A DNA stretch of 64,000 nt from Sinohyriopsis cumingii. Taxonomy: Eukaryota > Mollusca > Bivalvia > Unionida > Unionidae. Location: the NCBI GenBank assembly GCA_028554795.2, contig CM068828.1:22219436-22283435 (forward strand). The letters run 5' to 3'. This document shows positions 1 through 64,000 of the stretch, in pieces (the stretch's first letter is position 1; each line of letters begins with the position of its first letter). The notes beneath the pieces were generated by a model. The model was not told where the DNA came from. It was given only the letters and a program-made list of their open reading frames with translations, and did no database searches. The position numbers and the translations under genes are program-made.

Positions 1-192
1 TTAACATAAAGGACATCTGCAACATCTTCTTCGTCTTAGGCTTCGTCTAATGGTAGGTCCATAGACTAAAACTCTTTTGAGGCATCCTTGCCTCTCCTCG
101 TAAATCCTACGTATCCATAGGCTTGTGGCGGTCCTATGGACAACTTTCCACTCGGATCGGACATACATCGGTATGTCCGTCCTGAACAACAT
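1..192 (-). CDS. Small basic protein of unknown function, divergent from polB
   Basis: An open frame of 63 codons reads leftward from an ATG at 190-192 and stops exactly at the window edge (TAA at 1-3, reverse strand). The product has a mixed N-terminal part and an Arg/Cys-rich end containing RRSLRRRRCCRCPLC, a composition that suits nucleic acid binding or a condensing core peptide. I do not recognise the family. Support for a real gene comes from its own reverse-strand TATA box at 276-283, back to back with the promoter of the polymerase gene. A GTG codon three codons further upstream also opens the frame, but ATG is the more likely start. It may be one exon of something longer that continues to the left. 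Confidence 0.4.
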   Translation of the reverse strand: MLFRTDIPMYVRSEWKVVHRTATSLWIRRIYEERQGCLKRVLVYGPTIRRSLRRRRCCRCPLC

Positions 193-275
193 CGTTGACA
201 CAAGCGTAGAAGATTACACATCGGTCCACATGTTGAGGCGCCGAGAACAAGTGAAGGAATGCAGTGAACTGCACT

Positions 276-403
276 TATTTATAGGAAGAGGAAGGATTGA
301 AACGGATTGAGTTCGTTGACCAATCCAAACACGCGTTACATAAGTCAGTCAGCCCGCATCCAATCCGAAGAGAGCAGTCTGTGACGTCACGTGGTCTATA
401 TAG
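276..403. promoter_or_regulatory. Divergent promoter between the basic-protein gene and polB
   Basis: Two TATA-like boxes face away from each other: TATAAATA on the minus strand (276-283) about 85 bases before the minus-strand ATG, and TCTATATAG on the plus strand (395-403) about 48 bases before the ATG at 451. A perfect TGACGTCA palindrome (382-389), the consensus CREB/ATF site, sits directly before the plus-strand TATA box. The layout suggests a bidirectional early promoter open to host CREB/ATF or AP-1 family factors; that role is inferred from motifs only. Confidence 0.5.
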
Positions 404-450
404 ATTCGCTAGCGCCTGTGCGCAGTCAATTCATGCGACAGTTTTTCAAC

Positions 451-3148
451 ATGACGGAAACTCAGAAAACGATCAATTGGGGTGCACCAGCAGTGGAGAC
501 CGCCCAAGGGAACCCGGACTTACTTTCAGAAGAGGTGAATTGGGATTTTGTGGATTTTCTTACCTCGCAAGAATTTGTTCCGGAACCTTCGTCACCTTCA
601 TTACCGCACGTGGAGAATTTTAGACAGAGATAGAAAGAATTGGAGAAATTTATACAACAGCAAAAGGAAGCGGAACGAGCTTTTCTACCACAGCAACAAC
701 AGCAAGAAGAAGAGGTAAGAAAAAAACAAGAAGGAGAAGAAGCAGCAAGATTCCCGGAGGACGTGAAAAAATCTTTCGGGGACCGAACACGCTAGCCGAT
801 TTCGCACAATGGGTCTTTGACCCCATCGACAAGACGTGGAGCCAAGAGGACATCGAACGTTACCGAGATTGTCATCGTCATGCCACGGTGATGGCTCACA
901 ATTTCTCCGGATACGATGGACAGTTTCTTTTGAGGTACTATACAGAACATGGCACCGACCGTCCTAAAGTGATTTTGAACGGAGCCAAAATCATTTTCAT
1001 GCAAGTGGGACAAGTGCAGTTTAAAGATTCGATGAGCAATTTGGCCATGCCTTTGAGTCCAATGCCTAAAACGCTTGAAATGACAGGAATGGCTAAAGGG
1101 TACTTTCCACACTTTTTCAATACGGAAGCCAATCAACACACCGTTCTACCTCATTTGCCTGAGGCTCACTATTACGACCCTGACAACATGCGTACCGAAC
1201 AACGAGAAGCTTTCTACGCTTGGTACCAGGCTCACGCCTCGGACCCTTTCGACTTTCAGGAAGAAATGCTAAAGTATTGTCGTTCCGACGTGGACATTTT
1301 ACGGCGTTGCTGTGGAAAATTTCGAGAACTGTTCATGGAACACGGAGGGGTCGATCCTTTGAAAGAAGCTTGCACCATTGCCAAAGCGTGTTCCTTAGTG
1401 TACCGCCAACGATTCATGCCTGAAAACATCGTGGCTGTCATCAGTCCTCAAACGACCAACTATGTCAAACGTCAATACTCGGTCAAAGCCCTACGCTGGT
1501 TACATTACTTGTGCGACAAGGAAGACAAGTGGATTCAGCATGCCTGCAACGGAGGGGGCGAAAAGACCATCGGAACGCATTCGGTCGGTGGCTGGGACTT
1601 AGAAAACCCCAAGATCGTGAACGAGTTTAACGGTTGCTTATTTCACGGATGCCCCGTCTGTTACCCTGACCGTGGCACTAAAAATCAGCTTTTACAACGA
1701 ACCATGGAAGACTTGTACCAGGCCACTTGTCAGCGACGCCTAAAGTTAGAACAGGAAGGATACCAAGTGGTGGAAATGTGGAAAACACGAGTACGATCAC
1801 CGTTTGAAAACCGATCCCGAGTTTAAACGTCTCGTGGAAAGCTACCAGTTCATGGACCCGCTGAACCCGAGGGATAGTTTGTACGGAGGAAGGACCAATG
1901 CCACCTGTTTGCTGTACCAAGCATCGACTTGAAAAACATTCGACAATACGAAGGCTTGATCAAGTGCAAAGTTTTGCCTCCCACGAACCTATACCATCCC
2001 GTCTTAGCTCACCATTGCCAAGACAAACTGATGTTTCCTTGTGCCGTACTTGTGCCGAAACCTGCAACCAGGACCAACATTGTCAGCACACCCAGGAAGA
2101 ACGGGCTTTGACGGGGACGTGGGTGTGCGTAGAATTGTTCAAAGCTCTGGACATGGGATACCAACTGTTAGAAGTGTACGAAATTTGCCACTTTCCCAAG
2201 ACAGAACAATACCACAAGGGTGACCCCACGCAGAAAGGCATTTTCGCAGACTACGTGAATGCCTTTTTGAAACTAAAGCAAGAAGCCAGCGGCTATCCGT
2301 CCTGGTGTCACACTCCCGAAGACCAAATACAACTCAAAGAGAAATACTGGGCACAAGAAGGCATCTCTTTAGATCACATCGAGAAAAACGAAGGCTAGCG
2401 ATCGTTTGCCAAAGTGATGTTAAATTGCTTGTGGGGAAAAATGACACAACGACCGTGTTTACCCAAGACGGAGTATTTGACAGAACCTTCCCGCTACTTC
2501 CAGATGATTCACGACAAAACCAAATTCATGAAACAAGTGGACGTCGTTCGCGAAAATTTGATCTTAGTCAATTACGAAGAAGATCTGGACTTTGTAGAAG
2601 CCAATCCCTTTGGAAATGTCATCATTGCGGCTTACATGACAGCTTATGCTCGCTTAAAATTGTACGAAGCTTTAGAACTATTAGGGGAACGTGTCCTGTA
2701 CTTTGACACGGACAGTTGCATTTACATCCATCACCCGAGTCAACAGCACCCTGACATCGAAGGAGACCGTTTAGGAGCCTGGACAGACAAGCACCCCGAC
2801 GACAACATTTTAAGTTTCGTCAGTGGTGGTCCTAAAAATTACGGCTACGAATATCGGGACAAACAAGGAGAAGTGCACACGAAGTGTAAAGTGAAAGGAT
2901 TGACTCTGAATTATCTGACCAGTCGAGTGGTCAACTTTGGGGTATTGAAAGAAGCCTTGCAGTCTAGAGAGGATGAACACTTTAAAGTGACCACCTATCA
3001 GCCCAACAAGATTGTACGTTTACCCACTCACCACATCGTCAGTCGACCCTTGGAAAAAGTCTATCAAATCGTGTACCAGAAGCGAGTGCGGCTTCCCAAC
3101 CACTTTACTTTGCCGTATGGACATGTCGGTATAAAACATTGGCTGTAA
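451..3148 (+). pseudogene. polB: Protein-primed DNA polymerase type B (pPolB), broken
   Basis: This would be the replicase of the element. Clear family signatures are: exonuclease II (AHNFSGYDGQFLL, from 894), exonuclease III (YCRSDVDIL, about 1275), the Polinton-type FNGCLFHGCP (about 1627), the YGGRTNAT box (about 1879), motif B (AKVMLNCLWGK, about 2408) and motif C (LYFDTDS, about 2698), with GPKNYGY and KVKGLTLN near the end. The N-terminal 451-795 stretch is Gln/Glu-rich and only tentatively part of the gene; exonuclease motif I is not found. Damage: TAG at 631-633, frame changes near 780, 1783 and 2037, and TAG at 2396-2398. At about 1921 the YGGRT box joins directly to sequence that normally follows motif A, so the metal-binding Asp of motif A and its SLYP neighbours are absent. 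It cannot encode an active polymerase. Confidence 0.93.
3130..3136 (+). promoter_or_regulatory. TATA box of first BIR gene
   Basis: TATAAAA lies inside the last codons of the polymerase gene and 42 bases before the ATG at 3172. This matches the habit of this element of placing a promoter in the tail of the preceding gene. Confidence 0.4.
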
Positions 3149-3171
3149 GAGGATAGCCACCCACCAGAAGT

Positions 3172-3500
3172 ATGACTTCGCCACAGCAAGAATCGAGTGA
3201 GAAATCCAGGGATAACTCCAAGTTCAAACCCTACCATTTTCCGGTCTTCTTACCTGACTATTGTGATTGTTCCCGTTGATTGGAAACGTTTCAAGCATGA
3301 CCTACGGATAGGGAAGGATTACCTTCTTCGAATGTTTTAGCTAGAACAGGATTTGTCTACTTGGGACCTGAGTCTGGATTGGGATGCGAAGTACAGTGTT
3401 TCGCTTGCGGACTGAAGTTATGAATGGATCTATGTATCTATAAAGATTCAGCTATTTTGGAACATACTCGATAGTCTCCGCACTGCCCTTACCTTTATAT
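3172..3500 (+). pseudogene. BIR-domain (IAP-like) protein, decayed first copy
   Basis: The start at 3172 opens a 35-codon frame ending in PYHFPVFLPDYCDCSR, which resembles the segment ahead of the BIR domain in the next gene (DEYSFPVRLSEYCNF). After frame changes near 3280-3337 the BIR core is readable: ARTGFVYLGPESGLG, then CFACG with the first two zinc-binding cysteines, LEHTR with the histidine, and SPHC with the last cysteine. Two stop codons interrupt the core, TGA at 3421-3423 and TAG at 3472-3474; both fall where BIR domains often have tryptophan, so each fits a G-to-A change of TGG. BIR proteins bind caspases or their activators and block apoptosis. No RING finger follows. It reads as a dead duplicate of the gene at 3679. 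Confidence 0.75.
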
Positions 3501-3616
3501 GGCCTTTCCACCCATTACACTACGGTACAATTATGACGGTACCTTAGAGGCGGTACCTTCCAAAACTAGACATAAAAAACGAACGATGTACAAGCTTGAG
3601 ACTGCATTGCGACTAG

Positions 3617-3625
3617 TATAAAAAG
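3617..3625 (+). promoter_or_regulatory. TATA box of second BIR gene
   Basis: TATAAAAAG is 54 bases before the ATG at 3679, in the otherwise gene-free stretch 3500-3678, with a TCATTGTG initiator-like sequence about 30 bases downstream. Position and strength suggest a genuine core promoter. Confidence 0.6.
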
Positions 3626-3678
3626 GGCTATGGTCAAGATCGATAGTTCATTGTGACTACCAAGACCAAGCGAACAAG

Positions 3679-4313
3679 ATGAATACTTTCAGAGAAACAC
3701 AAAACAAGTTCAGACGGGCACAATTCAAGTTTGGGGTCTCTGAAGTGGAATGCGAGTGCAAGCCTTGCGATGGGAACGATGCTGTACGTTGTGACCTTAG
3801 CGATTCCGTAAAGCATCATGGGAACTTTGTTCTCACTACCCCTATCATGGAAAGTGATGCTGTGCGTGTCAAACCTGAGGGATGCGAAAGCGATGCCGCT
3901 CGTCCTCTTGTACACTTTACTGGGTTTCGTTTTAAATGTGGATGTCCACCTTCACGTCTACCTCCCTACGGATGTCATCCAGCCCTGAGCAAACTCCTGT
4001 CCATGTCACCCAACCCTCATCGAAACGAGCCTGTGAAAGACGAATATTCGTTTCCTGTGCGTTTGTCGGAATACTGCAACTTTGAAAATCGTTAAGATCG
4101 TTCAAAGGAAAATGGCCTAAGTATCTGGGAGGACCGACCATTGAAGAATTAGCCAGAGCCGGATTTTTCTACTTGGGCGAAGGGGATAGAGTCAAGTGCT
4201 TCAGTTGCGGTGTGTCACTCCACCACTGGGAACCACAAGATTCGGCCCACCTAGAACATGCTCGTTGGTCACCGAATTGTCTTTACTTACCCTTAGTGGG
4301 ACCGAGACATTAA
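3679..4313 (+). pseudogene. BIR-domain (IAP-like) protein, second copy, one frame break
   Basis: The product would have an unusual N-terminal region of about 130 residues, rich in Cys and His pairs and unrecognised, followed by a single complete BIR domain: KWPKYLGG, LARAGFFYLGEGD, CFSCG, HHWEPQDSAHLEHARW and SPNC. All four zinc ligands (C, C, H, C) and the aromatic groove residues are present. The N-terminal part (3679-4095) and the BIR part (about 4095-4313) are in different frames; the break is at about 4093, where the first frame meets TAA. There is no RING domain, so it resembles short viral IAPs more than host IAPs. Inhibition of host cell death is the likely role in an animal virus. 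It lies between polB and a cluster of small accessory genes, the usual place for host-interaction genes. Confidence 0.85.
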
Positions 4314-4324
4314 AGTAACTTACC

Positions 4325-4716
4325 ATGTCGTTGAAAAAGATGAAACCAGATTGGCTAGAAGTCAAATGTTGGACATCACCGAGGCAAGTATTTAAACTCC
4401 ATTTCAAAAATGATATTGAATCATTACCTAAAGAACTGCAAGAGAAGATTACAAGGAAGTTTGGCAGGGGCTTGCCAGAGTGAAATCTCAATGGGTGACT
4501 GTAGAACTTTTATGTCAAGAAATTCACAAGAGGAAAGTGAAAATAGTCAATCAGTGTGTTAGATTTCTCTGGGTCAAGGGTGCATTCATCCTATTATATT
4601 ACTCTAGACAGTTTTCATTAAAAGAGTTCAGTGAGATTCTTGGACGTTACCCTGAGTGGCAGTGGTCAGAAATTACTCACTATGTGGATTTCTTTTGCTC
4701 TAGGAGAAGATCGTGA
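4325..4716 (+). pseudogene. Small helical protein, first of three tandem paralogues, frame break
   Basis: The frame starts at ATG 4325, twelve bases after the BIR gene ends, and changes near 4450; the second part runs to the TGA at 4714-4716. The segment IESLPKELQEKI corresponds to IRALPVELKERIYRELVKI and IRTLPVELRERIYRELVKI of the next two genes, followed in all three by a basic helix. The LPxEL(x)ExI pattern looks like the first helix of an F-box or PRANC-type motif, which would dock a Skp1-type ubiquitin ligase adaptor. That resemblance is short and unproven. The C-terminal half here (FLWVKGAFILLYYSRQFS and on) is not shared with the other two, so this member has diverged most. Confidence 0.5.
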
Positions 4717-4737
4717 ATTGAACGGACTGACCTATTC

Positions 4738-5190
4738 ATGGATGCTTTGCTAGAGAACATTCGTGCTTTGCCTGTGGAGTTGAAAGAACGCATTTACCGA
4801 GAACTGGTCAAAATACAAGTGAAACGTAAAGAACAATTGCATCCGTTACTTCACCGGTGTTTGAACCACTGGTACCTGAATGCTATACAAGGACTGATTC
4901 AGTTGAAAGTGTTCCATTGGACAGACATTGATCAACGATCCCCTGGTTTTAAAAAGGATTGGTTTGCTATTGATGATTCTATCTACTACATTGTAAGCTT
5001 ACTGCATCGAATTCCAGAGGAAGAGTTCACGAATTACCAACATCTTTTAAGCAATGTCAACTTAGTGAAAGAGGAAACTTCTGAACGAATTGTAATGTGT
5101 AAATTAGTGATTAAACGATATAAATTCGACACTGAAGTAAAACCTTTTCTGTGCAAACGGTACATTTCTTGTGTCAGAAAGAGGATTTAG
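4738..5190 (+). CDS. Small helical protein, second tandem paralogue, intact
   Basis: An uninterrupted 150-codon frame starts in the context CCTATTCATGGATGC, repeated almost exactly before the next gene. The N-terminal 45 residues (MDALLENIRALPVELKERIY and a following basic helix ending near HWYLN) are nearly identical to the next protein; the rest has diverged, with shared landmarks such as a YQHxL motif and a Glu-rich stretch before ETS. No signal peptide or membrane segment is apparent. I do not recognise the family beyond a possible F-box-like helix at the start. The open frame in a provirus with many broken genes suggests recent function, or simply chance in a short gene. Confidence 0.6.
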   Translation: MDALLENIRALPVELKERIYRELVKIQVKRKEQLHPLLHRCLNHWYLNAIQGLIQLKVFHWTDIDQRSPGFKKDWFAIDDSIYYIVSLLHRIPEEEFTNYQHLLSNVNLVKEETSERIVMCKLVIKRYKFDTEVKPFLCKRYISCVRKRI

Positions 5191-5202
5191 TATGACCTAT
5201 TC

Positions 5203-5694
5203 ATGGATACTTTACAAGAGAACATTCGTACTTTGCCTGTGGAGTTGAGAGAACGCATTTACCGAGAGCTGGTCAAAATACAAGTCAAACGTAAAGAACA
5301 GTTGCATCCGTTACGTCATCAGATCTTTAACCACTGGTACCTGAATGGTATAAGAGAAGAGATTCGTCAGAAATTGTTTAAGTGGTCAGACCTTGTTCAA
5401 TACTTCCAGGCCCCCGATGATCCACGTGTTCATAATTTTGGTTACTTCGAGATTCACATAGTGCAACGCATTGAGGAAGACAAGTTAAAGGATTACCAAC
5501 ATATTTTACGTGGAATCTACTTAGAGGAAGAGGAAACTTCTAAACGAACTTTGAAGTTTAGGTTGCAGTTTGGAGCATTTAGACTCCCCACTGGAGAAAG
5601 AAGATCTCGGGCTAGAAAGTACGTATATTGTTTCCGAAACAAAGAGAGTATAAAAACAGGTTGCCATGCCATGACTTTTATCACATGTGATTGA
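5203..5694 (+). CDS. Small helical protein, third tandem paralogue, intact
   Basis: This 163-codon open frame lies only 12 bases after the previous gene and shares its leader and first 45 residues, so the pair arose by a tandem duplication of about 465 bases. The shared block is MDTLQENIRTLPVELRERIY, a KIQVKRKEQLHP segment and an NHWYLNGI motif; downstream the proteins differ, this one ending in a basic region with RRSRARKY. The last 15 codons overlap the TATA box of the following gene (5649-5656). Function is unknown; a role in redirecting host protein turnover is possible if the N-terminal motif really is F-box-like. Confidence 0.6.
   Translation: MDTLQENIRTLPVELRERIYRELVKIQVKRKEQLHPLRHQIFNHWYLNGIREEIRQKLFKWSDLVQYFQAPDDPRVHNFGYFEIHIVQRIEEDKLKDYQHILRGIYLEEEETSKRTLKFRLQFGAFRLPTGERRSRARKYVYCFRNKESIKTGCHAMTFITCD
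5649..5656 (+). promoter_or_regulatory. TATA box of the tail-anchored protein gene
   Basis: TATAAAAA lies inside the 3' end of the third tandem gene. It is placed to start transcription near 5680, just before the open frame that begins around 5687. Confidence 0.45.
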
Positions 5695-6433
5695 ACAGAT
5701 TCCGTGGCAGGAACTCAATGACCATATTCATACCGTGGATCATTACCATCAATTATTACAAGAACTGTATCCAATCAATTTGGGACGACGCATAGTGTGT
5801 GTCTTAGTGACTTGTTTTCTGGGATTTCGTTTACCAGCCGATTCCTTGTGGACTCTTTACGAACAGTAATTACTACCCAAATGTCCTTAAATGGTCACGA
5901 AAGACTCCTTTTGTTCAAAGCCTTATATTTTAATCTGGATACTTCTCGACCTCTACGAGAAGAAATGATTCGTCAACTTTTAGCTACCGAAGACGTGTAT
6001 GACGATGTCTGTGTAGCTTGTGACTTACACCCCCATTGGACAGATGTTCGTGACTGGAAAAAGGGGGGTTTTGAGGCTTGGACCCAAGAAGTGGCCCAGT
6101 ATGCACAAGAGTTGTTCAAGGAAAAAAGTTACTTTTCAACCTGTGTTAGTGACAGTGCCTGAAGAACCCGTCACCGAGAACAACCACTCGCTTCAGGACA
6201 GGAATGTCATGGACATTCCTGAAAGGTCATTCCGGGAGGACACTTGTGTGACAATACCTCATGTAGAGACTGTAAGAACATTACACACTGTCCCTAGGAC
6301 ATCTTGGTTACCCAAAACATGTTGTACAGAGACTTGTTTATATTCCACTTTGATCGTTTTGATGTGTTTTTTATTGCTGTACATAACTATTTGGCTTTTA
6401 TGTATTTTTGTCTTTCGTGTTGTTCATATTTGA
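5687..6433 (+). pseudogene. Putative tail-anchored membrane protein, frame broken
   Basis: Coding-like sequence runs through three frames: 5687-5869 (no ATG near its start), 5881-6162 and about 6125-6433. The middle part, from ATG 5881, is a compact predicted all-helical block (for example ERLLLFKALYFNL and REEMIRQLLATEDV). The last frame gives a Pro/Thr-rich linker and then one strongly hydrophobic segment, YSTLIVLMCFLLLYITIW and on, with a few residues after it, which is tail-anchor topology. The change from middle to last frame is at a run of six A residues (6121-6126). A helical domain plus tail anchor recalls Bcl-2-like or death-fold/MAVS-like proteins of outer mitochondrial membranes, and adintoviruses are reported to carry apoptosis regulators, but no diagnostic motif is visible here. 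An AATAAA signal at 6441 follows. Confidence 0.4.
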
Positions 6434-6440
6434 AACATTC

Positions 6441-6470
6441 AATAAACGTGTCCTGAAAAAAGTATATAAA
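6441..6470 (+). promoter_or_regulatory. Polyadenylation signal and TATA box before the ATPase gene
   Basis: AATAAA (6441-6446) begins eight bases after the stop of the preceding gene. TATATAAA (6463-6470) follows 16 bases later and is 47 bases before the ATPase ATG at 6517. The end signal of one transcript and the promoter of the next are packed into 30 bases. Confidence 0.65.
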
Positions 6471-6516
6471 CTCTTGTCTTGTCTGTTTTCGTGTCACAAG
6501 TGACATTCCTAACACT

Positions 6517-7197
6517 ATGGCTACCTCTGCTGTCTCTGCTCCCTCTTCCTCCACTGTCAAAGTCATCGACGAACACTTAGATCGTGCCAGTTGGGAGGCT
6601 TTGTATCTTCGCCATCCCTTTAACATGCTCATTGCCGGACCTAGCGGTTCAGGCAAAACCGAATTTGTCAAACGTTTGATCGAACACAAACATCATTTGA
6701 TCGATCGGCCACCTCAGCGGATCGTGTGATGTTACAAAGAGTGGCAATCGGCGTACAGCCTCTTGCGAGAAAGTCAAGGCGATTCCATCGTGTTTGTGGA
6801 AGGCATTCCTAAAGAAGACGACGGCATCGTCTCTGACTCCCGTCAAACCCATTTGGTCATTTTTGACGACATGTTAGGAGAAGACGAAGAAGAAATTAAA
6901 TTGTGGTTCACGCGAAAAGGGCATCACCGTAATGCCAGTGTCGTTTACATCACCCAAAATTTGTTTCAACAAAGTAAAGCCCATCGCACCATCAGTCTCA
7001 ATGCGCATGACGTGGTCTTGTTTAAAAGCCCTCGAGATAAATCGCAAGTGTAAGTCTTAGCCAAACACTTAGGAACGCCTTGGCTGACTCAGGAGTACGA
7101 CGATGCCACTCAAACTCCACACGCTTATTTACTCGTCGATTTGAAACCTACAACCCCCGATGATTTGCGATTTCGTACCCACTTGTTTCACCACTGA
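6517..7197 (+). pseudogene. FtsK/HerA-family virion packaging ATPase (A32-like), two stops
   Basis: This enzyme powers genome packaging into the capsid. Visible are a Walker A P-loop (AGPSGSGKTEF, about residue 40), the family box KEWQSAY shortly after, Walker B (LVIFDDML, about residue 118), and the polar sensor region VYITQNLF followed by the RDKSQV segment. About 226 codons from 6517 to the TGA at 7195-7197 is the usual size for Polinton ATPases. One continuous frame is interrupted by TGA at 6727-6729, where the family has tryptophan, and by TAA at 7051-7053. There is no frame shift. The two isolated nonsense changes indicate relatively mild decay compared with the polymerase. Confidence 0.92.
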
Positions 7198-7265
7198 TGC
7201 CAAGACGGAGGGCCTGTCGTGTACACGTCTCCGTCCTCGACTTAATTTCACTCAACAAAAACATC

Positions 7266-7273
7266 TATAAAAA
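7266..7273 (+). promoter_or_regulatory. TATA box of the penton-like gene
   Basis: TATAAAAA sits 41 bases before the ATG at 7307, in the 110-base gap after the ATPase stop. Confidence 0.6.
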
Positions 7274-7306
7274 CCTCAGAAACTTTTCGTCTCACACAGT
7301 TTGTAC

Positions 7307-8272
7307 ATGACGTCTCTTCAGTCGCATCTTCCCGTCAAATTGATTCGTGCCTTGTATGGCATCAGTCGAGAAAAAAATCCACAAATAAGAGCTCATGTCT
7401 TAGAAGCTAGTCTCAGAGAAGTCTTACGATGGTTCACGGTGACAGCATGTCAATTACTACAAGGGATCATTCAGTTTCCTCATCAAATCAAACGCTTTTT
7501 TGATGTGGAAGTTCATGACGAGCAAATGCAACAGTGCTTGGATACCCATGGCAAATATGACATAAAAACCTCTGGCACAAAAAGTCAAAAGTACACCACC
7601 TATGACTTGTTCATTCCCCCAGGCTATTATTTTAGTGGTCAACATTTGGTGAGCACCATAGCCTCCAGGTTTAATGTCGTGTTTATGAAAGCTTTGGAAA
7701 ATTTCAAAAAAAGTGTCACCATGGAATACCACAAAGCAGCTCGTCGCTTCTTGATGAAATTTGACGGGAGTAAAATCGTGTCGATTTTATTTTGTCCTGA
7801 ATTGTTTGACATGTTGGGCGGAGACATGGACATGAGAATGGCCATGATCAAGAAAAACGAATTACCAATCATTTACGACAACGAGTCTTTTAGCAAGTTA
7901 TTTCGTGCCCCGGTAGAACAGAACCAAGGACTGAATTTGATATTTGTGTACTCTGATGTGGTTGAGTGCAACGTGGTGGGACACACCTCTGTGCCGTTAC
8001 TGCGTGTCATTCCTTTCAAAGTGGATTCTGCCACGAATGCTGAAGAGGAAAGTGGAAACACTTACCACGTTCACCGCGAATTTGTACATCCTCTCTATTT
8101 ACCTGTCAGTAAGTCTTATTTGGACACGGTCAACATTGCTATAAAAGGAGATCTGGGACAAAATATTCCATTCACCAAAGGAAAAGTCATTTTCGAAAAC
8201 GGTTCTCTCACGAGTTGTAAGTTATGTATCCAGTGTACCGAGGGGTTGCTCGACAGCGAGGACACGGTTTAG
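7307..8272 (+). CDS. Penton-like minor capsid protein
   Basis: A long open frame from ATG 7307. The identification rests mainly on the C-terminal block: PLYLPVSKSYLDTVNIAIKG followed by GQNIPFTKGKVI, which matches the conserved end of Polinton and adintovirus minor capsid (penton base-like, single jelly-roll) proteins. It also rests on position, between the ATPase and the core protein, directly ahead of the major capsid gene. Protein length is about 305 residues, normal for the family. In the expected family pattern the chain ends soon after GKVI; here the reading frame instead runs on through unrelated residues to 8272, 49 bases into the next gene. A stop (TAA 8218-8220) in another frame lies three bases before the next ATG, so a small indel near 8190-8200 has probably altered the end. 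Confidence 0.82.
   Translation: MTSLQSHLPVKLIRALYGISREKNPQIRAHVLEASLREVLRWFTVTACQLLQGIIQFPHQIKRFFDVEVHDEQMQQCLDTHGKYDIKTSGTKSQKYTTYDLFIPPGYYFSGQHLVSTIASRFNVVFMKALENFKKSVTMEYHKAARRFLMKFDGSKIVSILFCPELFDMLGGDMDMRMAMIKKNELPIIYDNESFSKLFRAPVEQNQGLNLIFVYSDVVECNVVGHTSVPLLRVIPFKVDSATNAEEESGNTYHVHREFVHPLYLPVSKSYLDTVNIAIKGDLGQNIPFTKGKVIFENGSLTSCKLCIQCTEGLLDSEDTV
8140..8148 (+). promoter_or_regulatory. TATA box of the core-protein gene
   Basis: TATAAAAGG lies inside the penton-like gene, 84 bases before the ATG at 8224. Confidence 0.35.
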
Positions 8273-8649
8273 GAGATATATTAAAATCAGCCTTTCGTTC
8301 GGTGGCCCCAGTCTTGAAACCGATGGTTACACGCGGATTGCATACCTTGAAAGATGTCGCACTGACACAAGGCAAAGAATTTCTCCAAAATGTCATCATC
8401 GACAAACAAAATCCCAAAGAAGCCTTCATGAGGGCAGGCAAAAATGTCTTGCTGCAAACGGGTAAAGACCTTTTGAGCCGACGAGTAACACCTATAAATG
8501 CCCTGCACGCTACCGAGTCAGGCATTCAGCAAGGACAAGGCAGAAAGAGACGACGAAGAAAACACCCTTTCACCAGACTTCACACGTCTTAAGCTAGAAA
8601 GGCAAAGAAAAGAAGAACCGTTCGAGACTTGGACGTTTTCGATTATTGA
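8224..8649 (+). pseudogene. pX/pVI-like minor core protein with premature stop
   Basis: The product starts MYPVYRGVARQRGHGLGDIL, a Gly/Arg-rich amphipathic beginning typical of small virion core or membrane-lytic proteins next to the capsid genes of Polintons and adenoviruses (pX/pVI type). A helical middle and a strongly basic stretch (GRKRRRRK) follow. A TAA at 8590-8592 ends the frame after 122 codons, but the same frame continues with a further basic tail (RKAKKRRTVRDLDVF) to a TGA at 8647-8649, 13 bases before the major capsid ATG. The continuation keeps composition and spacing, so I regard the TAA as a later nonsense change; programmed readthrough is less likely. Likely role: binding packaged DNA or helping capsid entry; this is inferred from position and composition. 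Confidence 0.65.
8493..8499 (+). promoter_or_regulatory. Possible TATA box for the major capsid gene
   Basis: TATAAAT lies within the core-protein gene, 170 bases before the capsid ATG at 8663. The distance is long, so a read-through or shared transcript is equally possible. Confidence 0.25.
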
Positions 8650-8662
8650 GAAATTAAAAAAA

Positions 8663-9983
8663 ATGATGCACCGAGAATCTTGCGCTTGTTCCAAGTCGGA
8701 ACTGGAATTGTTTGCCATGCCACCCACTATGATGACGATGCAAGAATCCCAGTGGGTGGAATTTCATCCCGTCTCCTCTTTGACGGATTCCGCTCCCATC
8801 GAGTTTGAAATCAAAGGACAACCCGAAGATTACATCGATCTGAATAGCAGTTACCTGCATTTGAAAGTGAAAGTGATCGAACCACCCAACACTAACATAG
8901 ACAATGATGATGTAGTAGCTCCCGTCAATAATTTCATGCATTCCTTGTTTAGCGAAGTGGACTTGCACTTGAATAACAAACTGGTCAGCAGCAGCATGGA
9001 TACTTACCCTTACCGTGCCTACCTGGAAAATCTCTTGACGTACGGAAAAGAAGCCAAGAACACTCATCTGGATGCTTGCGTCGTATGGAAACCTGACAAA
9101 GCGACTAAGTTCAACAGCATTACAGTTGCTGGGGATGCTCAAAATACAACGGGATTTGTAGAACGACGAACGAAAATTCATCTAAGTCGTAGTTTAGAAC
9201 TGATGGATGGCTTCCATCTAGACATGTGGTTACAAGAAAAGTATTTTCTGAACGGGGTGGATATCCGCTTGAGACTGAATCGCAGCAGTGCCGCTTTCCA
9301 TTTGATGGCTGCTGATGGTTCCACTTACAAAACCAAAATCGAAGAAGCCAGACTCTACGTGCGTCGTGTGGAAGTGTTACCTAAACTGGGAAACGACGTC
9401 AGTCAGACGTTGAGCAGAACGACCGCCAAGTATCCGATACGAAGAGTGGAAGTGAAAACGTTCACCATTCCTGCTGGACAGCGATCCATGATCGAAGATC
9501 ATCTGTTCCAAGGACAGTTACCCAAATGTTTAATCCTTGGTATCGTCAAGAATTCAGCCTTCAACGGAGCCTACCATGAAAATCCTTTTGAGTTTCAACA
9601 TTACAATGTGTCCAAGATTGAAGTCAGTCGCGATGGCAAGACCTTGTGTACCCGACCCTTGGAGCCTAACTTTGGTGCCGCGAAGAATTATTTGAGATCG
9701 TACTTGTCCCTGTACGAAGCTACCGGTCAGTTAGGAACCAACACCAGTCACGGTATTACGTACGAGGATTATGTAGGAGGCTACGCTTTGTGGGCTTTTG
9801 ATTTCACTCCAGACCAAGGCAGCGACGAGGGACATTTCCACCCTATAAATTCCTGCCAGATTCGTGTGGAAATTCAGTTTGCGAGTGCACTGCCCCCAGA
9901 GAACAGTGAACGTCATCCTGTATGCAGAATTTGACAATACCATAGAAATCAACAGTTTGAGAGAAGTCATTCTAGATTATTAG
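8663..9983 (+). pseudogene. Major capsid protein, double jelly-roll fold
   Basis: This is the hexon-like building block of the icosahedral shell. Family landmarks in order: SKSELELFAMPPT near the start, EFEIKGQPEDYIDL, PVNNFMHSLFSEVDLHLN, TYPYRAYLENLLTYG, NGVDIRLRLNRS, and HPINSCQIRVEIQFASALP near the end. The ATG pair at 8663/8666 is preferred because conserved residues begin right after it; the frame is open further upstream to 8498, but that overlaps the core-protein gene. The frame is uninterrupted for more than 400 codons. A single frame change at about 9898 leads the first frame to stop at 9932-9934, while the other frame carries the expected acidic C-terminus to TAG 9981-9983, six bases before the next ATG. 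Length of about 440 residues is close to the family norm. Confidence 0.93.
9844..9850 (+). promoter_or_regulatory. Possible TATA box for the C-C-HPSQ protein gene
   Basis: TATAAAT inside the capsid gene, 139 bases before the ATG at 9989. Confidence 0.25.
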
Positions 9984-9988
9984 AAGCT

Positions 9989-10498
9989 ATGGAAGACTGT
10001 TATCCCTCTTTACCTAGTGGAGAAACTTTGAAGATGAAATGTGAGGAGACCGTGGAAGAAGAAGAAGAAGAAGAATCACAAGACGAAGAAGTTATCATGA
10101 TGAAGTCAAGATGGCCAGAACAAGAAGCCCATTTAGTCTCCTGTTTTGCTACAGTCCTGGCAGATATACTGAAAGAACTGATCAAGGAAGAGTGCTATGG
10201 ATGTCTAAACGATCATCCCAGTCAAATTCAACACGACAAATGTCTGATGTTGAGTCAAGAAGAAAAATTGGACGAATATCTGGACAAAGCTTGGGATCAC
10301 ATCGAGATAGAATTCGTGTTGATCGTGTCTTATAAAGGCCTGGATAAACATTCTTCTCCTCCATTAACGTTTCTGGAGTGCCATCGCATCGAATCTCTCT
10401 TGGACCAGAGTAAGAAGTCGGAGCTAAACGCCTTTTACTTGTCAGACATTTTCAAGCAAAAAGTCAGGATCGAATTGATCACTTATCATTACCTGTGA
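9989..10498 (+). CDS. Conserved viral protein with C-C-HPSQ-H-C signature, intact
   Basis: A complete 169-codon frame beginning six bases after the capsid gene. The N-terminal third is very acidic (a run of Glu around EETVEEEEEEE). The middle holds KEECYGCLNDHPSQIQHDKC, with Cys-x2-Cys, an invariant-looking HPSQ, then His and Cys. These could bind zinc and are the most recognisable part. I recall similar C-C-SQ-H-C stretches in unnamed proteins of invertebrate virus-like elements, but cannot name a family. The C-terminal 60 residues are mixed. No membrane segment is visible. Its place between capsid and protease suggests a late virion or assembly function. The intact frame is notable in an otherwise damaged provirus. 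Confidence 0.6.
   Translation: MEDCYPSLPSGETLKMKCEETVEEEEEEESQDEEVIMMKSRWPEQEAHLVSCFATVLADILKELIKEECYGCLNDHPSQIQHDKCLMLSQEEKLDEYLDKAWDHIEIEFVLIVSYKGLDKHSSPPLTFLECHRIESLLDQSKKSELNAFYLSDIFKQKVRIELITYHYL
10331..10338 (+). promoter_or_regulatory. Possible TATA box for the protease gene
   Basis: TATAAAGG inside the upstream gene, 182 bases before the protease ATG at 10520. The spacing is loose, so this is tentative. Confidence 0.25.
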
Positions 10499-10519
10499 AG
10501 AAAAAAACCACACAAATAA

Positions 10520-11002
10520 ATGGATACCTGGGAACTTTATTACCTTTTGAACCACAGTTCGTACACGGCTTCTTGGAATCCTGTCGTCTGTGCTAAAGAT
10601 GAACTCCCTCATCGCAAACCTCAAGACCATCTAGCTTATGTGATCAACACGGACGACAGTCATCTCCCAGGAACCCACTGGGTAGCCGTCTACTTTCCTC
10701 AAGAAGGATGTGTGGAATATTTCGATTCGTATGGATTGCCCCCTTTGGAAGACGATATCATTGACTTTATGAGAAGAAATGCTCAGACCACCGGATTCAA
10801 TAATGTGAAATTACAAGGCACGGATTCCTTGGTGTGTGGACAATATTGTGTGTATTTTCTGCATCATCGCAGCCTGGGCTATTCCTTAGAACATTTAGTG
10901 ACTCATTTTGATCCTGGTTCTTCTTCTAGAAACGATGTGAAAGTAGATCAATGGTTTTGTGACCATTATGCTTATCTTTTGTCTCAAAATTGGGAAACGT
11001 AG
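10520..11002 (+). CDS. Adenain-type maturation cysteine protease, intact
   Basis: The enzyme would cleave capsid and core precursors during virion maturation. The 160-residue frame is complete and carries the adenain (C5)/ULP1-like triad in order: His in GTHWVAVYF (about residue 52), the acidic residue in EYFDSYGLPP (about 70), and the nucleophile in VCGQYCVYFLHHR (Cys at about 113, preceded by the oxyanion Gln/Gly context). Length is a little shorter than adenovirus protease (about 200) but usual for Polinton proteases. The start is 21 bases after the preceding gene. All catalytic positions are kept, so this product could still be active if expressed. It lies last in the structural block. 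Confidence 0.92.
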   Translation: MDTWELYYLLNHSSYTASWNPVVCAKDELPHRKPQDHLAYVINTDDSHLPGTHWVAVYFPQEGCVEYFDSYGLPPLEDDIIDFMRRNAQTTGFNNVKLQGTDSLVCGQYCVYFLHHRSLGYSLEHLVTHFDPGSSSRNDVKVDQWFCDHYAYLLSQNWET

Positions 11003-11322
11003 TGTCCATCAATGGCCTAATGACTTCCAACAGTGGAAATCACAATTTCATTCACAACGTTGTCAACCCTGTCCAAAATAATGTGTTAGTTGAAAAAAAT
11101 GTTTGTAATTTGAAGAAAAAAAATGTTTGATGTTATATTGTTGGATTATTGTTAAAAATGTTAGAGTTGTTTGTTAGTGTTAAGTGATTTTGAATTAAAA
11201 AATGTTGTTTTGAAGAAAAGAAATGCCTTTGTCTTTTGTTTGGCTATAGGAATCTTGATTCATGCTCTTTGACTTCTTACTATCATGACACTCATTGAAC
11301 GTTCCGGCTCGAAAACCGCTGA
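11003..11322 (+). other. 3' flank of protease gene, AT-rich, no gene seen
   Basis: The stretch has many T/G-rich imperfect repeats of AAAAATGTTTG type and an ATTAAA at about 11194 that could serve as a polyadenylation signal for the late transcript. No canonical AATAAA and no coding frame of note. Confidence 0.35.
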
Positions 11323-11360
11323 GGGATGTTTTCCTTCACATCCGCGCTTTGACTTTAAAG
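11323..11360 (+). promoter_or_regulatory. Promoter box copy 1 of the tail cassettes
   Basis: GGGATGTTTTCCTTCACATC followed by CGCGCTTTGACTTTAAAG. The same block recurs at 12084 and 12885, each time about 50 to 70 bases before the start of a small gene, and at 12820. Here the TATA box seems degraded to TTTAAAG, and an initiator-like TCAATTCATTC is found at about 11393, just before the ATG at 11414. Conservation of position across the cassettes suggests a transcription factor site plus core promoter. Confidence 0.6.
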
Positions 11361-11413
11361 CCGGGGGTAGCCTCCAGTCTAACCATCCATTGTCAATTCA
11401 TTCTCCTACGAAG

Positions 11414-11772
11414 ATGTGCTCCAGACTAGCTAAGCTAAACGAAGCCTACGTGAATTTGCATAGGGTCAGACGATACCGAAGCCAGAAGAAATAGAGAATG
11501 TGAGAATGTTAAAAGTCACTAAAGACCTGATAGAAGAGCTCTTCAGAGAAGAAGTGAACAGGGAGAAAGAAGAATGGACAGAGAAGTACAGACTTCAGAA
11601 ACAACAGAGAGAGCAGCAACAGCAACAAGAACAGCAGCAGCAGCAACCTGAACCTGACAGAGGCTTTGTCGATTGTCGTATCGACACCAAAGAGTTCTTC
11701 TTCTCTTTCCGAAGAAGCAGACCTATCGTCAGAAAGTCTATCGTCAGAGGACGTCGCATTCTTAGAATATAA
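11414..11772 (+). pseudogene. Cassette gene 1: charged coiled-coil protein with basic tail
   Basis: The ATG at 11414 opens a 26-codon frame ending in a basic stretch (RVRRYRSQKK) at TAG 11492-11494. A different frame, open from about 11497, continues with VTKDLIEELFREEVNREKEE, a Gln-rich run (QQREQQQQQEQQQQQ), then an Arg-rich end (SFRRSRPIVRKSIVRGRRIL) to TAA at 11770-11772. The close fit of the two parts suggests one gene with a frame break near 11492. The heptad-like helix resembles cassette gene 3. Function is unknown; an acidic/helical body with a basic tail could bind nucleic acid. A histone-type hairpin starts 38 bases after the stop, a spacing typical of histone mRNAs. Confidence 0.5.
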
Positions 11773-11809
11773 AAGATCGCCCTAGCTTCAAATTCGCACA
11801 CAAAAAAAC

Positions 11810-11848
11810 AGCCCTTTTCAGGGCTACCCTAATCTCTAGAAAAGAAAT
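11810..11848 (+). terminator. Histone-type mRNA 3' stem-loop and purine-rich downstream element, cassette 1
   Basis: AGCCCTTTTCAGGGCT (11810-11825) forms a perfect 6-bp stem with a TTTC loop, is preceded by an A-rich stretch (CAAAAAAAC) and followed by ACCC. AGAAAAGAAAT (11838-11848) lies 12 bases downstream, where histone pre-mRNAs have the U7 snRNA-binding element. This is the complete layout of a metazoan replication-dependent histone 3' processing signal (SLBP hairpin plus HDE). No AATAAA is nearby. Confidence 0.85.
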
Positions 11849-12031
11849 AACAATCGATTGCCTATAATAAGTTAAAAAATAGAAGTGCGTGTATAAGCAC
11901 ATGAATTATTTATCTTGCTTAGAAAGTGTGTGTGAGTGTGTGTTTGTGCCATTGTAAGCACTCACGATTTGTTTAATAAAATTTTTTTAGAATAGTAATG
12001 GGTAGTATAAAAAAGTGAGTGAGTGTTTCTT

Positions 12032-12124
12032 TTAGGTCCGCGCGTTGTTTGGTTATAATCTAGGTAAGATAAATTTTGTTTTAGGGGATGTTTTCCTTCA
12101 CGTCCGCACTTTTAGTATAAATTG
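12032..12124 (+). promoter_or_regulatory. Promoter box copy 2 with TATA
   Basis: A partial copy (GGTCCGCGCG, about 12036) and an ATCTAGGTAAGATAAATTTT spacer lead into the full box GGGGATGTTTTCCTTCACGT at 12084, then CCGCACTTTTAG and TATAAATT (12117-12124). The ATG at 12172 is 48 bases beyond the TATA box, with TTCATTCA as a likely initiator at about 12152. The spacer plus box recurs before cassette 3. Confidence 0.7.
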
Positions 12125-12171
12125 AAAATCGCTTGGCAGTCTAGCTACCCTGTTCATTCATTAACAAGACA

Positions 12172-12483
12172 ATGAATAGCAGAATAAGCATACTTCTTGA
12201 ACTCCAGATGCATGTGAAATACGCCAGGCGCCTGTTAAATGAACTGGCAGCAGAGGCCATAGTAGAAGAGGGAAGAATAAAGAAGGAAGAGGAGGAGAGA
12301 AGACAGAGGGAAGAGGGGGAAAAGAAAATAGGAGAGAGGATGTCGTACAATATTCCAGAGACAGAGGAATGGGGCGCTGACGCCAATCATCATCCCTCTG
12401 CGCTCCCAGTCAAAAGAAGAGTGAAAGGAGATTGGAGTCGGAGATGTGTGTGTGGTACCAGGCCTGGAAGGTGCCGTCATTAA
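12172..12483 (+). CDS. Cassette gene 2: small charged protein, intact
   Basis: A complete 103-codon frame at the expected distance after the promoter box. The first half is a predicted helix with leucine and many Glu/Lys/Arg residues (for example EEGRIKKEEEERRQREEGEK). The end is basic with cysteines (KRRVKGDWSRRCVCGTRPGR). It shares architecture rather than clear sequence with cassette genes 1 and 3: helical charged body, basic tail, 3' histone-type hairpin. I do not recognise a family. The TAA at 12481-12483 is 26 bases before the hairpin. DNA or RNA binding is a guess from charge alone. Confidence 0.5.
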   Translation: MNSRISILLELQMHVKYARRLLNELAAEAIVEEGRIKKEEEERRQREEGEKKIGERMSYNIPETEEWGADANHHPSALPVKRRVKGDWSRRCVCGTRPGRCRH

Positions 12484-12509
12484 CCAGGTGCCCTGGAGTT
12501 CTTAAAAAA

Positions 12510-12547
12510 AGCCCTTTTCATAGCTACCCAAACCTTTAGAAAAGATA
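12510..12547 (+). terminator. Degenerate histone-type stem-loop, cassette 2
   Basis: AGCCCTTTTCATAGCT (12510-12525) keeps the left arm and the TTTC loop of the cassette 1 hairpin, but two bases of the right arm no longer pair. AGAAAAGATA (12538-12547) is still at the right distance for a purine-rich downstream element. It looks like a mutated copy of the same processing signal. Confidence 0.65.
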
Positions 12548-12819
12548 TAGTAATCTATTTGCCAATGTGTGTATGTAGAGTAGTGTGAATATAAACACTG
12601 ACTCTTTTTTTCCTAGTGTGAGTGTATGTGTTTGTGTTTGTAAGCGCTCACGTACGTTTGTGTGGATAGTAGATTATTGGGTTTTGTAAGAGCTTAAGTT
12701 GGTTTGTGTGGATAGTAGATTTGGGTTTGATTTTAATGCTTTGCATGTGTAAATGGTAGATTTTGGGTTTGTTTATTGTTGCTTCACGTATGTGAATAGC
12801 AGATAATACGAGAAAAGTA
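12548..12819. other. GT-rich spacer between cassettes 2 and 3
   Basis: Contains imperfect TGTGTGAGTGT runs and a repeated GGTTTGTGTGGATAGTAGAT segment, as does the spacer after cassette 1 (11860-12030). No coding frame was found. The shared spacer type supports duplication of whole cassettes. Confidence 0.4.
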
Positions 12820-12923
12820 GGGGATGCTTTCCTTCACGTCCGGGCGTTTTAAGTGATGATCTAGGTAATATAAATTTTGTTTCAGGGGATGTTTTCCATC
12901 ACGTCCGTGCTTTAACTATAAGA
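12820..12923 (+). promoter_or_regulatory. Promoter box copies 3a and 3b with TATA
   Basis: Two copies of the box stand in tandem: GGGGATGCTTTCCTTCACGT at 12820, then the ATCTAGGTAATATAAATTTT spacer, then GGGGATGTTTTCCATCACGT at 12885 followed by CCGTGCTTTAAC and TATAAGA (12917-12923). The ATG at 12973 is 50 bases beyond. The doubled box is the clearest evidence that this is a repeated regulatory unit. Confidence 0.7.
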
Positions 12924-12972
12924 ACCCACAGTGTTCGTCGTTCGCACCATTCTACGGAATAACGGAAAGAAA

Positions 12973-13573
12973 ATGGTAGCTGTATCTGACCTGTTCAACA
13001 ACTTAAACGAAACATACTATTGGATGATAGACAGTGAATATGTAGTGGAAAGAATTGAAAGAGAATGGAGGATAAGAAACAGTCTGGACTTTGCTAACAC
13101 TAAAAGTAGCCAGGGAGAAGATAGAGGAGTTAATAGAAGAAGAAGTGAAGAAGTTGAGAGGGTTTATTAATCCTGCATATGTCAAAATTGGAATGTTAAA
13201 AGAGGCCTTGGATAATGCTGTAGAAGTAAGGTTCTTTTGGAAGGAATGGTGAAATGGTTAGATTGGCCCTTTGTCAAAAGAGGTCTGCAAAAGCTGAAGA
13301 AAGCTGAAGAATTAATAAGAAAAGTAATGGTGGAAAAAGTAAAGAAGATAAAGGAGACATGGAGTAAAGAAAGAAAGGATGAGGAAAACAAAAAGAAACA
13401 GGCAGAGTCTGAGAGGCTGAATCAGAATTGGATAAAAGTTCAGGAAAAGTTTAGAGCTCTAGGCCATCCTGACTGGATGCCAGAAAAGGAGAAAAAGAAG
13501 ACAGGAATAGTGACAAAAGTGAGAAGAAGTGGAAGTGTTAGAAGAAGAAGAAGAAGAAGAAGAAGAAACCCAA
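12973..13573 (+). pseudogene. Cassette gene 3: long charged coiled-coil protein with Arg tail, frame broken
   Basis: Coding-like sequence starts at ATG 12973 (MVAVSDLFNNLNETYYWMID), changes frame near 13095-13110 and again near 13225-13235, and runs on in the 13237 frame to an Arg run (about 13540-13570) encoded by an AGA/GAA triplet repeat. It contains two related helical blocks (VAREKIEELIEEEVKKLRGF and KAEELIRKVMVEKVKKIKET), each similar to the helix of cassette gene 1. The whole is rich in Lys, Glu and Arg, with almost no Cys or Pro. The original stop is uncertain because the last frame passes through the hairpin. Function is unknown; a DNA-condensing or scaffold role is conceivable. Confidence 0.45.
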
Positions 13574-13574
13574 A

Positions 13575-13615
13575 GGCCCTTTTCAGGGCCACTCCAATCT
13601 CTCGAAAAGAGATAG
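13575..13615 (+). terminator. Histone-type mRNA 3' stem-loop and downstream element, cassette 3
   Basis: GGCCCTTTTCAGGGCC (13575-13590) is an exact match to the general histone hairpin pattern (6-bp GC-rich stem, TTTC loop), with CCCAAA before and ACTCC after, as in metazoan histone genes. GAAAAGAGATAG (13604-13615) lies 13 bases downstream in the place of the U7-binding element. This is the best of the three copies. Confidence 0.88.
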
Positions 13616-13673
13616 ACTTTCAATTGCCTACCCTTTTTTATTTTTTATATTTTTTAAAAAAACAAAAAAATAA

Positions 13674-13883
13674 TCCCATGTTAAATTCCCCTTGTCCCTA
13701 GAATTGTTTTTTTTCTCCCATGCTAAATTTCCCTTGTCCCTAGACTGACCCAAAATAGATTCCCATGTTAATTCCCATTGTCCCCAGAGTGCCGGGCCAG
13801 TTTTCCCCATGTTAAATTTACATAGTCCCCAGAGTGCCGGGACCCTGTTTTTAATGGTAAGTCCCATTGTCCCTAGGGTGCCC
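13674..13883. repeat. Subterminal degenerate direct repeats at the right end of the provirus
   Basis: Four to five imperfect units of about 45 bases share CCCATGTTAAATTCCC, a TTGTCCCTAGA or GTCCCCAGAGTGCCGGG core and a T-rich spacer. They close the element after the last cassette. Subterminal tandem repeats are common in linear DNA viruses and Polintons, so they may be part of a terminal repeat whose partner lies left of the window. Confidence 0.55.
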
Positions 13884-13889
13884 CCATTC

Positions 13890-14664
13890 ACTACTGGTGT
13901 TATATGGCGCCAAGGATGCTGTCGGCACTTTCAAAAAGTACCTTAAGCTTGAGCAGGAGTAAATTCAAGAGATGCTTTATTATCCATATGAGGTCTTAAT
14001 TCATGGAGACGACCACAACCCTCATCCATTTTTAAGCCACTCTCTGCCGCATCCGCGGCAATGTACTCGCCCTTGGAGCGATGAAAAAGGCACGAGATCA
14101 CAGTCAATCCGTGGTATATGAGCTCACGACTGCAGTCACGAGCTATTGCGAAATTCATGGTAAAGATTTCCACGAGGAAAGTGCTTGCATCGAGAAAATC
14201 TATTACGTTCAGTTCTCTGGCCGTGGATTGCATCTCAGCATGGTACTTATAGAGTCATGTTGATCAGTAATATCACAACAGAACACAAAATCTGGTCAGG
14301 TAGATGTGCACTTTACGAGAGCAATCTTCAGCTATAGAGAAGAATATTGAGGTAAGATTATAGATGTTCTTTTGAGCTGAGATTGTGGACGTAGAACTGA
14401 TATTTTGGGATATGCAATGATAGAGCTCAGGGTTGGATTGGAGGAAGATACTGGTTTTCTTCGGCTGAGCGACAAAAGCATTGGGACCAACGGGTTTGCA
14501 GCTAATAAGGGGCTGTTGAGGAATCCTTCGGCAGAATGGGAAGGACGGGCCATGCTTGGTGGCTTTTTGAGCATTCGACAGAGCGGAGGGATCGAAGACA
14601 CTCTGTGCTAGTCAACTGGACATGTTCCGTTGTTAAATTCTTCAGTATCACAACTTGAGTGAAA

Positions 14665-14668
<4 letters not shown>
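13890..14668. other. Junction region, no recognised gene
   Basis: An open minus-strand frame of 96 codons (13943-14233, with EYIAADAAESGLKMDEGCGR) and a minus-strand open stretch at 14332-14601 have natural-looking composition, but I recognise neither. The second lies where the next exon of the transporter gene might be expected, yet its translation does not resemble the family. The provirus boundary may fall in this stretch rather than at 13.89 kb. Confidence 0.3.
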
Positions 14669-14757
<89 letters not shown>

Positions 14758-14791
14758 ATATATATGTATATATATATACATATATATATAC

Positions 14792-14863
<72 letters not shown>

Positions 14864-14976
14864 ATGTATATACATGTATATCTATATATATATGTATATC
14901 TATATATATGTATATCTATATATATGTATATGTATATGTATGTATATGTATATGTATGTATATGTATATGTATGTA

Positions 14977-15043
<67 letters not shown>

Positions 15044-15107
15044 GTATGTATGTATGTATGTATGTATATATACGTGTGTATGTATGTATGTATGTATGTA
15101 TGTATAA
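14669..15107. repeat. (TA)n microsatellite grading into TATG/TATC variants
   Basis: Long pure TA runs interrupted by CATG, TATC and TATG variants, ending in TATG tetramers. The long Tyr-Ile 'proteins' that can be read here on both strands are artefacts of the repeat. Confidence 0.97.
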
Positions 15108-15209
15108 ACTACTTGTCGATTAAATATTATTCAAGTTCCATACTTGAATCACCCTCGGTAACATAATCATAACATATTCATAGTGTTACAAATCAGTATA
15201 ATTTGATAC

Positions 15210-15338
15210 CTTCTTTTTGTCCGTCGATGATGGGAACAGAGTAGAAGGATTCCGAATATTTGCATGACTGAGTAAATCCCGCCCAAGATGAGAAAACACC
15301 TGGGTACACGGTTCAGCAAATCCACGTCTGAAAAGTAC
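15210..15338 (-). CDS. Transporter gene B, exon 5 (MFS, oxalate/formate antiporter-like)
   Basis: Reading the minus strand, a GATCAG acceptor precedes and a GAAG/GTATC donor follows. The exon is 129 bases, beginning in phase 2 and encoding YFSDVDLLNRVPRCFLILGG, then a hydrophobic segment (VMQIFGILLLC) and HHRRTKR. It is the end of the N-terminal six-helix half and the start of the central loop of this major-facilitator family. The phase matches exon 4 exactly. The remaining exons (transmembrane helices 7-12) are not found to the left before the provirus, so the next intron holds the viral insertion or the gene is truncated. Confidence 0.8.
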
Positions 15339-15399
15339 CTGATCCAAAACCAGATTATGATTTTGCAGATAAGTGTTGTACTATTGGAGCTCAATTTGT

Positions 15400-16780
15400 T
15401 TGAAAATTAATAATTTGTAACCATATTTGATTTGGATTCTGGAATGTCCAGGAAATTTGCCTTTGTTTAACTTTATGCAAAGATAATAATCACCTTATTC
15501 TAGAATTAAAACTATCGTTTGATGTATACATTTAATTTTAACTTTGTGAGTGATAGGTATGAATTTATTCACAAAAACAAATTCAAATTTTACTCCATGA
15601 ACATCAATCAATTGTTTATCCTTTAACACACTGATCCATTTTATTACCAATATTATGATTTTAGCCAGCACAGCTTTCTCTGTCAGTGTCTTCATTCGCG
15701 CCATGATTTTCACCCATTCTTATCTTGCAGTATGAAGCCAGTGGAAGGGCTGATAAGTGAACACAGTTATTTTACTGACTGTTTTAGGGTTAAAGAAACA
15801 TGGACTAGAAAACATAACCCCATTCCTGAGACTGTAGATAAAGACAGCACATGAGTGGTCATAATTATTTTATTGAGTGTTTAAGGATATAAAGAAGAAA
15901 AAAAAACATGGACAAGAAGAAATAAATCCATTCCTGAGATTGTGAATAAAGACAGCACGTGAGTGATCGTAATATTTTTGGAAAGTGTTCCAATGATATA
16001 AAAAAAAGACAGGGACAAGAAGAGATGATTGCATTCCTGAGGTTGTCGATAAAATCAGCACAGTGTCTTTTAGTATAAAATGTATGTCACTTGTAAAAAC
16101 AACAGTTGCCTCCATTCAAATTCCCTGCAAAGCCAACAATTTGCATTCTTTAGTTGCTTGCAATACCGGCCATTGGTGTTCCTTAGTAGCTTCCAAAGTC
16201 GGCCATATGCGTTCTTTAGTCGCAGAAATGAGCATTGAAATTAACGAAGGTCTCGGTCATTCCGTTGTTGGACTTCTACACATTTGCCTCAAGCGGCCTC
16301 TTACGGGTAGTTAGAATATTTGACTATGAAGGGAAATGGGTTTGCAACAGCAGGTCATCACTTCAGTAACTTATTTAATGGGACCTAAGAAAATTGTTGT
16401 TTTGGACAGGTGGCTGCCCATATCCAGTGAGGAAGATTTGAAAAAGAGAATTTATCTGGCACTGTTAATCTAATAAAAAGTTTGAGCTGAATTTGTCTCT
16501 GAAAGGTGTTCAAAACAATGACCAACATCAATGGATGTCTTAACAAATTCAAGATTCACAAGTTGAACGGTTTAGCTATTTAATGATGAGATTACAACAA
16601 CGTATCGACAAAGCTGTATAACCAATGATTAGACGAACGGAAATTATGTGTATTGTTATTTTTGTTTTTCTGACCTTAATGTAAACATTTCAATCCCAAA
16701 TTTAATTTAATTTCCCATTGTGTATTTAGATCGCTTTTTTAAACAGCAATCTAGTTCATCAATATATTTCATTATATTCA
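15400..16780. other. Intron of transporter gene B, no other gene seen
   Basis: AT-rich sequence with about three loose copies of a 110-base unit (15760-16070, 'GACAGCAC ... TGAGTGGTCATAAT ... AAAGA'). Nothing coding is recognised. Confidence 0.4.
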
Positions 16781-16781
16781 C

Positions 16782-16921
16782 CTTTCCGATCCTTCCTTAA
16801 CATTCGGTGATAGGTTATCCGGGTTAATATAGAACGTTATGATCTGGTTGAAAATAGAGGCTGAGGCCCCAGAACCCGCAAGAATGATTCCGCCAGCCAG
16901 TCCGGAACGTTCTGGAAACCA
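16782..16921 (-). CDS. Transporter gene B, exon 4
   Basis: Minus-strand exon of 140 bases between a CTTACAG acceptor and an AAAG/GTGAAT donor, entered in phase 0 and left in phase 2. It encodes WFPERSGLAGGIILAGSGAS, then ASIFNQIITFYINPDNLSPN. The WFPxRxGLAxG motif followed by a glycine-rich helix and the INPDN sequence is diagnostic of the oxalate/formate antiporter-like group within the major facilitator superfamily (transmembrane helices 4-5). The frame is clean. It fits both neighbours in phase, giving strong support for a single spliced gene. Confidence 0.88.
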
Positions 16922-17286
16922 CTGTAAGCATATTGTAAAGGACACTTGACTCTTGCAGTCGATGACTCATTTTGCAGATTCCACTTGTGGTTTTGTGCAC
17001 ATTACCGGTACACAATTTATAATAAATCTATTTTTACGTGTATAATCATAACAAGGCAGCTAATATAGTACAGCTATTTACTTTTCTCAACAACATCAAG
17101 GAAAAGTCAGCAACGCGTCTTAAAAGAAGAACATCACTGAATTATGAATATTTCCGAGTTTTGTTCCAGCTTACCCATTTGGTATATGTATATTCAATTT
17201 CCAGGGAGGGATACGATTCAATCTAGGCCATTTTCTTCATTAGTGAACCATATCACCTTATCCTCAACTGATCTCGCTAATTATTT

Positions 17287-17288
<2 letters not shown>

Positions 17289-17381
<93 letters not shown>
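17289..17381. repeat. (TA)n microsatellite
   Basis: Uninterrupted TA dinucleotide array of about 93 bases. Confidence 0.97.
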
Positions 17382-17385
<4 letters not shown>

Positions 17386-17399
17386 ACGAGTCTATGCTC

Positions 17400-17790
17400 T
17401 TAACATTAATAGTAAAGAGTGAAAAGTAACAAGCTTCGTAAAATTCAATAAATAATTTATTTCTTTGAATACAAAGCAGAAATGAACAAGAAAATAACTT
17501 ACGATATTTTGAATTAAATCCCCATATAATCCTAGAATTACAGACACATAATTCTGAATAAAGTTTAATAGAAATTCAAATTTAGTTCAATTCTAAAAGT
17601 GTTGATGTGTCTGCGATGACCCGTATAATGCTGGCTTGCCAACAATGTTTTGCTGTATCACAATAATACAAACCGCGAATATATCCTTTTGTTTGTATTT
17701 CACTATAAATCCAAGTCTCTATTTCCAAGAATATTATCAGAGCACCTTCTCATTTCCGGAGCAGAAATAATTTGAATAAGTACAAATCAA
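17400..17790 (+). repeat. Interspersed repeat family R, copy 1 (partial)
   Basis: Shares the order of landmarks with five other places: AATAATTTATTTC, AATACAAAG, TAACTTACG, GAATTAAATCCC, CAAGAATTACAGACACA-like and a TCAGAGCAC segment. The family is non-coding and AT-rich. Class not determined; a non-autonomous transposon or LTR-derived piece is plausible. Confidence 0.6.
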
Positions 17791-17799
17791 ACACTGTAA

Positions 17800-19080
17800 A
17801 CATCTTGTCGCCTTACATGGAAATTTAATTTTGATGCAGTACATCTCCTGATAGTGTGATCCGGGTAAATTATTTTCCTGGTAAAATACATTGCCAGTAA
17901 ATAGTACATATTTGTACATTTTGAATTTTAAATATCTGTAGTCTTACATTTTTATTCCCTTTTTACGTTATTCTCGCCTATAACTGTTATAAATGATCAA
18001 CTTATGTATATGAACACAAGAAAAACACTTGAATACGAATACCGTACATGCTATCTTTAATCCAACAACTTTCTTGTTCACCAATGGTAACCCAAATACA
18101 TTGTCCTTGCGACAGTCCATATAGTCACCATGACTGAATTGTATCCTTTGTGTTACTGTAGGTTTCTGCCCAAGCATGCATACTCAGTCAAGATTTACTT
18201 TAATTTATCCTTCAAGTTGCTGTAGAAGATTGATTTTTATCTTTCATGTTGCTGTAGTTTCACGTGTCAACATGGATACTCAGTGAATCCGTACCAGTAA
18301 TGAATAGTTTCATTACATCAGCCTATTCCAGTATTAGGGTTTCTATCGGAACTCATACATGAACCGTTTAAATGTCTCTACCATTGTAAAACAACCATCA
18401 GCTGGACTGGGTAAGCTGAATTTCTTCCTTTTCAAACGTACTTGCACTAAACCAACTTCAATAAGTTTTCTCCTTTGTGATATTTGAAAATTCATTTTCA
18501 TCTGCACGTATCTTAATTTGTGTGCATCTTTTTGTTTTCCATACATTTACCAATTGCAGAACTATCCTTCAATTTTGAAAAAGTTTTTTTTTTCAAACCC
18601 TGCTTTTATTTTTGTCAAAATGTTTATTTAGTTACTTGTTAGATAGAAGCCATTAGCGTTGATCAAACAAAATGTATGCTTATTTGTCCCCTTTAAACCG
18701 AACTGTAGCACATTTCTCTTTAGTTTTAAATGTATATAATTGTTTTGGTATGGGCGGTGTTATACAGTTGGAATCATTAATCATTTTTCTTTACAAAAGA
18801 AATTAATCATTTTAATCTGAAATTAGTTTCTTTGGATATTAAATATAGTCTCCGAAATTGTCATTTAAGTGTAATGGAAACACCAAATCTATGTGCAAAC
18901 AAAATACAGGGTCATATACGTCTGATATTTCCGACATATTTTCTCAGATGATGCATTGAACTGGTTCCGTCACCCTCTATTTTGTTAATTGGACGCTCAT
19001 CTTGTATTGTTCCTTGAAGTTTGGGGCTCATGCTTCACCCAAAAATGTTTTCGTTACATACTTTAATCACGAATGACCTG
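17800..19080. other. Intron sequence, no gene seen
   Basis: AT-rich; short open frames only. TTTCATGTTGCTGTAG-type motifs near 18210-18250 repeat twice. Nothing else recognised. Confidence 0.4.
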
Positions 19081-19150
19081 GCATTTCGTACTTGCCATTA
19101 TTTATTGTAATACCCTCTTTATTCCAGGTATAATGCAAAGATTTGCTTCA

Positions 19151-19151
<1 letters not shown>

Positions 19152-19224
<73 letters not shown>
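19152..19224. repeat. (AT)n microsatellite
   Basis: About 73 bases of pure AT dinucleotide. Confidence 0.97.
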
Positions 19225-19227
<3 letters not shown>

Positions 19228-19635
19228 ATCATGCTATTCCGCCCTCTTATTCCATTCTGATATCATGCCAATTTCACGTATTGTTCCACCACTGTTTTAT
19301 CCACTCTGCCATCATGTTAGATCCATCTCATATTCTAATTTCTATCAGAAAGAAGATGTCCTACCTGAAATCATTACCCTTGCAGATATTATATATGTGT
19401 GTTGATTTAAAATGTTCCTCACTTTCCTCTATGTCCTCACGATCCTACATTCATACTTTTGTTTGATAATGTTATTCATCGCTTCGTAAAATACTTCGAT
19501 ATTGCCCATTTCTCTGTAAACTATCAGTTTTTGATTCTTTAAATTTCAGTTTGTTGACTGTAGCTTCACACCGTACGCAGCTACCGGATACACATATACA
19601 CACACGCCCATACATACACACACAAAAGTACCAAC

Positions 19636-19762
19636 CTGCATTGCTACTGCGATGCGCGCTCCATATGCAACTGTGGCTCCAAAAATATTCACGACGGACT
19701 GCCTGAATGCCAGGGCAATAAACGATTTCTAAACAGCAAAATATGTCAGGAATATAGAGGCG
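19636..19762 (-). CDS. Transporter gene B, exon 3, with in-frame TAG
   Basis: The acceptor is a strong TCTTTTTTCAG and the donor CAG/GTTGG. The 127-base exon enters in phase 2 and leaves in phase 0, fitting exons 2 and 4. It encodes ASIFLTYFAV, a TAG stop (reverse strand of 19729-19731), then KSFIALAFRQSVVNIFGATV and AYGARIAVAMQ, corresponding to transmembrane helices 3-4. The stop sits in the middle of a helix and is out of place. Either the gene is a pseudogene, the TAG is an assembly or sequencing error, or this exon is skipped. A second AG directly after the stop (TTTAG/AAATCG) could act as an alternative acceptor but would shift the phase. Confidence 0.65.
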
Positions 19763-20382
19763 CTGAAAAAAGATAAACCAGGTTTAGCACGAGGATGTCG
19801 CTGTAAAATAGAAACCGATTTCTACAACATCTTAGATACATCAATTAACTTAAACTGTATCAATTTTTATCAAAATGATAAAGGACTACCGATAATCCTT
19901 CATACTGTTAGTCTTTTCAGTGGACATTTCTATTTAAATGTGTTTTTGTCATATACTTATATGATATTACTTCTTCTCCAGATATGCAAATTTCCTGTTT
20001 TTCTGCGCAAAGAAATCTTTTTAATGAGAATGGTATCACTAAAAAAATCTAAGTTATCTTTCATGGTGAAACTGCTGCATACCAATACACATTTTTGTAT
20101 TCGGTTTTATGAGTTCAAATGCATTTTCAACTCAGGAAGAACCATCAGACCAAGGAATGCTAATGAAATATTTTCTTTCTTACCCACGCTGGTTGAGCCG
20201 AGACTCAAACTGACACGATCAGGTGAGATGTGTGAGTGGAATCTGTAAAGGCGTGTGCATTCAAGTACCTGGCGGCCTCGAAATGAAACACTAGAACAAA
20301 ACATTTCCAAAAGCACAAAACACAGATTAACGTCACAGAAAGTGCTTCAAATGAATATCCTTTCACATGAAAAGGTGCATAC

Positions 20383-20581
20383 CTATAAATTACAGCGCCT
20401 ATGGTGGCTGTAATACGTGGTCCAAACCTGCAATACCATAATCCGCCTACCAGGAACCCTAATTCCCCTAATACATCTAATAACGGTGTGGCGGCAGTAT
20501 TCCAAAGGCTATCCACGTTTCTGATATTTGTCTCTCCGGCCCGGTATTTCAGATAAGATATTAGATAGGGCATAATGTTTC
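20383..20581 (-). CDS. Transporter gene B, exon 2
   Basis: A 199-base minus-strand exon between TCTTCCAG and ATAG/GTATGC. Its first two bases complete the glycine codon begun in exon 1. It encodes NIMPYLISYLKYRAGETNIR, NVDSLWNTAATPLLDVLGEL and GFLVGGLWYCRFGPRITATI: the first cytoplasmic-side segment, helix 2 with GGLWYCRFGPRI (the major-facilitator signature region between helices 2 and 3) and the start of helix 3. The open frame and precise phase match make this a secure exon. A (TA)n array lies just upstream in the intron. Confidence 0.9.
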
Positions 20582-20596
20582 CTGGAAGACAATGTG

Positions 20597-20679
<83 letters not shown>
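20597..20679. repeat. (TA)n microsatellite
   Basis: About 83 bases of TA dinucleotide directly upstream of transporter exon 2, 15 bases from its acceptor. Confidence 0.97.
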
Positions 20680-20680
<1 letters not shown>

Positions 20681-20699
20681 TGCATACACACATACATCC

Positions 20700-21690
20700 T
20701 TCTCTAAATCTTATTTTCCTGTTCGTGTAATATTTGACGTAATTCATGGTAAATAATTGCATATAAAATATAATTCCCTCACGGCTCCATTCAGCACAAA
20801 TTGATTTCATATATATTTTTCTCTAAAATTTGCAAAGTGTTTCAGACCTACATAGGCCCCCCACTCTAAATCGAATACAACACAGAGAAACCACCTTGTT
20901 ACGTTACGTTGCATTCATGATATAGCCAAGTATCACAACTGTTGCCGACATTTGTTTTGATTTGAGTTTTTTTAACTCGTATCAGATGGGTGCTACCCGC
21001 CTTTTTCACTGGCATTCATTTTATACCATTCGTAATAAGATTTACTCCGTAAGTAGTCTTAATTCAATTTCTTATTATTGTTATGTTAATGATTTGGTTG
21101 ATTAAATATCTACATTGCATTATTTCCATCTCTGTCCTGTTGTTATATGCATCATTTTTGTAAGCTGCCGTCTGAATTATTGCAAACGTACAACTAGAGA
21201 ATCGAAGTTTGTTAGAGGACTTGAATTTGTTAGAATTTTTAGGCTGTCCACAGAAAACGGGACATAACTAATAAAACATGCATCTCTTGTCAAAAATCAG
21301 GGATACCTTTGGTGTTCAAACGTATACCTGATTTTTAGCAAGTGAAACAAATATTTGTTTTTGGTCACTCTATTCTTTTCCATTTTGTATTTTGCTGATA
21401 TCAATATTATGAAAAAAGTATGGTAGAATTGAAAATAATGATTTATCTTTTCATTATAGGACTGTAGTATTGATCAGTTTAATAAAAACTATCAGCTGCG
21501 TACAACATGTACTTTTCTGAATTTGAAATGTACCTTAAAATGCTATGGATAATCGCATGAGCAAGGTTTTTCGTAGTGTTTTTAGTGGTCATAATAACAA
21601 GTTAGTGGTCAATAAAATTGTGTGGCCTCATTTACTTTGCTCCAAGATTGCTAAAATATGATAGAATTAGTTAGAAACGACTTTCCTAAT
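20700..21690. other. Intron sequence, no gene seen
   Basis: AT-rich, no recognised exon or element in this part of the 23.8-kb intron. Confidence 0.4.
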
Positions 21691-21697
21691 GCTGACT

Positions 21698-21773
21698 CTA
21701 CTACTACTACTACTAATGCGGTTGCCGCTACTACTACCACTGCTACTACTACTAACACTAATACTACTACTGC

Positions 21774-21817
<44 letters not shown>

Positions 21818-21818
21818 G
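21698..21818. repeat. (ACT)n/(AAT)n trinucleotide repeat
   Basis: CTA/ACT triplets followed by a pure TAA run. They give Thr and Asn runs in one frame, which is not evidence for a protein. Confidence 0.95.
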
Positions 21819-21989
21819 TAATAAAGTCTTGCTTTTGGGAAACAAAATCGGTTTAACTCATACATATCGTGAATATTTTCCCTCTTCTAACACTATAGGT
21901 GCTAACGAAAACTTAGTTGTGTCATTAGCAAAGTGGTGTTGGCAAATGCGACAACAACGGACTGTACCTAATGATGAAATGCACATGAC

Positions 21990-23960
21990 ACGAATTTCTA
22001 AACACCAACACAGTCTTCCGCCTGCCAAACCGCAACAAGGACGTCTTGTATGCCTTCGTCAGGGGAAGAGACAATAAGTCAGAGCGATGATGGCAATTAT
22101 AACTGCAAAGCGCACCACAGACTCGTAATCTTCAAGAGCGGCATCTGGATTCAGCCTAGCAGACGACCACAGGCTAAATTGTCTCCACAAAGCATAATGT
22201 CTCCAAATTGAAATTGGAGAATAGGAAACAAGCATTTGTCAAAGAACTCTGCGGCCAACTTAATACAGTTGATAAAAGCTACGAGAATGTCGAGGCAAAC
22301 TAGACATCGACCTGAGACTGTGTGCTCAAATGCATCAAAAATACGCAGTCCCACCACACGTAAACATCATGATCGTTTGATGAGAACGATTCTACTATAC
22401 ATTACTATACTAAGAGACGTCTGAACGAGAAACATCTGCTATAAAAGGCATGTTTAGAAGACAGCACTTCATCATCTAAGAAGACAGCTTTGAGCAACAT
22501 AAAGTGCAAACTCAGAGAATTGCAAGATTAGCGGCTGATCAATAAGTCAGATGACAATCACTTCTATGCAGACTAGAATGAGATAATAACTTCTTTAATG
22601 CTTTAAATACAACCACACACATCAGGAACGCCATCAATACTGAGTTCTGGTAGCTCCACGCTGCTCGCTGACAAAGAAAAGATGCTTTAAATAAGGGCAT
22701 AAAACTTCAACAGCGTCCCCAATCAACAGTAATGTATCAGGAAAGTTGCTATTGATCGACGGCCACAAGTGTAAATCAATACTTTCTAATCCTCTAGCGC
22801 CGACTGAAACTGTGAAATAATTTGACCTGCTGGCAAAGCACGTGGAGCAGATCCTCTATTTGCAGAAGTTTACAAAGCTCGAGGTTCGGTCATGGTACAG
22901 AAACTTACTGAACTCTACCAGTCAATGTTGATTAGGAAATTATACCCCAGGAGTGCAAGGATATATCTATTGTTCCCATGTTCAAGCGGAAAGGCAATAT
23001 ACAATAATACAAAAATCGGGCCACCTCCTTGCTGCCAATAACAGGCGAAATGCTTGACCGAATTTTTCTTATGCATCGAAATAACCAAGGGCACCTGCCA
23101 GACAGTACGTGTGGCCTCAGGAAAGCACGAGGAACCACAGACATGTTATTTGCAACTCGTCAGCTTCAGAAGAAATGCCAGGTACGGAACAACAAATTGT
23201 GCATTACACTCATCGATCTGACTCAAACCTTTTACAGTCAGCCGTGGAGGCCTTTGGAAAATCATGGTCAAATTTGGTTGCCGAGGGAAATTCAATATGA
23301 CGGTTCAACAGTTTCACATTAGATACGTGACTGATGGCCAGCTGCTCATCATTAGGAGGACACTACCGGCTAAGAAGAAATTACATTTATTAATTATTCG
23401 TGATTTTCTATTTCCTGAAGACTGGGTGTCAAATCTGAGTCTGAAATTCAAAACAGTATGGACTATGTCTTCTCAGCTTGAAACAGATTTAGAGTCATAA
23501 GAGTATCACGGGGACAGAGATAAAGAACCAACCTGCAGTCAGAGGGCCTTTCTTAAAGCCTACCATCACATGAAATGGAACCATCCTTCAGAGGACAAGT
23601 TCACATACCTCAGCAACACACGTTCCCGTGGAACCCACATCGAAGATGAAACCAACACGAGAATTACAAAAGCATATGTGACCTTTGGCAGACTATGTTG
23701 CAATGTGTGGGAGCGCAGAGGCATGAGTCTACAAACAAAACTTGAGGTCCAAAAACCCAGTGTGTTACTGACCTTTCTGTATGCATGCACAACCTGGGCA
23801 GTGTGGAGTTGCCACGACGCTGAATCATTTTTACATCGGCTGCTTGAGGAAACTGATGAGGATAAAATGGCAAGACATTGACCGAGACACTGTGGTTCTC
23901 ACACGGGCAGGCCTTTGAAGCATTCACGCTATTCTCGACCTCAGGGTGATCCAAAAAAAA
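21990..23960 (+). pseudogene. LINE (non-LTR retrotransposon), decayed, endonuclease end and reverse transcriptase
   Basis: Reading through several frames, pieces of one non-LTR retrotransposon ORF2 follow in order. First is a likely endonuclease tail (about 21990-22180), then the linker to the reverse transcriptase (about 22200-22930). Reverse transcriptase fragments include GLRKARGTTDMLFATRQLQK (23115-23175) and LIDLTQTF (about 23211). A C-terminal block has FTYLSNTRSRGTHIEDETNT (about 23599) and AYVTFGRLCCNVWERRGMSL (about 23672). The YxDD box region is lost or too altered to see. Many stops and frame breaks show it is dead. The clade is uncertain; the RGTTDMLFATRQLQ form is common in animal LINEs. 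It sits in the long intron of transporter gene B, opposite to that gene. Confidence 0.82.
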
Positions 23961-24014
23961 GCCCTTCAAATATTCCCTCAAATCATACTTGTGTTATAAC
24001 TATAACGTCTTCAA

Positions 24015-24715
24015 CTAAGTAACAGGGAAGAGCGAAGACCAACAAGTGTAATAATAATTTAATTGCCTAGAATGCAAAGTGACAATTTAAAAGAGCTTAC
24101 ATCATTGTGAATTAAATTTCTATTACCCTTAAAAATTCTATCACATGTCCAAAAGTATAGAGTATTCCAAATTAATTCGAGTGGAGTTTCATATGAATTC
24201 CAAGCTTGAATGTTCTGTTGTACCTATAGCCAGGAATAGTGTAATGTACTAACACTCTTGATGTATCAAATTGAAATAATCCTAAATGTCTCTCAATGAA
24301 TTCATAATAATCTCAAAATCTGGATTTAGACCTGAAGTGAAAGAACACTTTGTAATCCAATGAATAATTTAAATAACTAAATCCTCTTAAACTATATATG
24401 AATCAACTATAATACTGATTGTACGTTGGATGTTAAGACAGGAGTGAATAAGTCTAATATAAACAACCCTGACATACAATCTAAAGTCACAATAGGTGGA
24501 CCTGGATGAGAATCATCTTGATTGTAATTTCCATCAAACTGTATACAAAATTCGTAGATGGAATCTTCTTGGGTCAGAATCAACGCTGTATCTAGAACTA
24601 GGAAACCAGGTAAACATGTTTACACTACCTGATATTAGGCACATATGCCCAAACTCCTACCCTCAATCATGGTCAAATGGCAGTCACCCAATACAACCTA
24701 AATATACATAACACG
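24015..24715 (+). repeat. Interspersed repeat family R, copy 2
   Basis: Begins with AATAATTTAATTGCC / AATGCAAAGTGA, includes GTCCAAAAGTATAGAGTATT and ends with AAATATACATAACA, matching copy 3 over nearly its full length. No coding capacity. Confidence 0.65.
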
Positions 24716-24719
24716 CGAA

Positions 24720-25930
24720 ACACGTCAGACTGACCTGAACTTGGGAAGATCACACACAGGATCGCCCCACCTGGCGGAGTCTCATCCATAATGGAGTTAC
24801 AGACTTTTAATTTTAGAGCAGAAGTGCAAGCAACGGAAATCTCAGTAGTCGCTTTTACCTTAATCAAGATCAAAAGATAACATAATTACAAAAGAACATA
24901 ATCCATTTTGTTCCAAATGTATACTTTTTCTTTTGACCACGTAATAACTTGACCATTGGATCAAGAAAACATCACAAGGTCATCTTACAATCAAACATAA
25001 TTTTGAGATAAAACATTTAGTATAGGAAGAAAAAACATACACTAAAACAAGCATACATGCACACGTGCATACAGTACTCAGTTTCTTTTCGATGCACAGT
25101 ATAGGTCGACAACTGAAAATATGCAGCGTCTTGATGACATAGACCTTTTTTGTTCCTGTTTATCATCAAATCAGACCCAAATATAATCTATTTTTACTTT
25201 TAACTTATATTGCAAACACATTATACACTGCAACATTATGGTATTAAACAACGATTATATCCATATTCAAATTGAAAATTCAATTCCATTTATAGGCACT
25301 TTTATCTTCAAATTGAAAATTCAATTCCATTTATAGGTACTTTTATCTTCAAACTGAAAATTCAATTCCATTTATAAGTACTTGTATCGTCCTTTGTCAA
25401 AAATTATTTGTAATATTCTCTACATCCTTCGTTGTTATAAAATACAATATTTAAAAGGAAAGGGATACATGTCTGACCGGTGTCAATATGTCTACCTCTC
25501 ACTTTTGACGTAAGTAACTTTACACACTGATTTATACCTTCATAATTCATGCTGAGACAATATTGAGCTTTAAATCTATTAATTATAGTTCTTTGATCTG
25601 TAATCGTGTCAAAAATAGGTTATGTTTTATTCAACCCGTTTTAGACAGAAAATTACTACCTTGAACACCCTCATAAGGAAGTGCATCTATAGACTTGTTT
25701 TAGTAACATCTCCTGCCATTGTATTTTCACCAATATATCTTCCTTTTACAAATTATATGCAGGTGATCTTCGAAATCTTTCTAAAGTCGACAGAACAAAA
25801 CTGAGCTCACGTTTAGTTTCATTATGCCAGCAATATATTTGTCACATAATTTATTTTTCTTCTTGATCTTACATACATTCAGTTGGCTGATTTCATGTAG
25901 TATCGTTGCAGCATTTCATAATTGTATACA
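24720..25930. other. Intron sequence with a small 41-base tandem repeat
   Basis: Three copies of a 41-base unit (TTCAAATTGAAAATTCAATT and CCATTTATAGGCACTTTTATC) at 25266-25390. No gene recognised. Confidence 0.6.
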
Positions 25931-25939
25931 TCCATAGAA

Positions 25940-26685
25940 ACAATACAGTTTAAAATACAATAGAAAGTGAAATCTTAAAAGGAACGTATAATATTGTGAA
26001 TTAAATCCCAAATAGTCCCACAAGTTATATCACAAGTCCAAAAGCAAAGAGTATTCCGAATTAATTATTGTGATATTCCGAATGAATTCAAATCTTGAAT
26101 GTGCTGATCTACCAAAAGCCTGGAATGTATCTTGATATATGACAATGATATAATCCATACTGTCCTCAAACGTATTCACAATTACACCAACAGAATTGAC
26201 TTGGTCCAATGAGCACTTTGTAATTCTAATTAATTATTTAAATAAATAAATCTTCTCAATATTAACCGAACAGGACTTTAAGACTGATTAGACTACAGAT
26301 GTTAAGATATGAATTAATAATTATATTATAACCAACCTTAATATAAAAAACTAATACACAACATGAGGTCTAGGACAGGGTCTAAAGTTCATTTCAAGAA
26401 CATTTTAAGTTGTAAACATGTTCAGTTTTTTTGTGTGCAAATAACTGAGTAAATAACATGGCAAACATCAGGTAGACTATGAATTCCCAAGTGGAAAACG
26501 AATGTCCTAAACTCGGATCTAGGTAAACATGCTTACCTATAAGTAGTGCATATCCTACAAAAAATCTACAATCAGAGGACAAAATCAGCAATTTAATACG
26601 ATGTTTACATAATGCCCCTACAATCTATTATCAGGGACCAAAGCCAAACACAATACAAATTAAATATACATAACAATAGTATATG
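25940..26685 (+). repeat. Interspersed repeat family R, copy 3
   Basis: Shares with copy 2 GTGAATTAAATCCCAAAT, ATCACAAGTCCAAAAGCA, AGAGTATTCC and the end AAATATACATAACA. AT-rich and non-coding. Confidence 0.65.
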
Positions 26686-26689
26686 TAGC

Positions 26690-28381
26690 GTACTGAGTTT
26701 CAATTTTGTCAGTTTGCATTTACATATGGTGACATCAAATCCTAATTGACGTAATGCAGAGGATACAATTCCTTTGAATGTCATGGTAAAGATGTCGAGA
26801 CTAATTTTATGAATTGGTCAAAAAGCAAATATATTTTGCAATAGTTATCAGTGATATCTAAACAAATATATGTTATATACAGTAAGCAAAACACATACAA
26901 TAATTAAAAGCGGATAACAACTCTCTGTATGTTTTCGTGAGATGTGTACGTCGAAGCTGTCATGCCATATATTTACAAGTATTATTATGTTTCGTCAATT
27001 TCTACTATGAGAAATACGAATCACCGTCTGATGCAGCCCCTTTTCTTTGAAATATGAAATTATCACTGATCGTCTAGTTAGATTATTGATATTTATAATC
27101 TGACCAAGATTTCACCAGAAACATCTGGTTTTGTTTCTCTTGTCCAGATTAATTCTTATACGACTATTGATAGTAAAAACAAAATGTTGTATTGTTTGTG
27201 GTTGTGACTATACTGTTACATGACCTGCTTTGAAAATCTTTTCTTTATGCAACTGTTGAAGCTTATCATGCTTTTGCTTTATACCATCGATGTGAATGCA
27301 TTCTGATTGGTCTGCAGGCTTCTTTTCTTTCTTTAGTGAATTGATATATAGTTGTAATAACCATCTCAGCGAGGTGCGATATCCTCCAGTCTCATGACCG
27401 CTTGGGACTGGTTGTGGGTTAACGTGTCTAGCAATGGCTTCTGTTAAGATCATAGTGGCATGTACCGTTACGTTTGATTATTTTTAGTTAAGTATAATGA
27501 CTTGACTATTTGGAGAATCAGCTTGTTATTAGACTGCTCAATGAATTTATTTATATTTTAGTTGATTTTTGCCAGTTTTGAGACAATGGCTTCAATGGCA
27601 TCTGATTACGTTAAAATCACGAAGATTTTAAATATTGATGTATGCATTCATTTTAAGTGTAAAGACAAATTAATCACGTAGAACTTGTTTCATACAATAT
27701 CGATTGTTAAAAACTTATATTCGTAGATCAGTTTGACAGATTCTTTTGCATATTAAATGACAAACACCGAAGATTATGTCATTTAGTTTTTAATCATTTA
27801 TACCTGAGATCCTCAATTGGGCTGTTCTTAGTTTTAATCCTCCAGACCTAAAATCTTCCTTTTGGCTGCTCGTATAAACGTGCAATGCCTAGTTCCCGAA
27901 TTCATTTTTTAACAAGGAGTTTTCGTGTATAGTATTCTTAATAGATATGTATGAGGATGTGACGTAATATATATTTATGAGGATGTGATGTAATAGATAT
28001 GTATGAGTATGTGATGTGTCTTTTAAACAAAGCAGATCTTACAATGTAAGGAATTGAATTAGAAAATGAAATGAACAGTGATCTATTTGAAACGTTTAAC
28101 GTAATATCTACAGTAAATATGGTCAAGGATAGAGCAAGAGATAACAAGAAAACCATACGGGCTTCTAATTGTTGAAATTAATGACCACAATACGGAGCAT
28201 TTCAATGCAATTGAGCAATCTCTGTTTTTCTTTACTTTTCTTATTTTCTTGAGTTGGGTTGAATTGTGAGGGTATGCATCTGATGGGAGGCTACCAAATA
28301 ATACATTATATAAGCCAAAACGAAAAACCTAAATCTCTCTCAGTCTCTGTCTCTGTCTCTGTCTCTCTCTGTCTCTCTGTC

Positions 28382-28421
<40 letters not shown>

Positions 28422-28640
28422 AACGATGATGTCCATCATTGAATGTCGAATTATTTCTCCATGTTTATAAGAATTTGTGATGTGAAGAAAAATACAAATT
28501 AGCGAAGTTGTTATGATACTTTTTTATTGGGCGTGTTATAATGAGTAGATCCACATTTTCGCGCCATTTTTCACTTAGAAAATTGTCATGTTGCCTGCCC
28601 GCGATTACATAAGTCAAGAACAAAGGAATTGTTTAGTAGC
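26690..28640. other. Intron sequence, no gene seen
   Basis: AT-rich. Holds two to three copies of a TATGAGGATGTGA unit (27950-28015) and a TCTCTGTCTCTGTC microsatellite (28338-28420). A minus-strand frame of 81 codons at 27208-27453 has natural composition but no recognised match. Confidence 0.4.
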
Positions 28641-28650
28641 CATGTATATA

Positions 28651-29474
28651 TGTTAGACCCCGCGGCTATAGTGGTCCTGTTCGTAGTTGTTACGAGAGCC
28701 CCGCTTTGTTAGGTGTCAAAAATCACATGTGGACGTTGAAAGCTTTGCTCAAGAACAAAGGACCCTTATTGGCGTCGTAAATCTCACCACGTTGACAGGG
28801 CCCGAGCATTTTCTGCTAAGTTGAATAGAACGGGTAGAATCGATATCCAATCGGAATTGAGAGAGGGTGTGGTCACCATTTCAACCCTAATTTAACTGAG
28901 TACTTTAGACTAGAAACACCAGTCATTGTGAAACATCGTGCTGAGAAACTGTAGCAATAACTCCGGGAAGCCACTTATGAATTGGCGGGAAAACTTAGGA
29001 AATTCTAAGGAAAGACAAAGCTTCGTAAAGGAAGTTTTTAGGGGACAGACTTCTGGTGTGGTTTAGTCCCGAGTCTCTTGGAGAGAGCCGGAATAGAGAC
29101 TAGGGGAGAAGTCGATTGTGAATCGAATGCTAGTCGGAGAGCAGAGTCAAGGAGGAGGAGGAAAAGGAGTCGAGGAGGAGAAATTGGAGAAAGAGCAGTC
29201 AAGGAGAAGGAGTTAGGAGAGAAGTCGGAAGGAGAAAAGGAATTGGCGGGATAGGAGAGATACAAATGAGTAGAAAACAAGGACAGGTGGAAAAGCGATC
29301 TCAAACTATAAATCAGATGATGCAATAGGCTATCACTTGGTCGAGAGGAAGAAGAGTGATTGGGAAATTATTATCATTTGAATATTGAATTGTATTAAAT
29401 TGTTATTCCTTTGAATTTCACCTTTGTGTTCTCAATAATTTAACTGTCGGCATTGCTGACTGGGGGCTCGGAGC
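28651..29474 (+). mobile_element. Probable LTR with tRNA-Pro-like primer-binding site
   Basis: The segment starts TGTTAGACCCCGCGG and ends ...AACTGTCGGCA at about 29452, the TG...CA form of an LTR. It has a TATAAAT-like box at about 29309 and is followed at 29461 by TGGGGGCTCGGAGC, which resembles the proline-tRNA primer-binding site of many retroelements (TGGGGGCTCG core). An unusually purine-rich GGAGGA/GAGAAG stretch (29150-29240) lies inside. No gag-pol follows, so this is a solo LTR plus leader or a truncated element. The LTR limits are estimates. Confidence 0.45.
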
Positions 29475-29479
29475 TTTAC

Positions 29480-30510
29480 CTCTCTCTATCACTAATTTCA
29501 CTTCCTACAAAATCGAGCCTGGGTGGGACTTCCATAGTAATGTTAATAATATATTGGGAGCACCCCACCCCAACCCTACCAAACACCAAAAAAAAATAAA
29601 GAAGAAAACCCTTCTTCTGTTTCTGATCTAAAGTAATAACACAAAAACGGAGTTATTTTTATTTTAAATGACCCTTTGATCAATATACCTCTAGCGGAAT
29701 GAGCTTATGAAACTCGTCAAAAATCTTGCAAATCCACAGGATCAGTAACCTGTAAATGTTACTGGTTCTGTCCATAACCAACCGGTCCTACATGTCATCA
29801 TGCAATAAGACAAAATGTAGTCGGTTACTTAGTGGTAAAAGTAGCCTGATATGAACGACAGTCTGTAGCGCGATAATTTAGATAACGGAATATGGAAAAT
29901 AAAGAATAGCACAAAATAAAATAAATTACATCAATTGTCAGATTGATTAAATGAAGCCTAACATGGTTACAGGATGGGAAAAGGATGCTTACAGACCAGC
30001 TGATCCAGATTCAAACAAAACTCAAGTAAAGACCTTTCCTCAGAATATGTTACCGCCATGGACGGCCAGTCTGAATCATAGTCTTAAACAGAATCAAGAT
30101 TCTTATCCACTGATTTGATTTAACATACTTTACATTAGCGACAGAATTAGTACCAGTCTGTGTTATCCAAAGTACAGACGTCAATCCAATTCTGCTTGTG
30201 GAAAGAGGAGTTCCATCAGTGGATTGTTGGAACTGGATCAAATGTATCCACATCAACAGATTGCAGCTAAACAGTTAGCAGCATTATCATGGTTTTAAAC
30301 GTGCACCCTATTTCTATAATCCAAGCACATTCTATAACAAAACTATCTATTAGGTTTATCGGATTTTCCTTTTGAATATTACTGTTATCCTTCCTTGTGT
30401 TTGGTTCTCGCCTCTGGCAGCATAGATAAATTTAATTACTGCTACCTGGAATCGGAAGTAGCACGTGTCCTTAGACATCACATAGAAGCAAAGGAGTTAA
30501 CTGGAGCATA
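29480..30510. other. Intron sequence, no gene seen
   Basis: AT-rich. A minus-strand frame of 68 codons at 30050-30256 is not recognised. Confidence 0.35.
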
Positions 30511-30514
30511 AAGT

Positions 30515-30965
30515 GGTATGTATATTTAATTTGTATTGTTTGTAAGGTTGTTTTTTTAAATTATTACAGTACGTGCTATTGTAATATAACATTGTATGAT
30601 GGACTTAACCTTGTCCAGAATAAAGTTCATTTTATACTTAACCTGAATTAATGAGTGTTTATTCTGTACACAACTAATATATAGCTAAAATATTATCTAT
30701 ATGTATGGGTTTAAAATTATTATCATTAATAATAGAAGTATTTATTTTGATCTGGGTCTAGGTTCTTGGGATTTCCCTGGAGTACCTGACATAGTTCTGG
30801 TTATATATCATAATTTTAGTAACAGACTTTCTAATTTTATTTTACATTTTTTGTTAACATTAAGAAGTTTCTAGAAGGTTATTTTCTATTAGGTAATAGT
30901 TTTGTTTAGAAAATGCAAACTGTGACTTGAGGTCAAGTAGAGGACTATATAATCTTGTCATTGGA
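30515..30965 (-). repeat. Interspersed repeat family R, copy 4 (inverted)
   Basis: Reverse complement of the right part of copy 6. Shared landmarks include the ATATTTAATTTGTATTG start, CTAGAAGGTTATTTTCTATTAGGTA and GTGACTTGAGGTCAAGTAGA. Confidence 0.6.
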
Positions 30966-30969
30966 AAAA

Positions 30970-31785
30970 AAATTCATTCGAGCTTTATGATCAAGCAGAA
31001 ACAATTTCGTATTAATATTGTGTCCAGAATTTCATTTGGGCTGGAATTTATTTCTTCAAATTATTCAATACAATGAGTGTTAGTCTTGATATAAAGAGTG
31101 CACAATAAATAATAATATTCTTGGACATTATTTCTGATTGCTACAAATTGAAAAATAAACAACAGAATTAAGACATACATATTGCACATGCTCTTACTGG
31201 ATATAGAACACAATCAATTTTACTACATATTCACTACGTTTGTTTCTCAGTACTGACCTTTCCACTGTGTGACAGTCAATGCAAATCATATGCTAATCTA
31301 AAATACCTTCAAAGATGACTTCAGGGTGAAGTTCTTGTCAAAGGTTGACCTACATTTATTTTGACAGGCTGCACTGTAAACAGAGCAGCATGTAACAAAA
31401 CACATATTTCACTTCCGGATCATCACCTAGGCATTATTACTCACTGAGCACTGTCGCCGAAATACACAAGGACAGCCACACCCTGAGCTCATATTCTCAA
31501 GAATAAACAATTACCTTTAAATCCCTACCAAAAATGCATAAATCTAACTTTTCTATTACCACCAAAATGAGAGAGGAAGAAATGTTCTAAAAAGACTAGA
31601 CTACTTTCGTGAGTACTGAAGCGGAACTATTAATTGTGGCCTTATTCCTGATATTGCTAAGAGGTCAAGGTCATGGTCGTGTACTGAAAGCAATATATTT
31701 ATTGGGTTAAACAAACCCCGATCTGATTTTATAATGGAGAAATATGAACAATTCATGTCGAAGGGTTCTGTATCATTCATATATT
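30970..31785. other. Intron sequence, no gene seen
   Basis: AT-rich between two inverted family R copies. It may include further decayed parts of the same element. Confidence 0.3.
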
Positions 31786-31789
31786 GAAT

Positions 31790-32210
31790 AAATCTTTCTT
31801 TTTCGTTATGAGAAGTGTTTTGTATATTTAATTTGCATTGATTGTTAGATGGTTTGCTTAAATATTTGTTCTATTAAATTCTGTTGCTATTTAACATTCT
31901 AAGAAAGTGACATTCACTGGGATTTATAATGAATTCAAACCTGGAAATATTATAATGTGTTTCAACTATAGACTGTTGTTACAGCAGCTCGATACAGGCC
32001 ACCACAGACACATCAACACCTTCAACGTTGGACTTAATTTGGATTTCCACTAATGTTTATTTTTCAGAACTTATATTATTAGGACTTGTGTCGGTAAATC
32101 TAGGATTATTTTGGGATTAAATTCGCAATAACGTAAGTTCTTTTTACATTTTCATTTTGTGTTCTAGGGAAATAAATTATTTATTGAATCTTACAAAGCT
32201 TGCTGTTTTT
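31790..32210 (-). repeat. Interspersed repeat family R, copy 5 (inverted)
   Basis: Runs from TATATTTAATTTGCATTG to ATTATTTATTGAATCTTACAAAGCTTG, the reverse of copies 1 and 6 (GGATTAAATTCGCAATAACG matches CGGTATTGCGAATTAAATCC in copy 6). Confidence 0.7.
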
Positions 32211-32214
32211 CAAT

Positions 32215-33865
32215 CTTTTCTGTTTATAATTTTAACAGCATTGACAAAAGCGTTTATGGAATGCAGACTACATGCATGTTATTCATCTCCCCAGATTCAC
32301 GAGTGCTCACCATAAAAAATTCCCGTTATTTTATTTGTCACTTTCCCTTCAATAATTTATTGTAATAAAACATACCATTTGTAGATAAAAATGTACTCGA
32401 TATACCTAAAAATCCAACTGGCTCCTAAATTATTGCGTCAGTCCGCCGTACAATTAGCTGGATAGGTGTGGTTGCGGTAGTTTCGCAAGCTGGATCGTAA
32501 TGGATGATCGGCTTGATTTAGAACTGCGTCAAAAAAATGACTGAAAGACAATCTTAAATCAAGGGAGGGAGTGCAGCCTGTAATTTTGCACCGTCTGACT
32601 ATTCATTGGATTTAGCGATAAATTTCGCGAATTGGGTTGGAGGAAATATATAGGAAAAGAGGACATTTAATTTGTATCTAATACTCTATCAAAAACATGA
32701 CACGTTTTCTTACTGAAGATTTTACTTATTTTGACTGCCAGTCTGGAACTGAAGTGTATAATCTTTCATCGCGAAATTCGCATCAGAGTAATTAGCTAAA
32801 ATTACTTTTAAAACCGTGTACGGCTGATTAATCCTCTTTGTATCATTAAAGCCACCATTCTGATAAACCCGAAACGTGGATACATCTAGAGGTCCACACA
32901 CTATGGAACTTTGTCGCTGTGGCCAGCTGTTTACTCTATGCCTAGTGTAATAATCAGTTTTTGTTGTCACATATTGGGCACTATTTTAATTACAAATATA
33001 TTCAAACTTTATCTAAGAGCGCGAGAGAACAAAATCATTTGAAAGCAAAACAAAAGAAACTTTTCTTGCTTCATTGACTTTAGAGTTGTGTTGACATATC
33101 GCTGTGTTGATACTTCTGCACACAGGCAGAGTTATTGAAATGTTTCAGAGGCATACAGTCTGACAGCTTACGTAATCTGTCAGTTTAAGTCATCGGAGTT
33201 ATTACAGTATTTCAGGTGTATAATCTGACTGTCCAAGTAATCAGGCATTCTCGAAATATTTCAGAGACATAATTGTGCAGTGTAAGTAATCTCTGACAGT
33301 TTTTGAACTGTTTTAGAAGCATGTAATCTGACAGTTTTTAAATGTTCTAATTTAGAAGCATGTAATCTGACAGATTAAGTAATCTTATTTCTTGTTACCC
33401 TCTTGGTTGACATGCATTCATTCTGAACATCTCAATGCTAGGGGTCAGTTTTCCAAAAAACCTAAACGAATGGTCTTCCGCTTTGTGTAAATATTAAACA
33501 ATGTGCTGTAGCTTCCCCTTTTTTTTGTTAAGAGTCTCAGTAGATTTATGAACATGCGTCTCACTGTCGATTCCCTCCCTGGGTAATATAATTCCACTGC
33601 CGATCTGATGATACAAAATGACACGTGAAGAAAACCGTACACTTTGATAATTTCATCCCACTAAATTTAGTTTCCATTTTGGTGCAATACTTTCTCTACA
33701 GTAGCCTTAGTACAGAATGTGTTGGAGGATAATGCCAGGAATTCTTGCAGTAATAGAACATCAAGCTGATGACGTTATAATGTATAATGCGGCTTATGTC
33801 ACATTGTACAAAATGACGTCGCAATGAAGAAAGAACCTCTAAGCCTCCAAACACACGAACCAGTC
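32215..33865. other. Intron sequence, mostly anonymous
   Basis: Contains about five loose units built on TAATCTGACAGTTTAAGTAATC and TTTCAGAGGCAT (33130-33390). A minus-strand frame of 82 codons at 32722-32970 has a natural amino acid mix but no recognised match. Confidence 0.4.
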
Positions 33866-33868
33866 AGC

Positions 33869-34757
33869 GTACTCATTTATTAATGTCATACTCATGTATT
33901 AATGTCATACTCATGTATTAATGTCATACTAATGTATTAATGTTATACTCATGTATTAATATCATACTCATGTATCAGTGTCATGCTCATGCATTAGTGG
34001 CATACCCATGTATTAATGTTATACTCATGTATTAATATCATGCTCATGTATCAGTGTCATGCTCATGCATTAGTGGCATACCCATGTATTAATGTCATAC
34101 TGATGTTTTAATGTCATACTCATATATTAGTGTCATACTCATGTATTAGTGTCATACTCATGTTTTAATGTCATACTCATCTATGAATGTCATACTCATC
34201 TATTAATGTCATACTCATGTATTAATGTCATACTCATGTATTAATGACATACTGATGTATTAATACATACTCATGTATTAATGTCATGCTCATGTTTTCA
34301 TATCAAACTCATGTATTAATATCATACTCATGTATTAATGTCATGCTCATGTATTAATGTCATACTCATGTATTAATGTCATACTCATGTATTAATGTTA
34401 TACCCATGTATTAGTGTCATACTCATGTATTAATGTCATACTCATGTATTAATGTTATACACATGTATTAATATCATACTCATGTATTAATGTCATAGTC
34501 ATGCTTTCATATTATACTCATGTATTAATGTCATACTTATGTATTAATATCATACTCATGTATTAATGTTATACTCATGTATTAATGTCATACTCATGTA
34601 TCATGTCATACTCATGTATTAATATCATACTCATGTATTAATGTCGTACTCATGTATTAATATCATACTCATGTATTAATGTTATACTCATGTATTAGTG
34701 TCATACTCATGTATTTGTGTCATACTCATGTATTAATATCATACTCATGTATTAATG
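33869..34757. repeat. 19-bp minisatellite
   Basis: About 46 copies of CATACTCATGTATTAATGT with point variants. Confidence 0.97.
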
Positions 34758-34983
34758 CGCAAATACTATAAGGTTCTGATGACAATGGTATCAGAACAAC
34801 CGTCAAAGACAGAGAGAAAGGGAATATGCGACTAAACCTTTTGATGACCTTGTGTCGTTATCTTTCATACGCAAAAGACTATACATTTATTATATTTCAA
34901 AAATGTGGCTTTTTCAAGCTAAACTTATGCAGAAAAGGAGTTTTATGTTGGATAATCAGCTTTTATAGCTATCAGAAATTATC

Positions 34984-35285
34984 CAAAAGGCACACGAGAC
35001 ACTTGGGGTCCCTCTGAATCAAAAAGGCACACGAGACACTTGGGGTCTCTCTGAATCAAAAAGGCATATGAGACACTTGGGGTCCCTCTGAGTCAAAAAG
35101 GCACACGAGACACTTGGAGTTCCTCTGAATCAAAAAGGTACATGAGACACTTGGGGTCCCTCTGAATCAAAAAGACACACGAGACAATTGGGGTCGCTCT
35201 GAATCAAAAAGGCACATGAGACACTTGGGGTCCCTCTGAATCAAAAAGGCACATGAGACACTTGGGGTCCCTCTGAATCGAAAAG
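34984..35285. repeat. 37-bp minisatellite
   Basis: Eight well-kept copies of a unit containing GGCACACGAGACACTTGGGG and TCCCTCTGAATCAAAAA. High identity suggests recent expansion. Confidence 0.97.
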
Positions 35286-35289
35286 CTTA

Positions 35290-36050
35290 TAAGAGTATAT
35301 GTTGTAACAACGCAACACACGGACAACTTATACCCGATGAGTTATGTCAATCAAAACCTGAATACCAGACAATGACATGCCTGCTAACAGTGTTTACAGT
35401 GGAAGCGGAAATTGGGAGGTATAGCAAGATGCAGTGTTTAGTAGATTAGTTGATGATGCCACATCACTAATATTGAATTAAATGACAAAAAAGTCGTTGT
35501 TTTGTAAGAGTACGCGACTTTTAGATTATGATAGACATAGAATATGTTGACCTAACATGGTTGTACTTACAGAATATGTTGACCTAACATAGTTGTACTA
35601 ACAGGGACACAGTGTGACCCTTTATAGATAAACTCCCAACAGTACGTCTTCCGAAAACCTAATCTTGTGTCTCCGCGATACAATGGCACTTGTAGTGTAT
35701 TTGAGTATGATAGTACCCCAGTTAATACAAAAATGTTAAGCCCTTTTGCCCTCAGGTTAGAGATAAACATAATAATCATGTCACTATATATTCAGGCAAT
35801 GTAAACAAGGGTGTTTGAACATCCGTTTCGTTTCACACTGGAACAAAAACATTAAACGTTCTCAGCGTGATTCATGATAAGGGGCGTACTGGTTAGTGAA
35901 CAGAGTTTCGACATATGAAAATATAAGTCTTGTTATAACTGCATTACTTGTCTAATTGGATCATAGACACATACTTAAATCAACATTTGTTGCTATTCGA
36001 TTTCACATAATATTTATCCGCATGTATATAAGAATGTGTTACCAGCCTGG
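35290..36050. other. Intron sequence, no gene seen
   Basis: A direct repeat of GAATATGTTGACCTAACAT at 35540 and 35573 is the only structure noted. Confidence 0.4.
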
Positions 36051-36052
36051 CA

Positions 36053-36636
36053 CTTGCATTTGATGATTTTTTAATGTATTAGGGTATAGGCAATTAGACC
36101 AATCAGAGTTGCACTTAATGGTTATTTAATATATTAGTGTACAGGCAATTAGACCAATGAAAGTTGTACTTTATGGTTATTTCATGTATTAGGATATAGG
36201 CAATTATACCAATTAGAGTCGTACTTCATGGTTATTTAATGTATATGGGGATATGCAATTAGACCAATTAGAGTTGTACTTCATGGTTTTTTAATGTATT
36301 AGTGAATAGGCAATTTGACCATTTAGAGTTGTACTTCATGGTTATTTACTGTATTAGGGTATAGGCAATTATACCAATTAAAGTTGTACTTCATGGCTAT
36401 TTAATGTATTAGGGTATAGGCAATTAGACCAATTAGAGTTGTACTTCATGGCTATTTAATGTATTAGGGTATAGGCAATTAAACCAATTAGAGTTGTACT
36501 TCATGGTTTTTTAATGTATTATGGTATAGGCAATTAGACCAATTAGAGTTGCACTTCATGGTTATTTAATGTATTAGGGTATAGGCAATTAGACCAATTA
36601 GAGTTGTATTTCATGGTTATTTAATGTATTAGGCTA
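36053..36636. repeat. 55/56-bp minisatellite
   Basis: About ten copies of a unit with GTATTAGGGTATAGGCAATT, AGACCAATTAGAGTTGTACT and TCATGGTTATTTAAT. Confidence 0.97.
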
Positions 36637-36869
36637 TATTGAGGGCAATTACAAGAAGATACAGACTATGCAAATTTAAAAAATATGATTATGGCTAAGA
36701 GAAAATATAGGGAACTTTATAATATGTCAACAAAATCAAACAAAAAAGCCTAAAAGTGATACCAAAGAAAAATATACAGGGGTTAGATATAAATCCAAAT
36801 GAATAGCAGATAATTAACACAAGCATTTTATGACGTTCTAAAATATACTGGACACCACTGGTTTATTTT

Positions 36870-37147
36870 TAGAATTACACATATAATTCAAACAATGACA
36901 CATATAATTCTAACAATCAATTACATATATAATTCTAACAATCAATTAGACATAAAATTCTAACAATCAATTACATATATAATTACAACAATCAATTACA
37001 TATATAATTCTAACAATCAATTACACATATAATTCTAACAATCAATTACACATATAATTCTAACAATCAATTACTTATATAGTTATAACAATCAACTACA
37101 TATATAATTCTAACAATCAATTACATATATAATTCTAACAATCAATT
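36870..37147. repeat. 25-bp minisatellite
   Basis: About eleven copies of a unit with TAATTCTAACAATCAATTAC and ATATA. Confidence 0.95.
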
Positions 37148-37309
37148 CTTTCTTTAAAATAAGTTAAAGAATGTCAAGAATGACAAAGAGTAAGGCAAGT
37201 TTTGAAAGAAGTTAATGACTTTGCTTTGTCCATCATGGTTTTAGACGTAAGAAAAAATTTTATTAAAGAAATTTTAGGTAAGAGTAATTAAATTCAACTT
37301 ATGTCAAAT

Positions 37310-40300
37310 ATTAGTGTTGTTCTATATTGTATTTCAGATAGTATTTCTTTTCTATATCAAATACCAAATAGTAATGAGGTTTTATATTATATGTCAGTAC
37401 TGCTGTTTGATATCATATGTGAGATAGTACTGCTGTTCTATCTCAGATGTCAAATAGTATTGTTGTTCCATATTATATTCCAAATAGTCCTGCTGTTATA
37501 TACTCTATCCCAAATACCTTTACTGTTCCATTTATTACATAGTATTGCTGTTCTATAGCATATCCCATAGACTACCACTGTTCTGTAGTATATGCCATAG
37601 AGTGCTACTCTTCTATTGCATATGCCATATAATACTATTCTATTATATATGCCATAGAATAATACTGTTATATATTATATGCCATAGAGTACTACTGTTA
37701 TATAGTATATGCCACAGAGTACTACTCTTTTATAGTATTTGCCATATAATACTAGTCTTCGATTGTATATGCCATAGATTATTACTGGTGTATAGTATAT
37801 GCCATAGAGTAAGACTGTTGTTTTGTATATGCCATAGAGTACTACTGTAAAATAGTATAGGCCATAGAGCAATGTTGTTGTATAGTATATGCCATATAGT
37901 ACTACTATTATATAGTATATGCCATAGAGTACTACTGTTGTATAGTAGATGCCATAAAATACTACTGTTGTGTAGTTTATGCCATAGAGTACTACTGTTA
38001 TATAGCATAAGCCACAGTGAATTACTGTTCTATAGCATATACCACAGAGTACTGCTGTTGCATAGTATATGCCATATAGTACTACTGCTGTATAGTATAT
38101 GCCATAGAATACTACTGTTGTATAGTAGATGCCATACAATACTACTGTTGTGTAGTTTATGCCATAGAGTACAACTGTTATATAGTATAAGCCACAGTGA
38201 ATTACTGTTCTTTAGCATATACCATAGAGTACTGCTGTTGCATAGTATATGCCATATAGAACTACTGTTATCTAGTATATGCCACAGAGTACTGATGTTG
38301 TGTACCATATGCCATAGAGTACTACTTGTATAGCATAAGCCACAGAGAATTAATGTTCAATATTATATGCCACAGAGTACTACTGTTATATAGTATATGC
38401 CATAAAATAGTACTGCTGTATAGTTCATGTCATAGAGTACTAATGTTGTATAGCATAAGCAAAAGTAAATTACTTTATTTGTTTATAAGCTATAGAGTAC
38501 TGCTGTTGTATAGTATATGCCATAGACTACTAATGTAATATAGTATATATAATAGAGTACTATTGTTGTATACTATATGTCATAGAGTACTGCTTTTGTA
38601 TAGCATATGCCATAGAGTGCTACTGTTGTATAGCATATGCCATAGAGTACGATTAATATATAGAATATGCCATAGAGTACTAATGTTATATAGCATATAA
38701 AATAGAGTACTACTGTTGTATAGTATATGCCATAGAGTACTACTGTTGTACATTATATGCCATAGAGTATTATTGTTATATGGTATATGCCATAGAGTAC
38801 TACATTTAAATAGTATATGCCATAGAGTACTACTCTTTTATAATATATGCCATAAAGTACTAAAAAAGTCAAATCATAGAGTATTACTGTTATGTAGTAT
38901 ATGCCATAGAGTAGTACTGTTGTATAGTATATGCCATAGAGTGCTACTGTTATTTAATATGTGCAATAGAGGACTACTGTTGTATACAATATGCCATTGA
39001 GTGCTGCTGTGTAGTACAGGCCATATAGTACTACTGTTGTACAGTATATGTCGTACAATACTACTGTTGTATATTATATGCCACAGAGTATTGTTGTTAT
39101 ATGGTACATACCATAGAGTATTACTGTTGAATAGTATATGCCATAGAGTACTATTGTTTTATACTATATGCCATAAAGTACTGCTTTCGTATGGTATATA
39201 CCATAGGGTAGTGCTGTTGGATAGTATATGCCAGATAGTACTACTGTTGTATAGTATATGCCATAGAGTACTGCTTTTGTATAGTATATGGCATCGACTT
39301 CTACTGTTGTATATTACATGCCATAGAGAGGTGTTGTTTTATAGTATAGGTTACTTCTGCTGTAATGTATATGCCAAAGAGTACTACTGTTCTATAGTAT
39401 ATGCCTCAGACTACTACTTTTTATAGTATATGACATAGTGTGTGTGTGTGTGTGTGATTTGGATTTTTAACGTAGCTTTTAATAATTTTTCAGTCATATC
39501 ACTACGATGTCTGCAGTGTGGCAGTTTATAGTGATGTCTAGCACTGGGGCATCATGCTGCAGACATGCAGCATGATATCCCACCCAGTCACATTATCATG
39601 ACACTAGGCCGACCAGTCTTAACTGTTGTATAGCATATGCCATAGGGTATTACTGTTGTATAGTATATGCCATGGAGTACTACTGCTATATAGTATATGC
39701 CATAGAGTATTACTGTTATGTAGTATATACCATAGAGTACTGCTGTTGTATAGTATATGCCATAGAGTAATACTGTTATTTAATATATGCAATAGAGGAA
39801 TACTGTTGTATAGTATATGCTATATAGAACTGGTGCTGTATAGTACATGCGATAGAGTACTACTGTTGTATAGTATATGTCATAGAATACTACTATTGTA
39901 TAGTATATGCCATAGAGTATTGCTGTTGTATAATATATACCACAGAATACAACTGTTATGTAGTATATGCCATCGATTACTACTCTTGCATACTATATGC
40001 CATGGGGTACTACTGTTATTTAATATATGCAATAGAATAATACTATTGTGTATTATATGTCATACACTCCTACTGTTGTATAGTATATGTCATAGAGTAC
40101 TACTGTTTTACAGTAGATGCCATAGAGTATTGCTGTTTTATAGTACATGCCATAGAGTACTACTGCTATGTAGTATATGCTATAAGGTACTACTGTTATG
40201 TAGGATATGCCATACAGTACTATTGTTGTATAGTATATGTCATAGAGTACTGCTGTTTTACAGTAGATGCCATAGAGTGTTGCTGTTTTATAGTACATGC

Positions 40301-42915
40301 CATAGAATAATTGTATGACATAGAGTAGTACTGTTATATAGTATATATAATAGAGTACTATTGTTGTATAGTTTGTGGCATAGAGTACTACTGTTGTATA
40401 GTATATGCCATAAAGTACTAATCTCATGTATTAGATGCATTATGGCAATGCTTTTGTATAGTATATGCCATAAAATACTACTGTTTCATAGTATATGCCA
40501 TAGAGTATTCCTGTTTTTTAACATATGCAATAGGGTACTACTGTTGTATAGTATATGCCATTGAGTACTGCTGTTGCATATTATATGCCATAGGGTATTG
40601 CTGTTGTATTGTATATGCCATAGAGTACTACAGTTATATAGTATATGCCATAGAGTACTACTGTTATATGGTATATGCCATAGAGTGCTACTGTTTGTAT
40701 AGTATGTGTCATTGAGTATTTCTGTTGTATAATATATGCCATAGAGTACTGCTGTTATTTTATATATACAATGGAGTACTAATGTTGTATAGTATTTACC
40801 ATAGAGTACTACTGTTGTCTAGTATATGCCATACAGTACTAATGTGATATATTATGTGCCATAGAGTACTACTGTCATTTAATATATGCAATGGAGTACT
40901 ACTGTTGTATAGTATGTACCATAGAGTACTGCTATTGTATAGTATACACCATAGACTACTACTGTTGTATAGCATATGTCATTGAGTAGTATTGTTGTAT
41001 AGTATATGCCATGGAGTACTACTGTTGAATAGTATATTTCATTGAGTACTAGTGTTGTATAGTATGTGCCATAGAGTATTGCTGTTGTATAGTATATACC
41101 ATAGAGTACTACTGCTATGTAGTATATGATATAAGGTACTACTGTTATGTAAGAGATGCCATACAGTACTACTGTTGCATAGTATATGCCATAGAGTACT
41201 AATGTTATGTAGCATATTTCATAGAGTACTGCTGTTATATAGTATCTGCCATAGAGTACTACTGCTATATAATATATGCCATAGAGTACTACTTTTTTAT
41301 ACTATATATGTAATAGAATAATACTGTTATATTTTATATTCCATAGTGTACTACTGTTGTACAGTATATACCATAGAGTACAGCTGTTGTATAGTATATG
41401 CTATAGAGTACTACTGTTGAATAGTATATGCCACAGAGAATTACTATTCTATATTAAATGCCATAGAGTACTACTGTTATATAGTATATGCCATAAAATA
41501 CTACTGTTGTATAGTTCATACCACAGAGTACTGCCATTTTGTAGCATATGCCATAGAGTACTAATGTTGTATAATATAAGCCAAAGTAAATTACTTCTAT
41601 ATGGTATAAGCCATAGAGTACTGCTGTTGTATAGTATAAGTCATAGAGAATTATTGTTCTATAGTATATGCCATAAAGTACTATTGTTATATAGTATATG
41701 CCATATAGTACTACTGTTGTATAGTATATGTCATAGAGTACTACTGTTGTATAGCATATTCAATAGGGTATTGTTGTATAGTATATGTCATAGAGTACTA
41801 CTGTTGTATAGCATATTCAATAGGGTATTACTGTTGTATAGTATATGCCATAGCGTACTACTGTTATGTAGTATATGCCATAGAGCACTACTGTTGTATA
41901 GTGTATATCATAGAATGCTACTGTTGTATAGCATATTCCATAGAGTACTACTGTTGTATATTATATGTCATAGAGTACTACTGTTGTATAGCATATTCCA
42001 TAGGGTATTAATGTTGTATAGTATATGCCATAGACTACTACTGTTTTGCATTATATGCCATAGCATACTACTGTTATGTAGTATATGCCATAGAGTATTA
42101 CTGTTGTATAGTATATGCCATATAGTACTATTGCTAGGTATTTTATGACATAGAGTAGTACTGTTATATATTATATACCATAGAGTACTACTTTTGTTTA
42201 ATATGTGTCTTAGAGTACTATTTTTGTATAGTATATGCCATAGAATACTACTGTTATGTAGTAGATTTGTTAGGGTACTGTTTTTGTATAGTATGTGTCA
42301 TATAATACAACTGTTATATAGTATATGCCATAGAGCACTACTGTTTTTAATATATGCAATAGAGTATTACTGTTGTATAGTATATGTCATTGCGTACTGA
42401 TATTGTATATTATATGTCACAGAGTACTGCTTTTATGCAGTATATGCCATATATGATTCTGAGTACTACTGATGTATAGTATATGCCATAGAGTGCTACT
42501 GTTATTTAATATATGCCATATAGTACTATTGTTGTATAGCATATGCCATAGAGTACTACTGTTATTTAATATATGCAACAGAGTACTACTTTTGTATAGT
42601 ATATGCCATAGGGTACTGCTGTTGTATGGTATATGCCATAGATTACTGCTTTTGTATAGTATATGCCATAGAGTGATGCTGTTGTGTAGCATATGCCATA
42701 GAATACTGCTGTTGTATAGTAAATGTCATTGAGTACTACTGTTGTATATTATATGCCATAGAGTACTACTGTTATATAGTATATGCCATAGAATAATGCT
42801 GTTGTATATTATATGCCATAGATTACTGCTGTTGTATATTACATGCCATATAATACTGTTGCTGTATATTATATGCCATAGAATGCTGTTGTCGTACAGT
42901 ATTTGTCAGACAGTA
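37310..42915. repeat. 30-bp minisatellite, about 180 copies
   Basis: The unit contains ATGCCATAGAGTACTACTGT and TGTATAGTAT. Irregular forms begin near 37310 and the regular 30-bp phase runs from about 37545 to 42915, broken once at 39435-39622. Because the period is a multiple of three, long open frames appear on both strands (plus-strand repeat YSICHRVLLL, minus-strand repeat YGIYYTTVVL). Frames restart after each small indel, copies differ at random and there is no start or splice context, so I treat it as non-coding satellite within the transporter intron. Confidence 0.95.
39423..39622. mobile_element. Short insertion within the 30-bp array, SINE-like
   Basis: A (GT)n run (39438-39455) is followed by about 165 bases of non-repetitive sequence with the inverted motif GCTGCAGACATGCAGC-like hairpin (about 39555-39575) and the end ACACTAGGCCGACCAGTC. 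The array resumes afterwards. Microsatellite-linked short elements are common in molluscs; the class here is uncertain. Confidence 0.4.
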
Positions 42916-42929
42916 CTTCTGTTATATCA

Positions 42930-44370
42930 ACTTTCTTTCAACTAGCATGTCTCTTTCTGCGGCCTTTTTCATAAAGATCCTATCGTATTTTGCATCGACC
43001 TTTTTCATAATGATCCTATCGTATTTTTCATCGTACATCTAACTTTCTGCTTAAACCTTTCGCTCAGCTGCAGAATATATTGTTACTAATATATTCATGT
43101 AGGTGCTTTCTTTTGATGTATCCACAATATGTCGTTACCATTGTATTCAGTTAAATGTTCTCTTTCTGTATTGTGAATATGTCGTTGCAATCTATTCAGT
43201 TAAAAGTTCTTCCTATGTGTCCAGAACATTGTTGAAGCTTATAGTTTTGAAAATGTGTGTATGTGTTCTTCATTGTAGAATATGAAAAATTACTTTTTTG
43301 TAAAGTAAAGAGTCAAAGGTTTCGCAACCTTGGCATTCTCTGTCCGCCTGAAGCGATAATAAAAAAACAGCCATTCATTAAAGGGGGTGTTTTCTGAATA
43401 GCTACAGTCATAATAAAAAAAACAGGCAATCACTAAAGGAGGTGTTTTTGAATAGTTATTTTCTAGAGGCTTCATTTCTTGATGAATGTTTACGATTTAA
43501 ATATTATCTAAGAATTCGTGGCATTCAGTAAGCCTGGTTATTTTCAAAGACCAATTAATGCACTATTTGTACATCTTGTGTGTGTCAAACGTGTATACTT
43601 TTTTTCTTCTGAACTATATTTTTTAGCCAAAATGAATAGTTTTAAACTACTTTGTAGTTATCAATATCGTTACCTTGCTTTTAGCAATTTTCTTGCCTGT
43701 AATGCATTAAATCCATTTAAACACATTACAAACTCTGTTTTTCAAATTGTATGAGATTTAAAATCGTTACACGTCATTCCAACCAAGTTTACATTAAATA
43801 TCATTCGACATATTAAAGTGTAAGTCGTATGGTTTGTACCTTTCTTGCAGGCAGTTTTGCTTTTTTTTTTTTTTTTTTTTTTTTGCACAAGCTACCTAAT
43901 TATCTTATTATTTCAATGTGTAGTGACGAAGATAAATATAAGTGCTCTTATCTCAATGATGACTACGAAGGGTACACCTTCCCTTCCGTTTCACCAGCAA
44001 AAATTGGCTCAGGAGCTCTAAAGATTGGATTAAAAACCATTCTAGGTTTAAAAGCTGGGCAAGTGTTATGTTTGTATTATCCAACGTAAAGGTACCTAAA
44101 CGTTTTGAGGAAAAGCTATATCGTCTTTAAAATTTTCATCAAGATTTCTAAAAAGATTGTTCAACAATTTTACAAATGAGGTGATTATAATGTTTGCATT
44201 ATAATTAAACTGAAACATTTTAAAGTGAAACGGATGTTTAATTCTGATCACGATGGAGCTTGTTTAAAATAGGTTTGAATTCTTTGATAACGTATTATCT
44301 TGATAACAGAAAAAAAGTCCTTGATATGATTTTGAGATTTTGATCTCCAATATGTAAATAAGAAAAACTT
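42930..44370. other. Intron 1 of transporter gene B near exon 1, no other gene seen
   Basis: Short direct repeats (CATAATGATCCTATCGTATTTT at 42970/43005; GGGGGTGTTTTCTGAATAG-like at 43383/43438) and a poly(T) run (43859-43884). A plus-strand open frame at 43829-44089 runs through the poly(T) and is not credible as a gene. Confidence 0.4.
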
Positions 44371-44372
44371 AC

Positions 44373-44502
44373 CGAATGTATATTGTCCACCAAGGGCGAG
44401 ATGAATTAACAAACCGCCAACAGTAGTTAGAACTGCTCTTAACTTCATCCATGGAGCTATTTTGCGGGCTTTATCTTCTCTCATGTTGTATGTGGACGCC
44501 AT
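44373..44502 (-). CDS. Transporter gene B, exon 1 with start codon
   Basis: The minus-strand ATG is at 44502-44500 in the context AATATGGCGTCC. The 130-base coding part encodes MASTYNMREDKARKIAPWMK and then the first membrane helix (LRAVLTTVGGLLIHLALGGQ, YTF), ending in phase 1 at a TTCG/GTAAGT donor. The GGLLIHLxLGxxYTFG signature followed by NIMPY in exon 2 is the N-terminal mark of the oxalate/formate antiporter-like carriers, 12-helix membrane proteins moving small organic acids. Exon 2 is 23.8 kb away, and the intron holds the large minisatellites, the LINE and the LTR. Confidence 0.88.
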
Positions 44503-44724
44503 ATTTTCCTGTCTCCACCAATGGTTCTTCTGTTGCTAATCAATAGTTGGTCTCATTACGGATGTCAGGTTCTTTCACTGTGACAAAGTTTACTTATCTG
44601 TAGAACAGGTACATGGTTCATTTTCAAGTTATTTATCACGCACTGTCATTATTCATCTTAATATTTATCTCGTTATCAGCCATCATACATAGCGAATAGC
44701 GAAATACATACATGCTTTTCAGAA

Positions 44725-45590
44725 AAGAGTGAAAGACAACAGGATTTGCAAAATTTAAAAAATAATTTATTTCACCTGAATACAAAGTGAAAATGAGAAA
44801 GAATAACTTACGGTATTGCGAATTAAATCCCAAAATAATCCAAGAATTACAGACACAAGTCCTAATAATTTAACGACCTGAATAAAATTCAGTAAAAATC
44901 CAGAACAAATCCAAACACTGAAGGCGAGGACGTGTCTGTTATAGATCCTAGAGTGTTAATGTGCCAACAGTCTTTTTGTTGAATCACAGTGAATTCACTA
45001 TAAATTCCAGTGAATGTCATTATCCAAGAATTTTATCAGAGCACTTTTGTATTTCCAGAGAAAATAATCACTTGAATTCAATAATTTGAAGAAATAAAAT
45101 TCAACTGAACACAATATAGTATACAATTTCAAGGTGCTAGATCTTAAAGCAACCTATAAAACCCTCTCCGTTACACTGTATATAATTCTCTACGTGACCT
45201 CAGGTCACAATTAGCATTTTTTTTTACACATTACCTAATGGAATATAACCTTCTATAATGATCCTGATGTTTAACAAACAACCTGGATTATGTATAATTC
45301 ACATAGGAAATTCTAAAACCTAGACCCAAACAAACATATTTACTTCTTCTAGTAATCAAAATAATGATTTTTAAACACATACAAATAGCGAATAATTTAG
45401 CTATGTATTAGTTGTTTCACAATGAATAAAATTAAAAGAGCCAATTTGGGTCAAGCGGAAATGAACTCAATTTTGGACAAGGTCAGGTACAACATACAAT
45501 GTTACATTAAAGTATCATGTAATGAAATTTAAAAAAAATAAAACTAAGTAACAAACAAAGCAAATTAAATATGCATAACACATTCCCACA
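44725..45590 (+). repeat. Interspersed repeat family R, copy 6 (longest)
   Basis: Runs from GAAAAGAGTGAAAGACAACA to CAAATTAAATATGCATAACA and holds all landmarks of the shorter copies, including TAACTTACGGTATTGCGAAT, TACGTGACCTCAGGTCACA and CACATTACCTAATGGAATAT. It starts about 220 bases upstream of transporter exon 1. Non-coding. Confidence 0.7.
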
Positions 45591-45599
45591 TAAAGAATA

Positions 45600-46850
45600 A
45601 GAAAGATGTACACAATAAAGCTTTCTTTTTATTAAAAATTAAATTTACATGTGGAAATTTTTTACATACGATGAAATATGATGAATGACACAAAGTATAC
45701 ATGAAACTATATTTTTATACACGTGAAAGTGCATCTGCTCTTAAACTGTCTTTTCCTTTGATGTGCCTGATGTCAATATTTTTGTTTTTCATCTTGCCGA
45801 TGAAAGTAAGGGGGAGTCTTCTCGATTGTTATTGGTAAACGATTTATATACTGATGTCGTTACTGCCATAACTCCAATTTTGTATATTTCCATCTATTTG
45901 GTTACTTCTTTAGATCTCCTGTACCAAATTATGAAGTAGCCTGATTTGGGTCGAATTTTTTTAAATTCTTCTCCGTGCTGTTTCGTAAGTATTGATGCCA
46001 GAATGAGATTGCTAATGTTTTGCTATTTGGGATTCTTACTGGTGATGTCTACGGTATGTTCTATTGGATGGTATGTTTTGGCATGTGGATATTCCATATT
46101 TCCTTGACGTTTGTCCTGGTCTAGTGCAAGCTGTATCTTTTGTTGTGTTCCTCGTTTCTCCTTATGATTTGATCGCCCTGTTTGGCTCTTACATGACTGA
46201 TGTTTCCATGGTATTTCTTTTTCTGGTTATTAGTAGTATTGGTTGTTGGGTTAGTAGTATTCAGTTTGGTGGCTGTTATCGTGGATTTGATTTTGAGTTC
46301 TCCTTTCATTGGTTTCTTATCATTGTCAACACATTCTTCAATGGGTGTATTCGTTGGTGGTGGTATGTTGGATTTCCAATAGGGAGCCTCAGTCTTTCAA
46401 GGATTTAGAGTATTTCCTTCTGTTATTCATCGACTTTAACACAGGTGGTTTTGGAGGGTCTTGGTATTTTGGCTGCAATGTTTCCTCTGTGGTTTCGATT
46501 TTGATACTGTTTGTGTTAGTTGTTGTTTACTTTGGTTTTCTGAGGTGGTCCTGTTGTCAATGGTGTTCTTGTTCACGGCGTTGCTATTGTTGGCGTATTT
46601 GGTATAGCTGACGTAATTTGCACACACATGACGTCATTGTTACACCCGTTGTTGTCTAGAGTGTTTTCCTTGATGTTATGACAGCTGCAAATGAATAACT
46701 CAGTGATGTAGCCTTCCTTGTGGTGGTTACGATGATTGTGTTTCCTTCAGTTGGTCTGTCTCTGGTGTTCTTTATGGTTTGTATAATGTCTGCATCCTCC
46801 TTCGTTACTAATTCCGATAGGTCTTGGTCTGGCAGGGTTGGGGGAAACGT
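45600..46850. other. Gene-poor region, minus strand looks like decayed coding sequence
   Basis: On the minus strand the composition is that of coding DNA (Thr/Asn/Lys-rich short frames such as TATKLNTTNPTTNTTNNQKK at about 46210-46270) with frequent stops. It is probably the continuation of the decayed frame at 46862-47225. Confidence 0.3.
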
Positions 46851-46861
46851 CTTTCAGGATG

Positions 46862-47225
46862 TCAGTGATTCTTCTCGTATTGGTTTGGTTCCTTCGGGGG
46901 ACTTGTGTTTTGTGAATCGTCTTCCTCAGAAGAGCCCCTTTGATTGAATATTGCTGGTCTGAAGCTGTCTATTAACTTTGTTTCCCTTGCAACCGTTGAG
47001 GTAAGAAAATTTATTTCTTTATTTGCAATTGTTGTCTGCTTTCCCTTCTTCTTAGGTGATGGCGTTGTCTGACTACTGTCCTCGTCTGGTTCTATACTGT
47101 AGTGATGAATGGTATTTTTAGTTGTCTCGTACTCCTGTTTTTCTGTGGAAGTGTCTCCTTTAAAACCATTTATGGATTAGATATTTCCTTCATCGTGCGA
47201 CACCATCATACTGTGTGAGATTTTG
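46862..47225 (-). pseudogene. Decayed coding-like frame, possibly retroelement ORF1
   Basis: A minus-strand stretch of about 110 codons is open apart from one TAA and has strongly protein-like composition: EPDEDSSQTTPSPKKKGKQT, then INFLTSTVARETKLIDSFRP and RGSSEEDDSQNTSPPKEPNQ. A low-complexity, charged, Ser/Thr/Pro-rich protein with a lysine patch is usual for ORF1 or gag-like proteins of non-LTR elements, but no zinc knuckle or RRM is visible. There is no start codon and the frame breaks on both sides. I do not recognise the family. Confidence 0.3.
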
Positions 47226-47229
47226 ATAG

Positions 47230-50200
47230 TTTCTTCTTAAACCTTACATTCATGTATTTTCGTGTGGTCAAGAAAGGAGATGTGCGGGTCGCCGGTGGCT
47301 GGGGAAGATGGCATCAATTGGAACGATGGTGGAATGTTGGCATTCAAGCATAACGGGCGAATAATAATTTCCCTAATAGTAGGGCTCGTTAGAAAGTGGC
47401 CCACTAGTGTCTGCATTAGTCTTGCGGTGTGATGTTGCTGTTGCTGATGTTTTCACTTGGGGCTTTTGTTACTACTGTTAAGTCTGTGGCTGTTCCTTCC
47501 ACTGCTTTTGACCAAGCTTTTGTTGGCATGCTCTGTCATTTTAACGAATTTTTTAGCCTTTGGAAGACTAGGTCTAAATGATATTATTTCATGTAGTTTG
47601 CGACATGTAGATGATTATTGGAAAAGCAAATGGAGAGTGGAGATGAGTTGTAAACATTGAGATGACTAAATTAAGGGTGTATCTACCGTTTAGGTATCCC
47701 CCTGCTTGATTAGCAGAAATTCTCTCAATAGTTACCACGGTCTTGCTAACATGTGAGATATCTGCACAGGTATTCGCTAGCATGAGTAATAGCACCTGCT
47801 GATATTTTCATTTCTTACATTTCTATCTCGCTAAACTGCATTGCCAATTTGGTTAATGCAAGTTATTCAGTTATGTTTAATGTTGCGCTAATTACTTGTG
47901 AATAAAATATTTAAAACTATGTTCATGGTGCACATGGAAAACCAATTATCCAGGGAAAATGCTTTGTTGATTGCATGTTTGTTGCATCTCATTTGTATAA
48001 CATTTGAAAGAAATTTAAATGTCTTTATAAGTGCATTGATGTCAATGGAATTTTTGTAAATATTAATTTGTTTAAAATCTCATAAACGTGGTTTTCGTCA
48101 ATTGCATTGTATCTGCTTTTTAACCTTTTGTAGATGTTAATGGAATGGACCTTGTATTTTGTATATGTTACCCTTCAGGACACTGCCTAATTTGTATTTG
48201 CGTTGTCATGTTTTTCATGTGTACCATTTTCTTGTTTAAATGTAATTTTTGGGATGTATTTACCTACTCCCCACTCCACTCCACAGTTATGCATATCTCT
48301 ATTTTTTTAATTCCTGGTACATGATTTTATCTATTTTTTTCATTCTTATTCGTGGCTGCAGTGTGTACAAAATATCTTTAGATAAGGATGGCCTACGTGA
48401 CTTGAATCTGTTAAGAAAATAATATTGCATAGGGTAGATAAATAGATGCATACGTATATGTTGACAATTATTAATATTAATATTGATAATAAGGCTTAAA
48501 TGGCGCCTATGGCATAATTTATCAGTGACTGATGGGATTTCGACGTTTCGAGAATAATTCTGTAAATTCCCATGGGTTGCGCTAGGTCATGTGAATAGGC
48601 CCGATTCAATGCAAAATGAGTAATGTATGCTGTCACGTGGGATCTTAAGCGAAGTACAGTCGCAATATATGTTGTATATAAGAAGAAAATCAGGCATTCC
48701 GATTCATTCCGAGATTTGGAGTCATTAACACTAAATGTGTTTCTGTTGTAGGTCTGCAGACGTGTTTATGTTGTACTAAGATATAATTTGAGAGGAAAAA
48801 CATTTGTTTGGACTGTTCAGTGGAAATAGAAAGTGTTCATTGCTTGGACTATAATATTATTCTGGAACGGTTATAATATTCGAAGGAATTCTGGACAACG
48901 CCATCTTGACACCGTCATGGTTCCTGGAGGACCAGTACAGTTCCGGTTTTGAAATTTGCAAGGAACTTTTCATTCTTTTATGACTTTCATAGGCCTTGAT
49001 AAGGACTAGTTTGGATCCACTTCACAACACTGTAAGTTTCTCTCATGTTTTCGCTAACAGCTTTGATAATCAAATTGTTTGTTACTTTTTAAAATAGGTT
49101 CGTTTGCTTCCTTTCTGTTACTTAAGTTTGTGACCAAGGAGTAGTAACACCACATACCATCTGTATTTTATATGCTAGACAGTCTTCAACCCAGAGGTAC
49201 ATGCTGCCAGATGTTTTGTCTAAAACTGTGGATGTCAAATGAAAATTCTGAACAAAATATTGTATCTTCAAAATCTGTATATGTGCTCACTCTGAACGGT
49301 TTACTGGATTTTGCTCTGTCCTTGTGGCGTAAAACACCGGCTATATTAATAATTCTGACTCATTGTGTGACAATTGTTTGTCATTGGATGTTTTATCTGA
49401 GGAAAAATGAGCAATTGATTGTGTCGTTTAGAATGGTTATTGTATCTTCTTCGAGTTGATAAGTTTATCAGACCTTATAATTGTCTCATTTTGAATTTCA
49501 GTGCCTTTTATTTATTATTAATATTGAATATTGCATTCATCACCTATTAACATGAGACAGTGTGCACATTGCAGTCGCCGTATCATGCGTTCCGCATGTT
49601 AGTGGAAATCTGTTTTGGTATGTACTTTCTTTCTTCCATTCATGCATTTAACACATCGAATGAGCTTTAGTTCATTTATTTCCTTTTGTATGGTTGGTTT
49701 TTTCGTCTTCACATCTGTTTAAATGCCAAGGACGTATGTTCCTTGAGTGTGTTTACCATGAATTTGTTTTTCTTTGTCATCTATTATTGGTATGCCATTT
49801 TCATTTAGTTCCAAACTGTTAAAAATTATCACATCCTTTCTGTTTCATGAGCACATAGTTTCAACCCTAATTCTTCTGTTTTTCAGTATCTATTATCAAC
49901 TATATATATGTAATATTTCTGTCTTTATTCACTCCTAGCCTCTACATATTTCCCTTCAAGTCTTTCAGTTTGTAGACGACTGTATTTCCTACAATTATTT
50001 GTATCACTTTAAATATTTTCTCGTTAAAGGTTAGGCACTTGAAAATATTACCTTTTATTCTTTGAATTGTGACTGTTGACACATTTTAGAAATAGGCATT
50101 ACATACATCCATTCTCAGGTAACTGAATAGATTACACAGGACCTTCTACCATATTTTCCTCATTGATGACTTCAAATCGATGACAAATTTATTGACTCTA

Positions 50201-50560
50201 CGATATAGTTTTGGTAAATCGTCAGCCAATTTTCTGTTGTAATGTTGTGTGAGATACTTCTACATTCTAATCTTTAGAGCCCTGTCAAATCTTCCAACTA
50301 CGCATACGTTTGTATCTGAGAAAGTAACTTTGAAACGTGCCCAAAGATTACAGCGCAAAAGTATTTAAAAAATAGCACTTTAATTTTTTTGTGACCAAAA
50401 TAGAGGGTTTGGAACATTCTGCAAGAGGGTGAAATTTTAACTTGGTTTATAACAGGTATCATAGAAACATTATATGCAAATTTATTTTTATTATCCTGTG
50501 TGTTCATTAATTGACTGAATGCTAGCCTTTGCACACGACACCTTAAAAAGTAGGCGAAGT
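47230..50560. other. Intergenic region, no confident gene
   Basis: AT-rich. A plus-strand TATATAAG (about 48675) with an initiator-like GATTCATTCCGAG about 25 bases later and a CACTG/TAAGTTT donor-like site near 49030 could be a promoter with a 5' untranslated exon or part of an LTR; no coding exon was found to go with it. Confidence 0.3.
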
Positions 50561-50564
50561 ATTA

Positions 50565-52925
50565 TCATTAGTGTCTAAAGTGTTCTATATTGCTACCTGA
50601 GTAGGTACATCTAAAGTGTTCTATATTACAACATGAGTAGGTATGTCTAAAGTTTTCTATATTGCTACCTGAGTAGGTATGTCTAATGTATTATATAATG
50701 CTACCTGAGTAGGTATATATAAAATGTTCTATATTGCTACCTGAGTAGGTATGTCTAAAATGTTCTAAATTGCTACCTGAGTATGTATGTCTAAAGTGAT
50801 CTATATTGCTACCTGAGTAGGTATGTCTAATGTATTATAGAATGATACCTGAGTAGGTATGTCTAATGTGTTCTATATTGCTACCTGAGTAGGTGTGTCT
50901 AAAGTGGTCTATATTGCTACCTGATTAGGTATGTCTAAAGGGTTCCATATTGCAACCTGAGTAGGTATGTCTAAAGTTTTCTATATTGCTACCTGAGTAT
51001 GTCTAAAGTAATCTATATTGCTACCTGAGTAGGTATGTCTGAAGTGTTCTATATGGCTACCTGAGCAGGTATGTATAATGTATTATGTAATGCTACCAGA
51101 GTAGGTATGTCTAATGTGTTCTATATTGCTACCTGAGTAGGTATGTCAAATGTGTTCTATATTGCCACCTGAGTAGGCATGTCTAAAATGTTCTATATTG
51201 CTACCTGAGTAAATGTCTAATGTATTATATAATGCTACCTGAGTAGGTATGTCAAATGTGTTCTATATTGCTACCTGAGTAGGTATGGCTAAAATGTTCT
51301 ATATTGCTACCTGAGTAGGTATGTCTAAAGTGTTCTATATTGCTACCTGAGTAGGTATGTCTAAAGTGTTTTATATTGCTACCTGAGATGGTATGTCTAA
51401 AATGTTCTATATTGCTACCTGACTAATTATGTCTCATGTATTATATAATGCTACCTGAGTAGGTATGTCAGATGTGTTCTATACTACTACGTGTGTAGTT
51501 ATGTCTAATGTGTTCTATATTGTTACCTGAGGAGGCATGTTTAAAGTGTTCTATATTGCTACCTGAGTAGGTATGTCAACAGTGTTCTATATTGTTACCT
51601 GAGTAGGCATGTCAAATGTGTTCTATATTGCTACCTGAGTATGTATGTCTAAAGTATTTTATATTGCTACCTGAGTAGGTATGTCTTAAGTGTTCTATAC
51701 TACTACGTGTGTAGGCATGTCTAATGTGTTCTATATTGTTACCTGAGGAGGCATGTTTAAAGTGTTCTATATTGCTACCTGAGTAGGTATGTCTAAAGTG
51801 TTCTATATTGTTACCTGAGTAGGTATGTCAAATGTGTTCTATATTGCTACCTAAGTAGGTATGTCTGAAGTATTTTATATTGCTACCTGAGTAGATATGT
51901 CTTAAGTGTTCTATACTACTACGTGTGTAGGTATGTCTAATGTGTTCTATATTGCTACCTGAGTAGATATGTCTATTGTGTTCTATATTGCTACCTGAGT
52001 AGGTATATCTAAAGTGTTCTATATTGTTACCTGAGCAGGCATGTCATATGTGTTCTTTATTGTTACCTGAGTATGTATGTCTAAAGTGTTCTATATTGCT
52101 ACCTGAGTAGGTATGTCTAAAATGTTCTATATTGCTACCTGAGTAAGTATGTCTAATGTATTCTATAATGCTACCTGAGTAGGTATGTCAAATGTCTTCT
52201 ATATTTCTACCTGAGTAGGTATGTCTAAAATGTTCTATAATGCTACCTGAGTAAGTATGCCTAATGTATTCTATAATGCTACCTGAGTAGGTCAATATAT
52301 ATTGCTACCTGAGTATGTATGTATAAAGTGTTTTATATTGCTACCTGAGTAGGTATGTCTTAAGTGTTCTATACTACTACGTGTGTAGGTATGTCTAATG
52401 TGTTCTATATTGCTACCTGAGTAGATATGTATATTGTGTTCTATATTGATACCTGAGTAGTTATATCTAAAGTGTTCTATATTGCTACCTGAGTAAGTAT
52501 ATCTAATGTATTCTATAATGCTACCTGAGTAGGTATGTCAATCTATATTGCTACCAGAGGTAGGTATATATAAATTGTTCTATATTGCTACCTGAGTTGG
52601 TATGTCGTAAGTGTTCTATACTGCTACGTGAGTAGGTACGTCTAATGTGTTCTATTTTGCTACCTGAGTAGATATGTCTATTGTGCTCTATATTGCTACC
52701 TGAGTATGTATGTCTAAAGTGTTCTATACTGCTACCTGAGTAGGTATGTCTAAAGTGGTCTATATTGCTACCTGATTAGGTATGTCTAAAGTGTTCTATA
52801 TTGCTACCTGAGTATGTATGTTTAAAGTGTTCTATATTGCTACCTGAGTATTTATGTCTAAAGTGTTCAATATTAATACCTGAGTAGGTATATCTAAAGT
52901 GTTTTATACCTGAGTAGGTATTTTC
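50565..52925. repeat. 36-bp minisatellite, about 65 copies
   Basis: The unit contains GTTCTATATTGCTACCTGAG and TAGGTATGTCTAAAGT. It has variants with TACTACGTGTGTAG that recur in blocks, so higher-order duplication of several units has occurred. Confidence 0.97.
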
Positions 52926-52929
52926 ATTC

Positions 52930-53345
52930 AATAAATCATCTAATCTCTTTCATTAATTAAAATTAATTTTGCTCTAGTATACAGTCAATGCATCTTTTCT
53001 TCCTCAAAAATAAATATAACTCAATAAATGCATAATTCAAACAATTATTTTATTCTTAAAATAAAATATATTTACAGTTTTAAAGGGATTGAACAAGAAT
53101 TTGAAAATATAGACTATATTTCTAAATCACAGAATTTTGTAATGAACCATTAACCCAATGACATTTTGAAACTATCCATTGATTCTGACACTCAGCGTTA
53201 TATATCATACATTTAAAGACGAAGGAAAAGATCAAGAATAAGTTGTCAAACAGACGCTTATGCAGGACAGTGGAAGAGTTTAGTATGTTGTATACAAACT
53301 ACACAAAACTGACTATGCAAATCAACTCTTTAAAAAAGTACAACA
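52930..53345. other. Intergenic, no gene seen
   Basis: AT-rich; no structure noted. Confidence 0.4.
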
Positions 53346-53685
53346 ATATATGTTACGGTTGTTTGTTGTGTGTTAGGGTTATGTGTTATGTGTTAGGGTT
53401 ATGTGTTAGAAATTATTTGTTATGTGTTAATTGATCCGTGAATATCTACGTGCTTCAAACTCTGCTCAAAACAAATTTCACACACCCTCCAAAACGACCT
53501 TCACACCCTGTCCAAAACGGCTTTCACACTCTCTTCAAAACAACCTTCACACCCTGTTCAAAACGGCTTTCACACACTCTTCAAAACAACTTTCACACTC
53601 TCTTCAAAACAACTTTCACACATTCTTCAAAACAAGTTTCACACACTCTGTTCAAAACGACTTTCACACACTCTTGCTGGTTACA
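53346..53685. repeat. Two short tandem arrays
   Basis: First a GTGTTAGGGTTATGTGTTA unit (53350-53430), then a 23-bp array (53455-53680) with TTCAAAACAACTTTCACAC. Neither is coding. Confidence 0.9.
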
Positions 53686-53944
53686 TAATATTTGTCGAAA
53701 TGTTTGAGAAAAAACTCAAAAAGTTTCTAGTCTTTTTCGTTTTGTTCACTGTCTTCGTCTATGAAGAAGAAAGAAGCCACAAATCCTGAAAGAAATGTAA
53801 ATCGTTTAATTAAAAGTTTAAAAGAAACTCTTGACAATTTAATTTGCACATAACAACAATAAAGAAATTTTTTTTTACAAAATAAGTGTTACAGTTAAAG
53901 AAATGATCTGATTTTCTTGTAGGAACCGTTACAATATTTGTTGG

Positions 53945-54310
53945 GTTTTTTTTCGCATTATTATATTATTGTAATAAGCATGTGTGCTTATATTATTGCA
54001 ATACGTCTAGGTGCTTATATGTTTGTAATAAACATAGGTGCTTATTTTGTAAGAAATAAGGATAGGTGCTTAAATTACTGTAATACACCTGGGTTCTTAT
54101 ACTATTGTAATAAGCCTGTGTGTTTTAATTAATGTAATAAACACGGGTGCTTGTATTATTGTAATAAGCATTGATGTTTATATTATTTAATAAGATTAGG
54201 TGCTTATTTAATAGCCTAGGTGCTTTTAATATTGTAATAAGCCTGGGAGCTTATAATATTGTAACAAACCTGGGTGTTTATATTATTGGAATATGCCTGG
54301 GTGTGTGCTA
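53945..54310. repeat. 27-bp minisatellite
   Basis: About thirteen diverged copies of TGCTTATATTATTGTAATAA with GCCTGGG. Confidence 0.92.
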
Positions 54311-54524
54311 TTGGTATGTATGACTCGGTTTATAGTATATTTATATTTTAGTGATTATTTCTTGTTGGTAGGGAGTCGGTGTTGGAAATATATTTCTCAA
54401 ACCGAATTAACCAATTTATGTGAGCATTCGTCATAATGTAAAGTATTAACGTGACTGATTGGGGGCACGGATTAGTTTCGTAAAATGGCACTCAGTACTT
54501 TTTAAAAATAAGGAATTATATGTA

Positions 54525-55030
54525 TATTCTCATATAAAAGTGCTTAGTAATGTAAATTAGGAATAAGTTCTATATATTAAATGTATAAGTGCTCAGTCAT
54601 GTGACTCAGGAATAAACTCTGTATATTAGATGTATACGTACTTAGTCATTTGACTTAGGAATAAATTCTTTATATTAGATGCATACGTCCTTCGTCATGT
54701 GACTCAGGAATAAACTCTATATATTAGATGTATACGTGCTCAGTCATGTAATTCGGAATAAACTCTATATATTAGATGTATAAGTGCTCATACATGTGAC
54801 TCAGGAATAAACTCTATATATTAGATGTATACGTGTTTAATCATCACACTTAGGAATAAACTCTGTATATTAGAAGTGTAAGTGCTTAGTCATGTGACTT
54901 AGGAATAAATTTTATATATCAGATTTATAAGTGCTTAGCAATGAAACTTAAGAATTAATTCTATATTTTAGATGTATAAGTGCTTAATCATGTAAGTTAG
55001 GAATACAATTTTTTATATTAGATGTTAGTG
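54525..55030. repeat. About 49-bp minisatellite
   Basis: About ten copies of a unit with AGGAATAAACTCTATATATT, AGATGTATAAGTGCTTAGTC and ATGTGACTT. Confidence 0.95.
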
Positions 55031-55119
55031 CGTATTTCCTGGTGCATGTTATCAAGTTCCTATCTTCGGCTTTGAAGGGCATTTGTGTCTTAATTTACTC
55101 GTTCATAAGCTCTTGCCTT

Positions 55120-55545
55120 ATATTATATTACATTATATTATATTATATTATATTATATTATATTATATTATATTATATTATATTATATTATATTATACTA
55201 TATCATATTATATTATATTACGTTATATTATATTATATTATATTATGTTATATTATATTATATTATATTATATTATATTATATTATACTATATCATATTA
55301 TACTATATCATATTATATTATATTACGTTATATTATATTATATTATATTATATTATATTATAATATATTATACTATATCATATTATATTATATTACGTTA
55401 TATTATATTATATTATATTATATTATATTATATTATATTATACTATATTACGTTATATTATATTATATTATATTATGTTATATTATGTTATATTATATCA
55501 GATCAGATCATATCGTATCACATCACATCAGATCATATCATATTA
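55120..55545. repeat. Pentanucleotide (ATTAT)n array
   Basis: About 85 units of ATTAT with ACTAT, ATCAT and ACGTT variants, fading at the right end into CAGATCAGATCATATC-type units. Confidence 0.97.
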
Positions 55546-55686
55546 CCAAATCGTAGCTGAAGGTAATCAGATTATTTTGTTAACATCGACTAATTCGTTT
55601 ATCCAGATAGTTTTTTTTTTAAGTGAGAGCGCCCATGTATGCATGTGTCAATGTACGCAGTTGTGTATTTGCACAATCAAACTGTG

Positions 55687-55689
<3 letters not shown>

Positions 55690-55732
<43 letters not shown>
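55690..55732. repeat. (GA)n microsatellite
   Basis: About 43 bases of GA, touching the 3' side of the last transporter A exon. Confidence 0.97.
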
Positions 55733-55735
<3 letters not shown>

Positions 55736-55739
55736 CCAA

Positions 55740-55836
55740 GGACAGTAACCCCTCCCCCGAGAAGATACACTCCATGCCAGCCTATTACATCTCGAAGAGT
55801 TGTTCCCATGACAGCGGAAATAATTGCAGTAGCAAT
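55740..55836 (-). CDS. Transporter gene A, exon for helices 11-12
   Basis: On the minus strand a CTTTCAG acceptor opens the frame IATAIISAVMGTTLRDVIGW, HGVYLLGGGVTVLG, typical of the last two helices of an oxalate/formate antiporter-like carrier. The 3' limit is uncertain: a G/GTATTC donor at about 55739 is possible, otherwise the frame runs into the (GA)n array (Leu-Ser repeats on this strand). The exon follows in order after those at 57.6 and 57.2 kb. A final exon with the stop codon was not identified. Confidence 0.7.
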
Positions 55837-55899
55837 CTGAAAGAAAACATTATGGGAAGAACCAGCATAAAGTCCGAGTGTGTATAATACTATGTTATA

Positions 55900-56262
55900 A
55901 TGGATAGTTCTTGGTATAAATTACTTAAATTAGAAATAAGAGGTAAAATATTTAATATTGTATATTCGGTGTATGAAAATGTTAAACGTAGCGTGGAATT
56001 CAGTAATACCTTGTAGGAAGAATGTTGTGTAACTGGCGTGCGTCAAGGAGAATGCATGTCGCCTTTCTTGTTTTCCATGTTTACTAATGACATTGAAGAA
56101 GACTGTATTAACAGTGGTGTACCACGTTCTTACTTAGGCATGCTACACTTGTTTATGATTTATACGCAGATGACCTAGTAATATTTTCTGAGTCAAAACA
56201 GTCTTGAAAAAGGATTAAATGCTCTGAGTACATATTGTGATATGTGGCGAATTAAATTTAAC
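55900..56262 (+). pseudogene. LINE reverse transcriptase fragment
   Basis: Frames in sequence show EIRGKIFNIVYSVYENVKRS, then VTGVRQGECMSPFLFSMFTN (RT motif with the RQGxxxSP box), DIEEDCINSG, and the catalytic YADDLVIFSES followed by GLNALSTYCDMWRIKFN. The catalytic YADD box is intact, but a frame change and stops are present and both ends are missing. It differs in sequence type from the LINE at 22-24 kb. It lies in the intron of transporter gene A. Confidence 0.82.
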
Positions 56263-56263
56263 G

Positions 56264-56547
56264 CACGCACAAACACACACACGCATGCATGCATGCGTGC
56301 GTACGTACATGCATGCATGCATCCATCCATCCATCTATCCATCCATACATACATACATACTCTCGTGGGTCGGTGGTTCTTTCTGGGGTTTTCCCGGGTT
56401 CTTCCTCCACCATTAATACTGGCCGCCATGTATAGCCTATCGTGTGCTGAAAAATGGCGTTAAACCCTACAAGAACAACAACATACATACATACATACAT
56501 ACATACATACATACATACATACATACATACATACATACATACATACA
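56264..56547. repeat. CATA/CATG microsatellites around a LINE- or SINE-type 3' tail
   Basis: CACACG/CATGCATC runs (56264-56345) and (CATA)n runs (56341-56360 and 56482-56547) enclose a 120-base block with GGGTTTTCCCGGGTTCTTCC, ACTGGCCGCC and TGGCGTTAAACCCTACAAG. This block is like the conserved 3' tail of short and long interspersed elements spread through molluscs and other marine invertebrates. Confidence 0.6.
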
Positions 56548-56549
56548 CA

Positions 56550-57060
56550 CACAACTACGTTAGTAATATCGAGCCCTGATCCTATAGTGTAGTATCTTTA
56601 TGACGAGCCAAGCAAAAAGCTTTATGATTTACAGCGGATGGCTCTTATGCTACGAAAATATCATCAAAGAAGACAGAATATTAAAAGGCAAAAATGATTA
56701 AGTTTGGAAACCCAAAAAATCAAAATGGAAATTCATCAACAAAATATTATTACAAGCAATACAAACGAAATTCCTTTGTTACATAATAAGACAAGTGCAC
56801 ATGCCTGATTCAAAACAATTCCATGACGTTAAGTGATAGAGTTCTTGTTTTTCTCTTAGTCCTCCATTGTATAAAAAATCGTCAAATCAATTACTACAGC
56901 CACTATCCAGATTCCATGTCTTTATGTCATTCAGTTCTATAAGGACCTATCGCTAAACGTGGAGTTATTATCTATGTAGTGATTTCAACATTAAGACAAC
57001 CAAAAGACGAAACGATGGCTGGAATTTTTAAGGGAAACTCAGAGATATTTCAAAGGTTTA
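56550..57060. other. Intron of transporter gene A, no gene seen
   Basis: No recognised element. Confidence 0.4.
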
Positions 57061-57061
57061 C

Positions 57062-57271
57062 CGTAGCTATTCTTGTAAGGCCGTAGGTGATACCGAGGTT
57101 AGAAACCCCGTAGAGTTTGGAAAGAACGGCCGGAACAGTGCTGTAAGTCCCGCACATACAGAAGTAGACGGAGCACACCCAGATTGCGAAAAGGATCTTC
57201 CCCACCCACTCCGACGCCATAATTGTCATCAGTAGACATGCCGACCCTGCTGTGATGCATTGAATGGCAAC
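57062..57271 (-). CDS. Transporter gene A, exon for helices 8-10
   Basis: A 210-base exon (70 codons, phase 0 both ends) between TTTCACTAG and GCTACG/GTAAAC. It encodes VAIQCITAGSACLLMTIMAS, EWVGKILFAIWVCSVYFCMC, GTYSTVPAVLSKLYGVSNLG and ITYGLTRIAT. The GTYSTVPAxLSxLYG..NLGITYGL stretch is characteristic of the oxalate/formate antiporter-like family. Hydrophobic helices are separated by short loops as expected. The frame is clean. Confidence 0.88.
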
Positions 57272-57540
57272 CTAGTGAAACATTAAAAGAAGTACTTAAT
57301 AAAACACCCATTAGTCTCTTTTCTCCAAACATTTCTGAAGATTGTGCTAGTTTAACAGCTTCATCGATCTTGATACATCACGTGACAAATTTGTTTTATA
57401 AACTTCACGAAAAAGAGAAAGAGTACGGACAGTCACACAGACAGACAAAGGGACGATCCATAGATACATGGTCAGAGAGCAAAAGATCGATTATCAGGTA
57501 CAAACACACATATGGAAGGAAGGTGAGGAGAATTACTCAC

Positions 57541-57663
57541 TTTAAATCGAAAACGGTCCATAATGGCTCCCCAAAATGGTCTTCCAACACAGTTAAACAC
57601 AGAAGAGAGTGACCCAACCAGGGCGAGAAAATGATCATCGAGGATGAATGTCTGACCGTATGC
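57541..57663 (-). CDS. Transporter gene A, exon for helix 7 and signature loop
   Basis: A 123-base exon between TTGGTCAG and TTTAAA/GTGAGT, 41 codons: AYGQTFILDDHFLALVGSLS, SVFNCVGRPFWGAIMDRFRF, K. YGxTFIxDDxFLxxVGS and NxxGRxxWGxxxDR are the hallmarks of the second half of these carriers. Upstream exons for the first six helices should lie to the right, but I could not find them before the window ends. This gene is a tandem paralogue of gene B, in the same orientation. Confidence 0.88.
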
Positions 57664-57719
57664 CTGACCAACATGAAGCAAAAAAATGTAGAGAAATAAA
57701 TACACAACAGTCAAACTAT

Positions 57720-58620
57720 ATTTTTAAGCTAGTTATTACTTTCCTACTACTGTAGTAACATACATTTTTGTGAGGGACCAATTTTCGTGGTTGCCGTTGT
57801 TGCCCCGAACCATGAATTTAAATCCCCAAAGAAAACAACCCCCGATTTTCCTGCTGTTTATTCCTAGAAATTAACAGTCCTAATGGTACTTAATCACTCA
57901 ACATCAAATCCGTAATCTGGCAATAAAATGTTCTTTTATTTAAACCCTTGGACGAAAAGAATTATAAATCATTTTATATTGTTTCAATGCACATGTATTG
58001 ATAAGGTTCCTGACACCAGTAATTTACACTCGTTGCTTTAAATGAATATGTGAGAAAAGTAAGTGGAGGGAACTGAGAAAAAGCATTAGGTATTCAAACG
58101 CTATTAATACTGAAATAATATAAACAATAATTAAAAAAATAACTGGGATATAAAAATGACATTTAATATTTATTCAAATCAATCTTTCATTCATGCTGAA
58201 AAATATCCATTTTCCTGAAAAGACATTTAATTTTATCCATGCGTTTTTAATCCAAAAGAACAACAAGCCTGTAAAAGACTAGAACTATTGTTCAAAGAAT
58301 TATTATTAACGAAACACCTTGTATATACACTAATTACAGCAAAGTATTAAAGCTCACACTTCACTGAATTTTGTCGAAGGAGCAGTATCAACATTGTGTC
58401 GATCAATTTTCACGTTACATACAAATGCTTGTCAGTTAAATAACCCCCAAATCGGGAAATTAAACAAGTCAAGCGTTTTTAAATCGCGGATAATACGGTC
58501 CTACCTTTAACATATTGTCGCCTGAACTGCAATTATCTATTCAGTGTGAATTGGCTTGATTAATGAAGTTGCAAGGTTCGCAAGTGTCCTGAGTCACCAG
58601 TAACATCTTTTTAAGTCATG
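57720..58620. other. Intron or intergenic, no gene seen
   Basis: AT-rich, no recognised structure. Confidence 0.4.
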
Positions 58621-58634
58621 ACTTGTTTAGCATA

Positions 58635-59460
58635 TCAGTTGTGGTATTGTGACTTCAATTCTTCTTTTTGCTCTTTATTTATTGTCAGGTCTAGTGATCG
58701 AAGCTGGTCTGTACACGAGGCAGGCACAAACAACATAATTATTCCACTGTCTGTCAATTTAGTTAGCATTTTCGCACTTTGGTGGTCTCTAAACACATCA
58801 GATATTGTCTCTGCCTTCTGATTATATAGAGAACGAGGCAGTCGGTCACTTGTTTTCTTCATAATATATGGAATGATGACATTATCCACATAACGAATCA
58901 TAGATTCTTCTTTTCTCCTGTGCAAGTCTCTTTCAGTCAAATCCCAACGGTCAGGAAAAAAACTACACCCTTTGGTCAGTCGTCCCTGCCTCAATGAGCT
59001 GTAGGGCAGGAGAGAACCGGATTTTGTTATCGCGAGCAAACGTGTAACCTGACTCTTGTCATCAAGTGCGGAAACTGACACTTGTTTAGATCCATGGACT
59101 TCCATCGCCTAGTTTCCACCTGTCTGAACCCAATTTATCAAAAGACAGTCTGGAATATTGTGCTCTTTCACAACGTTTTCCAAGAACATTTTCTTATTGT
59201 CATCAAAACGTCACTGGGCAGATGTTTTATACTTAGTGTACCTTTATACCTCACAAATACCATACGCGACCAATGCTGCTGTGTTCACCGTAATGCGCAA
59301 GCTGGCTGCGAGCATGCCTGATGATCACAGCCTCCGCCACAGTTATCAAAATCCTAATATTTATCACTCCCCCATTAATTCTAATTTTCTTGATCCAGTT
59401 TTGTACCTCCGCATCAAGCGTGCTTCCTATCATAAATGGGTGGCCCCGGTGTGAACTGAG
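58635..59460 (-). pseudogene. DDE transposase-like gene (pogo/Jerky type), decayed
   Basis: Read on the minus strand, the N-terminal side has LDAEVQNWIKKIRINGGVIN (about 59420), a helix-turn-helix-like segment common in invertebrate pogo/Jerky-type proteins. Next come FLENVVKEHNIPDCLLINW (about 59180), GSKQVSVSALDDKSQVTRLL (about 59090) and, near the end, FVPASCTDQLRSLDLTINKE (about 58700). The INWDQTG box that would carry a catalytic Asp reads INWVQTG, and a short segment after it is missing. Several frame breaks separate the parts, while the last 156 codons (59105-58635) are open to a TGA stop. Non-functional copy. Confidence 0.72.
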
Positions 59461-59469
59461 TAGATTAGA

Positions 59470-61215
59470 AAGTTCTTGTATATCTAGCTTTTAACTTTGG
59501 GTACTGGACCCGAACAGTGCTCTCAGTGACCGTACAACTTAGATCGCTACGGAAATGTGATGGCGGCCTTGGCAACGCCATTATTAATAGAGTATCTTCC
59601 TATTTTTGTCCTGATTCCCTCATTATAATTTTTTATACTCTCCTCGCTTTCATGTTTGGCAGCACGACAAAAACAGGGGTTCTACTGCATCGCTAGCTGC
59701 CTGATAAGCAAGAGCTTGTGCTTCGTTCTCACCTTCTGACGGGTTAGGAAGTCCGGGAACCGAGAACGGAGGTGGGGAAGTCTAGGCTGAATTGTACCAC
59801 TCTTAAGCCGCTGTGCAAACGCCATGATCATCAGAAAGTACTGATGGTGCAACGTTATGGACAGTAGTTTAAATAAGAGATCATACACATATGCCTTGAT
59901 GACTGATTGGCTTCGTGTTGTCCGCTCCTTTCATGTTGATGAAAACAACGTATAAGTGATTGCTCTTGACAGTTGTTTATTTCTGCTTACAGAAGTGGTA
60001 TTATTGTTTTACTGTTATTGTCTGTATTGGTTTCCATTGATGTTTTACATCCGTTCGATGCACAGTGTTACTACTGAACTTGTCAGGTCTTTGAATTGTG
60101 CTCATGCATGTGGCAGTGTTGTTCTAAAGATTAGAGAGACTGCGGTTTGCGTAGGCATAGTTTTATTATTCTGTATTTATTTTGGGTATTTGTAGAGGTT
60201 AAGCCACGATATGAAATACCTTCGAATGTGCAAACTTTGACAGGCAAAACCAAAGTTTAAATATCCACTAAAAGGTTTTTTTTTTGAACAAAACAAACAA
60301 ACTTGAGCACAACGAAAATAACTAATAGTACAATATTAGAATATTAGATACAGCTAGTATTATCTACTGAACTTCGTTCACTAATCACTGAGATTGTTGC
60401 GACTATGCCCTTAAGCAGCGGAGGAAGAATAATTATTTTCTTCATGCATATATGGTCAGTTAGTAAGTTTGTGTGTGAGACGGTTTTATGTCGAGTATAT
60501 GTGTGATCTCAGTAGATCTCACTGTTCCTCTCTAGATTTAACAAAATGTTATTTCCCAAAACTGCGCACTAATGGGACCTTGTTCATGTGTTAGAAACCA
60601 TTAAGAAAAATTCCGCGTTTAGCTGATGATTGTAACACACTTTTAAGTAGGAACTATTCCGCAAATCCTTAAATTCCGTATGTGAACTAGCACAAATGCA
60701 TTAAAAATAGCTTACATTTTGGATATTTATTATGTCTCTGTTCTGACACATTTTCATGCAATAACACTCATGATGATTTAAGGACACAAATTTGCTATCT
60801 AGAACCAAATGAAACCAGCTGAGCATTTTAAAAGATCATTTCAAACATGTGATTCAGAATTTGTTTTGTAAAACCTAGTATTCGCTCTGAGTATTGCTTT
60901 CAACCACATGGTGTAATTTTACTGACTTAGATACACAACAGCATCTAGTACATACTGGCTCACGCATGTATAGGCATTTCCTGGTTCTCCTCTAAATAGC
61001 ATGAGATCACATGGGTCCTTTCAAATGTCTGGACAAAACTGTGCAGCATAACCTTAAGGACACTTTTATTCAGGGAGTAGAGTGTTTTCGTCTCCATTTT
61101 GTTAATTTGTCATCAAACTTAGTCCTAGGAAATATTTGAGGAAATTAAATGATTTGTCCACTTATTTAATGCGTTGCTTTTCACTCTTTTCTGTTATTTA
61201 GCTTGAGTCAACTGA
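59470..61215. other. Host DNA, no confident gene
   Basis: A minus-strand open stretch at 59682-59888 ends in a CAGAAG/GTGAGA donor-like site and could be an exon (FAQRLKSGTIQPRLPHLRSR), but nothing supports it further. Confidence 0.3.
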
Positions 61216-61216
61216 G

Positions 61217-61218
<2 letters not shown>

Positions 61219-61281
<63 letters not shown>
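61219..61281. repeat. (AT)n microsatellite
   Basis: About 63 bases of AT dinucleotide. Confidence 0.97.
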
Positions 61282-61283
<2 letters not shown>

Positions 61284-61955
61284 GATTGAGCTTAGATTTT
61301 ATATGAGAGTTCCATAACGAATAAGAAATGTGTATAAATGCATTCATACATATATACACTCAGATACATTGCATAACTAAAGGGTTGAAAGAAAGAAACC
61401 CTCATATATCAACATACAGACATTTATTGTACACTTGCCCTTCTGTACTTGTAAGTAACATAAGCTACAGACAAGGTTTAGTTCGATTGTGGCCCTTTAC
61501 TACTCTTCACAGTTCAGTCATTAAAAGTACCTAAACTTCTTGTCTTTAAGTAACTTTCAAAGCTTGAATATTTCCATGCTGTATTTCTAGTTGATGACCC
61601 TAAACTACCAATTCGAACGCAGAAAACAACCTGATTTACTATCAACATGGAGAAATAGAATTTGATCTAGTTGTTTCCTGTTGGAATGTTGTGACCACAA
61701 ACGGTTGCTAGTTTCAAAGTTCCGTCTTTGTTAGGAATGCAGTCTATTACATATTGCTGGGTAGAGAATATGTGCGATTATACACTGGTGTGGCATTGAA
61801 ATAGCTTCGAACAATAATTTCCGACCACTGATTCTTTTTTCTTTTTTTTCTCTGAATATCTTTATATGTGGTCAATAAGTTTATATAAAGGCAATATTTT
61901 ATATGTTCAACATGTATTACTCTACAAGACCTTTCCCATCATTGAATTGCGTCTG
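61282..61955. other. Host DNA, no gene seen
   Basis: No recognised structure. Confidence 0.4.
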
Positions 61956-61959
61956 GGTT

Positions 61960-63030
61960 CCTGTAAGATTAAGTCATACTTATTTGGGATGTCTTTGTAG
62001 CATTCTTATTTGGAAAGGTCATACATATTTGAGATGTCTTTGTAGTATTCCTGTATGGAGAGGTCATACATATTTGAGATGTCTTTGTAGCATTCCTGTA
62101 TGGAGAGGACATAAGTATTTGGGATGGCATTGTAGTATTCTTGTATGGAGAGGTCATACATATTTGGGATGTCTTTGTAGTATTCCTGTAAGATTAGGTC
62201 ATACATATTTGGGATGGCATTGTGGTGTTCTTGTATGGATAGGTCATACATATATGAGATGTTATTGTTGTATTCCTGTAAGATTATGTCATACATATTT
62301 GGGATGTCTTTGTAGTATTCCTGTATGGAGAGGTCATACATATTTGAGATGTCTTTGTAGCATTCCTGTATGGAGAGGACATAAGTATTTGGGATGGCAT
62401 TGTAATATTCTTGTATGGAGAGGTCATACATATTTGAGATGTCATTATTGTATTCCTGTAAGATTAGGTCATACATATTTGGGATGTCTTGGTAGTATTC
62501 CTGTATGGAGAGGTCATACATATTTGCGATGTCATTGCAGCATTCCTGTAAGATAATACCATACATATTTATGATGCATTTGCAACATTATTGTATAGTG
62601 AGGTCACACATATTTGGGATGTCTTTGCTGCATTCATAGAAGGTGAGGTCGCGTATGTTTATGATGTTACGTCTCTACTGCATTTCTGTATTATGAGTCT
62701 ATACATATCTGAGATGTCTTGGCAGCATTCCTGTATGGTAAGGTCACACAAATTTAGGCTGTCATTGCAGCAGTTCTACAATATAAGGTCATACATATTT
62801 GGGATGTCTTTGTAGCATTCCTGTAAGATAAGGCCATAAATACTTGGGATGCATTTGCAATATTACTGTACGGCAAGGGCATACATATTTGGGATACCGA
62901 TGCAGCTTTCAAGTAAGATCAGATCATACATTCATAGATATTTGGAATGTCTTTGCAATTTCCAGTCAAGTGAGGTCATATATATTTGAGATGTATTTAC
63001 AGCATTCCTGTCAGGCGAGAGATCATACAC
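61960..63030. repeat. 45-bp minisatellite, about 23 copies
   Basis: The unit contains GGTCATACATATTTGGGATG and TCTTTGTAGTATTCCTGTAT. The period is divisible by three, so frames stay open on both strands (HTYLGCLCSIPVWRG / NMYDLSIQEYYKDIP). Copies decay towards the right. Confidence 0.95.
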
Positions 63031-63039
63031 AATTGGCAT

Positions 63040-63414
63040 GTATTATTTTCGGTTTTTGTACGATTGTGATAAAGAGAAGAAAAACAAATTTGAATAGTAG
63101 GTGAAGGGGAGAGGGAGGGGTGGATTAAGATGGTCAAATTGCTGTTATAACAATCACATACTGCTTCTGTCTCTCTTTGTCAAAAAGGAGACGAAATAAA
63201 TAAGCAAAATTGTTTATAACTTACATTTTACGGGACTTTGGAAATGACTGACCCAGTTTCCACACTTGTAACAAGGGTAAATGATTTGTAGATTCTCGAA
63301 AAATCCGTCTTCTTCTCTGTAAAACCCATCATGTGCGAGGAACGGCCATGGCAAATTTGTATCAGTTGAGACAACGTGTCATACTGTACCGTTTAATCTT
63401 ACCAGGCATCTTTT
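63040..63414. other. Host DNA, no gene seen
   Basis: No recognised structure. Confidence 0.4.
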
Positions 63415-63972
63415 GTAGGATATTTATCGTCATAACACCGTAACGTACCGTGTATGTGGTAGATATCGTAATAATATCGTAACTATTATAACGTACCATG
63501 GATGTGGTAGATATCGTTATGATACCGAAACTGTTATAACGTACCGTGTATAGGGTAGATATCGTCGTAACACCGTAACTATTATAACGTACCGTGCACA
63601 TAGCAGATTTCGCTACAAAACCGTAACTATTATAACGTACCGTGTATAGGGTAGATATCGTCATAACACAGTAACTATTTTAACGTACCGTGTATAGGGT
63701 AGATATCGTCATAACACAGTAACTATTTTAACGTACCGTGTATAGGGTAAATATCGTCATAACACAGTAACTATTTTAACGTACCGTGTATAGGGTAGAT
63801 ATCGTCATAACACAGTAACTATTTTAACGTACCGTGTATAGGGTAGATATCGTCATAACACAGTAACTATTTTAACGTACCGTGTATAGGGTAGATATCG
63901 TCATAACACAGTAACTATTTTAACGTACCGTGTATAGGGTAGATATTGTTATAATACCGTAACTATTATAAC
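63415..63972. repeat. 48-bp minisatellite, about 11 copies
   Basis: The unit contains TAACGTACCGTGTATAGGGT and AGATATCGTCATAACAC. The central copies (63650-63930) are almost identical, a sign of recent expansion. Confidence 0.96.
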
Positions 63973-64000
63973 GACCACTCCGGTGGCCGAGTGATTAGAT
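63973..64000 (+). other. Possible start of a tRNA-derived SINE, cut by the window edge
   Basis: GGTGGCCGAGTGATTAGA resembles a tRNA 5' part with a Pol III A box. Only 28 bases are present, so this is a hint. Confidence 0.25.

Follow-up and report, generated by a model that had tools for sequence, protein, structure and literature searches.

Small terminal genes of a Polinton-type endogenous virus family in Sinohyriopsis cumingii appear to be built like host replication-dependent histone genes

Histone-type mRNA 3′ ends are, to our knowledge, regarded as nearly exclusive to histone genes. The U7/SLBP pathway of metazoan replication-dependent histone genes is described in the available portions of PMC7026596 and PMC5011920, and the terminal genes of the element analysed here resemble such genes in their 6-bp stem, TTTC loop, purine-rich downstream element (HDE) at the host spacing, short length and hairpin near the stop codon. 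They also carry a box common to the host H2B and H1 genes and, on the other strand, H2A. Unlike metazoan histone genes, they are dispersed and lie in a virus-like element, and the five products tested gave no histone domain at E values up to 1, in keeping with an earlier sequence-only reading of this DNA that had judged them not to be core histones.

The closest viral relatives are adintoviruses and Polintons, which, in the parts available of PMC11071296 and PMC11071308, share with the element PolB, an rve integrase, capsid, protease and ATPase-like genes, a length of about 20 kb and terminal repeats; unlike the element, they are presented there without mention of histone-type 3′ ends. The accessible text of PMC11071296, which defines adintoviruses by a PolB with an N-terminal OTU-like domain and an integrase with a chromodomain, uses ‘stem-loop’ 0 times and ‘histone’ twice, for the ‘Histoid’ gene of adomaviruses with its remote histone similarity. 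The sole earlier mention we found of such stem-loops in polinton-related viruses is in PMC12220804, whose available parts count six in a collection of polinton-like viruses and virophages, undiscussed among many ncRNA classes, and report them absent from cryptophyte PLVs. The sequence-only reading, which knew of no description in Polintons, thus needs a minor correction on this point. What that work shares with ours is Rfam histone stem-loops in polinton-related genomes; its count, as far as the source goes, has no gene context, HDE, U7 or promoter, whereas here we describe a five-gene arrangement that recurs through an animal genome. A known virus RNA is similar in using host SLBP, as we predict for the element, but the available account differs in describing a frameshift element and no histone-type 3′ end.

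An element family and its copy in the window

The window is a 64,000-nucleotide stretch of contig CM068828.1 of the bivalve Sinohyriopsis cumingii. On the basis of sequence, we interpret the element in it as belonging to an endogenous virus family of Polinton/adintovirus type, in which the small terminal genes take the form of host replication-dependent histone genes, with a probability of roughly 0.8. The features of this copy are:

1..201, minus strand: left outer gene, cut off by the window edge; in related copies it terminates in an outward-pointing hairpin of histone type
451..633, plus strand: left inner gene, of which the 5′ part is present; the 3′ part and the hairpin are apparently missing in this copy
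888..3148, plus strand: type B DNA polymerase, fragmented (PF03175 on 888-1823, E 4.5e-14)
6517..7053, plus strand: P-loop packaging-ATPase-like gene, in pieces (Pox_A32 on the first piece)
8498..9934, plus strand: major capsid protein candidate (735 homologues)
10520..11002, plus strand: adenain-like cysteine protease (PDB S273R, E 9e-5; Pfam C5 below cut-off)
11323..11344, plus strand: cassette 1 promoter box, histone-type (21/22 to the reference copy; TTTAAA at 11354, CATTC at 11399)
11506..11772, plus strand: cassette 1 open reading frame of 88 aa with a basic C-terminus; its start is uncertain
11810..11825, plus strand: stem-loop 1, histone-type, perfect 6-bp stem, 37 nt past the stop
11838..11845, plus strand: HDE 1, AGAAAAGA, 12 nt past the stem as in host H3, H4 and H2B
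12085..12106, plus strand: cassette 2 promoter box, histone-type (TATAAA at 12116, CATTC at 12155)
12172..12483, plus strand: cassette 2 open reading frame of 103 aa with a basic C-terminus
12510..12525, plus strand: stem-loop 2, histone-type by sequence, decayed, with two right-arm mismatches
12538..12545, plus strand: HDE 2, AGAAAAGA, starting 12 nt past the stem
12821..12842, plus strand: cassette 3 promoter box, first of two
12886..12907, plus strand: cassette 3 promoter box, second of two (TATAAG at 12917, CATTC at 12948)
12973..13574, plus strand: cassette 3 gene, split here over different frames and open through the hairpin
13575..13590, plus strand: stem-loop 3, histone-type, perfect, just within the inner edge of the terminal repeat
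13604..13610, plus strand: HDE 3 core, GAAAAGA, 13 nt past the stem
13566..13788, plus strand: right terminal repeat (186/211 aligned letters equal to the left end of copy L014; extent given as far as compared)

The polymerase piece at 2414-3145 has no Pfam match, the Pox_A32 score of 21.7 bits on a 70-aa piece of the ATPase-like gene lies below the cut-off of 22.8, and the frame at 7301-8272, considered as a minor capsid protein, has no significant Pfam match. The capsid candidate has no PDB match, and the informative names among the 120 of its 735 homologues listed are F54H12.2-like proteins of oysters. We take this name to mark Polinton capsids. No integrase was found in the window copy by tblastn with one open frame of L078 or by inspection of the open reading frames; the related copy L068 has one (rve, 36.1 bits, cut-off 32.6), flanked on both sides by capsid and ATPase-region DNA resembling that of the window. 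Comparison with L014 would place the left outer hairpin of the window copy before the window start. Beyond the right-end hairpins the window has no match to the Rfam Histone3 model (RF00032) up to E 10, so the polymerase, capsid and protease genes of this copy are without the signal.

The element family is very common in the host genome. Among the first 100 places listed for the exact hairpin pattern described below, elements are 19.5-20.2 kb long, of Polinton type, and carry five hairpins, all near the element ends: a divergent pair on the left and three in tandem on the right. Thirty loci cut out from 75 scored Histone3 matches, all from one genome, are without exception ends of this family. 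When set in outward orientation, the left outer end of one copy and the right outer end of another align as terminal inverted repeats, beginning 8-9 nt before the hairpin, with 208/222, 69/72, 121/127 and 162/201 equal letters in four pairs. Inside the right terminal repeat of the window are degenerate 42-45-nt tandem repeats, from 13674 on. The two outermost modules sit within the terminal repeat, at its inner edge, and the other three outside; since the outermost two belong to the repeat (one left/right pair agrees at 208/222 letters) and 53 of 57 letters are common to the left inner module and the right outer one, the five modules are not independent events.

Stem-loops, downstream elements and U7-like loci

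The three right-end hairpins lie exactly where the sequence-only reading had placed them, and its account of their stems, and of a purine-rich element 12-13 nt downstream, was borne out as tabulated above. Against the RF00032 cut-off of 34 bits, hairpin 3 scores 35.9 bits (13570-13615, E 9.6e-7) and hairpin 1 scores 29.0 (11805-11849, E 3.4e-4), while hairpin 2, in which two pairs are broken, goes unreported at E values up to 10; one of three thus reaches the cut-off. All 16 letters of stem-loop 3 equal those of the host H2B stem-loop. Every module is in the sense direction, 18-37 nt past the stop in the five genes measured. An AATAAA at 11975, 150 nt beyond hairpin 1, would permit poly(A) ends and counts against a histone-type reading. 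The cassette 1 gene may be broken in this copy, as the upstream frame stops at 11494; L017 carries an intact 192-aa frame of the cassette 3 gene. Basic ends occur also on two other viral frames.

The strength of the observation comes from genome counts and not from the window alone, where a 16-mer allowing 3 mismatches has 6 matches and 4 of 100 shuffles reach 6, a weak result. Genome-wide, the exact hairpin followed by GAAAAG has 54,552 matches (0 for the reversed-pattern control), and the hairpin without the HDE requirement has 58,345 (reversed control 11), so 93.5% of genomic hairpins have GAAAAG. Of the first 100 places listed, 95 have GAAAAG beginning 13 nt past the stem and 5 have it at 14 nt, and the outer stem pair is G-C in 60, A-T in 37, A.C in 3 and G.T in 0. 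Host H2B and H1 genes also fit this pattern; judged from the more than 100 histone repeats scored, host genes probably account for a few hundred matches.

Hairpins that had played no part in selecting the loci bear out the expectation, in one genome, that related elements would carry them: the Histone3 model detects a second hairpin at 10 of the 12 right-end loci, with 30.0-31.7 bits and thus under the cut-off, and at 5 of the 6 tested among 18 left-end loci, with 26.3-39.2 bits and three scores above 34; at 3 of the 18 loci tested in all (L004, L020 and L002) it was not found. Host histone genes score 35.0-39.4 bits and viral copies selected by the model 43.5-45.6. In two sets of unselected hairpins, leaving out L017 and L025, in which the hairpin falls outside the cut, pairwise identity is 0.953/0.925 in the stem-loop, 0.949/1.000 in the ACC past the stem, 1.000/0.971 in GAAAAGA and 0.949/0.778 at the HDE edge, against 0.712/0.715 in the intervening spacer. 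The copies are young, and identity over the 55 nt upstream reaches 0.964 in the left inner set, above that of the stem-loop itself, so any argument for constraint depends on the contrast with the short spacer.

In the host H3, H4, H2B, H2A and H1 genes the hairpin is followed after 10-12 nt by the HDE CTAGAAAAGA (CCGAAAAGGA in H2A), and all three window sites agree with these five genes in HDE sequence and spacing. Three host loci, L087-L089, resemble a divergent U7 snRNA: each has TCTTTTCAAGTTTCTCTAG, comprising an anti-HDE 5′ segment and an Sm-like site, and a 6-bp 3′ hairpin. The search pattern included the segment and the Sm-like site, and the 3′ hairpin was outside it. Within these loci, TCTTTTCAAG complements a frequent viral HDE variant exactly. 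Their Rfam U7 scores are 17.9, 15.1 and 13.8 bits (E 0.29-3.4; cut-off 34), and we regard them as U7-like candidates only. As to the proposal that the purine element is where U7 binds, the element pairs well with the candidate, with an exact 10-nt complement in many viral copies, but the candidate itself stands below the Rfam cut-off. Predicted pairing energies are -10.5, -8.7 and -8.5 for the window HDEs and -6.8 to -14.0 for host genes; 10 of 30 viral sites pair more weakly than the weakest host gene. No promoter element is common to the U7-like loci and three U2 loci.

Locus L031 (RF00066, 29.3 bits, below cut-off) was rejected as U7, having a 5′ segment unfit for the host HDE. A first U7 pattern gave 23 matches against 3 in the control, and 8 of the 20 loci cut out proved to be integrase genes (VFSKFVW codons); a second gave 56 against 25, with three of nine fetched stretches forming one consistent hairpin family. 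Neither PF15247 nor a typed SLBP domain matched an SLBP gene; both searches lacked a positive control that worked, and introns may interrupt the gene.

Promoter boxes and the origin of the modules

The box of host histone promoters precedes the right-end genes, in most cases together with a TATA-like site; the left-end gene pair has no box. In a 9.2-kb host histone stretch (L064) the box matches at 20/22 upstream of H1, 19/22 upstream of H2B and, on the minus strand, 18/22 upstream of H2A, the next best match being 14/22. The genome holds 34,449 boxes, and 48 of 57 sampled have a same-strand hairpin within 1.5 kb downstream, compared with 0 on the opposite strand and 2.75% at random. The box common to host histone promoters and virus may mean that control elements were exchanged, in either direction. 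Neither this link nor the left-end hairpin pair figured in the sequence-only reading.

These data bear on how the modules arose and whether they do anything now. An ancestor could have taken up a host histone 3′ end, perhaps with its promoter, which then spread by amplification alone and is functionless today. The near identity of host and viral modules in hairpin and HDE would fit such passive capture, as would the youth of the copies (flanks 0.756-0.964 identical), the derivation of modules within an element from one another and the decay of some hairpins, namely window hairpin 2 and those not found in L004, L020 and L002. We nevertheless consider it unlikely: a complete element has five modules, all in sense and at the short distance from the stop given above, the spacer varies while hairpin and HDE are kept, and box and hairpin share a strand in the 48 of 57 cases. 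Moreover, beyond hairpin and HDE, viral and host 3′ flanks have no significant similarity (z at most 2.6 in 25 comparisons). This result, together with the five genes per complete element, argues that the modules are not captured histone spacer in the copies examined, all from one genome, an origin that the sequence-only reading had recognized as fatal to its proposal. In viral contigs, the hairpin-plus-HDE pattern, capsid, polymerase and a capsid alignment had 0 matches, and a wider hairpin pattern hit three contigs, without Rfam support.

A role for the hairpins as DNA or as plain terminators, for example by forming cruciforms, by serving as terminal-protein or integrase sites, or by stopping transcription at element ends, strikes us as less probable still. 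All lie near the ends and two of five are within the terminal repeat at its inner edge, but three are outside it; the recurring class has the TTTC histone loop and a fixed-distance HDE matching the host HDE and the U7-like loci, and a DNA site would require neither an HDE nor the strand of the gene. Least probable, if by little, is that tens of thousands of copies act as a decoy, titrating U7 snRNP, SLBP or histone transcription factors and altering host histone supply, the genes being secondary. The 54,552 exact sites and 34,449 boxes in one genome lend this some appeal, yet a single virus genome would bring about five sites, making such an origin unlikely, and most copies are probably silent.

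Predicted expression and what it would mean

What is established at the sequence level is a set of short genes with a stem-loop 18-37 nt past the stop and the host HDE at host spacing. The interpretation of these as histone-type 3′ ends on viral genes is supported, and the terminal genes are most likely expressed like host replication-dependent histone-type genes. This suggests that the element uses host histone-RNA machinery for non-histone genes. We envision that host RNA polymerase II transcribes the terminal genes along with the histone genes, that SLBP would bind the viral hairpin and U7 snRNP pair with the viral HDE, and that CPSF73 would cut between the two. The resulting mRNAs would be without poly(A) and be made and kept in S phase, and expression would therefore fall mostly in dividing, germline and early-embryo cells, where an element that replicates as DNA and is inherited vertically would gain most. 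As the weakest step of this scheme, the basic-tailed products may have nucleic acid or chromatin as their target.

Taken together, we give somewhat better than even odds to a fuller reading in which the terminal genes of this virus lineage are under the host histone programme, through the 3′ end on all five and the box on the right-end ones. They would form a poly(A)-independent, S-phase, germline and embryo class apart from the capsid and replication genes, with basic-tailed products that are perhaps chromatin or DNA-packing proteins on the histone clock, a portable 3′-end module of about 57 nt copied from gene to gene and control elements exchanged with host histone promoters.

If true, this would provide tens of thousands of natural variants for dissecting SLBP/U7 rules beyond the usual model animals, and it would explain why viral messages could escape poly(A) RNA-seq. 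A DNA virus family with histone 3′ ends on several non-histone genes, and the histone promoter box on its right-end ones, would represent a new form of S-phase coupling.

Histone-type cassettes in a broken Polinton-type element

The first 13.9 kb of the window consist of a Polinton-type element in broken form; its recognizable core genes and histone-type stem-loops are as follows.

Features of the element copy in the window
888-1823: type B DNA polymerase (PF03175, E 4.5e-14)
P-loop ATPase piece: best match Pox_A32, below cut-off
Adenain-like protease: Pfam match below cut-off; PDB S273R, E 9e-5
Capsid candidate: 735 homologues
11810-11825, + strand: hairpin 1, in cassette 1
12510-12525, + strand: hairpin 2, in cassette 2
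13575-13590, + strand: hairpin 3, in cassette 3

Among the 120 capsid homologues listed of 735, the informative names are F54H12.2-like oyster proteins, the rest being unnamed or hypothetical. No integrase was found in the window copy by tblastn with one open frame of locus L078 or by inspecting open reading frames; in a related locus, L068, an open stretch matches rve at 36.1 bits (cut-off 32.6), and DNA like the window's viral genes lies within 1.5 kb at three of eight integrase loci, flanking L068 on both sides. The third right-end gene of the window copy is broken and the left inner gene seems to lack its 3' part. Tandem paralogous frames at 4738-5190 (no Pfam match) and 5203-5694 share 208 nt at 85% identity and begin MDALLENIR and MDTLQENIR. 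Just beyond the element, a long TA/TG microsatellite (14655-15107) gives many sub-threshold mir-297/mir-3149 matches, and a 90-nt direct repeat (15792-15989; 80% identical, copies 108 nt apart) also lies outside it.

The three hairpins reported in the sequence-only reading were recovered at exactly its coordinates, as were purine elements 12-13 nt past them: AGAAAAGA at 12 nt for hairpins 1 and 2, and GAAAAGA at 13 nt for hairpin 3. Hairpin 3 (13570-13615) matches the Rfam stem-loop model Histone3 at 35.9 bits (E 9.6e-7), the sole match above a curated cut-off in the 64-kb window among 4227 Rfam families; hairpin 1 reaches 29.0 bits (E 3.4e-4; cut-off 34), and hairpin 2, in which two pairs are broken, goes unreported even at E 10. 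Two repeat families, a 56-nt type in three copies and a 37-nt type in four (11323, 12085, 12821, 12886), both outline the three cassettes, each ordered as promoter box, gene, hairpin and histone downstream element (HDE). An AATAAA at 11975, 150 nt past hairpin 1, could offer polyadenylation as a fallback.

At the left-end locus L014, a hairpin ends each of two divergent genes, an arginine-rich 77-aa frame and a Q-rich 183-aa frame. In line with the statement that the products are not core histones, none of the five terminal frames matches a histone family of Pfam, even at E values as high as 1. These frames (77-192 aa; cassette 1 start uncertain) have basic ends, the net charge over the final 40 residues being +5 to +12; this basic tail is not unique to them, because two of six other viral frames have +6 and +7, the remaining four 0 to -4. 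PMC11071296 describes an adomavirus 'Histoid' gene with remote likeness to histones. The literature search found one earlier mention of histone stem-loops in related genomes, an uncommented count of six in a collection of polinton-like viruses/virophages (PMC12220804).

Likeness to host histone genes

The host's own histones are encoded in tandem repeats some 8.3 kb long, ordered H3-H4-H2B-H2A-H1 on one strand, with an H1 resembling those of Mytilus and oyster.

Host histone hairpins and HDEs
H3, H4: GGCCC-TTTTTA-GGGCC; CTAGAAAAGA 10 nt past the stem in both
H2B: GGCCC-TTTTCA-GGGCC; CTAGAAAAGA 10 nt past the stem
H2A: GGCCC-TTTTAA-GGGCC; CCGAAAAGGA 12 nt past the stem
H1: GGTCC-TTTTCA-GGACC; CTAGAAAAGA 11 nt past the stem

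Hairpin 3 and the host H2B hairpin are identical in all 16 letters. Histone3 scores are 35.0-39.4 bits for host histones, 35.9 for hairpin 3 and 43.5-45.6 for those viral copies that this model had been used to select. The stop codon precedes the hairpin by 37, 26, 18, 24 and 26 nt in five viral genes and by 27-38 nt in the host.

Beyond the earlier reading, sequence comparison points to a 22-nt promoter box common to viral right-end and host histone genes. L064, a 9.2-kb stretch of host histone genes, holds matches of 20/22 upstream of H1, 19/22 upstream of H2B and 18/22 upstream of H2A, this last one on the minus strand (L064 3434-3455), opposite to the gene; the next best there is 14/22. 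The best in the window from 16000 on is 15/22. The pattern GATGTTTTCCWTCACGTCCG, which the host H2B box also fits, has 34,449 genome matches (control 0). Within the first 3.06 Mb, 48 of 57 boxes have a same-strand hairpin with HDE at most 1.5 kb downstream (random points, 2.75%), and none of the 57 has one on the opposite strand. All three window cassettes have a TATA-like site 31 nt from the box start, and CATTC, the histone cap-site motif, at 62-76 nt. Counted likewise, TATAAA of host H2B comes at 54 and its CATTC at 87; host H1 shows TATAT at 30 and lacks CATTC. No box was found at the left-end gene pair in four loci. The divergent promoter of this pair in L014 (1031-1248), which has no box, shows by eye TATA-like sites at either side, one TGACGTCA and several copies of ATTGG, the inverted CCAAT; CCAAT-like motifs also occur in the host H3 promoter.

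Amplification and constraint

The whole-genome Histone3 search (2.9 Gb) scored 75 of 589,472 candidates, all above cut-off. Thirty of these were cut out, and all are ends of the window's element type (12 right, 18 left), L027 being assigned solely by the upstream sequence that it has in common with others and by its match to L075. The hairpin followed after 6-14 nt by GAAAAG has 54,552 exact matches genome-wide (reversed control 0) and the hairpin alone 58,345 (control 11), so 93.5% of hairpins carry the HDE core. Both patterns also fit the host's H2B and H1 genes, which probably account for a few hundred matches, since the genome holds more than 100 histone repeats. Among the first 100 places listed, a unit recurs: an outward hairpin, an inward one roughly 1.1 kb further along, other genes over 13-17 kb, and a tandem triplet of two A-T hairpins then one G-C hairpin. 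At least five separate groups there have all five hairpins within 19.5-20.2 kb, many others missing one or more. Five hairpins per element would give roughly 11,000 element equivalents, a rough figure because many elements are partial, and with 54,552 sites the group possibly accounts for several per cent of the genome. Such counts stem from the amplification of a single group of elements and do not stand for independent origins.

Because loci were picked by one hairpin, its neighbour is an unselected sample. Of the 12 right-end loci, 10 have an unselected hairpin that Rfam finds, each scoring below 34 (30.0-31.7 bits); of the 18 left-end loci six were tested, and it finds one in five (26.3-39.2 bits, three above cut-off). 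It finds none in L004 and L020 (right) or L002 (left). Across 13 cassettes of the left inner position and 10 of the 12 from the right end, respectively, pairwise identity is 0.953 and 0.925 in the stem-loop, 1.000 and 0.971 in the HDE core, and 0.712 and 0.715 in the spacer between them; other flanks range from 0.756 to 0.964, and the argument for constraint rests on the 6-nt spacer because the left inner upstream flank (0.964) is conserved like the hairpin. The outer pair, among the first 100 places listed, is G-C in 60, A-T in 37, mismatched A.C in 3 and G.T in none, variants that represent few events since they follow gene position.

The terminal inverted repeat, which has its inner edge 8-9 nt before the hairpin, includes the two outermost hairpins; left and right repeats agree at 208/222, 69/72, 121/127 and 162/201 letters in four pairs of different copies. 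The left inner module has 53 of 57 letters in common with a right outer one, a likeness that sets in 3 nt ahead of the hairpin and ends 55 nt past its start. This likeness and the terminal-repeat location argue that the 3' module moved as a unit between genes of differing coding sequence.

U7-like loci and a predicted processing route

Two loci on one contig (L087, L088) and one on another (L089) have TCTTTTCAAG-TTTCTCTAG in common, followed after two bases by a perfect 6-bp hairpin that lay outside the search pattern. The Rfam U7 model matches at the same place with 17.9, 15.1 and 13.8 bits (E 0.29-3.4); because these scores fall far below the cut-off of 34 and no promoter element was found in common with U2, the loci count as U7-like candidates. 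Many viral copies have CTTGAAAAGA as their HDE, and TCTTTTCAAG is its exact reverse complement. Pairing with the L089 segment gives -10.5, -8.7 and -8.5 kcal/mol for the window HDEs and -6.8 to -14.0 for host HDEs; 20 of 30 viral HDEs pair at least as stably as the weakest host one and 10 less so; the Rfam model by which these 30 were chosen seems biased towards runs of A at the HDE. SLBP was not found in the genome by PF15247 and typed SLBP-domain searches, neither with a working control.

In animals the stem-loop is bound by SLBP, the HDE base-pairs with U7, and CPSF73 cuts in between (PMC7026596); histone-type messages arise in S phase and lack poly(A) (PMC5011920). Those sequence features of this 3'-end path that could be tested are present in the viral genes, in host form. 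Messages of the viral terminal genes are probably processed as those of host histone genes are, which would limit them to cells in S phase.
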